From Carex sylvatica (Eukaryota > Streptophyta > Magnoliopsida > Poales > Cyperaceae): DNA of 64,000 nt. The stretch covers positions 186,001 to 250,000 of the forward strand of contig CAXKVR010000107.1 in the NCBI GenBank assembly GCA_964058845.1. The letters are read 5' to 3'. Both the position numbers and the translations under genes were made by a program. This document shows positions 1 to 64,000 of this stretch, in pieces (positions within the stretch are counted from its first letter, which is position 1; each line of letters opens with the position of its first letter). The notes under the pieces are model-generated. The model was not told the origin of the DNA. It made no database searches and saw only the letters and a program-made list of their open reading frames with translations.

Positions 1-999
1 CTCAAATTTTTATTCTGAGTTTTTAAAAACGAAATGAATCTAATACTCTTAGTCATTTATTGTATAATATTTAATATATATAATTTATTATTTATTATTT
101 GTATAAACTTTATAATTTATTAGAAATATAAGCACCCTGAATAAATAGTCATAATTCGTTTACTATTTTCATTTTAAATGCTTCGTTTATTTTGTAGAAA
201 ATAAGATAGTTTCATAAATAATTAAAATGAATAGAATTATTATTATTATTTTTGCAAAGTGCGCATAGGCAAAAGTATCTTAATTCATACATGAAAAATA
301 GCAACAACATGTGTAAGAAATTATTATTAATTTAAAACTGATACTAAAATTGCAAAGCATTATAATTCATAAAATATTTAAACAATAAATAAATCTATCA
401 ATATTGGTTGATCATTTCGTACTTAAATTAAGTACTGAATAATAAATTAACTACTTAGGAGGGTCACTAATTGCATAGTCTGGATGAGGTGATTGTCAAT
501 ATTAAATTGCAAAACATTATAATTCATAAAAATATTTAAACAAGAATAAATCTGTCAAGATTGCTTGATCATTTCGTACCTAAAATTAAGCATTAAATAA
601 TAATTGCATAGTCTGGGAAGGTGATTGTTAAAATTAATTTCATAATCAATTAGTGGTGTGTCGCAACAGTTTATTATAAATTAATTTATTAGACCATCTC
701 AACAGACTCAACTAGATTTAAGTTGTTCATTTTAGATTGGTCATTAATTATAATTTTTATAAACCAATGGGTAGCATAATTAATGGGGACGGTCACATTT
801 GCATTCTTTTGTATTTCTTAATCCATTATCATAAGTGCTTCAATTGCTGACTAGTGTAATTTATATGAATGGCTCAACTGAATATCAATGTATTATTGAT
901 CAATTATATATAGAAATAATAACTTTTCAAAAGCTATATATATAATAATAGTTAGCGAACACTATATGCAATTTTTTTTTTTTTTAAATTGCCTGTAGA

Positions 1000-1034
1000 C
1001 CCCCCCCCCCCCCCCCCCCCGACACACACACACA
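1000..1034. repeat. Poly-C run followed by AC microsatellite
   Basis: Twenty-one consecutive C (1000-1020) are followed by G and an (AC)n run to about 1034. Simple-sequence DNA; the run length may vary between individuals or be an assembly estimate. Confidence 0.95.
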
Positions 1035-2816
1035 ATTTTTCTCGAACCCACTTCTCCCATGAGAGAGTGAGGTGTCTTACCAAGCTGCTACAAGTAGCGG
1101 TGACTACATGCAAACTGAGAGAAAGCAAAGTTATGTAGGAATTGTAATAGCAGTGACAAATTTATAGCTAATTATAGAGGTGATTATGTCTCTATGATTT
1201 TAGAATTTTAATTATGTATATTGAAATTTATTTTATATAAGTTTTTATATAATTAAATCTTTTTATAAAAAAGTAATGATGCTGAAATGAGTATAAAATT
1301 ACTTAATTGTCACTCTAAATTCAATTTCAAGTGCATAAAAAAAAGTAATGATGTTGAAATGAGTAAGTTTAAAAGTAATGCGAAAAAAAGTAACCTCACA
1401 TTTTGTTATAATTTTTTTATAAGATTTGGAGGGAAGAACATCTTCCTCCCTGTCCCGTGTGATTTTTTTTTTCGTTTTTCAACAATTTTTCTTCGTTTTA
1501 TTTTCATTAGGTTCTTCCGGAGATTTCTTGCATTCTTAATAATTTCTCACAAACAAGCTTTATGTATGTGCGAATTTAGATAAATGAGTTTTGGACTGTT
1601 TATTTTATTCTGATACAAAATTTAAAAATCTCTGTGAATCTAATGCAAATTTGAAAAGAAAAAAAAATGACTCGAAAGCAACGACGGATCAATTTATCTT
1701 AAACAAAGTTAATTGATCTCTATTCTTAACATGAAAATTTTATATGATTGATCTTCTATCATGGGTTTGACTTACATAGTTTGAATATCTGACTTGCTCC
1801 TACCTATGCACCTAATTGATATATTAAATTACTTAGCGTTAGGTCAACTTATTCAACTGTCTCAAAACAGCCAGGTTTCTAATTAAAATTAGTGATTTTA
1901 TGAATTAGTTAGAATTCGATGTTAAGTCTCAATAAATTGAGGCAAATTCAACATCAAACTCTATCAAATGAGCTTTTATTGAATATAAATTCTAAAATAT
2001 TGCTGGCAGCTAAAAAAAATGTTGAAGCTTTATTTAGTTTACTACAAGTATTTTGTCAAAACTTTTCACTGCTTTTTAGTTGACATTTTGTTGTTGAGAA
2101 TCTGCAAAATTAATTACTTTTATTGACAATTTGACATGAATATCTGCAAAAATACTGACGCAGATAAGCACGTTTAATGTCACGAATACTCATAGATTTT
2201 TGTCCTTGTTACTGTTCAAGACTAAGTCTTGGATATTGTCAGAGGTTAACATTTTTCTTGCTGCTATTTATATTGAATCCGGACCCCCTCGGCCTCAAGT
2301 ATTTGAGGGTAGAATTATTAAATCCGGTTTGTTCTTTAACTTGGCACGAATCTCAAAACAAATTTTCTATATCTTCAATAGGACTTGGATTTCTTTTGTT
2401 CCGGCTGAGACTAAATCTGGATCGTTATTTACGATGAATCCGTTTATATTTTTGAAGTCCAATATATTTATTGTTGTTGAATTCCAATATATTTGTTTGA
2501 AGTTGTTTTCGTTGGATCGGAGAAGTAATATAAATCTTGTATTATGCTGTCAGAGGTAGAGTCAGAATAATTAATATGATGGAACACATAATTTTGTAAT
2601 TATATTGAATTTTAAGTATATTTCAATAATTATTTATGAGAAAACATAGAATGGATACATAATTTGAAAAAAAAAATACACAAAATTTTATATTTTTCTA
2701 AGTTTAAGTATACTTTCATAAGTTTTATAAAAATACATTAAAAAAAAAAAATCTAAGGTTGGGTGGGCAACTTGCTTCGCCCCTAAAGAATCTCTTCATA
2801 ATATTGATCATCTTTT

Positions 2817-2818
<2 letters not shown>

Positions 2819-2852
<34 letters not shown>
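2819..2852. repeat. Poly-G run of 34 bases
   Basis: Thirty-four consecutive G on the + strand. It can form G-quadruplex DNA. The poly-proline open frame read on the other strand (2725-2925) is only a translation of this run. Confidence 0.95.
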
Positions 2853-2853
<1 letters not shown>

Positions 2854-4541
2854 TGCACTACTTAGCATAAGTGCTTCAAAGGAGTTGTGTCGGAAAAAAA
2901 AAGAGGGGTGATGATATTGCCACAATAATTTATTTTATTAACATAATAATTTCAGATTTTTTTTATTTGTATGGACAAATTTATCCTTATCTAAAATTCT
3001 CTCTAAATACCATATCTTTTTCTAAGATAGTGCTTTCTTTAATATAAAAATGTCACTGATTATTTATTTTTATTTCCATAACTAAACATCTAGTAAAAAT
3101 TTTATGATATGTTTCATTTTTTAAATTTGAGAAGTATAATAACAAAAATTTAAACAATCATTTTTTGCAACAAAAAAGAATAGAGAAAAATAAACTTTCT
3201 TTTTAGTGACTTTAGTCGAATTTATATCATTAAATATTTCATTTCATGCATCGCAGTTTGTTTTATTTTTTCTCACTTTTATTGAAGTAATTGCTTAAAA
3301 ACTTTACACTGTTGAGTTTCTAAAAAAGAGTACAAACTACGTTAATATATATTATCATAATTTAACAAAAAAAAATACTAAAAACTCTATTAATTGTAAA
3401 TACACTTCGCACTGACACAAAAGTATTATCTAACAGAGTTGTTTAACAAAATATTTTTTACATCTGTAAAGAATGAATTTTTTCATTTATTATTTTCTAT
3501 TCTTTGAAACTAAAATATTTTAGAGATAAGTTTAAGTTATGAAAATAAATAACATATAGCCACTAATATGAATAAATAAAAATATATATTTATCTAATTG
3601 GTTAACCATCCCTGTACAATCTGCTCCTTCTTCATAATCTACTTTCACAATTTCTTACATTAATTATTGTTTATCTTTATTTGCTCACATGTTTAGTTCA
3701 TGAAAATAAATAGGTACTTCAATGTGATTTTTTATTTTGATAGAAATTAATCTAAATATTTTTAATGCAATATTAATTTATTATCCGTCTTGATTTTTTG
3801 AGACAAATAAAATCAATTATTAAATTATATGACAACATAATATATGACCATATCAAAACATCATATGAACATAAATGCTTCAAGATAATATAAAATGATA
3901 CGTCAAATTAATAAACTTGTGTTAATATTAGAATAATTAATCTTTTACTTATTCATAAATTTAATAGTTCATCTTACGACTTCTCTCAAGTCTCAACATT
4001 ATTTTGAAATTAAGCTTCATTATTGACTTGAAAAACATAAATTATAATTTATTCTTTTATTGCAACTATTTTTTCAAGTGGTGGTTAGATTGAATTTGTA
4101 TATGCGGTTACTATAAAATAAACTAAGCAAGTTAAATTTGTTAAACAATTTTATTTTTATATTTCTCATACAAACTAAATATTTTAAAACAAAAGAGGGC
4201 CGTAATACATATGTAACGAAAGTTTTTTTATTTTTTTAAAATTGTAGCGAAAGTTAAAATCATTGATGTACTACCTTTGATGTGTTGGTTATTTCTTTTT
4301 TTTATTATTTCAAATTAGATAAAGATCTAACAATGAAGTATATATAGTATCTAATAAATGGCCCTTGTGATAAAAGATTGCATAATCACGGGAGATCAAA
4401 AATAACATTTGAAAGGAAATATATATAGAGGACAAAATTGTCTATAAATTTTGAAAATTTAAAATTGTTGTGTTAAAATAAAAAGTTATTGTGTTAGTAT
4501 CAGCACCCAAAAAAAGAGGGATTTCTCAACTCGGAACTCTA

Positions 4542-4750
4542 TTAACTGATGGAAATAAATCTGCTACGATACTAAGGGGATTGTAGAATTCTAAAATTCC
4601 AAATCCAACCTTTCATTAATTTTGAGATTCGTGTATAAAAAATAACTTTTATAAAAATTCGTACAACTCAAAAAATGAAAGGATGGATTTGAAATTTTAG
4701 GACTCTACAATCCCCTTAGTATCATGGCAGATTTATTTCCGTTAACTGAT
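4542..4750. mobile_element. Palindromic MITE with 9-bp target duplication (Mutator type)
   Basis: The direct repeat TTAACTGAT occurs at 4542-4550 and 4742-4750. Between them the sequence begins GGAAATAAATCTGC and ends with its inverse complement GCAGATTTATTTCC (plus one G). The two halves are long inverted repeats: the left arm holds ATACTAAGGGGATTGTAGA and the right arm its near-perfect complement. About 190 bp, no coding capacity. A 9-bp duplication is typical of Mutator-derived MITEs. Element and duplication are seen directly; the superfamily is inferred. Confidence 0.8.
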
Positions 4751-6532
4751 ATTGTCTCGTCGTTCACTTCTTGATTAGCATGTCATACAATAAATCTTAT
4801 TATTTTTTATTATAATTTTTGTATATAAATGTATAATTAATGAAGTGGATCGATTTGAACAGCTTAGATTTACCGTTTAAAATCAATTCGATAGATTTTA
4901 GAGTTAGTATTATATAGACTGAAATGACACTGATATCATATTGACTAGACTCATTATTAACCTAATGTTATAGTAATATTTATTTTTATTTTAGAGTAAA
5001 ATATTGTAATAATTAAAACAAAAAACTAACGTTTGTTATCCACTGTAATTAAATTCTAATTAAACTTGCATTTTATATCTCGATCATAAATACTTGACAA
5101 AACAAAAACTCAACTCCGGTAGATATATATTATTAATTACTAAGTGAATATTTTAATATTATACAAATTCAATACAGACACCAGAATTGTTTATTTATTT
5201 ATTTAATCCGTGTCCTCGAGAATCCATATAGTCACAAAATATGTATGTTTAAATTCAATTAAACGGATCTTTTTATTCGTGTGATGCCGAATTCTCCTTA
5301 ATTTTTCTCTTCAATATTAGGTATTTTTTCTTCGGATTGCTGAAATTTTTTTAATTAAAAGTTAAAAGTTAAATCATTAAATTATTTAATATTTATAAAA
5401 AATTATCTTTTTATATTTTTAACATACAATCTTTCATATAAAAAGTATTAGCTTTGACACTAAATTAAAAGCTAACGTAAATCACATAGAAAGTATAAGC
5501 AAAAGTTACTTGGTGGGCCAACAAGCACCGCCCAACGGGGTCCTGACACGACGGCGCGAGGTTGGTAGATGGATGGATTCTCCGGTTTCTAACTAACTAA
5601 TTCCACCTCAGTTCCACACGCAATCTTCTTTTTATTATACCTAGTAAAAGGAAAATGAAACAGTACCAGAGTAATTGACCAAATAGCACCTGGATATTTT
5701 GTACTAGGTGAACACAAAAGAAGGATATATAAAGGGTAAAATCGTCCGAGAATGCAGTGAGTTAGACAACGAGGCGTTTTCTTGTGGCTTGAGTTGCGCA
5801 AACATCACCAGGGCTTTCAAAATTTTGAAATCAGTGGAAAACCAGCACACCGACTGGTGTCGGTGCCCTTTACTGGCTATGACCGGTTTTCTAGGAAGCA
5901 CGACTGCGCGAGGCGTGATTCGGTGAATGTATCATTGTATGGAGTATGGACTGTGGTCTGTGGGAGGAGTTAGGAGCAACCTCTTCTTGCCATTTACGCC
6001 ATTTATTTAAATATATTTAAGACCTTTTCTTAACAGTTAACACCATCCCAACGCTCGCTTACCTGTTATTATTATTATTATTTATTTATTTTGACAATTT
6101 TAAACCCCCGTAGGCGTTTTCATTTCCAGATCAAAGTTGCATTAAAAGCATTACAAGTGTACCTAATTACTGGACCGGTGGACCCTACCAACATTTGCCA
6201 GCTGATGAGCTAACCCATCAGTAAAAATTTGACCCCTGAAAACTTGAATCTGACCGTCCGATCTGCGATCTGTGTTGATGCAAATGTTAAAGGATTCGTG
6301 CATTTCAATTTGAATCGGTTAATGCGGAGGATAGCGGATTAAACTTAGATTTCGCTTGGTCCATTGATTATAGCAGCAACACATTCAATAAAGCACGAAA
6401 AGACGATCGATCAAGGCAAACCAGATTTGCTTCCTCTCCGTTATCAAACGTACAGGATGACGCTTTACTATTCAAAATAAAGATCAATCGTCTCCGGTTC
6501 ATGGAAAAGCGCAGAGAAATTAGAAAGGGTGG

Positions 6533-6539
6533 TATAAAA
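6533..6539 (+). promoter_or_regulatory. Putative TATA box of SCL8
   Basis: TATAAAA lies 214 bp before the ATG at 6753. It would place transcription start near 6565 and give a leader of about 190 nt that includes the CT repeat. Position fits; there is no other evidence. Confidence 0.5.
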
Positions 6540-6669
6540 ACAAGGAATGGGATATTTAATAGGAGAGGTTCGGCAGCTGATGGGATTGAATGGCAGAAAG
6601 CTGCTTCAAGAGATGAGTAGCAGTCTCTGCAACGAGGCCTCTTCTTAGATTCTGTTTTACTCTTTTTAA

Positions 6670-6697
<28 letters not shown>
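6670..6697 (+). repeat. CT microsatellite in the predicted SCL8 5' leader
   Basis: About fourteen CT units, continuing as a pyrimidine-rich tract to about 6735. GA/CT repeats in plant 5' leaders are known binding sites for BPC/GAGA-binding proteins. Whether this one works that way is inference. Confidence 0.85.
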
Positions 6698-6703
<6 letters not shown>

Positions 6704-6752
6704 CTATTCTTACTTCTCCTTCTTTCTCTCCCTCTCTATAATTAAACAAAAC

Positions 6753-8642
6753 ATGGAGCCCGGGCCACCATGGCAGGATCCACTCTGGGGATCCCCTCTC
6801 CAAGGCTTATCGGACAGCGGTATTATCGGCGCCGGTGGGATGTTGAAGAGAAGTTTCATAGATATGGAGAGGCAAAATCAGCAAACACTGCTACAACAAG
6901 CTCTGCTTTCCAGAGCGGTGAGGCAGAAGACGCTTCTGGAGTCGCCGGTACCATCTCCTATCTCGCCTCTCCTTTCTCCCTCTGTATTCTCCAGCAGCTC
7001 TGATCTGGGGAGCCTAACTTCGGTTTCTTCCTTCTCCTCTCTTAATTCACTTCCCGGCTTCGTGTCGCGGCCACAGCAAAGAGAAATTCTTTTGAACACA
7101 AGTATGAATAGGAATATGTATAGGAATATGAGTATGAATTCAAATTTGAATATGAATACGAGTATGAATTTGAATATGAGCAGGAACCCAGTGGGGTTTT
7201 CCTTTGCTACTCCCTCTCCAGCACCGGTAAATGACTCGGTGCGAAACCAGCTGCAGGAGCTTGAAAGGCAGCTCTTATGTGACGACGATGAGGTTGACGA
7301 GCATAGCACATCCGGCTCGGTGGTTACCAATTCTGAGTGGGAGGAGACCATGCAAAAAATTCTAGAGATATCAACTCCGTCTCCACCGGCTCCACTCGTA
7401 CCACAATTTCCTGTGATAGGCACAGCTCAGAATCAAACCCTCTCCTCTTCCCCTTCTAACTCCTCTTCCTCCACCGCCTCCTCCTCTGCTTCATATTCAC
7501 CTCCAGTTTCAGCAACATCTCCCCGGCAACTGCTCTCTGACACTGCCACGGCCATTGCTGACGGAAATCTTGAAATGGCTTTGGCCAACATGGCCGTCTT
7601 AAAAAGGAATGTGAACTCCAATGGTGATACAGAGCAGCGACTGACGGGGATGATGGTTACTTCGCTGGCTACTCGTATAAACTCTTCAATCGTGACTCAA
7701 TTACAAGCAACGAATCCAATCGCTGAGCTGTGCGGACTGGAGCAACGGGCCGCAACACAGCTGTTGCATGACACGTCTCCCTGCTTCAAGCTCGGCCTCC
7801 TAGCTGCTAACCTTGCAATTCTTGGGGTTACTGGAGGGTCCCGGCTTCATTTAATTGACTTTGACATTGGCACTGGATCTCAGCATGCCGGCCTCATACA
7901 AGCCCTCGGTGAAGGCCGAAGAAATGTGGTTTTCAAAATCACTGTTGTATTGGACCCCACATCTCCCTTCACCCCAGCTGCCTCTACCAATGCCAGATCA
8001 GTCGGGGAGCGGTTGAAGAAGGTTGCGGAGCGTGTAGCAGTAGATTTTAGGTTCAACATGGTGACATGTCGGGTGATGGATTTGGACCGCTTACTACTAG
8101 GATGTGAGCATGGGGAAACATTGGCTGTAAACCTGGCATTTTCGCTATCGCGAGTGCCAGACGAGAGCGTCACACCTGCAAACCCTCGTGACGAACTACT
8201 GCGCCGGGTCCGCTCCCTCGGGCCCAATGTGGTAACTCTTGTTGAGCAGGAGATGAATGGCAATACAACACCATTTACCACACGTTTCACTGAAGCATAC
8301 AATTACTATGGAGCAATCATGGATTCTCTAGAGACGACATTCGGTCGGGATAGCATGGCGCGGGCCCGGGTAGAGGCTGCCCTGGCACATAAAGTTGTCA
8401 ATTTGGTGTCAAGGGAAGGTGCAGAGCGGGTTGAGCGATGCGAGGTGCTCGGCAAGTGGCGATCCCGTATGAGCATGGCTGGGTTGGTGCCGGTTCCTCT
8501 CGGACCTGCCATTGTTAATCATCTTCGTACCCGGTTAAATTCAGTTCGACCCAATACCGGCTTCATGGTTAAGGAGGAGTCAGGAGGTATCGGGTTTGGG
8601 TGGACGGGTCGGATTCTGACAATGGCATCTGCCTGGCGTTAG
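6753..8642 (+). CDS. SCL8: GRAS transcription regulator, SCARECROW-LIKE 8 type
   Basis: A single-exon gene of 629 codons, a usual length for SCL8. GRAS proteins act in the nucleus as transcription co-regulators. The N-terminal half (1-255) is disordered: Ser/Pro-rich blocks, an Asn/Met repeat at about 119-143 and a Ser run at 230-247. The GRAS domain fills the rest: first leucine-rich region from about 260, the VHIID-type motif LHLIDFDIGTG at 365-375, the second leucine-rich/PFYRE region over about 410-520, and the SAW region ending in the C-terminal residues SAWR. The start is the first ATG after the CT-rich leader and lies in the context AAAACATGG. No DELLA or TVHYNP motif is present, so it is not a gibberellin repressor. 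GRAS genes are commonly intronless, as here. The antisense frames across the gene have no family features. Confidence 0.92.
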   Translation: MEPGPPWQDPLWGSPLQGLSDSGIIGAGGMLKRSFIDMERQNQQTLLQQALLSRAVRQKTLLESPVPSPISPLLSPSVFSSSSDLGSLTSVSSFSSLNSLPGFVSRPQQREILLNTSMNRNMYRNMSMNSNLNMNTSMNLNMSRNPVGFSFATPSPAPVNDSVRNQLQELERQLLCDDDEVDEHSTSGSVVTNSEWEETMQKILEISTPSPPAPLVPQFPVIGTAQNQTLSSSPSNSSSSTASSSASYSPPVSATSPRQLLSDTATAIADGNLEMALANMAVLKRNVNSNGDTEQRLTGMMVTSLATRINSSIVTQLQATNPIAELCGLEQRAATQLLHDTSPCFKLGLLAANLAILGVTGGSRLHLIDFDIGTGSQHAGLIQALGEGRRNVVFKITVVLDPTSPFTPAASTNARSVGERLKKVAERVAVDFRFNMVTCRVMDLDRLLLGCEHGETLAVNLAFSLSRVPDESVTPANPRDELLRRVRSLGPNVVTLVEQEMNGNTTPFTTRFTEAYNYYGAIMDSLETTFGRDSMARARVEAALAHKVVNLVSREGAERVERCEVLGKWRSRMSMAGLVPVPLGPAIVNHLRTRLNSVRPNTGFMVKEESGGIGFGWTGRILTMASAWR

Positions 8643-11153
8643 CCTGACGCGACTTCATCTCTCTTTTATTGTTCTCACCAACTTTTACCAGCCTATCCAA
8701 AATTTGCTTTCTTTTCTTTCCTATTTCAACAATTTATTAATTACAGGCATGGTGATTGATTGATCGCTGGTAGCAATAGCTTTCCTCAATTACTTAATTA
8801 TCATTTAAGCCGATCACCTTGTTGTTTGTATTGTTATTAACAAGGAAATATATGATATGAATAGTGAAATATATTGCAAATTGTTTTTATAATTGTGATC
8901 TGGGATGACTAGATGAGGTGTCATGTAGATATTTGGGTGCGTGATGGAGATGTGAATGGGGATTTGGAGCAAAGAAAGAATGGGATGAGATTTTGGTTTT
9001 GTGGTTTATCTAATTCCGTAAAGAATGAAGTTAGAAAGGGTCCGATCTCGTGAGGCGAATTTTAAATTATTATTACTTTTCTTTAAATCTTTTATTTTTC
9101 GTGTTACAAGCGAGCGCGTATTGCATGACCTGGTTTACAGTAGTTGTTATTGTAAGTGACTAGGAGGCTGCCATTGATAATTGATTTCGTCTTAATTTAT
9201 TTGATTCCTTTTCAAATTGTACCTAGAAATAGAATAGAATATCCCGACTTTCTGTGGTACTTGATATGTAGCGATCAATATAACTATGGGTTTTGTTTTC
9301 ATACTTTAGAAACAATGCTTTCATTGAAGGAAATTTAATATTAGCAACTGTACAAGTGTAATCTATTAAAAATATCATTATTATATTGCTCTAACCAATC
9401 ACAAATGAAACATCTTTCAGTCGTCACACAATAAATATGAACGAAAGTTGGTCACACTATAAAGCGTATTTATTCCCAAATGATCCATTGAAGATTCTTG
9501 GACCAGACATTTAATTGCCACTAAATATCCACAGCGCTTTATATGCACGCAAACGGTGAATGGATTCTTCTAAGTTGGTAAGATCATATGCACAATATAT
9601 TAAATTTAAAACTTTTGCGTGTGCTTTCATCATTTCTATTCTAATCATCCAACATTTCGTGGTTAACAATGCCGATTTTGTATTATTTACCTCTTCCTTT
9701 AAACTCCTTTCAACAAAACCCAATTCTTTTTATTAAAAAAAAAGGTTCGACCGGTGCTTCCCAAATAAGTCGTTCTCAAAGTATAGTTGTATATTGAAAT
9801 TTTCAGAATAAAATTTTCTCGATGTTGAAACCACAAGTATGGAAGATGTCATAAGCAATGTGTTCTAGAAGCGTAGAAACCTAATGCAAGCAATTGAATC
9901 GGATGGAGATAAATCAAATTTGATCCGATGTCATGTCAGATTCATTTATTAAAATTCGGATTAAGAACTTTAAGATTTATGAGAAAGAAATATGCACAGA
10001 TTTTGGTCTTCTCTTTGGACGTCAGCACCACAGGAGATGGGATATATCCAGTCTTTGTTACTTGTGTTATGTATGCCCCACAAAAATTAAAGCAGCCACA
10101 TGCACATGCTCAACTTCACAACTTGTATGATTTCTAGTCTTAAATGCGATAAATATCCAATAATTTCTGCTGGGAATGTCTAATTTTGATGTCTGGATGT
10201 CAGTTTTTGGATAATATTTATGGCCAATAGTCAATATTCTCCGAGTTCCAATATCAATATTTGGTTTATTGTTCTGTTATTCTCTCATTAAGGCACAATT
10301 GGAGAATTACACTAATAGATATGCTCATTAACAATTACGTTACTAATAATAGCAACATGGACTACAAGATTTAGATCGAAGCTAGCTAAAAATTAACTTA
10401 CTATATTACATTGGTTTTACTTGTTTCAAATTTAAAAATCACTTCTTTAAAAAAATTTCAAAACATCTAGACTATTTTTTTTCAACTAATAAAAAGTTGG
10501 ACTTGGCCCTATTTTTCTGGCAAAAAAATAAGACTGACCCAATCCAAATCCAAATCATCTAAATATAACTTGCTATTTATTCACGTATATATGAAATATC
10601 TAGCAATAATCCAGTTAAAAGAACAACTTATTGGATTGTAAATGAATAATTATAATTTATTTTTATAAGATCCACGTAACATTGATTATTTAAATTACAG
10701 AAGTAATTAAATTATAACACTTGTTCAATTGAAATAAATATCCAGAACTTGTAGCTTGTGCCCAGTGCAAGCTCACCTCAATTTGAGTCAACCCCAACTC
10801 TAAATTCAACTCAAAATTTGAGCAATATTCAAATGAAACTAGAGCCAAAATGAACTAGCTCATGCAGTCCTGCAAGACTCATTTGCAATACCAAAAACCA
10901 AACATTTGTACAACAGTACAACTCGTTCTGCCAAAATCAGAGAGATCTCTGAACACGGCTAATGGCGCTTAAATGCAGTAAAGTCTTTTCTAAGGCTTCT
11001 GAATATAGCGGTATGGACTTTGGAGAAGATAAAAACAATTGCTAGGTACCAGATTAACCATTCAAAGCATGGTGACCTGCACGTAATAATTAATTTTGCT
11101 GGTAGTACAGCGGTTTCTGAAAAGTAGCTATGGGGTGGGGGGACTACGAATTC

Positions 11154-11344
11154 ACATCCTCTCCAATACCTGATAAGGGAATCTTTTACAATTACTATAT
11201 CTGAACCGATCTTTTTAACTTGGCACGAATCTCAAAGCCCAAAAATACTGCCCCTTATTGCGGTCCGAATACCAAATCGGTTGAAATTTAATCTCAAACC
11301 GTAAAGTGATGGTGTTCCTTTGCAATACCGGAGAGGATTCAGAT
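11154..11344. repeat. Possible fold-back repeat, about 190 bp
   Basis: ATCCTCTCC (11156-11164) near the left end is matched by GGAGAGGAT (11330-11338) near the right end, with weaker similarity beyond. The interior carries a 23-base string shared with 2335-2357, which shows that this sequence is dispersed. The ends are uncertain. Confidence 0.35.
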
Positions 11345-11677
11345 TTGGGGAACTACATGGTCTCCCTCTTACCTGTCTATTTTTCTTCTATATCCTCAAA
11401 TAGACAAATAATAAATTTAGCTCGTTCACTCATTTTGGCAAATTTATTGTGTGTTATTTTAATCCTTGGGGAAAAAGAAAATACATCAACCTTTTGTAAA
11501 AAAAATATTGATCTGAGCATAAACTGCATAAAAGTCCATGATCTTATCATCAACCACATAATTCTTGCACAACACAGAATGCTTATCCTGGTTAAAGTTG
11601 ACATCTGAACTGCAATCATTGGCATATATAAGTAACCAATTAAGATTGGGAAAATTTATTTGAGTCCATATCCTCTG

Positions 11678-11818
11678 AGGTAACATAATATTTCTGATCC
11701 GGACCGTCCAATCAGAATCCGAACCCATCCAGCGTGATGAAAAATGCACACACCCCTTTAATATTCCTGCAGATTCTGATCGGATGGTCCAAATCTAAAC
11801 AGAAATATTGTGTTACCT
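11678..11818. mobile_element. Palindromic MITE, copy A
   Basis: Begins AGGTAACATAATATTTCTG and ends with the near-complement (GAAATATTGTGTTACCT). The interior contains matching pairs such as CAGAATCCGA against AGATTCTGATCGGA. Same family as 15398-15544. About 141 bp, non-coding. It lies about 400 bp beyond the stop codon of the PLAC8-type gene. I could not fix a target duplication. Confidence 0.75.
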
Positions 11819-12214
11819 TAGTGATATGAATTCTAACGATTAGTGGCTGGGTTGTGGCAGGCAGGTACATCACATGATTTCTCAACTTGACACCATAAAG
11901 GATAAGACATGAGAACAATAGTGTGAATCAACTCAAGACCATATGGGAGCACATGAAGAATACATGCATATCACAAATTTAACTAAATTGCCTACATGGC
12001 AACGACATCCACACAATTAACCAGTCAATAATATAAGTAAATGAACTCAGAAAATGGACACAAGCATTTATCGCCTATATATCATAACCCACTCACGTTA
12101 GAAGAACCACAACATAACCTCGGGAAGCACCCCATGCAAAACAAAAAAGGATCAAATGAATGCATAAATATCCGACCATTCAAGAGTGCACTTCAAACTG
12201 ATTACTGATCAATT

Positions 12215-15134
12215 CTACTTGGGGTAATAACCAGGAGGTGGGTAAGCCTGAGGTTGGGCCGGGTACCCTGGTGGCGGATAGCCTGGAGCTTGTGCCTGTG
12301 GTGGCGGGTAGCCGTAAGGCTGGCCATATGCTGGTGGCGGTGCGCCATATGCCGGTGGTGGGATGGGTTGGTCTATGCGAGACATCTGTTGCACTGGCGG
12401 CACGGCCATCACACCAGGAGGACCAAATTTCCCATCCCTTTTGTCCAGCTCTACTTTGTGTTGTGTCTGCAGTTAAAGCAGATAGCTGTCAACTTGCTTT
12501 AATTGGTTATTCAGTAGCTGGTCTTATTTTCTTAACTCTTTCCAGAGTTGGGATTGATCAAGGACATGGACAAATTAACCAACTACACTTAATAGGAAAA
12601 AAAAAGAAATTTCCATACCTGCATGCATGCACAGACCCTGAAAAAAAAAATCAGACAGATTTTTAGCTTCTGGTACAAAAAACACAACAGCAAGTAAAAA
12701 CAACTTTATAGATCCATGTAAAGGAATCTTTGAAAGCATGTAATTGGCTCATCTCGTTCTTTTTTAATTCACATTGATTTATCAATACAAGGAAAACAAA
12801 TTCACTAAAAAATAGTTTCCATGGGTAGAACTCAAACCAGAAATTCACAAGATCATACATGTAAAATGTTAGGAAAAAGTACTTAATAGATAATTATGGA
12901 AATTAACTTACGTCCAGTAGACAAAGTCAGAAATGCAGTTGAGAATCTGAGAGAGTTCTGAGAGTTCTTCACTCCCAACTAAACAGGCAATAATAGAGCA
13001 AATGCATGCAAGTTGTTGGAGAAAGAACATAAATCCCTGTAGTAACAGAGGCAGGGAACAGTTTTAGAGGTGAAAATTTTAAAAAAGAGCATTCTAATAC
13101 ATACAGAAGATTGAACAGAGACATTACAATAATGCAATTATCACATTTGGTAGTCTGGATGTTGAACTCATCTTGCAGTAGGAAACGGGTCGAGGCAACC
13201 GAATTCCCGAAGCAACAAAATACCTGAAATTACCAAGTGCAATTAATCATTAATTTTATTTAATCTACTAAGTACAGTAAGTTAACAACAATGGTTCGAC
13301 TTTTATATCAACACAAAACTAGAAAAATTGAAGCCCCTCTATATTAAGATATGGCAACTTTTACTCAAGATTAGTTATGTTAAAATGGGTTCTATTTGAG
13401 ATCTAAGAGTAGAAGGGAGTTGAAATTGGATAGAACGATGCCAGAAGCTAGATCATATTGTATGCCCCACTTTTACCTACGCTATGGGTATAGCTAAATG
13501 AAAAGGGGGGGAAATGAGTAATTATTAAATGTTGCCTCTACAATTGAAAACAATCCACTTGTAGAAACACATACATTATCAAAATTACGGGTTATTATCT
13601 AAAAAAAGGGAACACAAAGAAAGGGACAATGCAAGTAATTGTTCCTTGATCTTTCAAAAAATAGACCCCATAAGTCTTTTGGCTTATTTACTGGGGTTAG
13701 TTTACTTCACTAATAACATTACTTGTTCCGGCATGACTGGCTGACCACAATTAATTGTATTGAACAAGAGTTAATTCTAAAATGGTTCCTTTCCAATTTT
13801 GTTACAAAACTAGAGTTAGCTCTCCACTGATCTATAACCTTTTAATTTTGTAATTTTTAGAATCACACAGATATCTTTTCACTGGATCACTTGCACCTTA
13901 ATATAATTCATGTGCAATTCAAATTCTAATAAGCCAATGATTAATAAAACAAAGAAATTTGAGAATCTCCTCAATTGATTTTTAGAACATGGGATGAACT
14001 GGTAAATTTACCTCAGTAGCAAGGCAAAACTCAGGGCATTTACTTTCACCACACCTTCCACTGCAGGGGAGATATCCAGCACAACATGTATACCTGTTCA
14101 GAGAAAAGATGAATCAACTTAACTAACTTTAGTTAAAAAGTCATAAACAGAAAAGTAGCAATCAGTGGTGAATATTAATTTAATCTATTTTTACCTTGAC
14201 ATATCATTGTAAAGAGCTCTTTTCCGGAGCATGTAGGATACACATGGCCCACTGAAAGAAACACATAAATATTTTAGTGAATTTTACATGATGGTGAGCA
14301 ATTAGTATTTATGAGAACTAAAGTTTACACAATCAACTGAGGGGTAAGAATAACCGTTTATAAACATAATAACAATATCCAAGGAGATCTTAATTTTCTG
14401 ATATCTAAGTATTATTCTATTAATATATTATTTTTTCCCCTAAATATATACAAGAACTACAATCAAATTAGTGTATGCATTATACTCCTGAGGGTGTCAT
14501 CAATTAATTTGTGAAATAATACAAGAGGTAGAATATCATCATGAAACAAACTGTCTTAACACATGTAATACAAACCAGGTAACATGCCAACCCTAAATAA
14601 CTCATTGCTGTCACTGGTAGGGCTTATTGATCCAATTGAGTTCAACAACATATGCAAACTGCACTAATGAGTTATACATAAGTTGTTTCAAAATCATGAA
14701 AGGAAATAAATTTGTTCAAGCCGCTGATTAATTCAAAAATCAACATACTAATTTCAGATCCTAAACAAATTAACAATTACTTCAATAATTCGCTTGGAAG
14801 CAGACATTAAAAACTCCCTTTCATATTCTAATGAAAAGCGAGTAGTACTGCATTGCTTAAATCAGCTAATTACAGGAACAAATTAAAAGAAGAAAAAAAA
14901 AAAGGAATAAAAAATAGATCAGACTCTTACCACCAAAGCGATAGACAGCAAACTGCAAAGAAAAATTAACAAGTCCGATCAGAATCATCAGATAAGTAGA
15001 AAGAAATAATTTGTTGATTGAAAAAGAACCATACAAGGGAAGTCGGCCTGGATCGTGCTCATGAGGTCCGTGTGCCACAAGTTGCGGTAGTTCTGTCGGA
15101 GCTGCATCTTCTCGAGGGACTCCTGAGACGCCAT
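12215..15134 (-). CDS. Cysteine-rich PLAC8-type protein with Pro/Tyr-rich tail
   Basis: Eight exons, all with GT..AG borders and compatible phases: 15134-15035, 14952-14931, 14251-14195, 14093-14012, 13223-13128, 13036-12912, 12637-12619, 12466-12215. Together 753 nt, 250 residues. The product begins MASQESLEKMQLRQNYRNL, a conserved opening in plant homologues. It has a Cys-rich core (FCCLSLWCGPCVSYMLRKRA, then CCAGYLPCSGRCGESKCPE and FCCFGNS), a hydrophobic Cys-rich stretch likely to touch membrane (GFMFFLQQLACICSIIACL) and VCACMQTQHKVELDKRDGKF. The tail repeats PPPAYG, YGYPPP and GYPPPGYP and ends PPGYYPK. The CCxxxxCPC-like pattern matches the PLAC8 family as annotated in plants, whose biochemical role is not settled. 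Exons of 19 and 22 nt were placed by reading frame and splice sites. MITE copies lie on both sides. Confidence 0.85.
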
Positions 15135-15397
15135 TGCTTTTTCGCCGATTCGCTTCGATCGACAATCGGAAGTACGGGGGAAGAGATTTTTTTTGGACGG
15201 GTTTAAGCAAAAAAAAAAAATCGTATCTTATATCACGCGGCACGCGCAGTCAACGACGACTGAGGCAAAGTTTTTCCTCAAAGAGAAGAGGAGAAGAGAT
15301 GTTTCAATCAATTAATTAATTTGCTTTTTTTTTTTTTGGTTTTCAAGAAGAGAAGTGCTTTGATTGGAGAACTAGGCAGTAGGCGACAAAGTCACAG

Positions 15398-15544
15398 AGG
15401 TAACATAATATTTCTGTTTATATACAGACCATACGATTAGAATCCATACGAATATTAAAGAGACGATATGCATTACACCTCTGACTGGATTGGCCCAGAT
15501 TCTGATCGCACGGTTTAAATATAAACAGAAATATTATGTTACCT
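15398..15544. mobile_element. Palindromic MITE, copy B
   Basis: Begins AGGTAACATAATATTTCTG and ends CAGAAATATTATGTTACCT, perfect inverted repeats of 19 bp that extend by TTTAT/ATAAA inward. About 147 bp. Same family as 11678-11818, but more symmetrical and hence probably younger. It sits 264 bp upstream of the start codon of the PLAC8-type gene, inside its likely promoter. Confidence 0.85.
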
Positions 15545-18500
15545 TAGAGAATGGACTCTGCAAAAGAACAGCAACCTTCGCCGCTTCTCTCCAGTAGTGA
15601 TTATCCCATGAACTGTCCATATCTGTGAACGGATCGGATTCTATTAGATACGAATTCAGATCCATTAAAATATGAAGGATTTCTTTGTTTTTGTGTTGAT
15701 CCAAATCCAACAAAAATAACCATAATTCAAACCCGGAGTCATGTTATATGCGAGCACATTTTACATTTAGACTCGGAATATATTGATCTTCAGTTTCAAA
15801 CATTTTTATAACTAAATTGTACATATTGATCAATACAAATATTATATTATAAAAGAGTCATTTTTTTTTTATTACTTTGCAAATTTAACTACTCAGGACT
15901 ATTCAATGACCAAATTAAATTTGAAAATTTGTAAAAATATGTTGAGTCTCCTTCTTGATTATAGTTTTTTTATTCTGAGATTTATATCACATTTCTAATT
16001 CTATTACTTTCAACACAAACAAATTTACTTTTCGAAAGCGGAACTAAAAAAATTAGATTGAAAGGGTAGGAAGAAGAGATTGAAAAGTAAAATATATAAT
16101 ATGTAAGTGTAATTTAAATCTAAATCTCTACGACAACAAGATGAAATTTTAATTAAATTTTCATATACATAACTAAAATTTTAAAAATATAGAATAATTA
16201 GATGTCCTATATTTAACTTAACCGTAGACCCGTCCGCTGAGTATTGATGTTTAGCTAAAATTTTGAAAGTTATTTATATCAATGTTGTCAAAAATGATTG
16301 TTTAGGCCAATTAGTCGTTGGCGGTGATCAAAATGTTATAGATTTTTTTTACTAATTGACTAATTATTTTTGATTATGATTGATTATTCTCAATTAACTG
16401 CTTAACTGTCCGACGAACACACACTGTTGTTTACAATACTGATTTATATATGCTCCAGGGCGATCTTATAAAACCAGTAATGGAAAATAGCCGAACCCCT
16501 TTTGATTGGAGAAGAGAGGATTCTGGTTTATATCTTGTTTTCATTGGGTTTTTTTTCTTTTCTTTTGTTATTAATAGCTGGTGGCAACTAAAAAAAGTTG
16601 TATCGACCCAATCTGAAACGAAAACCAAAGCATGTGCGCACCATGACTCTCGGAACTTTCGTAATGAAAATATTAACAGGGAATTGCTGACCTGGGGAAG
16701 TTGCACTCTGGAATTTATTTTTTATTTTTTAAATTCGGTCAAAGGCGACTTACGCCCAAGGTCGTTTATCATTTTTAAACTAAAATAATAATTTGTTTGA
16801 AATAAGATTTATTATTTCATTAGATAAATGGATAGATTCATATGAAGACCAATGGAATCGGATTAATAATTTGATCCAAAAAATAAACGAGACTGAACCA
16901 ATTGCAATTTACCATATCTCAAATGGTTTAGTTTCATTGGCTTTTTTCTTAATTGGGAAAAATCTCAAAATATTTAACCAAGCGTTGCTCGCGAAGTGGT
17001 ATTGGCAACGGCAATCAGACAAGGACAAACTATAAAAGGGACTGTTCCAAATACTCTATGGTACACAACAAGGAGGAGCTGAAAATTCATATTCTTTACG
17101 AAAAATCTCAAACTGGTACGATCGTTTTTTGACTCTTTCATATTGAGAATAGCAGGCTGAGGCGAGACAATAAAATTATGGGATCAGGATTGGGGATTAG
17201 CATCTTAAAATACAGATTCGAAACCTTATACACCTTCACAGAATACAAACATGCTACAATGCTACATTACAGGAATTCTCGCAATATGAAAACAGTGCAG
17301 TTCAGACCTGTACGAGCTTTGCAACAGTTACAACAGTTGGTACAGGAAAAGAAAGGCACATACGGTATCAGGTCAGCAGGGAGTGGCCGGTATCCGTATC
17401 TAATTTTCGGAAACGGATACGGATACGGTCAGATAATATCCGACCCGTTTGCACCCCTAGCACATAAAGTGGAGACAGTACACATATCAGACTCAAAGCA
17501 GAAATGAAGAATTGGGAGAACCACAACTCATATAGACTGGGCATGTAACTTTTACATTCAGATCCTTCATCTTCTTCTTATTTTATTTTGTCTTTTTCCT
17601 TAATTTTTCTACTGTTTTTTCTTTTTTCAAACCGGGTTTCTACTAAAAAACTTTGTAATCGATTTATGGTTAATGAAAAAATGAGGGCTATACTCTTGTT
17701 GATTATCTCCAAAAAAAATATGGGAGGTCTAGTTTTCCAAAAAAAAATAAAAAATAATGACCATAAAGAATCCTCATCTAAATTTCAATCTCATGACCTG
17801 ATACCACAATACTGTTTCAATGATTTCAATAGATATGGTGGGACTATTCCCATTTTTTATATAAAAAAAAAGCAATCACTTAATTCCTGAAAAAATAAAT
17901 GTTTTTATCTAGCAAGTTAATTTTCAGGTCAGGTTAACCCTTGCTAGGAGTTACTAAGATGATGATAATCTGAAGGTTTCCAGGATGCTGTTATACTACA
18001 TATAAATTCATCAAAACAAAGGGAATTTTTTTTTAAATCTGAGCAGCTCTATGTTCTTGCTGACTAATAAATGAATTATTACGACACGCTATTTTACATG
18101 TGCGCTTGTATGTTTTAACATCATCCAGTACATTGTTTGCCAGTTTGGCTTGATGACATTCTCAGGATTAATGCTCATTTTCTTAGAATTAATTTGTGGA
18201 ATTATAATCTACCTACGTTGTTAATTTCCCTAAAATTTTGTTTATCGTATTTCTCTCTTTAAATTACGTTTGCAGCACATACGATCATAAAAAAGAGCAT
18301 ATATGAGTGATGATAAACATAACAAAGTATCATAAAAAAAAAATTGAAACCAATATACATGCGTTTACATGTAATATTATAAATTAACGAATTCATTTAG
18401 TATAATGTCTACTTCACAAGTCATAATGCATGAATATGAGGCCGATATATGGATATATATGATGACCAACTAACTATTGTCCTACCCGAATAGCAGATTA

Positions 18501-19026
18501 TGGTATTTGGCAAACTCTTCCGACAATTAAGCTTGTGTGGATAGAGAGATGAACTCCTGTATATACAAAAACTTAGATGAAAATTAAACTGAAAGTTGAA
18601 TTTACATTTACATTGCAAAATTATAGAGGATCGATATCTCTGGATAGAAAAACTTTCATTATTCGACAAGATATTATTGCGACATCTCTGCTCACAATGA
18701 TTTTACATCTAATTTTCCTTACTATACTACATCATGGTTCAACATTTTCCAAACTTGCATTGATTTCACATATGATTTGCAGTCCCGGTATTCATGTCTC
18801 GAGTTGCAAAATATATTTTAGTACAACACATCACGTTGAGTGTACCGCTGAAAATTATCGTACTAATGCCTACATAATTTGCCAAAGATACACCTAATAA
18901 TGGAAAAAAAGAAATACACTAAGCTAATGCAATAATTAGGGACGATGCCAGCTTTTATGACAGGTGATTTTAAAAGTCTCCAATGATCAGTTCTTTATTT
19001 AGCCAATTAGTTAGATTTTCAGACAA
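15545..19026. other. Spacer with unassigned open stretches
   Basis: Between 16449 and 17035 there are moderately long open frames in + with a non-random look: 16450-16788, with a run of aromatic and hydrophobic residues, and 16793-17035, which includes LDKWIDSYEDQWNRINN. They could be fragments of an organelle-derived or transposon gene, but I do not recognise the family and cannot join them. At 17385-17440 there is a short region rich in GGATAC units. No gene is claimed. Confidence 0.4.
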
Positions 19027-19033
19027 TATATAA
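19027..19033 (+). promoter_or_regulatory. Putative TATA box of the pectinesterase gene
   Basis: TATATAA lies 137 bp before the ATG at 19164. It predicts a start near 19060, just upstream of the leader hairpin. Confidence 0.5.
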
Positions 19034-19077
19034 CCCCTGAGTCATCCTCCCTCTATTATCAGAGGAGAAGTGCAATT

Positions 19078-19115
19078 GAGATACAGGAGCTTGAAAGGAT
19101 CAAGCTCCTGATCTC
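19078..19115 (+). promoter_or_regulatory. Hairpin in the 5' leader of the pectinesterase gene
   Basis: CAGGAGCTTGA (19084-19094), loop AAGGA, then TCAAGCTCCTG (19100-19110) gives an 11-bp perfect stem. GAGAT (19078-19082) and ATCTC (19111-19115) add five pairs beyond a single bulged A. It lies 48 nt before the start codon. A stem this stable could slow scanning ribosomes or bind a protein. The structure is seen; the effect is inference. Confidence 0.6.
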
Positions 19116-19163
19116 CTTGTTCTTTAAAATCTAGCTACATTTAGAGCAACAAGGCGACAAAAA

Positions 19164-20227
19164 ATGGCGAAAAAGGTCATTGTCGGCCTTGTTGCCACAG
19201 TACTCATAGGAGTTGTGTGTGCTGGCGCAATCATAGCGCTCGTGACCTCAACCAAGAAAGCTAGTTCTCACTCTGATGACAACTCTTCCTCGCTAAGTGC
19301 CACCTCCAAATCCATGACGGCCATGTGCTCGACAGCCCTACACAAGGATTCCTGCAAGAGCACAATGTCTGAATTATCAACAAACAGCTCGGCAACACCC
19401 GAGGAAATCTTCAAAAGTTTTGTTAACTTGGCAATCAAAGAGTTTGAGTCCGCTGTTCAAAAATCAGCTGAAGTTACAAAAGACAAGTTGTCTGGTAACG
19501 ACAGCAGAACAACTGCTGCTGTATCAGACTGCAAGAAATTCCTTGGCGATGCGCTAGAGGACATGAAAGGTGTATCTTTGCTTGTAGGAACAGATATGAA
19601 AAACTTGACTGCTGAGTCCGACAACATAGTGCAGATGCTATCCTCCTCTATGACATACATGTACACCTGTGTTGACGGCTTTGAGGATCCAAAGCTGAAC
19701 GCTGACATGAACAACGCATTGAACAACGCCACTGAGATGAGCAGCAATGTTTTGGCGGTGATCACAAGCATTGCTTCCTTTGCAGAGAAACTTCAATCTG
19801 TCGACCTTGGCGCACTTACCGCCCAAGGAACAAATAGGAAGCTGTTGGGGTATGACATGGACAAACAGGGTTATCCCTCGTGGCTTTCTGCCGGTGACAG
19901 GAAGCTATTGCAAGCAACAACTAACAGGTATTTATTTGATGACCAAGTATATATTGTAAAAGTTAACATATTGAATATCACCTTAATGATATCATAGGAG
20001 AAAGACGACAATAATTCCAAGAAAATGCATATTTGTGACACCTTAAGTTGGGGACGGAACTAAAAAATTTAGATTGGAGTTGTTGAAACATAAAGTGCAA
20101 AAATGTTTAATGTTTGATAAGTTGAATTTCAACTCAAGTCTCCACAACCACAATTTGTAATCTTATCACTGGACTACAAGCATATATTTAATATTTTACG
20201 AGGAGGATTGAACTATTTAAAAACTTA

Positions 20228-20259
<32 letters not shown>

Positions 20260-21626
20260 TGAGAGAGAGATAAAATTAAATATGTAAATATATATAAAAT
20301 TTAAAACCATAGGCGGTGACTAAGCACCTTTGGAGTCCTTAACATGAACTATTATTAATCTAAAGATCCCATCTATAACAAATCCAGTCTACTCAGTTGG
20401 AATCATCGATAATCATTTTTAACCATGAAATAATATTTGAAAAGATAAAAAACTTACTGTCTATGCAATGATTACAATTTCTGGTATAGTGTGAAGCCAA
20501 ATGCAGTTGTGGCAAAAGATGGAAGTGGTCAGTACAAGACTATCAACGATGCAGTTAAGGCCATTCCGAAGAATCACCCGGGCAGATACGTGATTTATGT
20601 TAAGGCCGGCATATACGACGAGATAGTCATGGTGCCAAAGGACACGAATAATGTGCTCATGTATGGTGACGGGGCTGACAAATCTATCGTTACCGGAGAC
20701 AAAAGCAATGTTAAAGATAAAGTCACCACAAGGCTCACAGCCACATTCTGTAATCCCTTCTCCTTCTGAGTTTCTCTAATAAATGTGTTAAAAAATCAAA
20801 ACACATATATTTACCTATATAATTTTTTATTCAGCTGTAGAAGGCGCCAACTTCATCGCCAAGGATATGGGATTTAGAAACACTGCCGGAGCAGTGAACC
20901 ACCAGGCTGTGGCCCTTCGCATCAGTGGAGATTTTGGTGCATTTTTCAAATGCCGCTTTGATGGCTTCCAAGACACCCTTTACACCCATGCTGGCCGTCA
21001 GTTTTTCCGCGACTGCACCGTTTCGGGCACAATTGACTTCATCTTTGGCAACTCTGCTGTGGTTTTCCAGAACTGCGTCATCATTTGCAACCGTCCAATG
21101 GACAACCAATTGAACACCGTCACCGCTCATGGTAAAATTAAATTTCTTAAATTGGAAATATTTTTTCTCTTCTATATATTACTTTAATAGTTCAATTGAA
21201 AAGTGTATTGTATTGACTTGAACAGGACGTACCGACCCAAACATGAAGACAGGTATTGTGCTTCAAAACTGTCAATTTGTGGCAGACAAAGCACTTGTGC
21301 CAGTCCACTCGAAGATCGCCAGCTACCTCGGTCGACCATGGAAGTTGTACTCTCGCACGGTGGTCATGGAGAGTTTCATCGGCGACGTGATCCATCCTGA
21401 GGGGTGGGTTGCCTGGGATGGTGATTTTGCACTAAAGACCTTATACTATGCTGAATATGGCAACACAGGTCCTCGTGCAGCCACAGCTGGCAGGGTGAAG
21501 TGGTCTACGTTCCATGTCATCACTAAGGCCATCGCAACACAGTTCACAACCGGACCGTTTATCAATTCTAACAACTGGATTGCTTCAACTGGAGTTCCCA
21601 TTTACCTTGGATTCAATAAGGCCTAA
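19164..21626 (+). CDS. Type I pectinesterase with PMEI pro-region
   Basis: Four exons, 19164-19927, 20490-20749, 20835-21131, 21226-21626; 1722 nt, 573 residues, in phase. The enzyme removes methyl esters from cell-wall homogalacturonan. Residues 5-27 are a membrane/signal anchor. The PMEI-type inhibitor pro-region follows with conserved Cys (for example AMCSTALHKDSC and VSDCKKF). RKLL at 225-228 and again at 246-249 are the usual subtilase processing sites that release the mature enzyme in the Golgi. The catalytic domain starts near 256 and shows all key residues: Gln365 (QAVAL), Gln387-Asp388 (QDTLY), Asp409 (DFIFG) and Arg477 (LGRPWK). The C-terminus is complete. The first intron contains an (AT)n run at about 20230-20260. 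The closest known type is PME/PMEI 21-like, judged from the N-terminus. No defect seen. Confidence 0.93.
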
Positions 21627-24611
21627 GTATTTTTATTTTTAAGATTATATATACACACGGTTTTTTTTTTTCTTAAAGAGGGAGAGAAAAAGGGCCAACA
21701 ATTAAATATAAGTGCCCGGTTGTATATATCATATTTTTGGTACGTAGAGCCACTGTAACTTATATATACATGTAAATGTAACACATAATTTTTTTTATAT
21801 CTTTCTGTGTTCAATTTAAATTATATAAATAGGTCAAAAAATAAATATTGTTGTTAAATTATTTATAGTTAAGTAGAGTCGTTCATTTTATGAACTGATC
21901 TTGTAAAAGTGAACTAAACAAGTATAAAATTTTACATTGACACATCCATGTATATATATAGAACAAAATTAATAGTTTCAGTTTGAAATATACTAATATA
22001 GATTGTAAATTTCAGATATAAATATAAAAAAAAAACGTAATTGTATTTGAGGACACTGAAATGCTTCTCTCAATTAATTCAGGTTACTGAAGAAAATAAA
22101 AAAAAATAAAAAATTGCATCTTACATATGGATCTTGGATAAATTATCTCCACATATACTTTTTATATGTTTGGACAGCCTAATTACTTTCAATAGCAGCC
22201 CAAGTATTTTAAAAATAAAGGGCATTACCAATTTCGGCTAATTTGAAATAATATAAAACCCTATAAAGTACAATACAATTTTATATACATAATATTTTCT
22301 GAAGAAATGAAAATAAACGAAATATTTGAAAATATTATACAGAAAAGGGGACAGAATATATTTTCTAGAATATGCGGCACATAACCGGAACTGCGTACTA
22401 AATTCAGTGACATGAGTCCCAACTCTCTACGGAGAAATTATAAATTCATTTTTTAAAAATAATATCCAAAAAATACTGAAATTAATCGGATACTTTAATA
22501 AAAATAATGTGGCACATAGCCTCTGATGCATACCAGCTGTAATACATTTTTTGTTAGTCATTTTTAGCCTTTTTATGGGGTCCGCAAACTTTTTATTTGG
22601 AAATTTGATAATTACCATTTTGATAATTACCATTTTGAAAAAAAAAAAAAAATCAATCCATAACAATTAGTCCCCCACTTGTTAATCTCACATAACATAA
22701 CTAATTTTCGATCTGAAAGTCACCATAAACCCTATACTTTCGATTAATCTTATTCTTATTCAAATAAAATTTTAAATTTATATAATTCATATTTTCAGTA
22801 CGAAGTTTAAATTAATCATAATTTATGTCTGAATAGTTTTCATCAAATAAATAGCAAAGTAATAATATCAAGATCAAAATCAAGTTCAAAATTATTTGTC
22901 ACAGACAAAAAATTAATATACCCTTCTCTAAATTAAAACTATTCATAAACTGTCCTCTCCAATCAAATCTGGGTGGTCCTATTAAAAGTTTAAAACTGAA
23001 ATTTAACAGCCTCGCGGTCCGTTAATACCGTTCAGGCCCGTTAGGTCCAAATTCGGCCCAATAGATATCAGACCCAAATTTCTTGCAAAGTGGAAAGTCA
23101 CCCCAGGACTGTTACAGGGCTAAGAAAAAAATGATTGTTCCATGTTTAATTACTATGAAATTCTCACAACAACTGGTATCTGTAAAATTTTGCTCTTCAA
23201 TCATTAGCAGTCATTATATAATTCCATCTCTAGATTTTACTTGTCAACGGTCCAAATATGACTTGCTATAATGTCCCAGTTAATTACCTTGACACATTCA
23301 CTAGAGCAGATGAAGCTATCTTCAACAAATAAACAAAAAAATGTTTACTTTTTTTCCATGGAAATTAGGAACTCAAATCCTCTGTCTCCTGGGTGCAGAA
23401 ATTTTCTGCCCCCTCAGTCACTGTGCGTGGGACCGATCACTGTTTATTTTTGAACTGAGGCCCCACCTCAGACCCACATGCAATGACTCTGGAGCAGAAA
23501 ATTCCTGCCATCAGGGAGGCAGATAATTCGGTTCCGAAAATTAGAGGTCTCAATGCCGGAAACAAATCCCCTGCTCCTGTGGACAGGATTTTCCTGCCCT
23601 CCATTCAATTTATTCAATCTCCGATTGACACATAGCATATATTTTAATTAATTTTTTTGAGTAAAAAGCAGTAGCTGCACATTTTTTTTTCCCGTCTCTT
23701 CACCTTCTAAATACATAAATATTCCCCTTTTTTCTCTTTTCTGTACCAGCCGTGAGAAAAAAAAAAGATTTCAAAGCTTAAGCCAAGTGTGGAGTAATAT
23801 CATTGTGGGGTGTATTTTATATTTGATAAAAAAATAATAATGGGGGTTTGTGTAATTTTGGTAATAGTCTCTGTAAATTTGCTCTTTGGGGGTTAGTTGG
23901 ATCCTACTGGGTTGTCTCAAGAAGGGGTTAGAATTTAGGTGGAATTGATCTGAATTTTAGGTTCTACATGCTATGGAATTGGTATTGGTTCATGGTTTTC
24001 TTCTCATAGTGATCATCATATCAATCTGGCAAATGCAACGGACTCTCTTCTCTTATGTAGCACACTACAACTTCAATTATCAGAAATGCCAGTATTGATT
24101 ACTACAATTTCTGGGTACTCTGAATTTTAAATAGAAGAGTTAGGGTAATTATGGTAAAGTGAACGTAATAGGTTTTTGTTGTAATTATTTAATAGATGCC
24201 TTTTTATGACAAAAAAAATAAAAATAGAATGTGAAGTGGCGGAAGAAAGAGGAAGTTATTTAGGTTTGCACTGGAGAGATCATAGATGTGTTCTTTCTAC
24301 TTAAAAATATTAATTATAAAGGTATGCCATCTATCAATCAGAGATATAAATTGAATGGGGGGCAAGAAAATCCTGCCCAGAGAGGGCAGCGGATTTGGTT
24401 TGTCCTACCCACAACAGAGGGCAGAGGATTTGGTTCCCTCAATGCCGCAATCACACACAATAGTGACATAAACCAAAGCAACTATTAATAATTATTGTAC
24501 ATATATAGCCATGACTTAAAGATAATTATTACTTGCCAATCGATACTAATAAGTAATATTTTCTCTAGTAAATTTCCAAATATTTACAAGTAACAAGTTG
24601 TCCGATAGCAC
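21627..24611. other. Spacer between pectinesterase and LysM kinase genes
   Basis: AT-rich and without a supported gene. It holds a possible DNA transposon remnant (23368-24437). The two genes are convergent, so their 3' untranslated parts should occupy its edges. Confidence 0.6.
23368..24437. mobile_element. Probable non-autonomous DNA element, about 1.07 kb
   Basis: GGAACTCAAATCCTCTGTC at the left end is matched in inverse orientation by GCAGAGGATTTGGTTCC at the right end. Related blocks occur inside each half (GCAGAAATTTTCTGCC near 23395; AGAAAATTCCTGCC near 23495; GGATTTTCCTGCCC near 23587; AGAAAATCCTGCCC near 24366), as does CTCAATGCCG near 23551 and 24438. No transposase is encoded. The ends are plausible, but no target duplication was found. 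Confidence 0.4.
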
Positions 24612-27600
24612 TCAACGTGCAAAGACATCGGTACCGCTGGCCGACGACAAACTCTCTCCTGAATAATCTGCAAATGTCTCATCTGCCTTTGAGAGGGTGT
24701 AGGCCACCTCGACCATGCTCGGCCTCTTAGCAGGATCCTTTTGCAAGCACGCCTTGGCAACATTTATCACACTTACCACGCTATCAATTGGACATGATTG
24801 CTCCACTAGAGCCGGGTCCATCCACTCGCGGATCTTCGCCTCCTTCCTCCCATCCCGGGAATTGAAGATTGTCTTCTCGGCCTCCGACCATAAGGTCTCT
24901 CCTTCAGCATTGACTGCCTCTTTGCCTGACAAGAGCTCCAATAGAACAACACCATATGCAAAGACGTCCATCTTTGTAGTTACAAGTCCATCAGCCAAGT
25001 ATTCCGGTGCAATATAACCCTAAAAATAGATGGGAAAATTCTTTTAGTTGAAAAGTTTTTGAAACCTTGACGGTGGCTGTAATTTTAATTGAAAAGTTAA
25101 CTGTGCAATTTCAAATGAGTGAGCAATTGAGTGAACACGCTAATACGACGGGTTAAATCTCCTTAAAAGCCAATATTTATTATTCTGAGAATTGATTAGG
25201 CTTTAAAAAGCCAGTCTTTCTGGTAAAGGTTTAATAAATCTAGGATATTTTTATGTAATTTAGAAAGCAAAAACATGTACCGTGTCAATTTTTACTAAAC
25301 ACTATATCATATCTGTCGTACTATAACGTGTTGTAATATTTAAGATCTATAAAAGAAGGAAAGAATAATATGGCAGCAGGTATGGCATCAAATATGACAG
25401 CAAATATGGCCGAAATATGGCAGCAAATGTGGTGTGCAAATATGGCAGGAGATCATATCTCAGAAAAGATTTGTTTCTATGTATTTGATGTAAAATATAG
25501 AAATGAATAGACTAGAAAATGAAGAAAATAAAAGGCACATTATGGCTGATTACTAATACCATTATCTATAGAAGGCTCATGCCTTCTCATGTAAAATATA
25601 CAAAAATATTGGATGAAATAAAAACAAAAGGGAGAGAAGGGAGATTCATGGGAGTGCTTGTGTTTGTGTTATTGTTATGCAATTTTAATAATTCTAACAT
25701 GGTATCAGAGCATGGTTGCCTGGTAGTATAGCTAGAGAAATTGTTGTCCTTCTTGTCTTTAACTTCAATTTCTTGTGCTATATCGCTCTAAGGAGCTATC
25801 TGATATCTCGCAAACGTATCTACTTTCTGACCTATATTTTGTACCAAAACATGTGTTTAAAATCATTAAATCAGTCATATTGCATTGAATATCTATAGAA
25901 TATGGTACTGCTGCAAGTTTGTTCTTACTTTGCAGGAATCAGATGAAATCGAGAAGAAATCTGGATTTGAGAAGTTCTGACACGGGTCTGACAACATCTT
26001 GTACGGGTCTGACAACATCTTGTACGGGTCTGACAACATCTTGTACGGGTCGTACAACATCTTGTACGGGTCGTACAACATCTTGTACGGGTCTTACAAC
26101 ATCTTGTACGGGTCTTATCAGCCTCGACCAGACCAGAACAGAAATTTCAGCATCCGAACTTAAAACAGTCATAGATTTTGACTCGTAGCTCCGTTTTGAG
26201 TGTATGACCACTTTTCGGAAAGCTTGCGAGAAGATCTACAATCTGGCATTTTTGGAAATTCTGTACGGTCCGTGTCAATTTTGATACGGGTCGTATCAGA
26301 CAAATCCAGAAAGAAATCTGGAGTTCTGGAAAGAAATCTGAAGGAAGGAAAGTCGGCCAAAGTCTATTTAAACGGGATTTCTTGCACCAGAGAAGGATTC
26401 TGGAGCAGAGAGACAATTCTAGGGTTAGAGATTGACGGCTATTGCTTAGAGACGAAGTTGAGAAGCAAAAGACGCGAGTTTTTATTGTGGATCTCCTTTG
26501 TACTTCGGTTTTAGCATGAATTCTTTTTCTTTTATCTTTGTTATCTGTTTTAGCACTATGCTTGAGTAGTTTTATTTGTTTCTAGGGTTAAGATGTAATC
26601 GAATGTTTTGTTTTGCATCTAGTTATTGGATTTTTACGTTGAAATTTGTGTTTACTTGATTGTGATTGATTTTAATTGCTTAGTTTGAATTGCTTGATTA
26701 TTATTTGGTTTGACCACTAGATGAGGCCACATCTATAAGGTACTGTGTCCAATTTGATCTTGCAACCATACTAAGTACATGAGGTAGGATTAGTGATCCG
26801 ACAGGGGAAACCAACTAGTAGCCGGAAGGTGAACATTTCCTCTTATCGACGGATAAGAGGTTACCTTTAGTATTCCAAACAAGTAACTTGGTAACTCGAA
26901 CCAATATACGACAGTTGAGGTTTAGAGCTCAAAGAGGGCAGATATTGCAGATTCCATACCAAGTCGATAAACCAACATACGACAGTTGAGGTTTAGAAAC
27001 ATTAGGTCTGGTCAGTTGAACCCTACACAAAGGAACCACGTAAAGAAACAGTGACTGGTGCATTAACTCGAAGTCCACACGACCCGTGTACGACAGTACA
27101 CGGTCCGTGTAAGCTGATACGACCCGTGTAGGAAACTACACGATCCGTGTAAGCTGATACGACCCGTGTAAGAAATTACACGGTCCGTGTCAGGGACTGA
27201 GAGGCAGAACTGAGATAAGTCTGAAACCCTGGAAACTCCTTTTATTATTGATTTTCACTAAGTTTATTTACTGTCTTTCATTTAATTACTGTTATTGAAT
27301 TGATTAGGAATTAAATACCAAAAACCAACCATTTCTCACTTCTAGTCTTTAACTGATTTAAGTAGAGTCCGGTTTAGATTTGAACCGTCCCTGTGATCGA
27401 TACCCGACGATATACTACTCGATAGGACTGTGCATTTGCAGTCTGAACCGAAGGTGTATTAAAGGTTAAAAGGTACAGCTTGCTGTACTGAAACTTTGTA
27501 CCATACGCTTTTGTGTGAACACTATCCATCCTCAATTGAAAAATATCGAACACATCTCCTGATGGCTCTAAATCAAGTACGGCCATTAATTCTATGGATC

Positions 27601-30600
27601 TCTTGGAGAAACTCACACAACTTACTCAAACAATAACCCTTCAACAAACTCAAATGGTGGCTATGCAAAACGCTACCATTGCCAACCCTCAACCGGCAAC
27701 ACAACTTGCTGCCATAACCGATGGGTTCATTCATCCCAACCCAATAGACGTAAAGATGGATGGCACAAATTATACCTTCTGGTGTCAAGCTGTAGAGATG
27801 TATGTCAAAGGAAGAGAAAGAATGAAACACCTCACATGGGACCCTGCACCTCCGGATGAAACAAATTTGGGTTTCAGAAAATAGGAAGTGGACGATGTAG
27901 TTGTCAAAGGCTGGCTCATAAACTCACTTAAACCCCGACTAAGAAGCAAATACATTCGACATCCTACTGCAAGAGATGTATAGCAAGCACTCGCAACCAC
28001 CTTTTACGATGACAGTGATGAAGCACAGGTGTTTGCTCTAAATCGGTGGATCTCACATGTCAAACAAGACGGTAAAACAGTAGAAGAGTTCTATGATGAA
28101 TTGCACAGTCTATGGCAAGAAATCGACTTTCGCAGTCCCAACCATATGGTATGTGCTTGTGACATCGAAATGTTTAATAATTTTATTCAAAAAACTAGGG
28201 TGTATACTTTTCTTGATGGCCTTGACGACCGGCTTGATAATATTCGGGCACAAGTGCTGCAAATGAGCTCGTTCCCAACCCTCGAGCAAGCTTATGCACA
28301 TGTCAGGCGTGAATCGAACCGCCAAGGCATAATGATAAAAAACGGGCAAGAGACGGTGTTGAACTCGATTGCTATGGCTACACGAGGATACAAACCACGC
28401 GAGGTAAATACTAGTACTGACAAGTTTTTAAATTTTAAGGATAAATCAAAACTTAAGTGCAGTCATTGTGGTGGTATGAGGCATACTCGAGAGCAATGTT
28501 TTGAAATAGTTGGGTATCCCGAATGGTGGAAAAACCCGAAAAAGAAACAATAATATGATGCTAATAGAGGGTGTACAAGGATGGCAGCAACTGGAGGAAA
28601 CAAAGTTGAGATAGGTTACTTGACCGAATCAAATAGCAGCAAAGATTCTGAGGGACCAAAACTTGCAACTAGTAGCATTGCAGCAATAGCAGCACATACT
28701 AGTAACACCTCAACCGAAGCATCAGGTGCAGGTGAGAGAATAAGTAATTTTGTACCAGGTAATATACATAACTCAACTTTTGATAAAATTTATGAGTCAA
28801 AGTTAGGCAAAGTCCTTAACAATAATTCTGATAATGTCATAAACTCTCAAGATTGGATTATTGACTCTGGAGCAACATATCATATGACACATGAATAAAG
28901 AGATATCATTAATAAGAAAAAAATACAAAAAATGGTATAATAAATGCTAATGGAGGTGTCTATCCCGTAAGTGGGGCTGGAGATATCAAACTCTCACCAA
29001 CTTTGACTCTAAATAACACGTTACTAGTCCCTTCGCTCTCTACTAAGTTGATTTCTGTTGGATAACTCACTCAAGATTTAAACTGTGTTGCACTTATGTT
29101 TCCCTCTCATTATGTCTTTCAAGATCTCCTCACAAAAGAGATAATTGGCCATGTACTAAGAGGGAGGGACTGTATTATCTAGATGATTTGAAGACTGGGA
29201 GGACATATCTCGCAGAAAGTGTGGTAGAAGATAGAAAGAATAAAGTTATGTTATGGCATAAAAGGTTAGGGCACCCGTCGTTTGGGTATATGAAGAAATT
29301 TTCTCCTCATCTTTTTTTGAGAATAAATGAAAATGATTTGTCATGTAAAACGTGTGTTGAAGCTAAGAGTCATATAATTTCTTATATTGACAGTACAAAT
29401 AAATATCTTGTTCCGTTTGATCTTACTCATACCGATGTGTGGGGCCCCTTTCCAATTTGTCAAAATCTGGGTGTAGGTGGTTTTTATTGATGATTGTACT
29501 CGCATGACTTGGCTCTATTTACTAAAGAGTAAGGATAAAGTTACAAAAACCTTTTAATCTTTCTATAGTATGATTGAAACCCAATTTGAAAAATAAATTA
29601 AAATGGTAAGAAGTGATAATGGAACCGAATACGTAAACCAAAATCTTAGGGGATTTTTTAATGACAAAGGTATTATTCATGAGACCTCATGTGTAGGAAC
29701 CCCACAATAAAATGGTATTGCAGAAAGGAAAAATAGACACCTCTTGGAAGGAACTCGGTCACTTTTGTTTGAAAGCAAGGTACCTTCTTATTTTTGGAAT
29801 AACGCAATTACTTTTGCCACATTCCTAAATCAATCGAATGCCTACAAAAGCCAACGATTACAAAACTCCCTTGCAAACTCTATCATCACACATAAACATA
29901 CTATCTAGCTTGAATCTTTCTCCTCGCATCTTTGGATGTACTGTATTTGTTCATGTCTTAAAAACTCATCGTACTAAACTAGATGCCAATGCTGAAAAAT
30001 ATGTTTTTTTGGATTTTTGTTCATTTAAAAAGGGATATAAATGTTTCAACCCATCCACTCGAAGATTCCACACCTCCATGGATGTAACATTCTTTGAAAA
30101 TGAGTTTTTCTTTGCTAAAACCTAGTTTTTGGGTCAGGGAGAGACTGATGCAAGTGACCAAAATATGGACCAAAAAATATTTTTTTAACCCACCAAATAT
30201 AGGCTCGGGTTCCAATCCAGAAATCACAAACTAGTTAGCACCAAACCAATCAGAACCGAACCTGTCAGAACCAAATTCTGAGCCGAATCCACCTAATTCA
30301 CCACCTAATCCGAGCTTCAATCCAGAACCAAATTCTCCTGCAGAACCAGTCAGAAATCTGGTATCCAGACCTGATCTTGAACTCAGATCATCTTCTTCTG
30401 CTAGTCCTGACTTAAATGAATTTGACTTGCATGAACTAAATGAAAAGATAATACAGTCCCAACCCGATGAGCCAATATATCTAGAGGAAGATCCTCAGGT
30501 ATGTGTTTCTCAACCAAGATTTAAATTACCACCTCGTACAACTAGGGGACAACCACTAAAGAGGTATATACAAGAGGATGGTTCGAGTGAGAATATAAGA

Positions 30601-33600
30601 TATCCCATCGCTAATTATACCAGCACTATAAATCTTGTAAAACCATTGAGAGCCTTTGTGAATCAATTAGCTGCTGTCACGGTTCCTAATAAACTAGAAG
30701 ATGCCTTGAAAGATAAAAGGTGGGTCCAAGCAATGGAACTTGAGATGGATGCCCTTAAGAAAAACTGTACCTGGGAACTAGTAGATCTACCAAAGAAAAA
30801 AAATTCGGTGGGATGTAAGTGGGTCTACTCCATTAAGTATAATGAAAAAGGGGAGATTGATAGATATAAAGCACGATTAGTTGCTAAGGGGTATACACAA
30901 GTTTATGGGATTGATTTTCATGAAACATTCTCACATGTAGCAAAATTAAATACTGTGCGAGTTATCTTATCTCTTGTAGCAAACTTTGACTGGCCATTAC
31001 ATCAATTTAATGTGAAGAATGCATTCCTACATGGTGATCTAGAAGAAGAGATCTATATGGATATGCCACCAGGATACATAAATCATGAGTCAAGACCTAA
31101 AGTTTGCAAACTCACGAAGGCGCTGTATGGACTCAAGCAATCACTCAGAGCATGGTTTGGAAGATTTTGCATGGCAATGAAAAGCTATGACTACCAGCAG
31201 GGAGATTCGGATCACACAATGTTCTTCAAAAAATTCGGAGGTAAAATTGCAATTTTGATAATTTATGTTGATGACATGATAATTACTGAAGATGATGATA
31301 TTGAGATTGGGAAACTTGAGAAAAAATTAAGCAAGGAGTTCGAGATGAAAAACTTGGGTGGTTTAAAATATTTTTTGGGTATAGAGGTTTCTCGTAATCA
31401 AATGGGTATCTCTCTGTCTTAGAGAAAATACATCCTTAATCTCCTAAATGAAGTTGGTATGCTTGATTGCAAACCCATAGACACACCAATGGTCCAAATT
31501 ATGAAACTTAGTGATGATCCTAACCAAGTACCTACCAATAAAGAACAATACCAGAGGTTAGTGGAAAAATTGATATATTTGTCACACACCCGGCCTGACA
31601 TAGCCTATGCAGTGGAAGTTGTGAGTCAGTTCATGCATGACCCAAAGGAAGAACACATGGAAGCTGTGATAAGGATTATTAGGTACTTCAAAGGGAATCC
31701 AGGTAAGGGTATAAAATTTGGAAGACATGGACATGTTAACATTGAGGGTTATACTGATGCTGACTGAGCCGGCAATGTGGTTGATCGTAAATCTACATAT
31801 AGATACTTTACGTTTGTTGGCGGTAATTTGATAACCTGGAGAAGTAAGAAACAAAACATAGTGGCCCTTTCAAGTGCTAAAGCGGAGTTCCGAGGTATGG
31901 TAAAAGACATTTGTGAGCTTCTATAGTTGAAAAAGCTGGTCATTGAACTCGGCTTCAAACTAGAAAACCCGATAAAACTATTCTGTGACAACAAGGCTGC
32001 AATTGACATCTCCCACAATCCGGTGCAACATGATAGAACAAAGCACATTGAAGTAGATCGACATTTTATTAAAGAAAAACTTAACTCTAACATTATTTCT
32101 TTGCCATTTGTAAGGTTACATGAACAGGTTGCAGATATTCTTACCAAAGTGGTTGCCAGTAAATAGTTCAACACGGCTTTAGAAAAATAATGATGAAGGA
32201 CATCTACGTGTCATAGGGAGGGGGGGTGTCAAAACTAACACTATGACGTGTTGTAATATTTAAGATCTACAAAAGAAGGAAAGAATAATATGGCAGCAAA
32301 TATGGTCAAAATATGGCAGCAAATGTGGTGCGCAAATATGGCAGGAGATAATATCTAGGAAAAGATTTGTTTCTATGCATTTGATGTAAAATATAGAAAT
32401 GAATAGACTAGAAAAGAAAGAAAATAAAAGACACATTATGACTTATTATTAATACTATTATCTATATAAGACTCATGTCTTCTCATGTAAAACATACAAA
32501 AATATTTGATAAAATAAAAACAAAAGGGAGAGAAGAGAGATTCATGAGAAAGCTTGTATTTGTGTTCTTGTTATGGAATTCTAATAATTCTAACAATACC
32601 TGGGTGCCAATGATATGAGTAGTGACGGCATTATGACCAGTTTTGGCGAGGCCAAAGTTCGCGATCTTAGCACCTAGTCTTGAATCAAGCAGCAAATTAC
32701 TACTCTTGATGTCCTTGTGCACGACACGAGGCCAAGTGTGCTCATGGATGTACTGTAACCCGTGTGCTAGGTCCAAAGCAATCCGCAGTCTTGTTCGCCA
32801 ATCAATCTTGCGGGAAGATGCCGGGTCATGAAGCCACATGTCGAGCGACCCATTCTCTAAGTACTCGTATACCAAGTAACAAGTGCCCGATTCGGAGTCA
32901 ACACAGAAGCCTTCAAGCTTTACCAAATTGGTGTGGTTCACCTACGATATTATTTCGATTGAGACATTACATTAAGATATATATTGGATGTATCTTTTAA
33001 AGACTGAGAAAGCTTCCAAAACATGAATTCCATGTTTCACAAGAAACAGAGCTATCAGTCCTGCTTTTTCTTAAAGATAGCAAAAGAGAAGCCGGTTTCT
33101 CACTAACTGTCCATGTGATCGCAATAATTTCTTTGAATAATATGGGACCTTGCTTTTTGTAGCAATCCAAAATTTTATATTACTTTATGGAAGACGTGGT
33201 CAAAGTCATTAATTTGGGTGCAAAGCTAGTCAACATTTCCAAATTTATTTTATTTTACCATACAGAAAATGAATTGTCCCGACACATAAAATCTTTTTAG
33301 TTGCAAAACAAAACTAATCAACAGTCTGGTTAAAAAGGGAATAATTTTAAACCACAATAAATAAAACACTAACTAATTAATTTAATCTAACCTTTTGAAG
33401 AATCTTGAGCTCTTCACATGCGTTCCACTTCATCTTCTTCACAGCAAAGGTCTCTCCATCAATGCTTCCCCTGTACACTGTCCCCTGAATCAGGTGGCTA
33501 GAATCGAAATTCGCCGTTGCCTCTTTCAATTCTTCTAATTTAAACACTTTATACTTATCTAACCACTCTGTTATATCACTCATGAGCCTCACTTCTGATG

Positions 33601-34528
33601 CATTCCTTCCTAATCTTTGCTCGGCACCACCGCTTCCTTTCCCGCCATTTTCCTCTGACATCCGTTGCCTCATAATAAAGGATCTCCATAAGCAAGATAA
33701 TAGTATCAACATGAAAACAAATAGCGCACCAACAATGCCCAGAGAAATAGCTAACCCGACAATCACACCATTTCTATCTTTCGTCTCTACTACTGACACA
33801 GGAATTGGTGACGGTGCAGGGGCGGCGGCCTGTTCAGATTTATGGTTCAATAATATTGGTGGTGGATTCTGCACGAGGGGAACCAAAATGGTAGCAAATT
33901 CGGCGCTCGTATTTTCCGGACCATTTAATGAAACTAAAGATTGCACGGTGGTTCCGAAGCTAGACGCTACATAGCTGTAATTATCTGATGGTTGCATCAC
34001 GTAGGTGACTAAATTGGTGTAGTTATCAGTTGAGCTTGGGCACTGGCAAAACATTGGAAAAGTCACCATTTGTCCGACATCAAGGTCGGTCGGTACCAGT
34101 TTCGGGTTCACTATCTCCACTGCTTGGTACTGGGTTAAATTCTGAAACTTTCCAGTGGAGACTAAGTAATACGTATCGCCGGAATTTATCTGGTAAGCTA
34201 CCGGGTAGTAAGAGTGGTTGTTGTACTCCGATAGGCAATCACAAGTGAAGGGGATGAGTAGCGGCTGGCCGAGCCCAGGAGTGGTTGAAGTGGTTAGGTT
34301 GCTTGACCGGGCAACCATGAGGCGGCTTACACCGAATAGGTCGCCAACCGAGACTAGGTCCTGTATGCCCTGGGTTAGCCCGGCACGGTACAGTCCATAG
34401 GCCTGGCATGGGTAGATGGTGCGATTTGCTGAGCAGTTGAAACCATCCGGTGAGGCCGGTGACTGAGAATTGACATGGAATATTATTAAGAAACAGGAAA
34501 GTAGTATTATTAAATAGTAAGAATCCAT
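24612..34528 (-). CDS. LysM receptor-like pseudokinase (LYK4/LYK5-like)
   Basis: Three exons on the minus strand: 34528-33392, 32941-32600 and 25019-24612, in phase (379+114+135 codons, 628 residues). Signal peptide 1-21. The extracellular region has the Cys pairs of plant LysM receptors (PCQAY at 40, CDC at 96-98, CQC at 161-163) and about three LysM repeats. Membrane segment about 254-281. The kinase domain runs from about 327. It keeps Lys364 (FAVKKM) and the catalytic-loop Asp456 (HKDIKSSN). It lacks the Gly-rich loop pattern (only IQGTVYRG) and has Asn474 in place of the metal-binding Asp (NFG for DFG), so it is predicted to be a pseudokinase, as in LYK4/LYK5-type chitin co-receptors. 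Plasma membrane. Intron 2 contains a 7.3-kb Copia element inserted at the donor site; exon reading frames are still open. Confidence 0.85.
25314..25699 (+). repeat. 5' LTR of the Copia element
   Basis: Starts TGTCG and ends TTCTAACA, followed at once by the primer-binding site. It aligns along its length with 32227-32595. It contains short ATATGGCAGCAAATATGGC-like repeats (25369-25450). Confidence 0.85.
25700..25711 (+). promoter_or_regulatory. Primer-binding site (tRNA-Met type)
   Basis: TGGTATCAGAGC directly abuts the 5' LTR. This is the standard Copia primer-binding site, complementary to the 3' end of initiator methionine tRNA. Confidence 0.9.
25982..26119 (+). repeat. 21-bp tandem repeat, six full units plus a partial
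   Basis: Units contain ACAACATCTTGTACGGGTC with variation at two positions (TCTGAC, TCGTAC, TCTTAC). As 21 is a multiple of three, open frames appear on both strands; these are not genes. Confidence 0.9.
27077..27196 (+). repeat. Three 40-bp units, each a tetraloop hairpin
   Basis: Each unit starts CGACCCGTGTA and holds a stem-loop: CCGTGTAC-GACA-GTACACGG, CCGTGTAG-GAAA-CTACACGA and CCGTGTAA-GAAA-TTACACGG. The pair closing the loop is C-G, G-C and A-T in turn, that is, paired changes that keep the stem. It lies in the retroelement leader RNA about 400 nt before gag. Confidence 0.7.
27594..32166 (+). pseudogene. Decayed Copia gag-pol
   Basis: Domains in order: gag from 27594 (MDGTNYTFWCQAVEMYVKG, a Copia gag motif), zinc knuckle CSHCGGMRHTREQC near 28461-28502, protease motif DWIIDSGATYHMTH near 28853-28895, GAG-pre-integrase LWHKRLGHPSFGYMKK near 29251, integrase start near 29420, reverse transcriptase with YVDDM near 31266, and RNase H with LFCDNKAAIDISHN near 31978. 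In-frame stops interrupt gag (near 27882 and 27979) and other parts, and frame changes separate protease, integrase and reverse transcriptase. The segment 30125-30426 is a diverged, stop-rich linker. It cannot make a full polyprotein. Copia order (integrase before reverse transcriptase) is clear. Confidence 0.9.
32213..32226 (+). promoter_or_regulatory. Polypurine tract of the Copia element
   Basis: Purine-only run AGGGAGGGGGGG immediately before the TGTC start of the 3' LTR; it primes plus-strand synthesis in LTR elements. Confidence 0.85.
32227..32595 (+). repeat. 3' LTR of the Copia element
   Basis: Starts TGTCAAAAC, ends TTCTAACA, 369 bp, homologous to 25314-25699. Its last base is 4 bp from the end of LysM exon 2, read on the other strand. 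Confidence 0.85.
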
Positions 34529-35337
34529 GGTGATTTAGGGATTATTTTTTGCTTGTGGATCAGTGGATATGGTAGGTGAGAAGAGATATATATGTTTTGG
34601 GACTAAGGGAAGATGCAGGGGTTGTTCTTTTTCTTTATGGTGCTGTTATTATTTTTTCTGCCTTTGTCTTGAGCGTGGTCAATACGGTTGACTTCCTGTT
34701 TGGGCTACCGAGACTTTTAGGGTAATAAATCTGCTGTTATTATCGAGGACTAACAGGAACCTACGATTCCAACCCCATCCCTTCACATCTTTGTAAGCGC
34801 GAATCTCAATCAAAAATCTTTTCCATCCGCAAATATCAACGGACGGGATTGGAATCGCAGATTTATTTCCAGACTTTTGGATGTGTCCCGTGGATCGAAC
34901 GGCTCTGATGGAATACCAGATCAAATTTGATTCCAAACATTTGTTGAATCAGTCCACGGTGATTTTCAATCTTTCTATGCGTGATTACGACGTCTGTTGA
35001 CTAAGGCGGCATGTGAAAAGATTTATAAAGAGATTTAATTTAGTAAGTTAAATGGAACAATAATTGTTTTTTAAGATTGCTAATTAATAATTTTATTGAA
35101 AAATATATTTACGGTTGGTTGTAGCAATAATCTTTTTCGACTATTTGACTAATTTGTAAAAATATACAATTATTAAATTTTACGATTTCTTTTAGTTTTG
35201 AAAGATACGTAGGTTCAAATCAAATGAAATTGCATAATGAAATACTTGGACTGAAGAAATAATAAAGACACTTATTAAGAATTCGAATTGTAAAATCAGA
35301 ATCTTGGTAAAGTAAGTTTGAGACTGTTTAAACAGAG

Positions 35338-35880
35338 ATAAAACGTTGGTAACATTTGTAAAACGTTGGTATCGTTTGTAAAACGTTGTAACGTCTTAGA
35401 CTGTTTGAAACGCTGCAGAAATAATTGATCAAACTCAGAAAATAAATTAAAACATTGTAACAGTTTTAATTTGTCAGAACAGCTGAAATACAACTGTGCA
35501 GAATCAATCTGAAACATTACAACGTTTTACAACCGTTGTAACGTTTTAGAGAATGTCATAACCGCTAAGCACAACTGTCTAGATTCTACTTTAAACGTTG
35601 CAACGTTTTACAACCGTTGTAACGTTTCAAGAGTGTCAGAGCTTTAAGCAGAGCTGTATCAAAATTCAAAATCAAACGTTGTAACGATTTAATTAATTCT
35701 GAGCTTTAGAAATTTCTATTTTTGATCAAGTTTGAGTCAGTGCAAAACATTACATAACGTTATATAATCGTTGATAAGTTTTGATCGATTAGCTGAGCTG
35801 TCAGAAAATTAAAACCTTAAATTGTATTTCGAACTAAAACGTTGTAACGTTTTGGCTCACTTAGCTCATTTTTGAGCTGT
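35338..35880. repeat. AACGTT-rich degenerate repeat
   Basis: More than a dozen forms of AAACGTTGTAACGTTTTAC, itself close to palindromic, spaced over 540 bp. Two units of about 90 bp (from about 35514 and 35600) are most alike. Non-coding. Confidence 0.7.
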
Positions 35881-36194
35881 TTCTATATATTGGGCTTTGG
35901 ACTTTCTTCCCAAAGTAATCTCAGCCGACTCTAAACTTCTAAAACGCGATTTTATAGCAATTAGTGGTGCTCCAAATTCAACATTTACAACAAGTGAAAT
36001 CACTCTAATTTCTAAATCTTAATTTTTTTTTTTATTAATTTATCTAAATTACTCTCACTATCAGATTTTACTTATTTATACTCTTAAACATTCTACCACA
36101 TCATTCTCTAACTCTTTTCACGGTTAAATTTGTTTTCGTTCGATAGATGTTGCACTCTGAAGGTCCGAACTACTTACCACCACGCTTTAACACT

Positions 36195-36370
36195 CACCGC
36201 CGCACTCTGAGGGTCCAATCTACTCACCGTGGCGCTCCAATGGCCGGATTTACTCACTGTTGCTCTCCGACAGCCGGATCTACTCACCGATGCACTCCGA
36301 TGGTTGAATCTACTCACCGCAGTACTTCAATGACTGAATCAACTCACCGCCTTACTCCTATCGAAATGAG
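36195..36370 (+). repeat. 30-bp tandem repeat with open frame
   Basis: Five full units and a partial, each starting CACCG or similar and ending ATCTACT. In frame it reads ten-residue units of the type STHRxxPMxx inside an open frame at 36147-36506. A TATATATT lies at about 35885 and a transcribed leader is conceivable, but I recognise no protein family and do not claim a gene. Confidence 0.6.
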
Positions 36371-38521
36371 TAAAGTCTATATGCTTCAAGCTCCGATAAT
36401 ATCATACTCTCAATTCCGATCAGTTCTGCTTGATTTGGCTCCCTCCCCTCTCTCTCGCTCTCTTCTCTGCTCAAAAAGAAAGAAACGGAAAAAGAAAGTA
36501 TACTGATGTGTCAAATCGAAATCTAGAAAAAAAATAAGAGAGAGAGAATGGAGAGGAAAAGAAAAGAGGCGACTAGGTTGCTCAATCTCCCTTTTTTGCT
36601 CTCTCAATAATTGCTACTTGTGATTAAGCTGATTAAAGTTGTAGAGGAAAGTCTCGTAAATAATTAATTGAATGATTTTAACTTTAATTTTATACGAAAA
36701 ACAATTGCTATTTACTGACCAAACCAACAACTATAAATAATAAATTTATTTATCATACTAATAATTTATCAAATTTCTTCACAATAATTTCGAAATATAT
36801 TTTACCGTTGCAATTACAATTACAATCACATTTGTTCCGTTCATGTCTATGTCTATTTGTGAGTTGTCACTTTTTTAAATTTGAATTTTCATTCTAATCA
36901 CATCTCATCACGTATAATATGACAAATAAAGAGGTCCCAGTGAATTTATGGTGCTTTCATCAATTTCAGTGGCCATTATTGGGAAAGAAATCAACTCCAT
37001 CGGGAAGGCCCAATTAATCTGGTGAGGCCTTCAAGGTCCATCGAGAAGGCCCAATAAGAGAATAAGAAATGCGATGGGGTCAACTGAATATCAATGCAAT
37101 TTCCTGGGCTCTAGAATTGTTTATCCAACTTGGATTAGGTCGGGTTTAGTTCGGATCTCATTCAATTTATTTTATTTTCGTTTTGCTTGATTTAGTTTGA
37201 AATTTAGTACTAAATAATATTTATTTACCTCTAATTCAGATTATTTATATAATAGAACTAGGGTGTTCTTAAGTTTGCCATGTTTCCTGGTAAGTTTAGC
37301 TATGAAACCTAATATAGAATTGTACTCAAACTACGAATTTAAATTTAAACTGATCTACTTCGGATTTATGTGCTTACATGTAATTTAAAAATATATATAT
37401 ATAATTTAGTATAATTCAAGGGGTATAACAAAGAAAGTTTATAAGTTAATTTTCTTATATTTATTTTTCATTATTATTTGACGGCTTGATTTTATATTAA
37501 ATTTAGTTAAAATTTTATAAATTTTGAAGGTAAGATCATAAGTGATGTAGATCAGTTTTAATATTTAAATCCGTCATTGAAGTTAATTCGATGAATTTTG
37601 AATAAAAATGACAATTGTGCTCTTATTATCTATGATATGTCTAACAAATGCAACACCTTACTTTTGTCTACCTCTATCAAGACAAATTATGGATAAATTA
37701 CTCTGAAATTGACTTGTCACTCGCATTTTAGTCTTTTTGATCTTACTCCGAAAAAAATAATTTGTTGTAATAACTAACTAATAACATAAATATAAAATTT
37801 GAAGAGTTGACCACCATCTTTCTTTCCAAAAATATATATATATATATCTTCCTCATCTTACAAGACTTCTCCTTTTTTACCTGTTGCCTCCGCAAAAATT
37901 AGATATTACCAATTGCTCCTTGTATAGGCAAATATTTGTTCAAGTTGTCAAGAAAGCACGAGTAATATGCGTACAAGAAGAAGAAGAAAAATGCCAAAAA
38001 TGGAACAACAAAAATTACAAGCATATTAGCAATTGGAGCGTGCTAAACCACCAAGATCAGAGCAGATATAAAATATTTAAATATGCATGTAATGAGCAAT
38101 AATTGCATTCTAGTAGTTTTTTATGCACAACAAAAAGTATTGTTAATTGAAACTTGTTTCAAATATTATTTCTTCACGTATTAGATTATAGTCGAAGTAT
38201 AACTGTGAGGTTAGGAGATTATACAACAAGAAATGATGCAATTATTGATTCAAAGATCTAAATATACACGAAAAGTAGAGCAAATGAATTATAGTTGTTT
38301 AGTGTGCAAAACATTGTACAGTATCTGTTCGTAATTGCTACAAATAAATATTCATGCACGTATTAAATTGTACAATCCAGCATGGACGTACAATATATAA
38401 ATCGGCAGCAATAGCAACTTCATTTCTAAAAAAAAAAAAAAAAAATTGGAAAAAATATAACATATACAAAATATATGGACGGCATCGATCACAATTTCAA
38501 AACGTTACTCAACACTAGAGG

Positions 38522-38530
38522 CGAAAGAGG
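38522..38530. repeat. Left 9-bp target duplication of the Mutator-like element
   Basis: CGAAAGAGG, identical to 47683-47691 on the other side of the element. A 9-bp duplication is the hallmark of Mutator transposition. Confidence 0.9.
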
Positions 38531-38744
38531 CGGCCATTTTTATTAATATCCCCTCTGAAAAAGAAAATTTTAAAAATAACCCTGTAATTAATTTTTTTTT
38601 ATTCATGCCCTGACCGCCAGGCCCATGGGCGGCCCAAATTCCTAATGGGGCGCCACAGGAACGGGCGGTCCAAACATCATGTGGGGCGCCCCCCACACGG
38701 GCGGTCCAAATAACATGTGGGGCGCCCCCCCCACGGGCGGTCCA
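38531..38744 (+). repeat. Left terminal inverted repeat
   Basis: 214 bp beginning CGGCCATTTTTATTAATATC. Its inner half carries repeated GC-rich units built of GGGCGGTCCAAA and TGGGGCGCC (three spaced copies), probable transposase binding sites. Confidence 0.93.
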
Positions 38745-38755
38745 CTATGCATGCA

Positions 38756-38762
38756 TATAAAA
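38756..38762 (+). promoter_or_regulatory. Putative TATA box of the transposase gene
   Basis: TATAAAA lies 12 bp inside the left inverted repeat. A likely leader exon ends at 38847 (CGACAG/GTATTA), and a leader intron 38848-39342 would hold the 11-bp repeat array before the ATG at 39349. Confidence 0.5.
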
Positions 38763-38892
38763 TCCCATTTTTTCTCTCTCATGCTCACTCCAACCATTAT
38801 CACTCCCGGCAGCAAAAGCGAGCGAGTTTTTTGGCGAAAAGCGACAGGTATTATTTAAATTATATTTAATTATTTACTAATTAGTCAATTAA

Positions 38893-39240
38893 TGTTCGAT
38901 TACTGTACAATTACTGTAGTATTTACTGTACGATTACTGTACGATTACTGTACGATTACTGTACAATTACTGTACGATTACTGTATGATTACTGTACGAT
39001 TACTGTATGATTACTGTACGATTACTGTACGATTATTGTACAATTACTGTATGATTACTGTACAATTACTGTAGTATTTACTGTATGATTACTGTACAAT
39101 TACTGTAGTATTTACTGTATGATTACTGTAGTATTCACTGTAGTATTTGCCGTACAATTCCTATAGTATTTACTGTTCGATTACTGTACAATTTGCTGTA
39201 AAATTACTGTAGAATTATCGTTCAAATACTGTAAGTGTTG
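38893..39240 (+). repeat. 11-bp tandem array TGTACGATTAC
   Basis: About 25-30 units of TGTACGATTAC and variants (TGTACAATTAC, TGTATGATTAC), mostly on an 11-bp period. Located inside the predicted leader intron of the transposase gene. Open frames here are artefacts of the repeat. Confidence 0.9.
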
Positions 39241-39348
39241 CATTTACCTCTAGCAAGAAATTTTTATTTTTTTATTTGCCATTTATTATTGTACAATTAC
39301 TGTAATACTTATTAAATTTTTGTTTAAATATATTTTGTTAAGGAAAAG

Positions 39349-42300
39349 ATGTTAGTTGCACTGTATGTGGGCGGCAAGCTACAAAAGGGTGTAGATGGCG
39401 TGTATTACACGAAAGATGCTGCATTTGGCTTCGAGATTAATGAAAATACCACATTTCAAGAACTCAAGCATCTAATATACGAAAAGACTGCTGTAAACCC
39501 CAACAGGTATGAAATAGAATTGGCAACACGGATGATAACTCACAAAGGGGTGGGGCGGGTAGACCTTACTTTGTGAGGTTTCCAATAACAGATGCGAATT
39601 TATGGAGAGTTGTGTACACTAAATTTGAGTCTAGTGGGATCTCGGTAATGGACATATATTCAAAGAGGGTTCCCCGTGCTGGGGCTGGACCTTCTAGTGT
39701 GGCTGGGGATGGACCTTCAGGTTATGACAACCAGGGGTACCACCATCACTCTCATTATGACAACCAGGGCTACCACCATAACTCCCCTTATGACAACCCG
39801 GGGTACCACCACAACTCCCCTTATGACAACCCGGAGTACCACCACAACTCCCCTTATGACAACCCGGGGTACCACCACAACTCCCCTTATAACAACCCGG
39901 GATACCACCACAACTCTCCTTATGACAACCAGGGATACCACCACCACTCTCCTTATGCCAACCAAGGGTACCACCACAACTCTCCTGAAAATATTGAAGA
40001 TTTACCACCACCACCCAGACAGACACCCATAATCCCTAGATTTCCAACTATGCCAGAGTCAGGACCGGTACCCGTTAATCGAACTGATATTGATATTGAT
40101 GTTGATGCTATTGATGCCATACCAGAAAATGAAATGGAAACGGGAGATGAATACGAAGGGATCTGGGAATCTGATGACTTATCAGATGGCGATGCAAATG
40201 TACCAGGTTTATCCAGGGAAGAAAAATTCCCAATTAGAGGTCGGGGAAATAAGCATCCGGTCGCCACATTCAACGATACCATAGCTTTTGAAGAGGCAGA
40301 CATTAGTTATTTTGGCCCTCGTGTTGTATACAATGACGAACTTGCCCCAGGGCAACTTTATACCAACATAGATGAACTTATAAAAAAAATTTATGAGACT
40401 CATGTTCACGGCAACTGGGAATGTAAAATACACAAAAGGGATCGAACAAGGTTAGTTGTGCTATGTAAAACTCACCCGCGGTGCGAGTTTTGCCTTTTTG
40501 CAACCCCTGCAGGTGCCGGAGAAGCATGGATTATTAAGAAGTGTGAACCACCCCATACATGCAAGTCTGCATCCACTAGGACAGACCATTCACAGCTGAC
40601 GGCATCACTAATTGCCGATGCAATTGAGGAAGACATTAAGGAGGATCCATCCATGAGCATCAAGGCGGTGGCTAGAACCGTCAGACACAAATACAAATAT
40701 GTAACCCCAAAATACAACAGGCTGTGGAGAGGTCGTGAACTTGCAATTTGCAGAATATTCGGTAGTTGGAAGGATTCATACGGCTATCTGGCACCATTGC
40801 TCCAGGCCATGGCAAGTACAAATGTCGGTACTGTATATGAGATGTGGCATGGCCCCTTTTTTGATAAAGAAGGAGTGCTAATAGAGGGAGCTCAACAATT
40901 CAAGGGCATAGCATGGGCGTTTGGTGCTTGTATCCAAGCTGTGCCATACATCAGACCCGTTATCAGCATTGATGCATGCTTCATGTCTGACCGTTATGAG
41001 GGGAGGTTACTGATAGCATGTGCATATGATGCTGAGAACCAGTTGTTGCCTTTGGCCTTTGCAATTGTTCAGAAAGAGAATGGTGAGAACTGGGGATTCT
41101 TTATGCAATTTTTAAGAAGACGGGTGATTGGGGAAGAAAATTTTTTCTGTGTGATATCAGACTAGCACAAAGGAATAAAATATGTTTTTGATCGTGAAGA
41201 TTACGGTTGGTCAACGCGTACTGGGCAATGTGTGCACAGGTTGTGTATGCAACACGTTGCGGAAAACCTTTCCAAGGCAACCGGAAATGACAAGTGGGTT
41301 CTAGAAACATTTAAACAAAATTGCAGAAAGAAAAAGCCGAGAAGGGTGGTAGAGATGAGTAGAAATTTTGCAAAGGTATATATATTTCAATTGTTTACAT
41401 ATATTATTTTTGGAAGAATATTTTTTTAGTACAATTATTTACTGATATTATTTTATTTTCTGATTTTTTTAGTACATGCCAAAGGCAAATCTCTACTTAA
41501 TGAAGGTGGGCAAAAATAATCCCAGAGATCTAAACGAAGATCCAGCATACGAGAAAATATATCAATCCCATGATGGAGGTTGGCGTTGGGGAATTATGAC
41601 CACCAACGGGTCAGAGTCGCTGAATGCAGTCTTCAAGCAGAGCCGGATGTTACCTGTGGCTGCAATTATAGAAGACACATTCTACAAGTTAAATGCTTGG
41701 TTTCAAGAACGGCGTGCTAAGGCCGCAGAATTAATAAGAATGAACCAGTCATTTTCAACAAGGGTGGAGGAGAAACTAAGACAACACAGGGACAAAGGTG
41801 CAACTATGACCATGATCCCGATGGGTAATGATGGTACTGAATTCGAAGTGCAAAATCCAAATGAATACGTTCCTACCAGTCGCAAACCAGATGGCACTAT
41901 GGAGTTTGTGAAGAGGGCTTGCAAATACGTGGTTAAATTTGGAGATGCCAGGACGGTAACCTGTACATGCCAAGGCCCCCAACTAAGTCATATACCCTGT
42001 AGTCACGTGATGGCTGTATGCCGAGTGAGAAACTATTGTGAGGATCACTATGTTGCTGACATGTATCGTACCGATTACCTTGCTTCCACTTGGGGTGGAT
42101 CTTTCCATTCTTATCCCGATCAGCATGAGTGGCCTACATATGTCGGTGATAGAATACTCCCTTCAGAAGGATGGATAAGAAAAGGGCGAAGGAGACACAA
42201 GCGTGTTGTAATGACCATGGACGAGATGGGTGGTAGGCGACCGTCGGGAAATCGAGCTCGTCGTTCTGTATCCGACAGGCGCACGGCAGGTATGTTTTTT

Positions 42301-42556
42301 GTTATGTTCAGAAGCATTGCAGTTATGTTTTATTCATTTATGATTTAATTATGGTAATAACTGAATTGTATTATTATGTTCAGATGCCATAAACGCAGAA
42401 AATGAAAGAGAAAATGCTAGAGTTGTTGCTGAAGCAACTGGTAGAACACAACCCCCCACTACTGCGAGCCAAGCATCTACAAGTAATGCCGCACCTGCTG
42501 CTGGTACAAGAAAATCTAATCGTTTTTTGGGTTTATTCGGGCGTCGGGGTAGATAA
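39349..42556 (+). pseudogene. MULE transposase, inactivated
   Basis: Segments: 39349 to about 39560 (N-terminal part), about 39560-41375, 41473-42289, 42384-42556, with good GT..AG borders for the last two introns. The N-terminal frame runs to a stop at 39574-39576, but homology (GRPYFVRFPITDANLW) continues in the next frame: a one-base shift in a G-rich stretch near 39545-39560. A second break is TAG at 41163-41165, where CVISD-x-HKGI should be continuous. MULE features: the MuDR-type DNA-binding region about 40320-40570, the DDE core with ISIDACFMSDRYEGR (40958-41002) and CVISD, and the SWIM zinc finger CTCx(9)CSH at 41960-42010. At 39723-39986 an 11-residue unit is repeated eight times. 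C-terminus LGLFGRRGR. No active transposase can come from this copy unless there is readthrough plus frameshifting. Confidence 0.9.
39723..39986 (+). repeat. 33-bp minisatellite inside the transposase
   Basis: Eight in-frame units encoding YDNPGYHHNSP and close variants (YDNQGYHHHSP, YANQGYHHNSP). The block inserts a Tyr/His/Asn-rich low-complexity segment between the N-terminal and DNA-binding parts. Confidence 0.92.
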
Positions 42557-42885
42557 ACTTATTCTTTTGCTAGTGTAAACTAAGCTATGATATTTAATTG
42601 TATTGTTCAACTGTAAGTGTATTGTTGTGCTTTAATTGTATTGCTAAATTCGGAGATGGCAAGGAGGTCAAATAATATAAAAAAAGATATCATTATGCCA
42701 ACACAACCAAAGTCAAACATATAATACTACAGTCCCAAAGTCAAAGTACTACAATCATACAATCATAAATAATAAAAAAAAAAAATATCATAATGCCAAC
42801 ACAACCACAAACATATAACACAACAGTCTCAAACTCAAAATACACCAGTCAGAACTATATCACAAGTAAAAAACCCCTCCAATCA
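42557..42885. other. Spacer between convergent transposase and PMD genes
   Basis: Holds a partial duplication: about 42695-42745 and 42793-42846 share ATGCCAACACAACCA and CAAACATATAA. It presumably contains both polyadenylation regions. Confidence 0.6.
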
Positions 42886-45800
42886 TCATCGTCGTTTCCT
42901 TCCGGAGGGAGACAACCTACGAGGCGCTATTCCTTTCCCAGCCCTGTGCGGCTGCACGCGCCTCTGCGGACTCGCATCTCCTAAGTCCTCCTCCCCTATA
43001 TCCTCATCCTCCTCTCCCGTATACATGTGATGCGTACCTGTACTGGCTGTCCATGTATCAAATGGACCAGCTGACTCTGCGGGTGCCGGGCCTGTACGCA
43101 GCTCCCATGGATCTTCCTCCCAGCTTGCAGCATATGTGGCAGGAGGCGGTGTACCAAATAATGCAGAGACAAAGCCATCTGCAGGCTGAGATGTACTCCC
43201 ACCAGCCTCATAGTCGTGCTCCATCTGCACTCCATATCGTGGTCCGTGGGAGCCAAGGTCCTCAGCATCTGTATCGAACGGGGGCAGCTCATCCACGCTA
43301 AAACTGGGCTCGGCATTCCAACGAGGTGCTCCATCCTAAATTAAAATAATGTCAGTTTTGCTACAAACAAATGACTCAGCAATCAATAATATAAAACGGT
43401 AACTGACAGGCCAAGCTCTACCGGAACTCCATATTTATTTCTGTAAGCGTTCCATCCTTGCGTATTCAACACCCAGTGGTGGAACGCCCAACCAGAGTCG
43501 TCATCTACATAATTAAAAATTAAGTGAGTTACAACAAACAATTGGGCGAAAATAAAATCATTATAAAGTCTCATACTTTTAATATTAACCGGTAAATACC
43601 TGTAGGAGGTGGCGGCATATCATGAGCGTAGATGGCCTCCGGCTGATAATTCGGATTTCGTGGTGCCCTATCTATCTCCCACCAATTGATGTTCTCTCCA
43701 GAATCGCGCAGCATTCCAACGAGGCGGCCTTCAAACCCGCCTGTCTCCACAATTGGTGCAGTGTGCTCGAGCATCTGGCATCCTATGTACCGCCAAGCAT
43801 CCTTCGCCATGCACGCCAGGCTGTGTCCAACTCCTCTCACAGCTGTCAACAGCTGCACACAACATGATTATTACAAAAGTAAGTAATTAAAATTAAAATT
43901 TTTTAATTAAAGTATGTTTCAGTTGTACTTACTGCGCGAGCATTTATCGGACCCCAAGGCATGTAATTGGTAGATGAATCCATCAGTCTACGTCGAAGGA
44001 TGTCGCCATAATGGCCTGTAAGGTAGACTGACGACATGCCCCATTTCTGATACCATACGGCATATCTCAAATCTCCGGGACCAGCACCCAACGATGCAGC
44101 TGATGGCGGACTCCATAAGTGATGCTCCGGATTTCTAGCCCGGTTGTACTCCAAGATGAAGTGCTGGCTCCAATCGACTTTGCTCTTGGTGTGTGCCGTA
44201 CTGCAGGTACAATTAATTAGAAAATATGTAAATGGTGGCATTATTAAGGTGATAATGAAATTAAGTAGATACTTACTTGTGAAACTTGTCAGTATCATCC
44301 TTACCCATCAGCGGGTACTCCGGGATAAAAGCATCTAAGCCAAACTGTCGAGATACACGATCCGGGTAGTGGTACTCCACTATCCAGTAACAAATGACCG
44401 GTCCCTGATAATACCATAGTCGTATCTGCTCTGGATCTAATGTCAGTCGGCTCAGAAGGGATGCACGATAAAATGGACGATACGGAAACCAGTCGATATT
44501 CGCATCTCGGAGCATCTGGAGCTGACCTCGGACATAAGAAACTCCCCTGCCCGTCTCTTCATAACTCAGATGACAGCCCCATATGGCACCGTACGCGGGG
44601 CATCTGTCTGGGTCAGGAACTCTCCATCGGGGATGAGGTAATGGTATAACTGGTCGATTTACGGGTAGATGTGACCACGACCAATGCTGGAGCAGAAGAA
44701 GCGGTCCAAAAATCTGTCTATTCTTCACCTGAAAATTTAACTTTAAATAAGAACTCGGTTCTTCTTATCCAACCTTCAATAACAACGTATATTAATACAG
44801 ACTTACCAGACAAGCATGACACAGGCCTCTGTACAAGTGGGCGAGAACAGCTCCACCCCAGTTCCATCTCGATTCATTCTCCATATTCCTCAGCAGAGAG
44901 AGATACATAATCGGGACCGCGTCACCGCTGGAATCCTCGAACATGACGGCACCACACAAATCTAGTACGTACGCCCTAGTATACCTGCAATAGAAAATAA
45001 TCATTATAAATAATTGAGATTTGTTGATGAACTACTAACTTACTTTAAAAATTATGATGGTACCTCCTGACTGCCTCAATGTCAGTAGTCTCAGGAAATA
45101 TCTGATTCTGGAAGAAGTGAGTCCGAAGTGCCTTTAGAGAAATACAGTACCCAGAATACCGGAACTCCTCCACCTCCCCCTTCTTCTTCTTATATTTCTT
45201 CTGCAGATTTTTCGGATCACACCCTAACAACTCCGGTATCATCCTCTGCAGCTTTGGATGGTCTGAGATGCCACCTATGGGGTCGCCATCAATACGTAAA
45301 CCCCATAAGGCGCTCACATCACCAAGGGTGACTGTCATCTCCCCGACCGGGAGATGAAATGTATGGGTCTCAGGTCGCCATCTCTCTGCTAGACCATGCA
45401 TCAGAGACTGATCGATCTTACTCTGCGGCATCGTGGCAACCTGATACAACCCAAGGTTCAAGAGGTATCGCTCCATTTCTTTATTGGGAACGAACGGAAT
45501 CTCAGACCTGCGGTGCCTCACCGTAAGCATGACATCATCCTGTATTTATTATCAATTTGTCAGACTCAAATCGTGCCAATTTTTTAGTATTATTTACATT
45601 AAGTATAAAAATCACGTACCTCAAGAGATGCCAATGAGACGCGGTGCTTAACATGATGGGTCCATAGAAGAAGACTAAATGTGTCAGGATCTTGCACGCC
45701 ATCTGTAAAACCGCCCTGAGACGACGGACCCGCTCCAATCGGATCCTCAAATCCCCTACCAGTCGTATCCTCATATGACGACTGGCCCTCTCCAGTCGGA

Positions 45801-45907
45801 TCCACCGAGGATCCGCCCGCTCCAGACGGATGCACAGCATCTGGAGCCGCTCCACCTGGACCCGCTGCAAGCTCAGGTCGTACTCCCCACCGTCTAGACC
45901 TGGGCAT
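42886..45907 (-). CDS. Plant mobile domain (PMD) protein, transposon-borne
   Basis: Eight exons with GT..AG borders and matching phases: 45907-45620, 45539-45064, 44984-44807, 44728-44277, 44200-43933, 43852-43600, 43504-43404, 43335-42886. Sum 2466 nt, 821 residues without a stop. The N-terminus is Gly/Ser-rich (1-70). The PMD core follows, with hallmark stretches FHLPVGEMTVTLGDVSALWG (in exon 2), YTRAYVLDLCGAVMF, WNWGGAVLAHLYRGLCHACL, GPLLLLQHWSWSHLPV and VEYHYPDRVSRQFG. The tail is acidic (TGEEDEDIGEEDLGDA), then basic (RRLSPSGRKRR), a possible nuclear signal. Host relatives MAIN/MAIL1 act in the nucleus in transposon silencing and genome stability; the role of transposon-borne copies is unknown. 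It lies head-to-head with the right terminal repeat, which probably supplies its promoter. Exon limits are my reading of splice sites. Confidence 0.85.
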
Positions 45908-47468
45908 ACTACATTAACCAAAAAATATATATTAATAAATAACAACTTAAGAAAATCAAATTTTATTAGCAATTTTAAATAATTTCTAAATATTTTCAAC
46001 CAAATTCAAACCCTAATTCAACTGCAAATTCAAGCAATTGAAACTATACAATGGTTAATTAATAATAATAAACTCCTAATTATATGATATTAATATATTC
46101 AATGATTATACAATAAATATAATATATTATATTATTTTTATAATAATTATTAAATATATTAATAATATAACATATTAATTATATAATTAATATAAAAATT
46201 ATAAAATAAGTATTAATCATAATATACAAATTATATAATATTATAATAATAGGTATTTAATATATTAAGAATATAATATATTAATTATATAATTAATATA
46301 AAAATTATTGTCGAATTTACTTTTTAAAATTAGACTTATTGTATATGCTTGTATAAGTGTCAGACGTACAGAAATGACCCATTTTTATAACTTATAATTG
46401 TAAAATTTTAAAATTAACAAGTTACAGGCTGATGCTTATCAAATAAATACTACTGAAATTATGCTAGAATATATTAATTATTATATGAAAAAAGAAAACT
46501 ACAAAAACATACAGTATCTGTTTTATTTCCAATAAAATTGATCATTATCTTTTGCAAATCATATAATTAGATTTACATTCAAAATGCATGTAACAATTTA
46601 AATAATAAAAAAAAAATGCATGCAAAATTTTGCAATAAAATAAAAAAACAGAAAATTTACTTGAAAAAAAAAATATGAAATTTTTAGACAACTTTTGATA
46701 AATTTCAAAATAATTTGTTTTACTTGAAATTAATTTGTATCGATATAGACATGTATTTCGTCAACTAACTTCAAACATCCCTCAACCCTAAATTTTTTAA
46801 ACCATAAATCCTAACTCTAAATTTTTTAATAATTCAAGCAATTGATCCGTAATCATCCTAAAATTAAACCATAAACCCTACATTTTTAAGCAATTTACAA
46901 CCATAAACCCTAAATAACCCTATCACATCCAAAAAATTCAAACAATTTCATCATAATAATTTTACCATAATAACCATATCACATTCAATTCGACCAATCC
47001 GGACAATTCAACTAATTCGAGCAATTCAACTAATTCGAGCAATTCAACAAATTTGAAACAACTCTAATTGAACAAATTCAACCATTATCGAGCCACAATT
47101 CAACAAATTCAACAATTAAACCAATTCAATCCAAAACCCTAACCATAACCCTAAATTAAAAAACTTATTGAATCGAAAAAGAAATTACATGAGAAGCTCG
47201 GTGCAGAGGCAGTGGTAGTGCTCGGTGCAGCGGTCCTCGGTGAAGCGGCTCGGTGAAGTGGCTCGGTGAAGCACCTCGGTGAAGCGGCTCGGTGAAGCGG
47301 CTTGAGGGAAAGGAGAGAGAACAAGATGGAGAGGAGTTGGCCGGAGAGGGGAGGTGGGGGTGGGCGGGACTGGGCGGCACTGGGCGGGTTTTTTTTTTCG
47401 GTTTGGTGCGGAGCAGAAGAGGCAGAGAGGAGGAGAGGAAGGGTTCGGCTGGGATTTAATATCCCCTT
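45908..47468. other. Upstream region of the PMD gene inside the element
   Basis: Very AT-rich between 46030 and 46760 with ATAATATATTAATTATATAA-like repeats. From 46980 to 47060 ATTCGAGCAATTCAACTA-like repeats. Then a 13-15-bp repeat of GGTGAAGCGGCTC (about 47214-47305) and a GC-rich segment next to the right inverted repeat. No protein is supported; promoter and leader of the PMD gene are likely here. Confidence 0.55.
47214..47305. repeat. Short tandem repeat GGTGAAGCGGCTC
   Basis: Six or seven imperfect units of 13-15 bp close to the right terminal repeat. The Arg/Pro-rich frames across it on the minus strand are not conserved motifs. Confidence 0.8.
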
Positions 47469-47682
47469 TGGACCGCCCGTGGGGGGGGCGCCCCACATGT
47501 TATTTGGACCGCCCGTGGGGGGGGCGCCCCACATGATGTTTGGACCGCCCGTTCCTGTGGCGCCCCATTAGGAATTTGGGCCGCCCATGGGCCTGGCGGT
47601 CAGGGCATGAATAAAAAAAAATTAATTACAGGGTTATTTTTAAAATTTTCTTTTTCAGAGGGGATATTAATAAAAATGGCCG
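47469..47682 (-). repeat. Right terminal inverted repeat
   Basis: Inverse complement of 38531-38744 with only small length changes in the G/C runs. Contains the same three GC-rich units. Confidence 0.93.
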
Positions 47683-47691
47683 CGAAAGAGG
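47683..47691. repeat. Right 9-bp target duplication
   Basis: CGAAAGAGG, identical to 38522-38530. Confidence 0.9.
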
Positions 47692-47699
47692 CCAAGTCA

Positions 47700-49300
47700 A
47701 ATTTTTTAAAAGTAAAATGTTGTAGATAGCATAAGACATTTTGTGCTATAACTTCAAAAATATACTATATAAACTTCTAATTTTGATTTAACTAGCTTAA
47801 TAGATTTCAAAAAAATTATTAATATCCAAAAAAATTATAAAATTACAAAATCTACCCAACTTTTCGTATGAATTCGAAATCTATCACTTTCGGTGACTAA
47901 ATAACTGGACCAAGCCCTACTTTCTAATTATTTAGTCATTGGATAGAGAAATTGGTCCGGTGACTAAATAACCGGTTTCAAAAAATACAACCGGTGACTA
48001 AATAACCGGTTTCAAAAAATACAACCGGTGACTAAATAACCGGTTTTGTGTTTTTCTTTTCTTTTTTTAACAAAACATAAATTTATTTAATTTTTTTTTG
48101 AAATATTACAAATATTTAATATATTTCTTTGAAAATAGATGGAATACAATATAATTTAATTTATTAGAAAGACTGTGACAAATAACTCAGATCAATATTT
48201 TCCAGTCCGATTTTTTCACGGTTGTAAGAAAAAATAATATATTTCTTTGTGTTATTGAAAACAAAATATGCTTTGAATGTGAGTTATTGATTGCGGTTCA
48301 AAAGTCACTTCTAGGTAATATAAAAAATATTGTGATCTTCTAGTACATTTAACTTCTAAAAAGTTGTATCTATTTTGAGAAATCTTTTTGAATAACAATC
48401 ATTAAATAATTTAAAGTTTTTATTTTTTCAAAAATATATACAAATTTTTAGAAATTAAATGTACTAGAAGAATAACAATATTTTATGTATTTATCTAGAA
48501 ATAACTTTTGAACCGCGATCAATAACTCACATTCAAAACATATTTCCTTTTTTCCAATAATACATAAAGAAATATATTAATTTTTCTTACAGCCGTGAAA
48601 AATTCGGTCTGAAAAATATTGATCCGAGTTATTTATCATAGTCTTTTTAATAAATCAAATTATATTGTATTCCATCTATTTTAAAAAACAAAAATTAAAC
48701 ATTTCTAATATTTCAATACAAAAAATTAATTAATTAAAAAAAATTCTGTTTTGTAAAAAAAAACACAAAACCAATTATTTAATTACCGGTTGTATATTTT
48801 TAAAGCGGTCATTTAGTCACCGGACTAATTTCTGGATCTGTTGACTAAATAACCAGAAAGAGGGGCTTTGTCCGGTTATTTAGTCATCGAAAGGGGCAGA
48901 TTTCAAATTTCTTTGAAAAGTTGAATATATTTTGTAATTTTATAATTTTTTTGGGTATTAATAAAAATTTCGGCAATAAATTAGTTATATGATGACCTTG
49001 TAAAACATCAATTTTTACTATTATTTAATTCTTTGACTATTTTTTTATTTATGAAAAATGGTAAAAAAATATCTTAAAAATAAAAGAAAATTATCAATAG
49101 TTTAGACTATTTTTTGTCACTTTTTATAAATCATCAAAAATAGTAAAAAAGTTTAAAAATACTAAAACTTGATATTCTACATGTTCATTATATAACCAAT
49201 TTCTTAAGCTATTTAGATCAAAGTTTGAAGTTTATACGATATATTTTTGAGACCGTAACACAAAAGGCCTCATGGTATCTCACCTATGCCTTACTCATTT
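47700..49300. repeat. Large fold-back repeat, about 1.6 kb
   Basis: Two arms of about 700-800 bp are inverse complements around an axis near 48400-48450. Matching pairs include GTGACTAAATAACCGG (three tandem units, about 47960-48045) with its complement near 48780-48900, AAAATTATAAAATTACAAAA (47826) with TTTTGTAATTTTATAATTTT (48931), and the outer pair around 47755-47785 and 49210-49245. No coding capacity. RNA of either strand would be a long hairpin. The Mutator-like element sits at its left edge. Confidence 0.85.
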
Positions 49301-52300
49301 TTTAATATTTACAAAAAATAATACTATTAATTAATCTCATAATATAAATGACATAAAATTTATTCATCAAGTCTCTTTAATCTCAATTTTATGATTTCAT
49401 CACGCTTAGCACTATAGTGACAAATAAATAATTTGGGTTCGGTTCGGCGGAGTTAAAAATTTATAATTTGAGTATAATTCGATTATAATTTGAGAATGAT
49501 TCGGTAAAATAAATAAGCAAAAAAATTAAAAAATATATTTTTTTCATATTTTTTTCGCAAATAATTCGTGACTCGCAAATAAAAAATATTATACATTTTT
49601 CTACGTTTTATTTAGAATTCAGTTAAAAAACGTAAAAAAAAACGAATAAAACATGAATTATTGGCGAATTTACCGCCTATATTGTTCCTATGTTTAGCAC
49701 CATCCCATAAAGGACTTGAAACCGTACGGACAGCATCTCAGAAGTGTTGGTCCATAAAGATTAAAGACTACTTGGGCCTTCAAATTCAATCAGACGGTTT
49801 GGATGCGTCCGTTGTCCACTGCAAAATCATGCATGCTTCTGTGCTGACGGAGTGACGGTACACAACCAGAGTATCCCATTATTTTGAATTCAAAACAAAG
49901 AAAAGGTGTACAGGTTACCCACTTCCGTACCCATAAAAGTATCTTTCCATGTGATGCTTCTGTGCTGACGGTACACAACCTGATCGACGTGTCTGGATAA
50001 AAAGGAGAAGATAACTCCGCCTTAAAAAGAAAGAAACCAGCTGGAAATGCCTTTTTTAACTGTTGGCCCCTTAAAAAATTGAACCTCCGTACTATCATTT
50101 TATCATGTTGTGGTGGTACACTGATCCATGATTGTGCAAATAAAAGAATAATTAAAGGTGTTATGTTGTTTTTTTTTTTTGAAATTGTTAAATTTTTATT
50201 TTGAATAATGATTTGGCTGTTGAGAAATTTCATTTAACTTGTGGCATGTCCAAAGGTTTTTAAAAGCATACCTAAAGAATAATTGTACAAGTATTTTGTT
50301 GTCTTCAAAATTATAACAAATTTTTGTCCGAGCCTGAAATTTTGCCCGTCTATGGTCCCGACTGTATTACTAAATTTGTGTTAAGGTTTGATGCGAAGGA
50401 GAAGAAGAGAGGAGAGACAAACTCCTGAGTAAACAAAATTTGCTATTTTTTTTTCTTTCATCAAGCATGTAAATTACATAGTACATATAAACAAGATACA
50501 CTGTGTACTGAACTGAAATAACAATTTGAATCATAACATAACATCCAGTGGCAGAACTAGGTACTAGCAAAGAGGGGCCAGGTGCCCTCCAATTTATTGA
50601 AAGTTACTTATTAATTGCTTATTGGAGTGGTTATTTTCATATAATTTTTTACAGATGCATACCGATTGGCATCTCCCATACGGTTGTTCTTTTGTCTTTC
50701 GGTAGCTCGGTCTCCCTCAAATTCAAATCTTGGTTCCGCCACTTGCTCTTGTTATTAATACTTTGGGGATGTTTTAATTTTGATATAGTGATGTCTGATG
50801 TTGGTTGTGTGAACTACATTCATGAGCAAAATTACACTATAATACGGGTGCTTATTAACTTTGGATATGTTTGGTTGCAAAATAAGAAAAGTTAGAATAG
50901 TCAAATCAAGAATAGTTGTTGTTTGTCTTATTATAATATTAAATCTAAAAATTCTTGAAAATAATTTATTCTAATAAGACAAAAAGTTTGAATTCACTAT
51001 TTTTGCTATTCTAAACCAACCAAATACTTAATAGACTATTCAAAATAATCTAATTCCAATAATAGCATATTCTCAATTTAACCAAACATATCTCTGTGAT
51101 TTTTAAAATTTCACTCATGTTTATTGAACTTTTTTAAATTTTATTTTTGGAATATATTAGCCTTTCTATTTTATTTTTGCTACCCACTACCGTCTCTTTT
51201 GATGTGTTGATTTAATTACATTTTTTTTTAGAGTTAATTTTTCATATGCTCTTCAACTTGTCTTGATTTTCTCATTTGTCCCTCTAGAGTTTAATATATT
51301 GTAAATATCCTCCAACTCTTCAACTAATTTCTTAATTCTCCTTGACAGTAAGAAAAAAAAAATATCTAGGCAAATATTATTAAAAAAATTAATTCATATT
51401 TGGTTAAAAAAAAAAATGAACCAAAATACTCCTAAAAATTATAAAATGTCCTGCTTTACTTTGTTGTGTCCATCATAGACGACACTATTAAGCCACCAAA
51501 GACTGACGCATTTATGATTGAAAAACCGACCTCTTAAATTTCTATCTACACCAAATGAACTTGGGACTAGAAAAAGGACAAAGATGCGGGCCCAGCGGTG
51601 TCAGAGCAGACTCGTCTCAATAACGGAACTAAAAAACAAAATCTGTGAAGCTTTCAACTACCATACTTTCTTTGATTGGTTGAATCTATTTACTTTGTGA
51701 TTAAATTTGGTGGAGAAAGAGTGATTGAGGGAGATTATCAAATACAGTCATGGCATGAGCCTAGCGCTGTATATTTCTCAGTCTATACTAATGTTTGTTA
51801 TATATAAAGAAATCCTATTTTGTTATGAACTGCTGGTCTTGTCTTGATAATCCTATTTTGGTACAGATTAATTAATTGCTCTTTTTAGCATGTCCGGTCC
51901 CAAGTCTCAGTGTATCTGATAAGTTTGAGTCAAAATTGTATATTTTAGCATGTCCGTTTGGCAAAGAGGAAACTCACCCGCTGGAGACACAGGCCTCTTT
52001 TGGTTCTATTTAGAAACTCAAGAAGTATTCCAAGATGGCGAGAAAGAAATTAAGCCTTTTTCTTATTATGTGCAACACAGTAAAAGATTACAAATCTTAT
52101 TTTTTTTTCAATTTAATAACACATCTTTTTAGAATTTTTAAAGTAACACAATATATATATATATATATATTTTAAAATTGATGTTTTCGCCATACCATCT
52201 TTGAATCCTACTTCAGCACAATTTTTAGAAGTTACTATCTGGGAAAAAAAAATACAGAGTTGTATTTTTCTAAAAAAACAATCATTTTAATCCGGTACGC

Positions 52301-54780
52301 ATGTATTTTGTATTTTTCAGAGATGACACATATATTATCTGTCAATTAATTGGTAAAATTTGGTACATTTTGTCATACTATTTGTTATGCGCAGATATTA
52401 CCTATGTGTCACATCCGAAGGGTGCATAGATAATATTTGCGTGTCAGATAAAAATGAAAATTTTCAAATAAATATGATAAGTGTTTTGTTTTTTTTTCTG
52501 AATGATAACTAAAAAAAAGTTCAGCAATTCAGTCTCCGAGTGCAACTGGATAAGATGGTAGTAGTGTAGTTAATTGTAGTTTTGTTTTCTTTTATTGAAT
52601 ATAGTACTGCCGTGGCAGATTCATCCACATTGAATGAGAGTCAATTAATTCTCATTTAATTTAAAAAATATATACTTTGACATAATTTTGCTATAAATTT
52701 TAGAGTAAATGGTATAAATACAGTAATATTGAGCTATATTTTTACGTGAAAATATATGATTGATCTCCATATGAAATTTTTTAAATTGATCTCTATAATT
52801 TGAAAATCTGTCACAACCAGAGCGCTGCTATATCAAACAATGCAGAGTAATTTGTTTTCGAAACAAAATAAAGCATATAACCTAAACTGAATTACTATTT
52901 CTCAAAAGAAAAAGAGAGAGAAAAATAATTAGATCTCGCAATCAAACTGCTAAATAAAGAGCGATCACGCACTGGTGAATATTCATAATTGGAATCTCCA
53001 TGTATAGGATGAGCAAATAGAAAGACATGAAATAGGAGAGGGATAATACAGATGGAATGAAAATATAATTAGTTGAATTTAATAGGACCATGTAAATTAA
53101 AACCTTTTTTTTATCAATACAAATGTTAGAGGTTTATGCCGCTAACCTTAAAAAATAAAAATAAAGAGCGATCAACAGAAAAATGTGTATTTATCAGCTA
53201 TGGCCTTCCAAATTTTTTTCTTCTAGAAAGATCCGAATGAGCTTACATAGCCAGTACATGACAAAAAATTAACGGGGGACGACACAAATAGACAATTTTA
53301 AAAAGTTAAACGAAGTATTTTTCACGATTAAAATGTTGTATTTTGTCTGGTATCTCAGAGTTTGGTTGAATTGATTTGCAGCCTAGGAAATAGCAGATAG
53401 GTAATATGAATTTCTGATAGTGATATTGTGAGAATAGAAATTAATGGCCAAAGAGAGATGAGAGATCGAGGTAGTTGGAAAGCGATAGCATATTAAATCT
53501 CCAGAAGTGATAAAATTAATGTTCGGCGTTATCATAGATTATGCTGACGACAAATTATTTTGGACCCCATTTTAACAAATGCATAATTTTACGGTTTAAT
53601 TTTTGCGCACGTTTTCTTTGTACCAAGTGCATGAATCCAGGAGGTTATGTTACCGCATGCAATCATGCAAACACAAAAATTAGGGGGCCAATATTTGGTA
53701 CAGATTTGATTTGAGGAGTATAACCAACACAAAAATTATGCATTTAAACATATATAAGCAAATAAAAATCATGAGCAAAACAACAATTTCAATTTACAGG
53801 CGTTTCGCATAGAGAGAGGTGGTGGTATTATGTACATATCAGTTCATACGGTCTCCATAGAATAATTATTTGAAGATCAAATTTATACTTTTATTATTTT
53901 TTATTCTTTAGATGGATAGAATATCACTAATTCAAATAGTCTATAATTTTTAGAGATTTTTTACCTATTCAAAACATAGTAAAAGAATTTTAAAATATAC
54001 TATTTGAATATCTTGAAATGTTAACACATCGTCTAGATAGATTAACTCAAAATAACATCTTTCAAGTTAATGCATCTCAGCCATTTGATATTTAACAGAG
54101 ATAATACAGTCACAATATATAATTTAAGGGGTCTTTTAATATTAGTGTAGATCTAGTTTACATATATAAATCTTGAAGTATATTGAACAGTTTAGATGCA
54201 TTAATTCTTTTTTTAGTTAATGCAGAGGATGCAAATTCTAATTGCCCCACGTACTGTATATTTGTGATTTCTAAACAAATTAAGTTGGACGGCTGAGGTC
54301 TAAAATGCAAAGGAATGACTCTCCAGTCTCCAGTCTCCATTGATGAATGCTCAGTAGTGACAGAGTACAGAGTAATTCTGATTTTGACAGCCACCGTCCA
54401 GATTCACATGTGCATTTTCAATATTCAACAAACCCATCAAGAATTTATCTAAGAAGAATGAATTCTTCTTGAATGAGATTCGATTTGGGTTCCATTCATT
54501 GCATGGCACGCAGTACAACTGAATCATACATCAGAAATGAAGCCAGCGGAAGAACACAAACAAGTAATAAGGGCCACGAGGCATAGGTAAAAGATACAAA
54601 AGTGCGTGGACCATCAGAGGATGACAAATTGACATTTGACAATGATTGATGAACTCTCGCTAGATGCACTCATGCTCACAGCAGCACACGTATCGGTATA
54701 GGCTGCTCTAAGTTGAATTTTTTTTATAAACCATAAATAATTAAATGAAATTTATGATTGAATTTTTTTTTAAAAAAACC
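49301..54780. other. AT-rich spacer without a supported gene
   Basis: Contains a probable short DNA element (50547-50744), a 30-bp near-repeat GCTTCTGTGCTGACGG at about 49830 and 49955, an (AT)n run at about 52150-52170 and a 20-bp palindrome centred near 54460. Short frames (49790-50233, 50548-50895, 54158-54394) lack motifs. Confidence 0.55.
50547..50744. mobile_element. Probable short DNA element with AGTGGC ends
   Basis: Left end AGTGGCAGAACTAGG; right end CTTGGTTCCGCCACT, its inverse with a few changes. About 198 bp. Elements with GTGGCGGAACC-type ends are common in plant genomes, from general knowledge; the family is not assigned. The open frame at 50548-50895 runs through it and is not real. 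Confidence 0.5.
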
Positions 54781-54787
54781 ATAAGTA

Positions 54788-54995
54788 CCGAACGGACCGT
54801 TCGGCCTCACAGCTACCTTTTCCCTAGACTGAACGGACCGTTCGGTCTCAACTTTTTTTTTTTCAATTTTTTTTCAAATTTGCACGATGGCTGCACAATT
54901 TCTACCACAGAAGATCTGGACTTGTTTTCTCCAGATCGGACGGACAGTTCGGTCTCTATTTTTTTTCTCCGGACTGAACGGACTGTTCGGTCTCT
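54788..54995. repeat. Palindromic CCGAACGGACCGTTCGG units
   Basis: Four copies, at 54788, about 54830, 54937 and 54973, the first perfect, separated by T-rich tracts. A related inverted form (GAACCAACCGTCCGGTC) lies near 61467-61483, so these may be the subterminal repeats of a second, PMD-carrying element spanning about 54.7-61.5 kb. Confidence 0.6.
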
Positions 54996-55642
54996 GTCTT
55001 TTTTTCTTTTTCTCCAGATTTTTCCTCTATATTTTTTCTTTTTTCTTCTAATATTACTGTTTTCATCATTTTTTCAATCGATTTTTGTTTGTTACCTGTG
55101 GCTTTTTGTAAATAATTTCAAAATAAAGATAAAGTAAATTTTTTAATTTTTTTAAAAAAATAATTATTACTATTTTGACTAAATCGGTTTTTGTCTGTTC
55201 CATGTGGCTTTTTTAAAATAATTTTAAAGTAAAGATAAAGTAAACTTTTTAATTTTTCTAAAGAAATAATTATTACTAGTTTGACTGAACAATCGAGAAT
55301 TTTAATTGGAGACCAAATTAGGGATTCGGTCTCCATTTAATTTTTTTTAATGTAAATATCCATCTTCTTCTTTCCTCCAACAGACAATTGATTTCTTCTT
55401 CTCCACCATTTTCACCATTTTAAGCTAAAAATCAAGCTCTATCAAAATATTGTGTTTTTACAGATCGGCCTCTGCATTGTGTTGGTACCTTTTATCTAAA
55501 GATTGTAGTAAGTTTATTTTTTTTAATTACGATCATATTTTAGGTTGTAAAATTAAAAATGATATCGATGATTGATTGTGAATTTTTTTTTGTTCAGATA
55601 ATGTCTCAAGTGATAATAAATGTTTATTATGGACGCGAAATT

Positions 55643-58600
55643 TCAGATGCACCGACCTGCAGGATTTGCCATTGATGGACCAGCACCACCATCTCTTAGG
55701 GCACCACTTTCTCCTAGGATATGCCCTTCTATCCTAATGGACCTCATTGACTGAAAAATGTCAGATATATCATCATACATGGCGGTTTGAGGAACTTCGA
55801 CCCATGGTTCCCTCGAAAATTGGTCTGGAAAATCAGTGCTGATATCGATATTTCTTATATAAACTGGAAGTTCTGCCTGCTCAAGCATGGCTGTGAACAG
55901 TGCAATCTGTCCGAGATCGGATAGGACATCACGGCTATTTTCAAGCATCATAAGTCCAAAAGCCTTCTGTCCAGGCGTCTTTACCATACTGATTCCTTTT
56001 GCGGTCTGCTTCAACTGGCAGAATCTCTACAAGAAAATGATATATTTAAAATATAATTTGTGTGATTTAATAAAATAAAATAATATATTAAAAAGAAAAA
56101 TTAAAATACTTACCAAACAAGCTTGAATCATGGCATCTGGGACATACCCAATATCTGCTACGTGTCCTCCATGTTCGGGTACTGCCTGGCTCAGATTATC
56201 TTCATTGTCTTACTTTGGATACACACTTAACATGCCATGATGGAAGAACCATTCCATATACTCATGATACCTTGGGTAAAAGTGAAAATTAATAAATATT
56301 TCATAGCATTGTTAAATGTAAATATTATATTTTATATTTTAAATTTAATCGTACCTATCTGGAAGATAAGGATAAAGCTATCCATGTTCAGAACGCTGTG
56401 CAAAATTTTGGGGAGGTGTCATGATAAATTGATGAAAATATTCGCTCCAGTCCACAGAGGATCCGTCATCAAACAACCTTCGTCCTTGTGTCCATTTGCG
56501 AATATTCTCAAGATAGTTGAAGGCTGGCGGAGCTAGTAAAGGAACTGGTTGAAATAATCCAAACTGCCGAAAAACCCTCTCGGGAAGGTGATACTCTACC
56601 TCCCAGAAATGGATGCACCACATGCGGCATGGAAAGAACGGCTGGTCTCTTATCCCGTGCCAATGCATTATGTTTTGGTAACCTTTGTACGGCGTCCAAT
56701 TGACAACATTGGACTTCAAATGCTCAAATTGACATCGAGATTGCGATGTGCCTAAGTTGTAAACACATGACAATTATAAGTGTACATTTAACACAAACTT
56801 ATATGGAAAAATATAATATTTATAATTAAAATGTACCTTTCCTAGGGTTACCCTCCCATAGATGCGAAATGGTCCATTTTGCTCCATATGCTCGTATGTC
56901 ATCCACTGGTTCGCCGTCAAATGGTATATCATGTGGTCTGGGCCGGCCAATAGAAAACCGAGTCCAAGACCACATCTGAAGCAGTAGTAATTGACCATTA
57001 ATTGAACTTGCTTTATATCTGCATGCCCGTGACAACTCGCGATATAGACATGCAAGTACAACACCTCTCCAGTTATAATAGTTTTTACCTCGAGGTCCCA
57101 AATCCTCCAGAAATTGTAAATACATTAACCGAACGGAGCTTGAATTCGCATCAGGAAACATTATAGTCCCAAACAACTTCATTGCATATGCTCGTGTGTG
57201 CCAATTGATTATCTACTGGTCACTGACTCTATCTAATTCCGTATTTACAAAATTTATTCTCAACCATACAAGATGCACATAGTTTTGTAAGATTGATATT
57301 TTCTCATTGGGTTGACCCGAATTCTCCACCTTTTTATAATAAAAATCATTCTCATTTCATTCATAACCATCATACACTTCATGTTCTAGGCAATCTAGGA
57401 TCAATTGTGACAAATTATCATCGGTACATCCAGAGATAGCCTTTCCTGTAAACATAGATGTTAAACAAAATTATACTACTACAAAATTTCAATTAATAAC
57501 AAAAGTATAAATTAGCAGCAAAAAATATTTTACCGGTAACAGATAAGTAATAAGCATAAATTATATACATATTCGATCTAGTTTTCATCATAAAATAACG
57601 TCAAATATCTTGTATTTTGAATATAAAGTGAATATAATACATCTAGAATCAAGTTACTGCATTTGTTTGATTTTAATTTGCAGGAAATGAAGAAAAATGT
57701 CCAGTGCGGACGCACGGATTACGATATGGCCGTAATGAGTACTTAGATGGATTTCTGGATGCGCGCCAATTTAAAAAATGTATAATAAGCTATTCATCAA
57801 AATATGTGCGGACGCACAGATATAAATGCAGCTGCACAGAAAAAGTCCGAGCCCAGTGCGGACGCACTGTAGCAGCAGCCAAAAATAAAGTCTGAACTTA
57901 AAACGGCCACAACTTTTGACTCGTAACTCCGTTTTGGGTATATGACCACTTTTCGGAAAGCCAACGAGAAGATCTACAACCTAAGAATCTAAAAAAGAAA
58001 ATTTGGAGTAAGTGTGGACGCACTGGATCCACAGACAGCCAAAAAATATGTTTTTCAACACGTTTTCTATTTTTAGCGCATCAGGGACGTTTTTTACAGC
58101 TAAACTTGGACAAAACAGCCTGAGAAACAATCCAAAAATAGCACCCACTAAGCCCATTCACCCCACAACTATGCCTCTTGATTGGACATAGTCTTTGGCT
58201 ATAAAAAATGGGGTTCTTTCCCATTCAAGACATCTCACATCTCTCATCTTACAACTCTCTCTCTCTCTCACCCCTTGGTGCATGCCAATTTCCATAAAAT
58301 ATAACGATAAATCTGTAGCCATTCTAGGAGTTCCGAAAGCTTTTCAAGGAAGGAGAAGAAGGTCCAAGCAAGATTTCGGCAATATTGAGGTTCTTGATTC
58401 AATAAAGGGTGTAACTATTTCTTTATTTCATTTCTTCTTATTTTTGGCAACTTTTGTAATGGATTTCTCCAAGAGAGAGTAGATCTCTTTCTAGGGATTT
58501 AGGTCAATGCATGAACTTGTTTAATTGTATCTTATTTGGTTATTTATTTTTATCATGATTGTTTTATGGAATTTGATGCTAATTTCTGAGATTTATAATT

Positions 58601-59860
58601 TGTGCTAATTACATAATTAGTACTTAAAATCGATGTAGTTCCGCTTTGGATTCGAAAGAACCAAAGAAGTTAGGACGAGAGGAGAGTACCAACTATGAAC
58701 ACAAATACCTTAGGTTTTGATTAAGGTCTAACCAACTGCGAAATCAAATCAGAACTACAGAAATTAGGGTTAGGAACTTGGTGAAGGACGTAACTGTGAA
58801 GTCATACCCTTATTAGGACATCTCAAATAGAATCAGATATAGAATCAGATATTGGTATGAAGGACGTAACTGTGAAGTATCAATATTTAAGGAGATGAGA
58901 GACTAATAAGAGCTTATGGTCTAGGTAGCTAGGATGAAGGACGTAACTGTGAAGTCCGAATTACTTAGGCACGTTATTAATTCACGAAAGTGACCCTTAA
59001 TGACATATTAGGTTAGAAATCTCATCAAATCATACATGAATTTAAACAAACACCGAATAGATAGAATTAGCAAGGAATTGTAGACCGAATACCCCTAGAT
59101 CTCCTTAACTTGAAAGCAAACCAATCTTTACTTTCTTTATTTTTTATTTATTGTTTATAATTTCTCTTTTTCGGGTATTGAACCCAACCTTTAGGACTAC
59201 TTAAACAAACCCCCTATTCTATTTTATTGCACTTATTTCTTTTCTGAAATTAATTAATAAAGTCTAAATCTAGTATCTAAACTTACTCCCTGTGGATCGA
59301 TACCCGATAATATACTACGCGGTAGGATTATATACTTGCAATCTGAACTGAAAGTGTATTTAAGGTTAAAATGTACAGTTTGATGTACTAAAACTTTGTA
59401 CTATACATTTTTGGTGTAACAATAAGCCCACAAATAGCTAATATCTTCTAATGTCACTGTGCAATCCCCCACCGGAAGATAAAAACTATTTGTCTCGGAC
59501 CTTCACCTCTCGACGAGAGTAGTGATCAACCATTTGTCAATTTGACAACGATGGACTTCGACCATCTGATACAATTCTAAGTTCTTCACACCTTCTTTCA
59601 TACTTTGGTGGTAGTTAATGTGCATTTGGCAAGCTCCAGGACGCAACCAATGATTAGGCTGGAACGATAATTGTCATGCAAAAAAGTTTGACCAAAAATT
59701 AAATTTGAATTCAGGAATTTAATAAGTAAATTTAAATCCAAACCAATATTAAACAAATACCGTTACAGTCGCCGCATGTGATTGATGTTGTGCATGAGGC
59801 AACTGCAATAAAGGTTCTTCACCTTGCTTTTCACCTTTCATTTTTCACTACAATCTAAAT
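55643..59860 (-). pseudogene. Second PMD gene, decayed and interrupted
   Basis: Minus-strand pieces align with the intact PMD gene. The N-terminal part (about 59860-59421) has SFYLPVGDCTVTLEDISYLW. Past a 1.86-kb insertion come ISGCTDDNL and YVHLVWLRINF (about 57440-57250), then TRAYAMKLFGTIMFPD and WRGVVLACLYRELSRACRY (about 57205-57000), QLLLLQMWSWTRFSIGRP (about 56990), VEYHLPERVFRQFGLFQ (about 56610-56550) and a C-terminal part to 55643. There are stops, for example TGA in place of the Trp codon of ERW near 59510 and others near 57210 and 57350. No transposase gene is seen nearby. Function lost. Confidence 0.8.
57556..59420 (+). mobile_element. 1.86-kb insertion within the PMD pseudogene
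   Basis: The string AATAAGC at 57549-57555 recurs at 59421-59427. Removing the sequence between joins the PMD coding phase (..YLWAY.. into ..YLSVTG..). The right end reads GGTGTAAC(A). Inside are GATCGATACCCGATAATATA near 59296 and text shared with the Copia leader at 26155-27505. The unit GGACGTAACTGTGAAGT is repeated near 58790, 58862 and 58937. Such right-end text resembles LTR ends of Gypsy-type elements, so a solo LTR is possible, but the left end does not start TG. No coding region; the class is unresolved. Confidence 0.65.
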
Positions 59861-59889
59861 AAATACATACAAAACAAATTAACATGCAA

Positions 59890-61060
59890 ATTCAATTCAA
59901 TATTAACATGCATGACATTCAAACCCAATCAAATATTAACATTCATTCTACACTAAAAAAAAAATCATTCGACAATTACTACATGCATTTACACTAAAAT
60001 AAACTACATGCAAATAAACCATGCATCTACATAATTACAAAATAAATAATTCAAAAAATACTACATGCATAATCTACACTAAAAAAAATTACATACACAC
60101 AAACCATGCATATACATAAACCGTGCAAATAAAAAAATCATTCAACAATTACTACATCTACACTAAAAAAACTACATGCAAATAAACCTTGCATCTATAT
60201 AATTATGAAATAAATAATTCAAAAAATATTACATGCATCATCTACACTAAAAAAAACTACATGCACATAAACCATGCATCTACATAAACCATGCAAATGA
60301 AAAAAAAACATTCAACAATTACTACTTTGCATCTACACTAAACAAAAACTACATGCAAATAAACCTTGCATCTATATAATTATGAAATAAATAATCCAAA
60401 AAATACTACATGCATCATCTACACTAAAAAAACTACATGCACATAAACTATGCATCTACATAAACCATGCAAATAAAAAAAATCATTCAACAATTACTAC
60501 ATGCATCTACACTAAAAAAAACTACATGCAAATAAACCTTGCATCTATATAATTACGAATAAATAATTCAAAAAATACTACATGCATAATCTACACTAAA
60601 AAAAATTACATACACATAAATCATACATCTACATAAATCAAGCAAATAAAAAAATCATTCAACAATTACTACATCTACACTAAAAAAAACTACAGGCAAA
60701 TAAACCTTGCATCTATATAATTATGAAATAAATAATTCAAAAAATACTACATGCATCATCTACACTAAAAAAAACTACATGCACATAAACCATGCATCTA
60801 CATAAACCATGCAAATAAAAAAAAATATTCAACAATTACTACTTGCATCTACACTAAACAAAAACTACATGCAAATAAACCTTGCATCTATATAATTATG
60901 AAATAAATAATCCAAAAAAAACTACATGCATCATCTACACTAAAAAAAATTACATGCACATAAACCATGCATCTACATAAATCATGCAAATAAAAAAATC
61001 ATACAACAATTACTACATACATCTGCACTAAAAAAAAACTACATGCAAATAAATTACTAC
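59890..61060. repeat. Tandem array with period of about 170 bp
   Basis: About six or seven units, each with ATGAAATAAATAATTC, CTACATGCATCATCTACACT, ATGCACATAAACCATGCATC and CATTCAACAATTACTAC. The marker ATAATTATGAAATAAATAAT-like text starts near 60031, 60199, 60376, 60549, 60715 and 60889. Non-coding. Satellite-like local amplification, located upstream of the PMD pseudogene's start. Confidence 0.85.
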
Positions 61061-61567
61061 ATAAACTATTTTTTTATACTACATTTCCAACATAAACTAT
61101 TTATACTACTAAAAAAAATACATATAAACTATTTATACTACAAAAAGAAAAAATTACACATAAACGATTTATTTATACTACAATTACAACATAAACCATT
61201 TATTCTAATCATTTATTCATAATTATGAATTATTTAACAAAAATAAAAGAATTAAATACATACCTAACGAAATTTATAGATCTGAAGTTTTTATTTTTTT
61301 TCTTTCAAAATAAACAAAATTATGTGATTAGAATAAAAATCACACTAATTATGAGAGTTAAAAAAAATTAGATGAAGGAAGAAAGAAGAAATAGGAAAGG
61401 AGGCACGCAGAGAGAAGGAAGGAGGGAGCCACAGGTTGGATAGAAAAAGGAAAAAAAATAGAGATCGAACCAACCGTCCGGTCTGGAGCAACCGCACACC
61501 AGCATAAAGTTCAACTAGTAAGTTTCATGAACATTTACTCAAATTAAAGCTTAATTTGTAATTTACA
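61061..61567. other. AT-rich stretch with possible right end of PMD element 2
   Basis: Low-complexity A/T text to 61360, then purine-rich text and the inverted form of the 54.8-kb palindrome unit near 61467-61483. No gene. Confidence 0.45.
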
Positions 61568-62777
61568 GCATCACCTGACTTGTTTATTCATTTTCATGTG
61601 GAGGCAAAATTAAATAAAGGAAAAGATCCAACTATGAGGGAGCTTTTTATCCATCTTCATTGTCGTCGAAACAGTAAAGGCAAATCACCCATTCTGGCCA
61701 AACTGGAAGCTGCCGTGGAGGCTGAGAAGCTTATGGCGGAACAAATGGAGAATGCTTATGCTATTGGTCTAATGGACCCAAGTACAGAGGAGATTCCCAC
61801 TGGTATTGAAGAGTTGGATGTGAACTCCTTGCAATTTACCAACACCAGAACATAATCTATTTACGTAAGTTGAACTTCACATTACTTTGCTGAATCTGCA
61901 TACCTAAGTACAAAACAAGGTCAAAATATATATTACAGCAACTTTTCACTTTATTACCTAAATTTCACTTTATTTCAGCAACAGGTTTACTATCCTACAG
62001 TAATAAGTCTACTTTTTATATATTTATTCAGTACATAAAAATGTCAAAATAACACATCTTTTTATGTTTCTCATATGGTGCAACTCACAGCAAAAGGTGG
62101 ATGCCATGATGGCTGATGGGGTTAATGCCGACATGGATGAGAGCAACATGTTCATATAAGCTACTGGCAGAGTAAGCCATGGTAGGGTGCTCGAATTTGG
62201 AACCATGCTTGATGGAAAGGTGCAAACAGCAACCAATCGATGCAGACCTAATTACTCAGCCTCTTCTGTTACTGTTCTGCATTGACAAACAATTCAAAGT
62301 AGAAAAACTTCTTCCGCACTCAAGTACAATCGCACCTAGCTGACAGTGATCGCCTTCGAGCTGAGGATAGAGCTGAAGTGAGAAGAGAACTAGCAAATTA
62401 TCAGATGTTGTTCAACCAAATGTTATTGATGGTCGGGCCACAAGGGCTCAATGTACATGTAAATTATACCAATTTGATACCAAATTTACATTTTAAAATT
62501 TGTTTGATGTGATGACAGATTTTAATAGTTGACAGCAGCTTTGTTGCTACTGTAGTTAAGGCCAATTTGATTTTAATTTGTTTCATGTAATTAAGACCAT
62601 CCAAGGGCAACTCTCGATGGTTGGGAGTAGCTTTGTTGCTACTATAGCTGTTGTATTTATTATTAAGACGGTTTCAATGAAATTGTTAACTTAAGATAAT
62701 CAATTTATTGTTACAAATTAGATCTGATTTTGTAATCTCTAAAATATAAAACTTGTGCTTGCAAATTCAATGCTCAG

Positions 62778-62843
62778 GGTCAAGCTCATTATTCTCAACC
62801 AACTCAGGCAGTAGCTTCACAGATGCAGAACACCAACTCCCAG
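62778..62843 (+). repeat. Duplicated 66-bp exon, copy 1
   Basis: Phase-0 exon of 22 codons between CTCAG and GTAATG, 447 bp before its copy at 63225. Flanking intron text is duplicated too (from about 62690 and about 63140). Confidence 0.75.
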
Positions 62844-63224
62844 GTAATGAGTTCAACATAAATTATACATAAATCCCTTTATTTAGAGTGATTAGAGTGA
62901 TTCCAATGCTCATAGTGCAAAATTCTGAATTTTGAGGGGGCTATGTAAAATAATTTATTCATAGCAAAGCTTTTGTCTTAATTATTAAGATAGTTTCGAT
63001 GGAATTATTAAGTTCATAAAACTTGTATTGCCTAAAATTAGATCTTTGACATTGTTCAACTTAGGGTCAAGGAAACAGTTCGGGAACTCACCAATGTTTT
63101 TTTGGGAATTTACCTAATTTTCAGGTGCCATTTTAACTTAAGAAAATTAATTAATTGTTACAAATTTTATCTGATTTTCTCATCTCCAAAATATAACACT
63201 TGTGCTTGCAAATTCAATGCTTAG

Positions 63225-63290
63225 GGTCAAGCTCATTTTCCTCAAACAACTCAAGCAGTAGCTTCACAGATGCAGAATGCCAACTCTCAG
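63225..63290 (+). repeat. Duplicated 66-bp exon, copy 2
   Basis: Same length and phase as 62778-62843, differing by a handful of substitutions (GQAHFPQTTQAVASQMQ). Bounded by TTAG and GTAAGG. Confidence 0.75.
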
Positions 63291-63530
63291 GTAAGGAGAT
63301 CAACATAAATTCTACATAATTCTAAATGCTCATAGTGCAAAATTTTGAATTTTGAGGGGGGTATGTAAAATAATGTATTCATAGCAATAACATGTTGTTT
63401 CTTTTCCGTGTGATATAAATAGGGTAATGATTCTCCTATACAGCAAAATCTTGGATTCCAAACACTCTTAAGTCAAGCTAATGTGGGATTAGATGATGTA
63501 CCCACAAATGAAGCTGCAATGGGCCAATAG

Positions 63531-64000
63531 CACGTGCTTCTGCCTACAATGAAAACCATCCCTTGTAGTGCATAAAGAGTGCACCTTTTAGGGCTTGTTA
63601 TTATAATAGAAGTTCTAACAAATGAACGAACTTGGGGTAAGTTATCTTGTGAATTTTGGATAATTATGGGTGTGTATATTTTGGTATATGGTTACAACTG
63701 CAACATGGTATATTTTGGTTAACTGGTGTGCATATTTTGGTATAGTTAAAAATGCAAGTGCATTCCTTTCGATGTATGAATACTAAATATGTTATGTTAA
63801 TGCTTATTAAATATTAAATGCTTTACTTAGATCTCATTATAAATGAGTTTCTATTTATATGTTTGTCTTTATATGTTTCAATGAGTATTAGTACCTAGTT
63901 GGTACATGGAGGATTGTACTTGATTGGTACAGAGAGGATTGTACCTGATTGGTACAGAGATGATTGTAGATGAGAGTATATGTACAATGTCATTCAAGTT
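63531..64000. other. AT-rich end of the window
   Basis: No gene. Holds ATTTTGGTATA-like short repeats (63655-63745) and the 25-bp repeat at 63898-63973. Confidence 0.6.
63898..63973. repeat. 25-bp tandem repeat, three units
   Basis: Units of TTGGTACAGAGAGGATTGTA plus CCTGA with small changes. Confidence 0.8.

What the first reader, a model, noticed from the sequence alone, without database searches (positions are those of the whole stretch)
38531..47682. Bounded Mutator-like element with an intact PMD gene but a dead transposase
The element is fully delimited (214-bp near-identical inverted repeats, perfect 9-bp target duplication). The transposase gene has a frameshift and a stop, while the convergent PMD gene reads through 821 codons over eight in-phase exons. 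If insertion is recent, as the inverted repeats suggest, the element moved with transposase supplied elsewhere while its PMD gene stayed whole. That suggests the PMD protein serves the element, for example by countering MAIN/MAIL1-type silencing in which host PMD proteins take part.
Basis: partly seen in the sequence, partly recalled or inferred. Interest (0 to 1): 0.88.

Follow-up and report, generated by a model that had tools for sequence, protein, structure and literature searches.

The report
Decayed two-gene Mutator transposon with PMD
This is a worn-out copy of a jumping gene, probably from a sedge, that carries besides its own transposase a second gene related to plant gene-silencing factors; both genes are damaged here, but in the family both were kept working by natural selection.

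Summary
The element is real and exactly bounded: 38531-47682, 214-bp inverted repeats with one mismatch, perfect 9-bp duplication. The claim that set it apart fails. Its PMD gene has a 1-bp deletion at the end of exon 7, so exon 8 is out of frame unless a weaker upstream donor is used. The transposase has one frameshift and one stop, as reported. The broader idea survives on other grounds. On internal branches both genes are under purifying selection (PMD 0.36, transposase 0.27); between three subfamilies PMD is at 0.39, its core at 0.26. Of 60 PMD-MULE pairs found, 57 are convergent. So PMD is a working gene of the family. PMD in plant MULEs, often antisense, and the anti-silencing idea are already in print (PMC6446971, PMC5418596; passages read). 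What the PMD protein does is unknown; counteracting host silencing is my leading guess, not shown.

The parts
38522..38530 (.). left 9-bp target site duplication
   Evidence: identical to 47683-47691
38531..38744 (+). left terminal inverted repeat, 214 bp, starts CGGCCATTTTTATTA; carries 36-bp subterminal repeats
   Evidence: same start, with at most a few differences, in the other copies
38745..38847 (+). putative transposase 5' untranslated exon, with a TATA-like stretch at 38756 and a GT donor after 38847
   Evidence: direct reading; same donor context in L030 and B751; no RNA evidence
38900..39304 (+). tandem array of an 11-bp unit with core TTACTGTA in the putative 5' intron of the transposase gene
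   Evidence: 23 of the 26 exact matches in the window lie here; 2.65 expected in the whole window
39349..41375 (+). transposase exon 1 (MULE domain), with a 1-bp deletion near codon 62 and a stop at codon 600
   Evidence: Pfam MULE on the window's own frame; lesions against L031; limits
41473..42289 (+). transposase exon 2 with SWIM zinc finger
   Evidence: limits and the L031 gene
42384..42556 (+). transposase exon 3 (C-terminus)
42557..42885 (.). gap between the two convergent genes
   Evidence: poorly conserved between subfamilies (62-68% over 42600-42890)
42886..43335 (-). PMD exon 8: acidic stretch and basic tail; out of frame here because of the exon 7 deletion
43408..43504 (-). PMD exon 7, with a 1-bp deletion at its 3' end next to the splice donor
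43600..43852 (-). PMD exon 6
43933..44200 (-). PMD exon 5
44277..44728 (-). PMD exon 4 (PMD domain)
   Evidence: Pfam PF10536
44807..44984 (-). PMD exon 3
45064..45539 (-). PMD exon 2 (start of PMD domain)
   Evidence: Pfam PF10536
45620..45907 (-). PMD exon 1, with the start codon
47469..47682 (-). right terminal inverted repeat, 214 bp
47683..47691 (.). right 9-bp target site duplication

Best explanation
The feature is a decayed copy of an autonomous, two-gene Mutator-like element in a plant whose nearest named relatives are sedges (Carex). The family has long inverted repeats that presumably act as promoters (inferred from maize MuDR) and two genes read towards each other: a MULE/SWIM transposase and an eight-exon PMD protein of about 820 aa. 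SHOWN: both genes were kept by purifying selection while lineages were multiplying, and both drift at a near-neutral rate on terminal branches. SHOWN: in the window copy both genes are lesioned, and none of its lesions is shared with its closest fetched sister. INFERRED: it inserted with working genes, or with genes supplied in trans (not resolved), and decayed afterwards. INFERRED, about 0.45: the PMD protein acts in trans to keep the element expressed, by competing with or diverting the host PMD (MAIN/MAIL1)-PP7L pathway. About 0.3: it is instead a transposition or integration helper, as MURB of MuDR is thought to be. The remainder is something else. The confidence given here is for the structure, decay and selection part, not for the PMD mechanism.
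For: Boundaries, duplication and repeats. Pfam MULE and SWIM on window frames and PMD on window exons 2 and 4; on sister proteins MULE, SWIM, Transposase_mut and the full PMD domain at 126-515. Lesions per aligned kb alike in 19 fetched copies. Codon model on 15 of 19 PMD copies: internal 0.36 (about 0.23-0.55), terminal 0.91, LRT p 9.5e-5; on 13 of 19 transposase copies: internal 0.27 (about 0.19-0.37), terminal 0.95, p 3.7e-10. Plain counts agree: PMD fixed 13 nonsyn/14 syn against singletons 324/123, Fisher p 0.014; transposase 12/21 against 270/89, p 9e-6. One copy each of subfamilies A, B, C: PMD 0.386 (0.32-0.46), transposase exons 1-2 0.30 (0.25-0.36). L030 has both genes open. C475 has no internal stop in either gene; B751 none in PMD or transposase exons 1-2, exon 3 not resolved. 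57 of 60 PMD-MULE pairs convergent; 56 of 66 close transposase relatives have a PMD partner, 54 convergent.
Against: No expression, methylation or transposition data were available. The tree is star-like, so the internal-branch estimate leans on few branches, mainly the stem of the four youngest copies. Transposase segments were exchanged between subfamilies, which strains a single tree. PMD exons 1 and 8 show no clear constraint (0.63 and 0.82). PMD is the better preserved in one respect: 79% of its possible bases are aligned in the 19 copies against 68% for the transposase (by hand), though some fetched pieces were cut short. The two 1-bp deletions could in principle be assembly errors. 10 of 66 close transposase relatives show no PMD partner. 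No result bears directly on what the PMD protein does.
Confidence: 0.85

Rival explanations
1. One reading: this copy has an intact PMD gene and a dead transposase, so it moved with foreign transposase and keeps PMD because PMD alone serves it.
For: PMD exons 1-7 are open up to the deletion and the splice sites are canonical; a cryptic donor could rescue frame; PMD is aligned over a larger share of its length than the transposase in the 19 copies.
Against: 1-bp deletion at exon 7; PMD lesion rate like the transposase's; terminal PMD dN/dS 0.91; window-private codon changes are few (12 in PMD, 7 in transposase) and its lesions are absent from L029.
Confidence: 0.07
2. PMD is a passively captured host gene (Pack-MULE type cargo) without benefit to the element.
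For: MULEs often carry host sequence (PMC6446971, passages read); exons 1 and 8 show little constraint.
Against: Eight-exon gene conserved in three subfamilies with dN/dS 0.36-0.39; convergent pairing recurs in this genome, also in the clearly different C35-type family.
Confidence: 0.05
3. PMD is a transposition or integration helper, functionally like MURB of maize MuDR, not a silencing antagonist.
For: Same two-gene convergent layout as MuDR (PMC3440606, passages read); mudrB apparently required for integration (PMC6446971, passages read); PMD constraint similar to the transposase's.
Against: No sequence relation to MURB was tested; known host PMD proteins act in silencing and gene expression (PMC5418596 and PMC7156037, passages read).
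Confidence: 0.3
4. PMD is under selection as a new host gene (domesticated) rather than for the element.
For: Host PMD genes exist and matter (PMC7156037, passages read).
Against: Copies drift near-neutrally on terminal branches (0.91) and are scattered, duplication-bounded and multi-copy.
Confidence: 0.03

Closest known systems
PMD-carrying plant MULEs (Dupeyron et al. 2019, PMC6446971, Table 1 groups 42 and 45-50; passages read)
   Same: MULE transposase with SWIM finger, 9-bp duplication, TIRs of tens to hundreds of bp, PMD as another ORF, 'often antisense' or 'PMD in antisense for most of them'
   Different: That table gives presence only; no selection test or copy-by-copy decay was seen in the passages read. 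The group to which this family belongs was not determined.
MULE transposase-PMD fusion proteins (Ikeda et al. 2017, PMC5418596, passages read)
   Same: PMD carried by a MULE; the authors already speculate that MULEs use it in anti-silencing
   Different: Here PMD is a separate convergent gene. In my tree of 35 PMDs it falls with Poales proteins (99/98), away from the rice and Paspalum fusions (98/95).
Maize MuDR (mudrA/mudrB; PMC3440606, passages read)
   Same: about 215-bp TIRs and two convergent genes
   Different: Second gene is PMD; no comparison with mudrB was run
Arabidopsis VANDAL21/VANC anti-silencing (PMC5735166, passages read)
   Same: Possible functional analogue: second element gene plus tandem short motifs upstream of the transposase
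   Different: No DUF1985 or DUF287 match in the PMD protein at E up to 0.01; long TIRs present; no evidence of demethylation
MAIN/MAIL1-PP7L host silencing proteins (PMC7156037, passages read)
   Same: PMD domain
   Different: Host genes; the L029 PMD is 36% identical over 49% of its length to an Arabidopsis PMD-phosphatase protein and 37% over 39% to a protein named MAIN-LIKE 2

Membership tests
Mutator-like element (MULE) | 8-11 bp target duplication next to terminal inverted repeats | tested here: met
   9-bp duplication, 214-bp TIRs
Mutator-like element (MULE) | MULE transposase domain with SWIM finger | tested here: met
   PF10551 and PF04434 above cut-off on the window's frames and on the L031 protein, with PF00872
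Mutator-like element (MULE) | transposition activity | not testable with these tools
   Multi-copy family with target duplications shows past activity only
PMD-carrying MULE | PMD domain encoded inside the element | tested here: met
   PF10536 on window exons 2 and 4; 214 bits on the L029 protein
PMD-carrying MULE | PMD antisense to the transposase, as tabulated for several plant groups | tested here: met
   window; 57 of 60 pairs; 54 of 56 pairs
MULE transposase-PMD fusion protein | one polypeptide with both domains | tested here: not met
   genes lie on opposite strands
PMD-C clade (MAIN/MAIL) | PMD embedded in the PMD-C clade | tested here: inconclusive
   Tree of 35 PMDs lacks labelled PMD-A and PMD-B references
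MuDR | mudrB-related second gene | not tested
   no mudrB sequence was fetched
VANDAL | VANC with DUF1985/DUF287 | tested here: not met
   Pfam scan of the 820-aa L029 protein lists PMD only at E up to 0.01
Host silencing antagonist | releases silencing of its own element | not testable with these tools
   needs expression or methylation data

The most novel reading that the evidence does not exclude
The PMD protein is a sequence-specific anti-silencing factor of the element, a counterpart of VANC, and its target is the TTACTGTA tandem array in the transposase 5' intron. The core is found as a cluster in subfamilies A, B and C although repeat unit and number differ.
Probability: 0.12. Interest if true: 0.75.

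Novelty: new member of a known kind. Interest (0 to 1): 0.38.

Why it matters
What transposon-borne PMD proteins do is open. This family gives a clean test bed: three subfamilies with full-length PMD, a selection signal like the transposase's, and dead copies that serve as a neutral control. It turns a published speculation (element-encoded PMD counteracts silencing) into something that can be tested on an element in which PMD is shown to be maintained. The single copy in the window adds nothing special.

Tried and rejected
Intact PMD in the window: rejected. Insertion dating by inverted repeats: rejected on principle. First impression of a half-element swap at the gap between the genes (with L030 alone as the A copy): corrected. 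The 97-99% tract shared with subfamily B covers about 40.0-42.0 kb (window coordinates) in L030/L031 but only about 40.0-41.0 kb in the window and L029; 39.7-40.0 kb was not scored; direction not determined.

Idea that some close transposase relatives lack PMD: it arose because the PMD family search scored only 117 of 610 candidates, and was mostly dropped. Ten of 66 still show no PMD partner; one of them (C71) is cut by its contig end.

PMD tree: 36 rows were prepared and 35 entered; the C332-family row of this genome failed because my open-frame pick gave only 136 aa. Root at midpoint.

Literature: searches. No paper testing selection on MULE-borne PMD was seen in those listings; that is not proof of absence.

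Rows dropped: I pasted 117 of 143 rows (the other 26 are second pieces of the same loci), 66 of 88 rows (second pieces dropped); only the upper part of the lists, with several second pieces omitted. One search lists 42 inverted-repeat matches; I fetched whole or part of 19 elements of subfamily A (the window's included), plus the 1-kb L048, not all. Of the 19 copies, 15 (PMD) and 13 (transposase) had at least 55% of codons and entered the codon model. Stops were masked as missing. Lesion counts are stops and frameshifting indels only; large deletions and splice-site changes were not counted. The intervals come from profiles in which branch lengths were only rescaled.

Failed scripts: searches (crashed on saving; stop codon in the codon table), repeated.
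Full report
What is there. The window holds one complete Mutator-like element at 38531-47682. Its 214-bp terminal inverted repeats differ at one position, and a perfect 9-bp target duplication flanks it. A 9-bp match at exactly the two ends of a 214-bp inverted repeat is not chance, and the same layout recurs: of 15 elements checked, this one included, 11 have a perfect 9-bp duplication, 3 have 8 of 9 and 1 has none. The genome held is 64 Mb in 950 contigs. The nearest named relatives found are sedges: Carex rostrata, 88% over residues 150-700 of the transposase, and Carex littledalei, 61% over 69% of PMD. The species itself was not established.

Gene structure. On the + strand lies a transposase in three exons with a MULE domain and a SWIM finger (full-length L031 protein). 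On the - strand lies a PMD gene in eight exons with AG/GT introns; the domain covers residues 126-515 of the 820-aa L029 protein. The two genes converge on a gap at about 42.6-42.9 kb.

The claim that fails. The joined window PMD exons give 2462 nt and run into stops in exon 8. In an alignment of 14 copies, the window alone lacks one base at the 3' end of exon 7; in L029 and L030 the gene is 2463 nt without internal stops. So the window PMD is frameshifted in its last exon unless a GT 14 nt upstream, weaker by inspection, serves as donor. Among the 19 copies the stop recurs only in the distant copy L046 and the two deletions are private; L029, 98.4% identical, has none of the three. Decay after insertion explains this copy, and no foreign transposase needs to be invoked, though it is not excluded.

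Decay compared. Over 19 fetched copies (window and L029-L046, with L046 and L047 joined; the 1-kb L048 left out), PMD carries 58 disabling changes (stops and frameshifting indels) in 36,927 aligned bases and the transposase 70 in 38,712. That is a ratio of 0.87; a rough Poisson interval worked by hand is 0.61-1.23. PMD is free of such lesions at full length in 2 of 19 (L029, L030), the transposase in 2 of 19 (L030, L031), both together in one (L030). On the other side, 79% of the possible PMD bases are aligned against 68% for the transposase (by hand); some pieces were cut by contig ends or by my fetch, so I draw nothing from it.

Selection. I fitted a codon model with separate dN/dS for internal and terminal branches. 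PMD, 15 copies: internal 0.36 (about 0.23-0.55), terminal 0.91 (about 0.77-1.08), p 9.5e-5. Transposase, 13 copies: internal 0.27 (about 0.19-0.37), terminal 0.95 (about 0.78-1.16), p 3.7e-10. Plain counts agree: changes fixed in the four young copies are 13 nonsynonymous to 14 synonymous for PMD and 12 to 21 for the transposase, against singletons in old copies of 324 to 123 and 270 to 89. Between one member each of subfamilies A (L030), B (C751) and C (C475), PMD dN/dS is 0.386 (0.32-0.46) and that of transposase exons 1-2 is 0.30 (0.25-0.36). Within PMD, exons 2-4 are at 0.26, exons 5-7 at 0.38, while exon 1 (0.63) and exon 8 (0.82) are not clearly constrained. In C475 neither gene has an internal stop; in B751 PMD and transposase exons 1-2 have none, exon 3 was not resolved, and the exact PMD stop was not placed in either. 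So PMD was maintained while the element multiplied and is released on terminal branches, just as the transposase is. This is the pattern of a working element gene.

How general. A family search gave 117 PMD loci and 150 MULE loci, both lower bounds. Sixty PMD loci lie within 9 kb of a MULE domain where about 5 would be expected by uniform placement (4.2%), and 57 of the 60 are convergent, 2 tandem, 1 divergent; 57 of the 117 have no listed partner. Of 66 close transposase relatives, 56 have a PMD partner and 54 of these are convergent. At least one clearly different family shares the layout (C35 type: 900-aa open transposase frame and PMD exons on the other strand), and by frame lengths and spacing probably others do. 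Eight C35-type loci are identical over 411 bp.

Mosaicism. The transposase core of L030/L031 is 97-99% identical to subfamily B over about 40.0-42.0 kb (window coordinates), that of the window and L029 only over about 40.0-41.0 kb, whereas window PMD is 79-87% identical to B and 85-95% to C (coarser view). Segments have been exchanged between subfamilies; the direction was not determined.

How it most likely works. From MuDR (PMC3440606, passages read) I infer that each TIR drives the gene next to it. The transposase cuts and inserts; dead copies such as this one would move only in trans. For PMD, two readings stand. (a) It acts on the host PMD-PP7L silencing pathway for the element's benefit, the speculation printed by Ikeda et al. 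2017 (PMC5418596, passages read) and repeated in a review (PMC8616336, passages read). (b) It is a transposition helper like MURB. I put these at about 0.45 and 0.3. Sequence evidence does not separate them, and the structure prediction gave no usable fold match.

Against what is known. PMD in plant MULEs, often antisense, is tabulated by Dupeyron et al. 2019 (PMC6446971, Table 1, passages read), and MULE-PMD fusions are described by Ikeda et al. 2017. In my tree of 35 PMDs the proteins of this family group with Poales PMDs and apart from the rice and Paspalum fusions, but without labelled PMD-A and PMD-B references the clade could not be assigned. The element is therefore a new member of a known kind. 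What is added is the selection and decay comparison on a multi-copy family, the interchange of transposase segments, and a short-motif array, TTACTGTA, in the putative transposase 5' intron. It has 6 to 30 exact copies in 16 of the 19 A copies (0 in L038, L041 and L044, whose fetched sequence did not align to the window across that stretch), 4 in B751 and 8 in C475, and 1 in the C35-type element. The array is only a lead.

Noticed in passing
38900-39304; also L050 and L051: Tandem array of an 11-bp unit with core TTACTGTA in the putative transposase 5' intron; the core is clustered in subfamilies B and C too, but not in the C35-type element. Recalls VANC target repeats.
   Followed up: partly
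G000 contigs C35, C190, C321, C387, C584, C665, C700, C843 (L049): Another convergent PMD-MULE family with eight loci identical over 411 bp and, in C35, an open 900-aa transposase frame; either a very recent burst or duplicated contigs.
   Followed up: partly
about 40000-42000 (window, L029, L030, L031 against L050): Patchwork of transposase segments shared with subfamily B, of different extent in different copies.
   Followed up: partly
39689-40018: 33-bp repeats inside transposase exon 1 encode a YDNPGYHHNSP-like peptide repeat; copy number seems to differ between copies.
   Followed up: no
family copies, e.g. transposase codons 360, 774, 931; PMD codons 475, 766: Stops recur at the same codons in copies that do not group together (7 of 47 distinct PMD lesions and 15 of 51 transposase lesions are shared by two or more copies), perhaps repeated C-to-T change at methylated sites.
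   Followed up: no
48115-48699: Nested inverted repeats (138 bp 88%, 61 bp 89%, 41 bp 93%) just right of the element, probably a foldback or MITE-like insertion.
   Followed up: no
33377-34528 (-): LysM receptor-like gene (LYK4/5- or NFP-type LysM domains) about 4 kb left of the element.
   Followed up: no
30427-31422 (+): Open frame that looks like a Copia-type reverse transcriptase fragment (recognised from recall, not searched; frame).
   Followed up: no
P0034, P0056, P0069, P0086: Predicted proteins with both PMD and MULE domains in Apium, Dendrobium, Actinidia and Vitis, beyond the grasses and Amborella named by Ikeda et al. 2017; gene models not checked.
   Followed up: no
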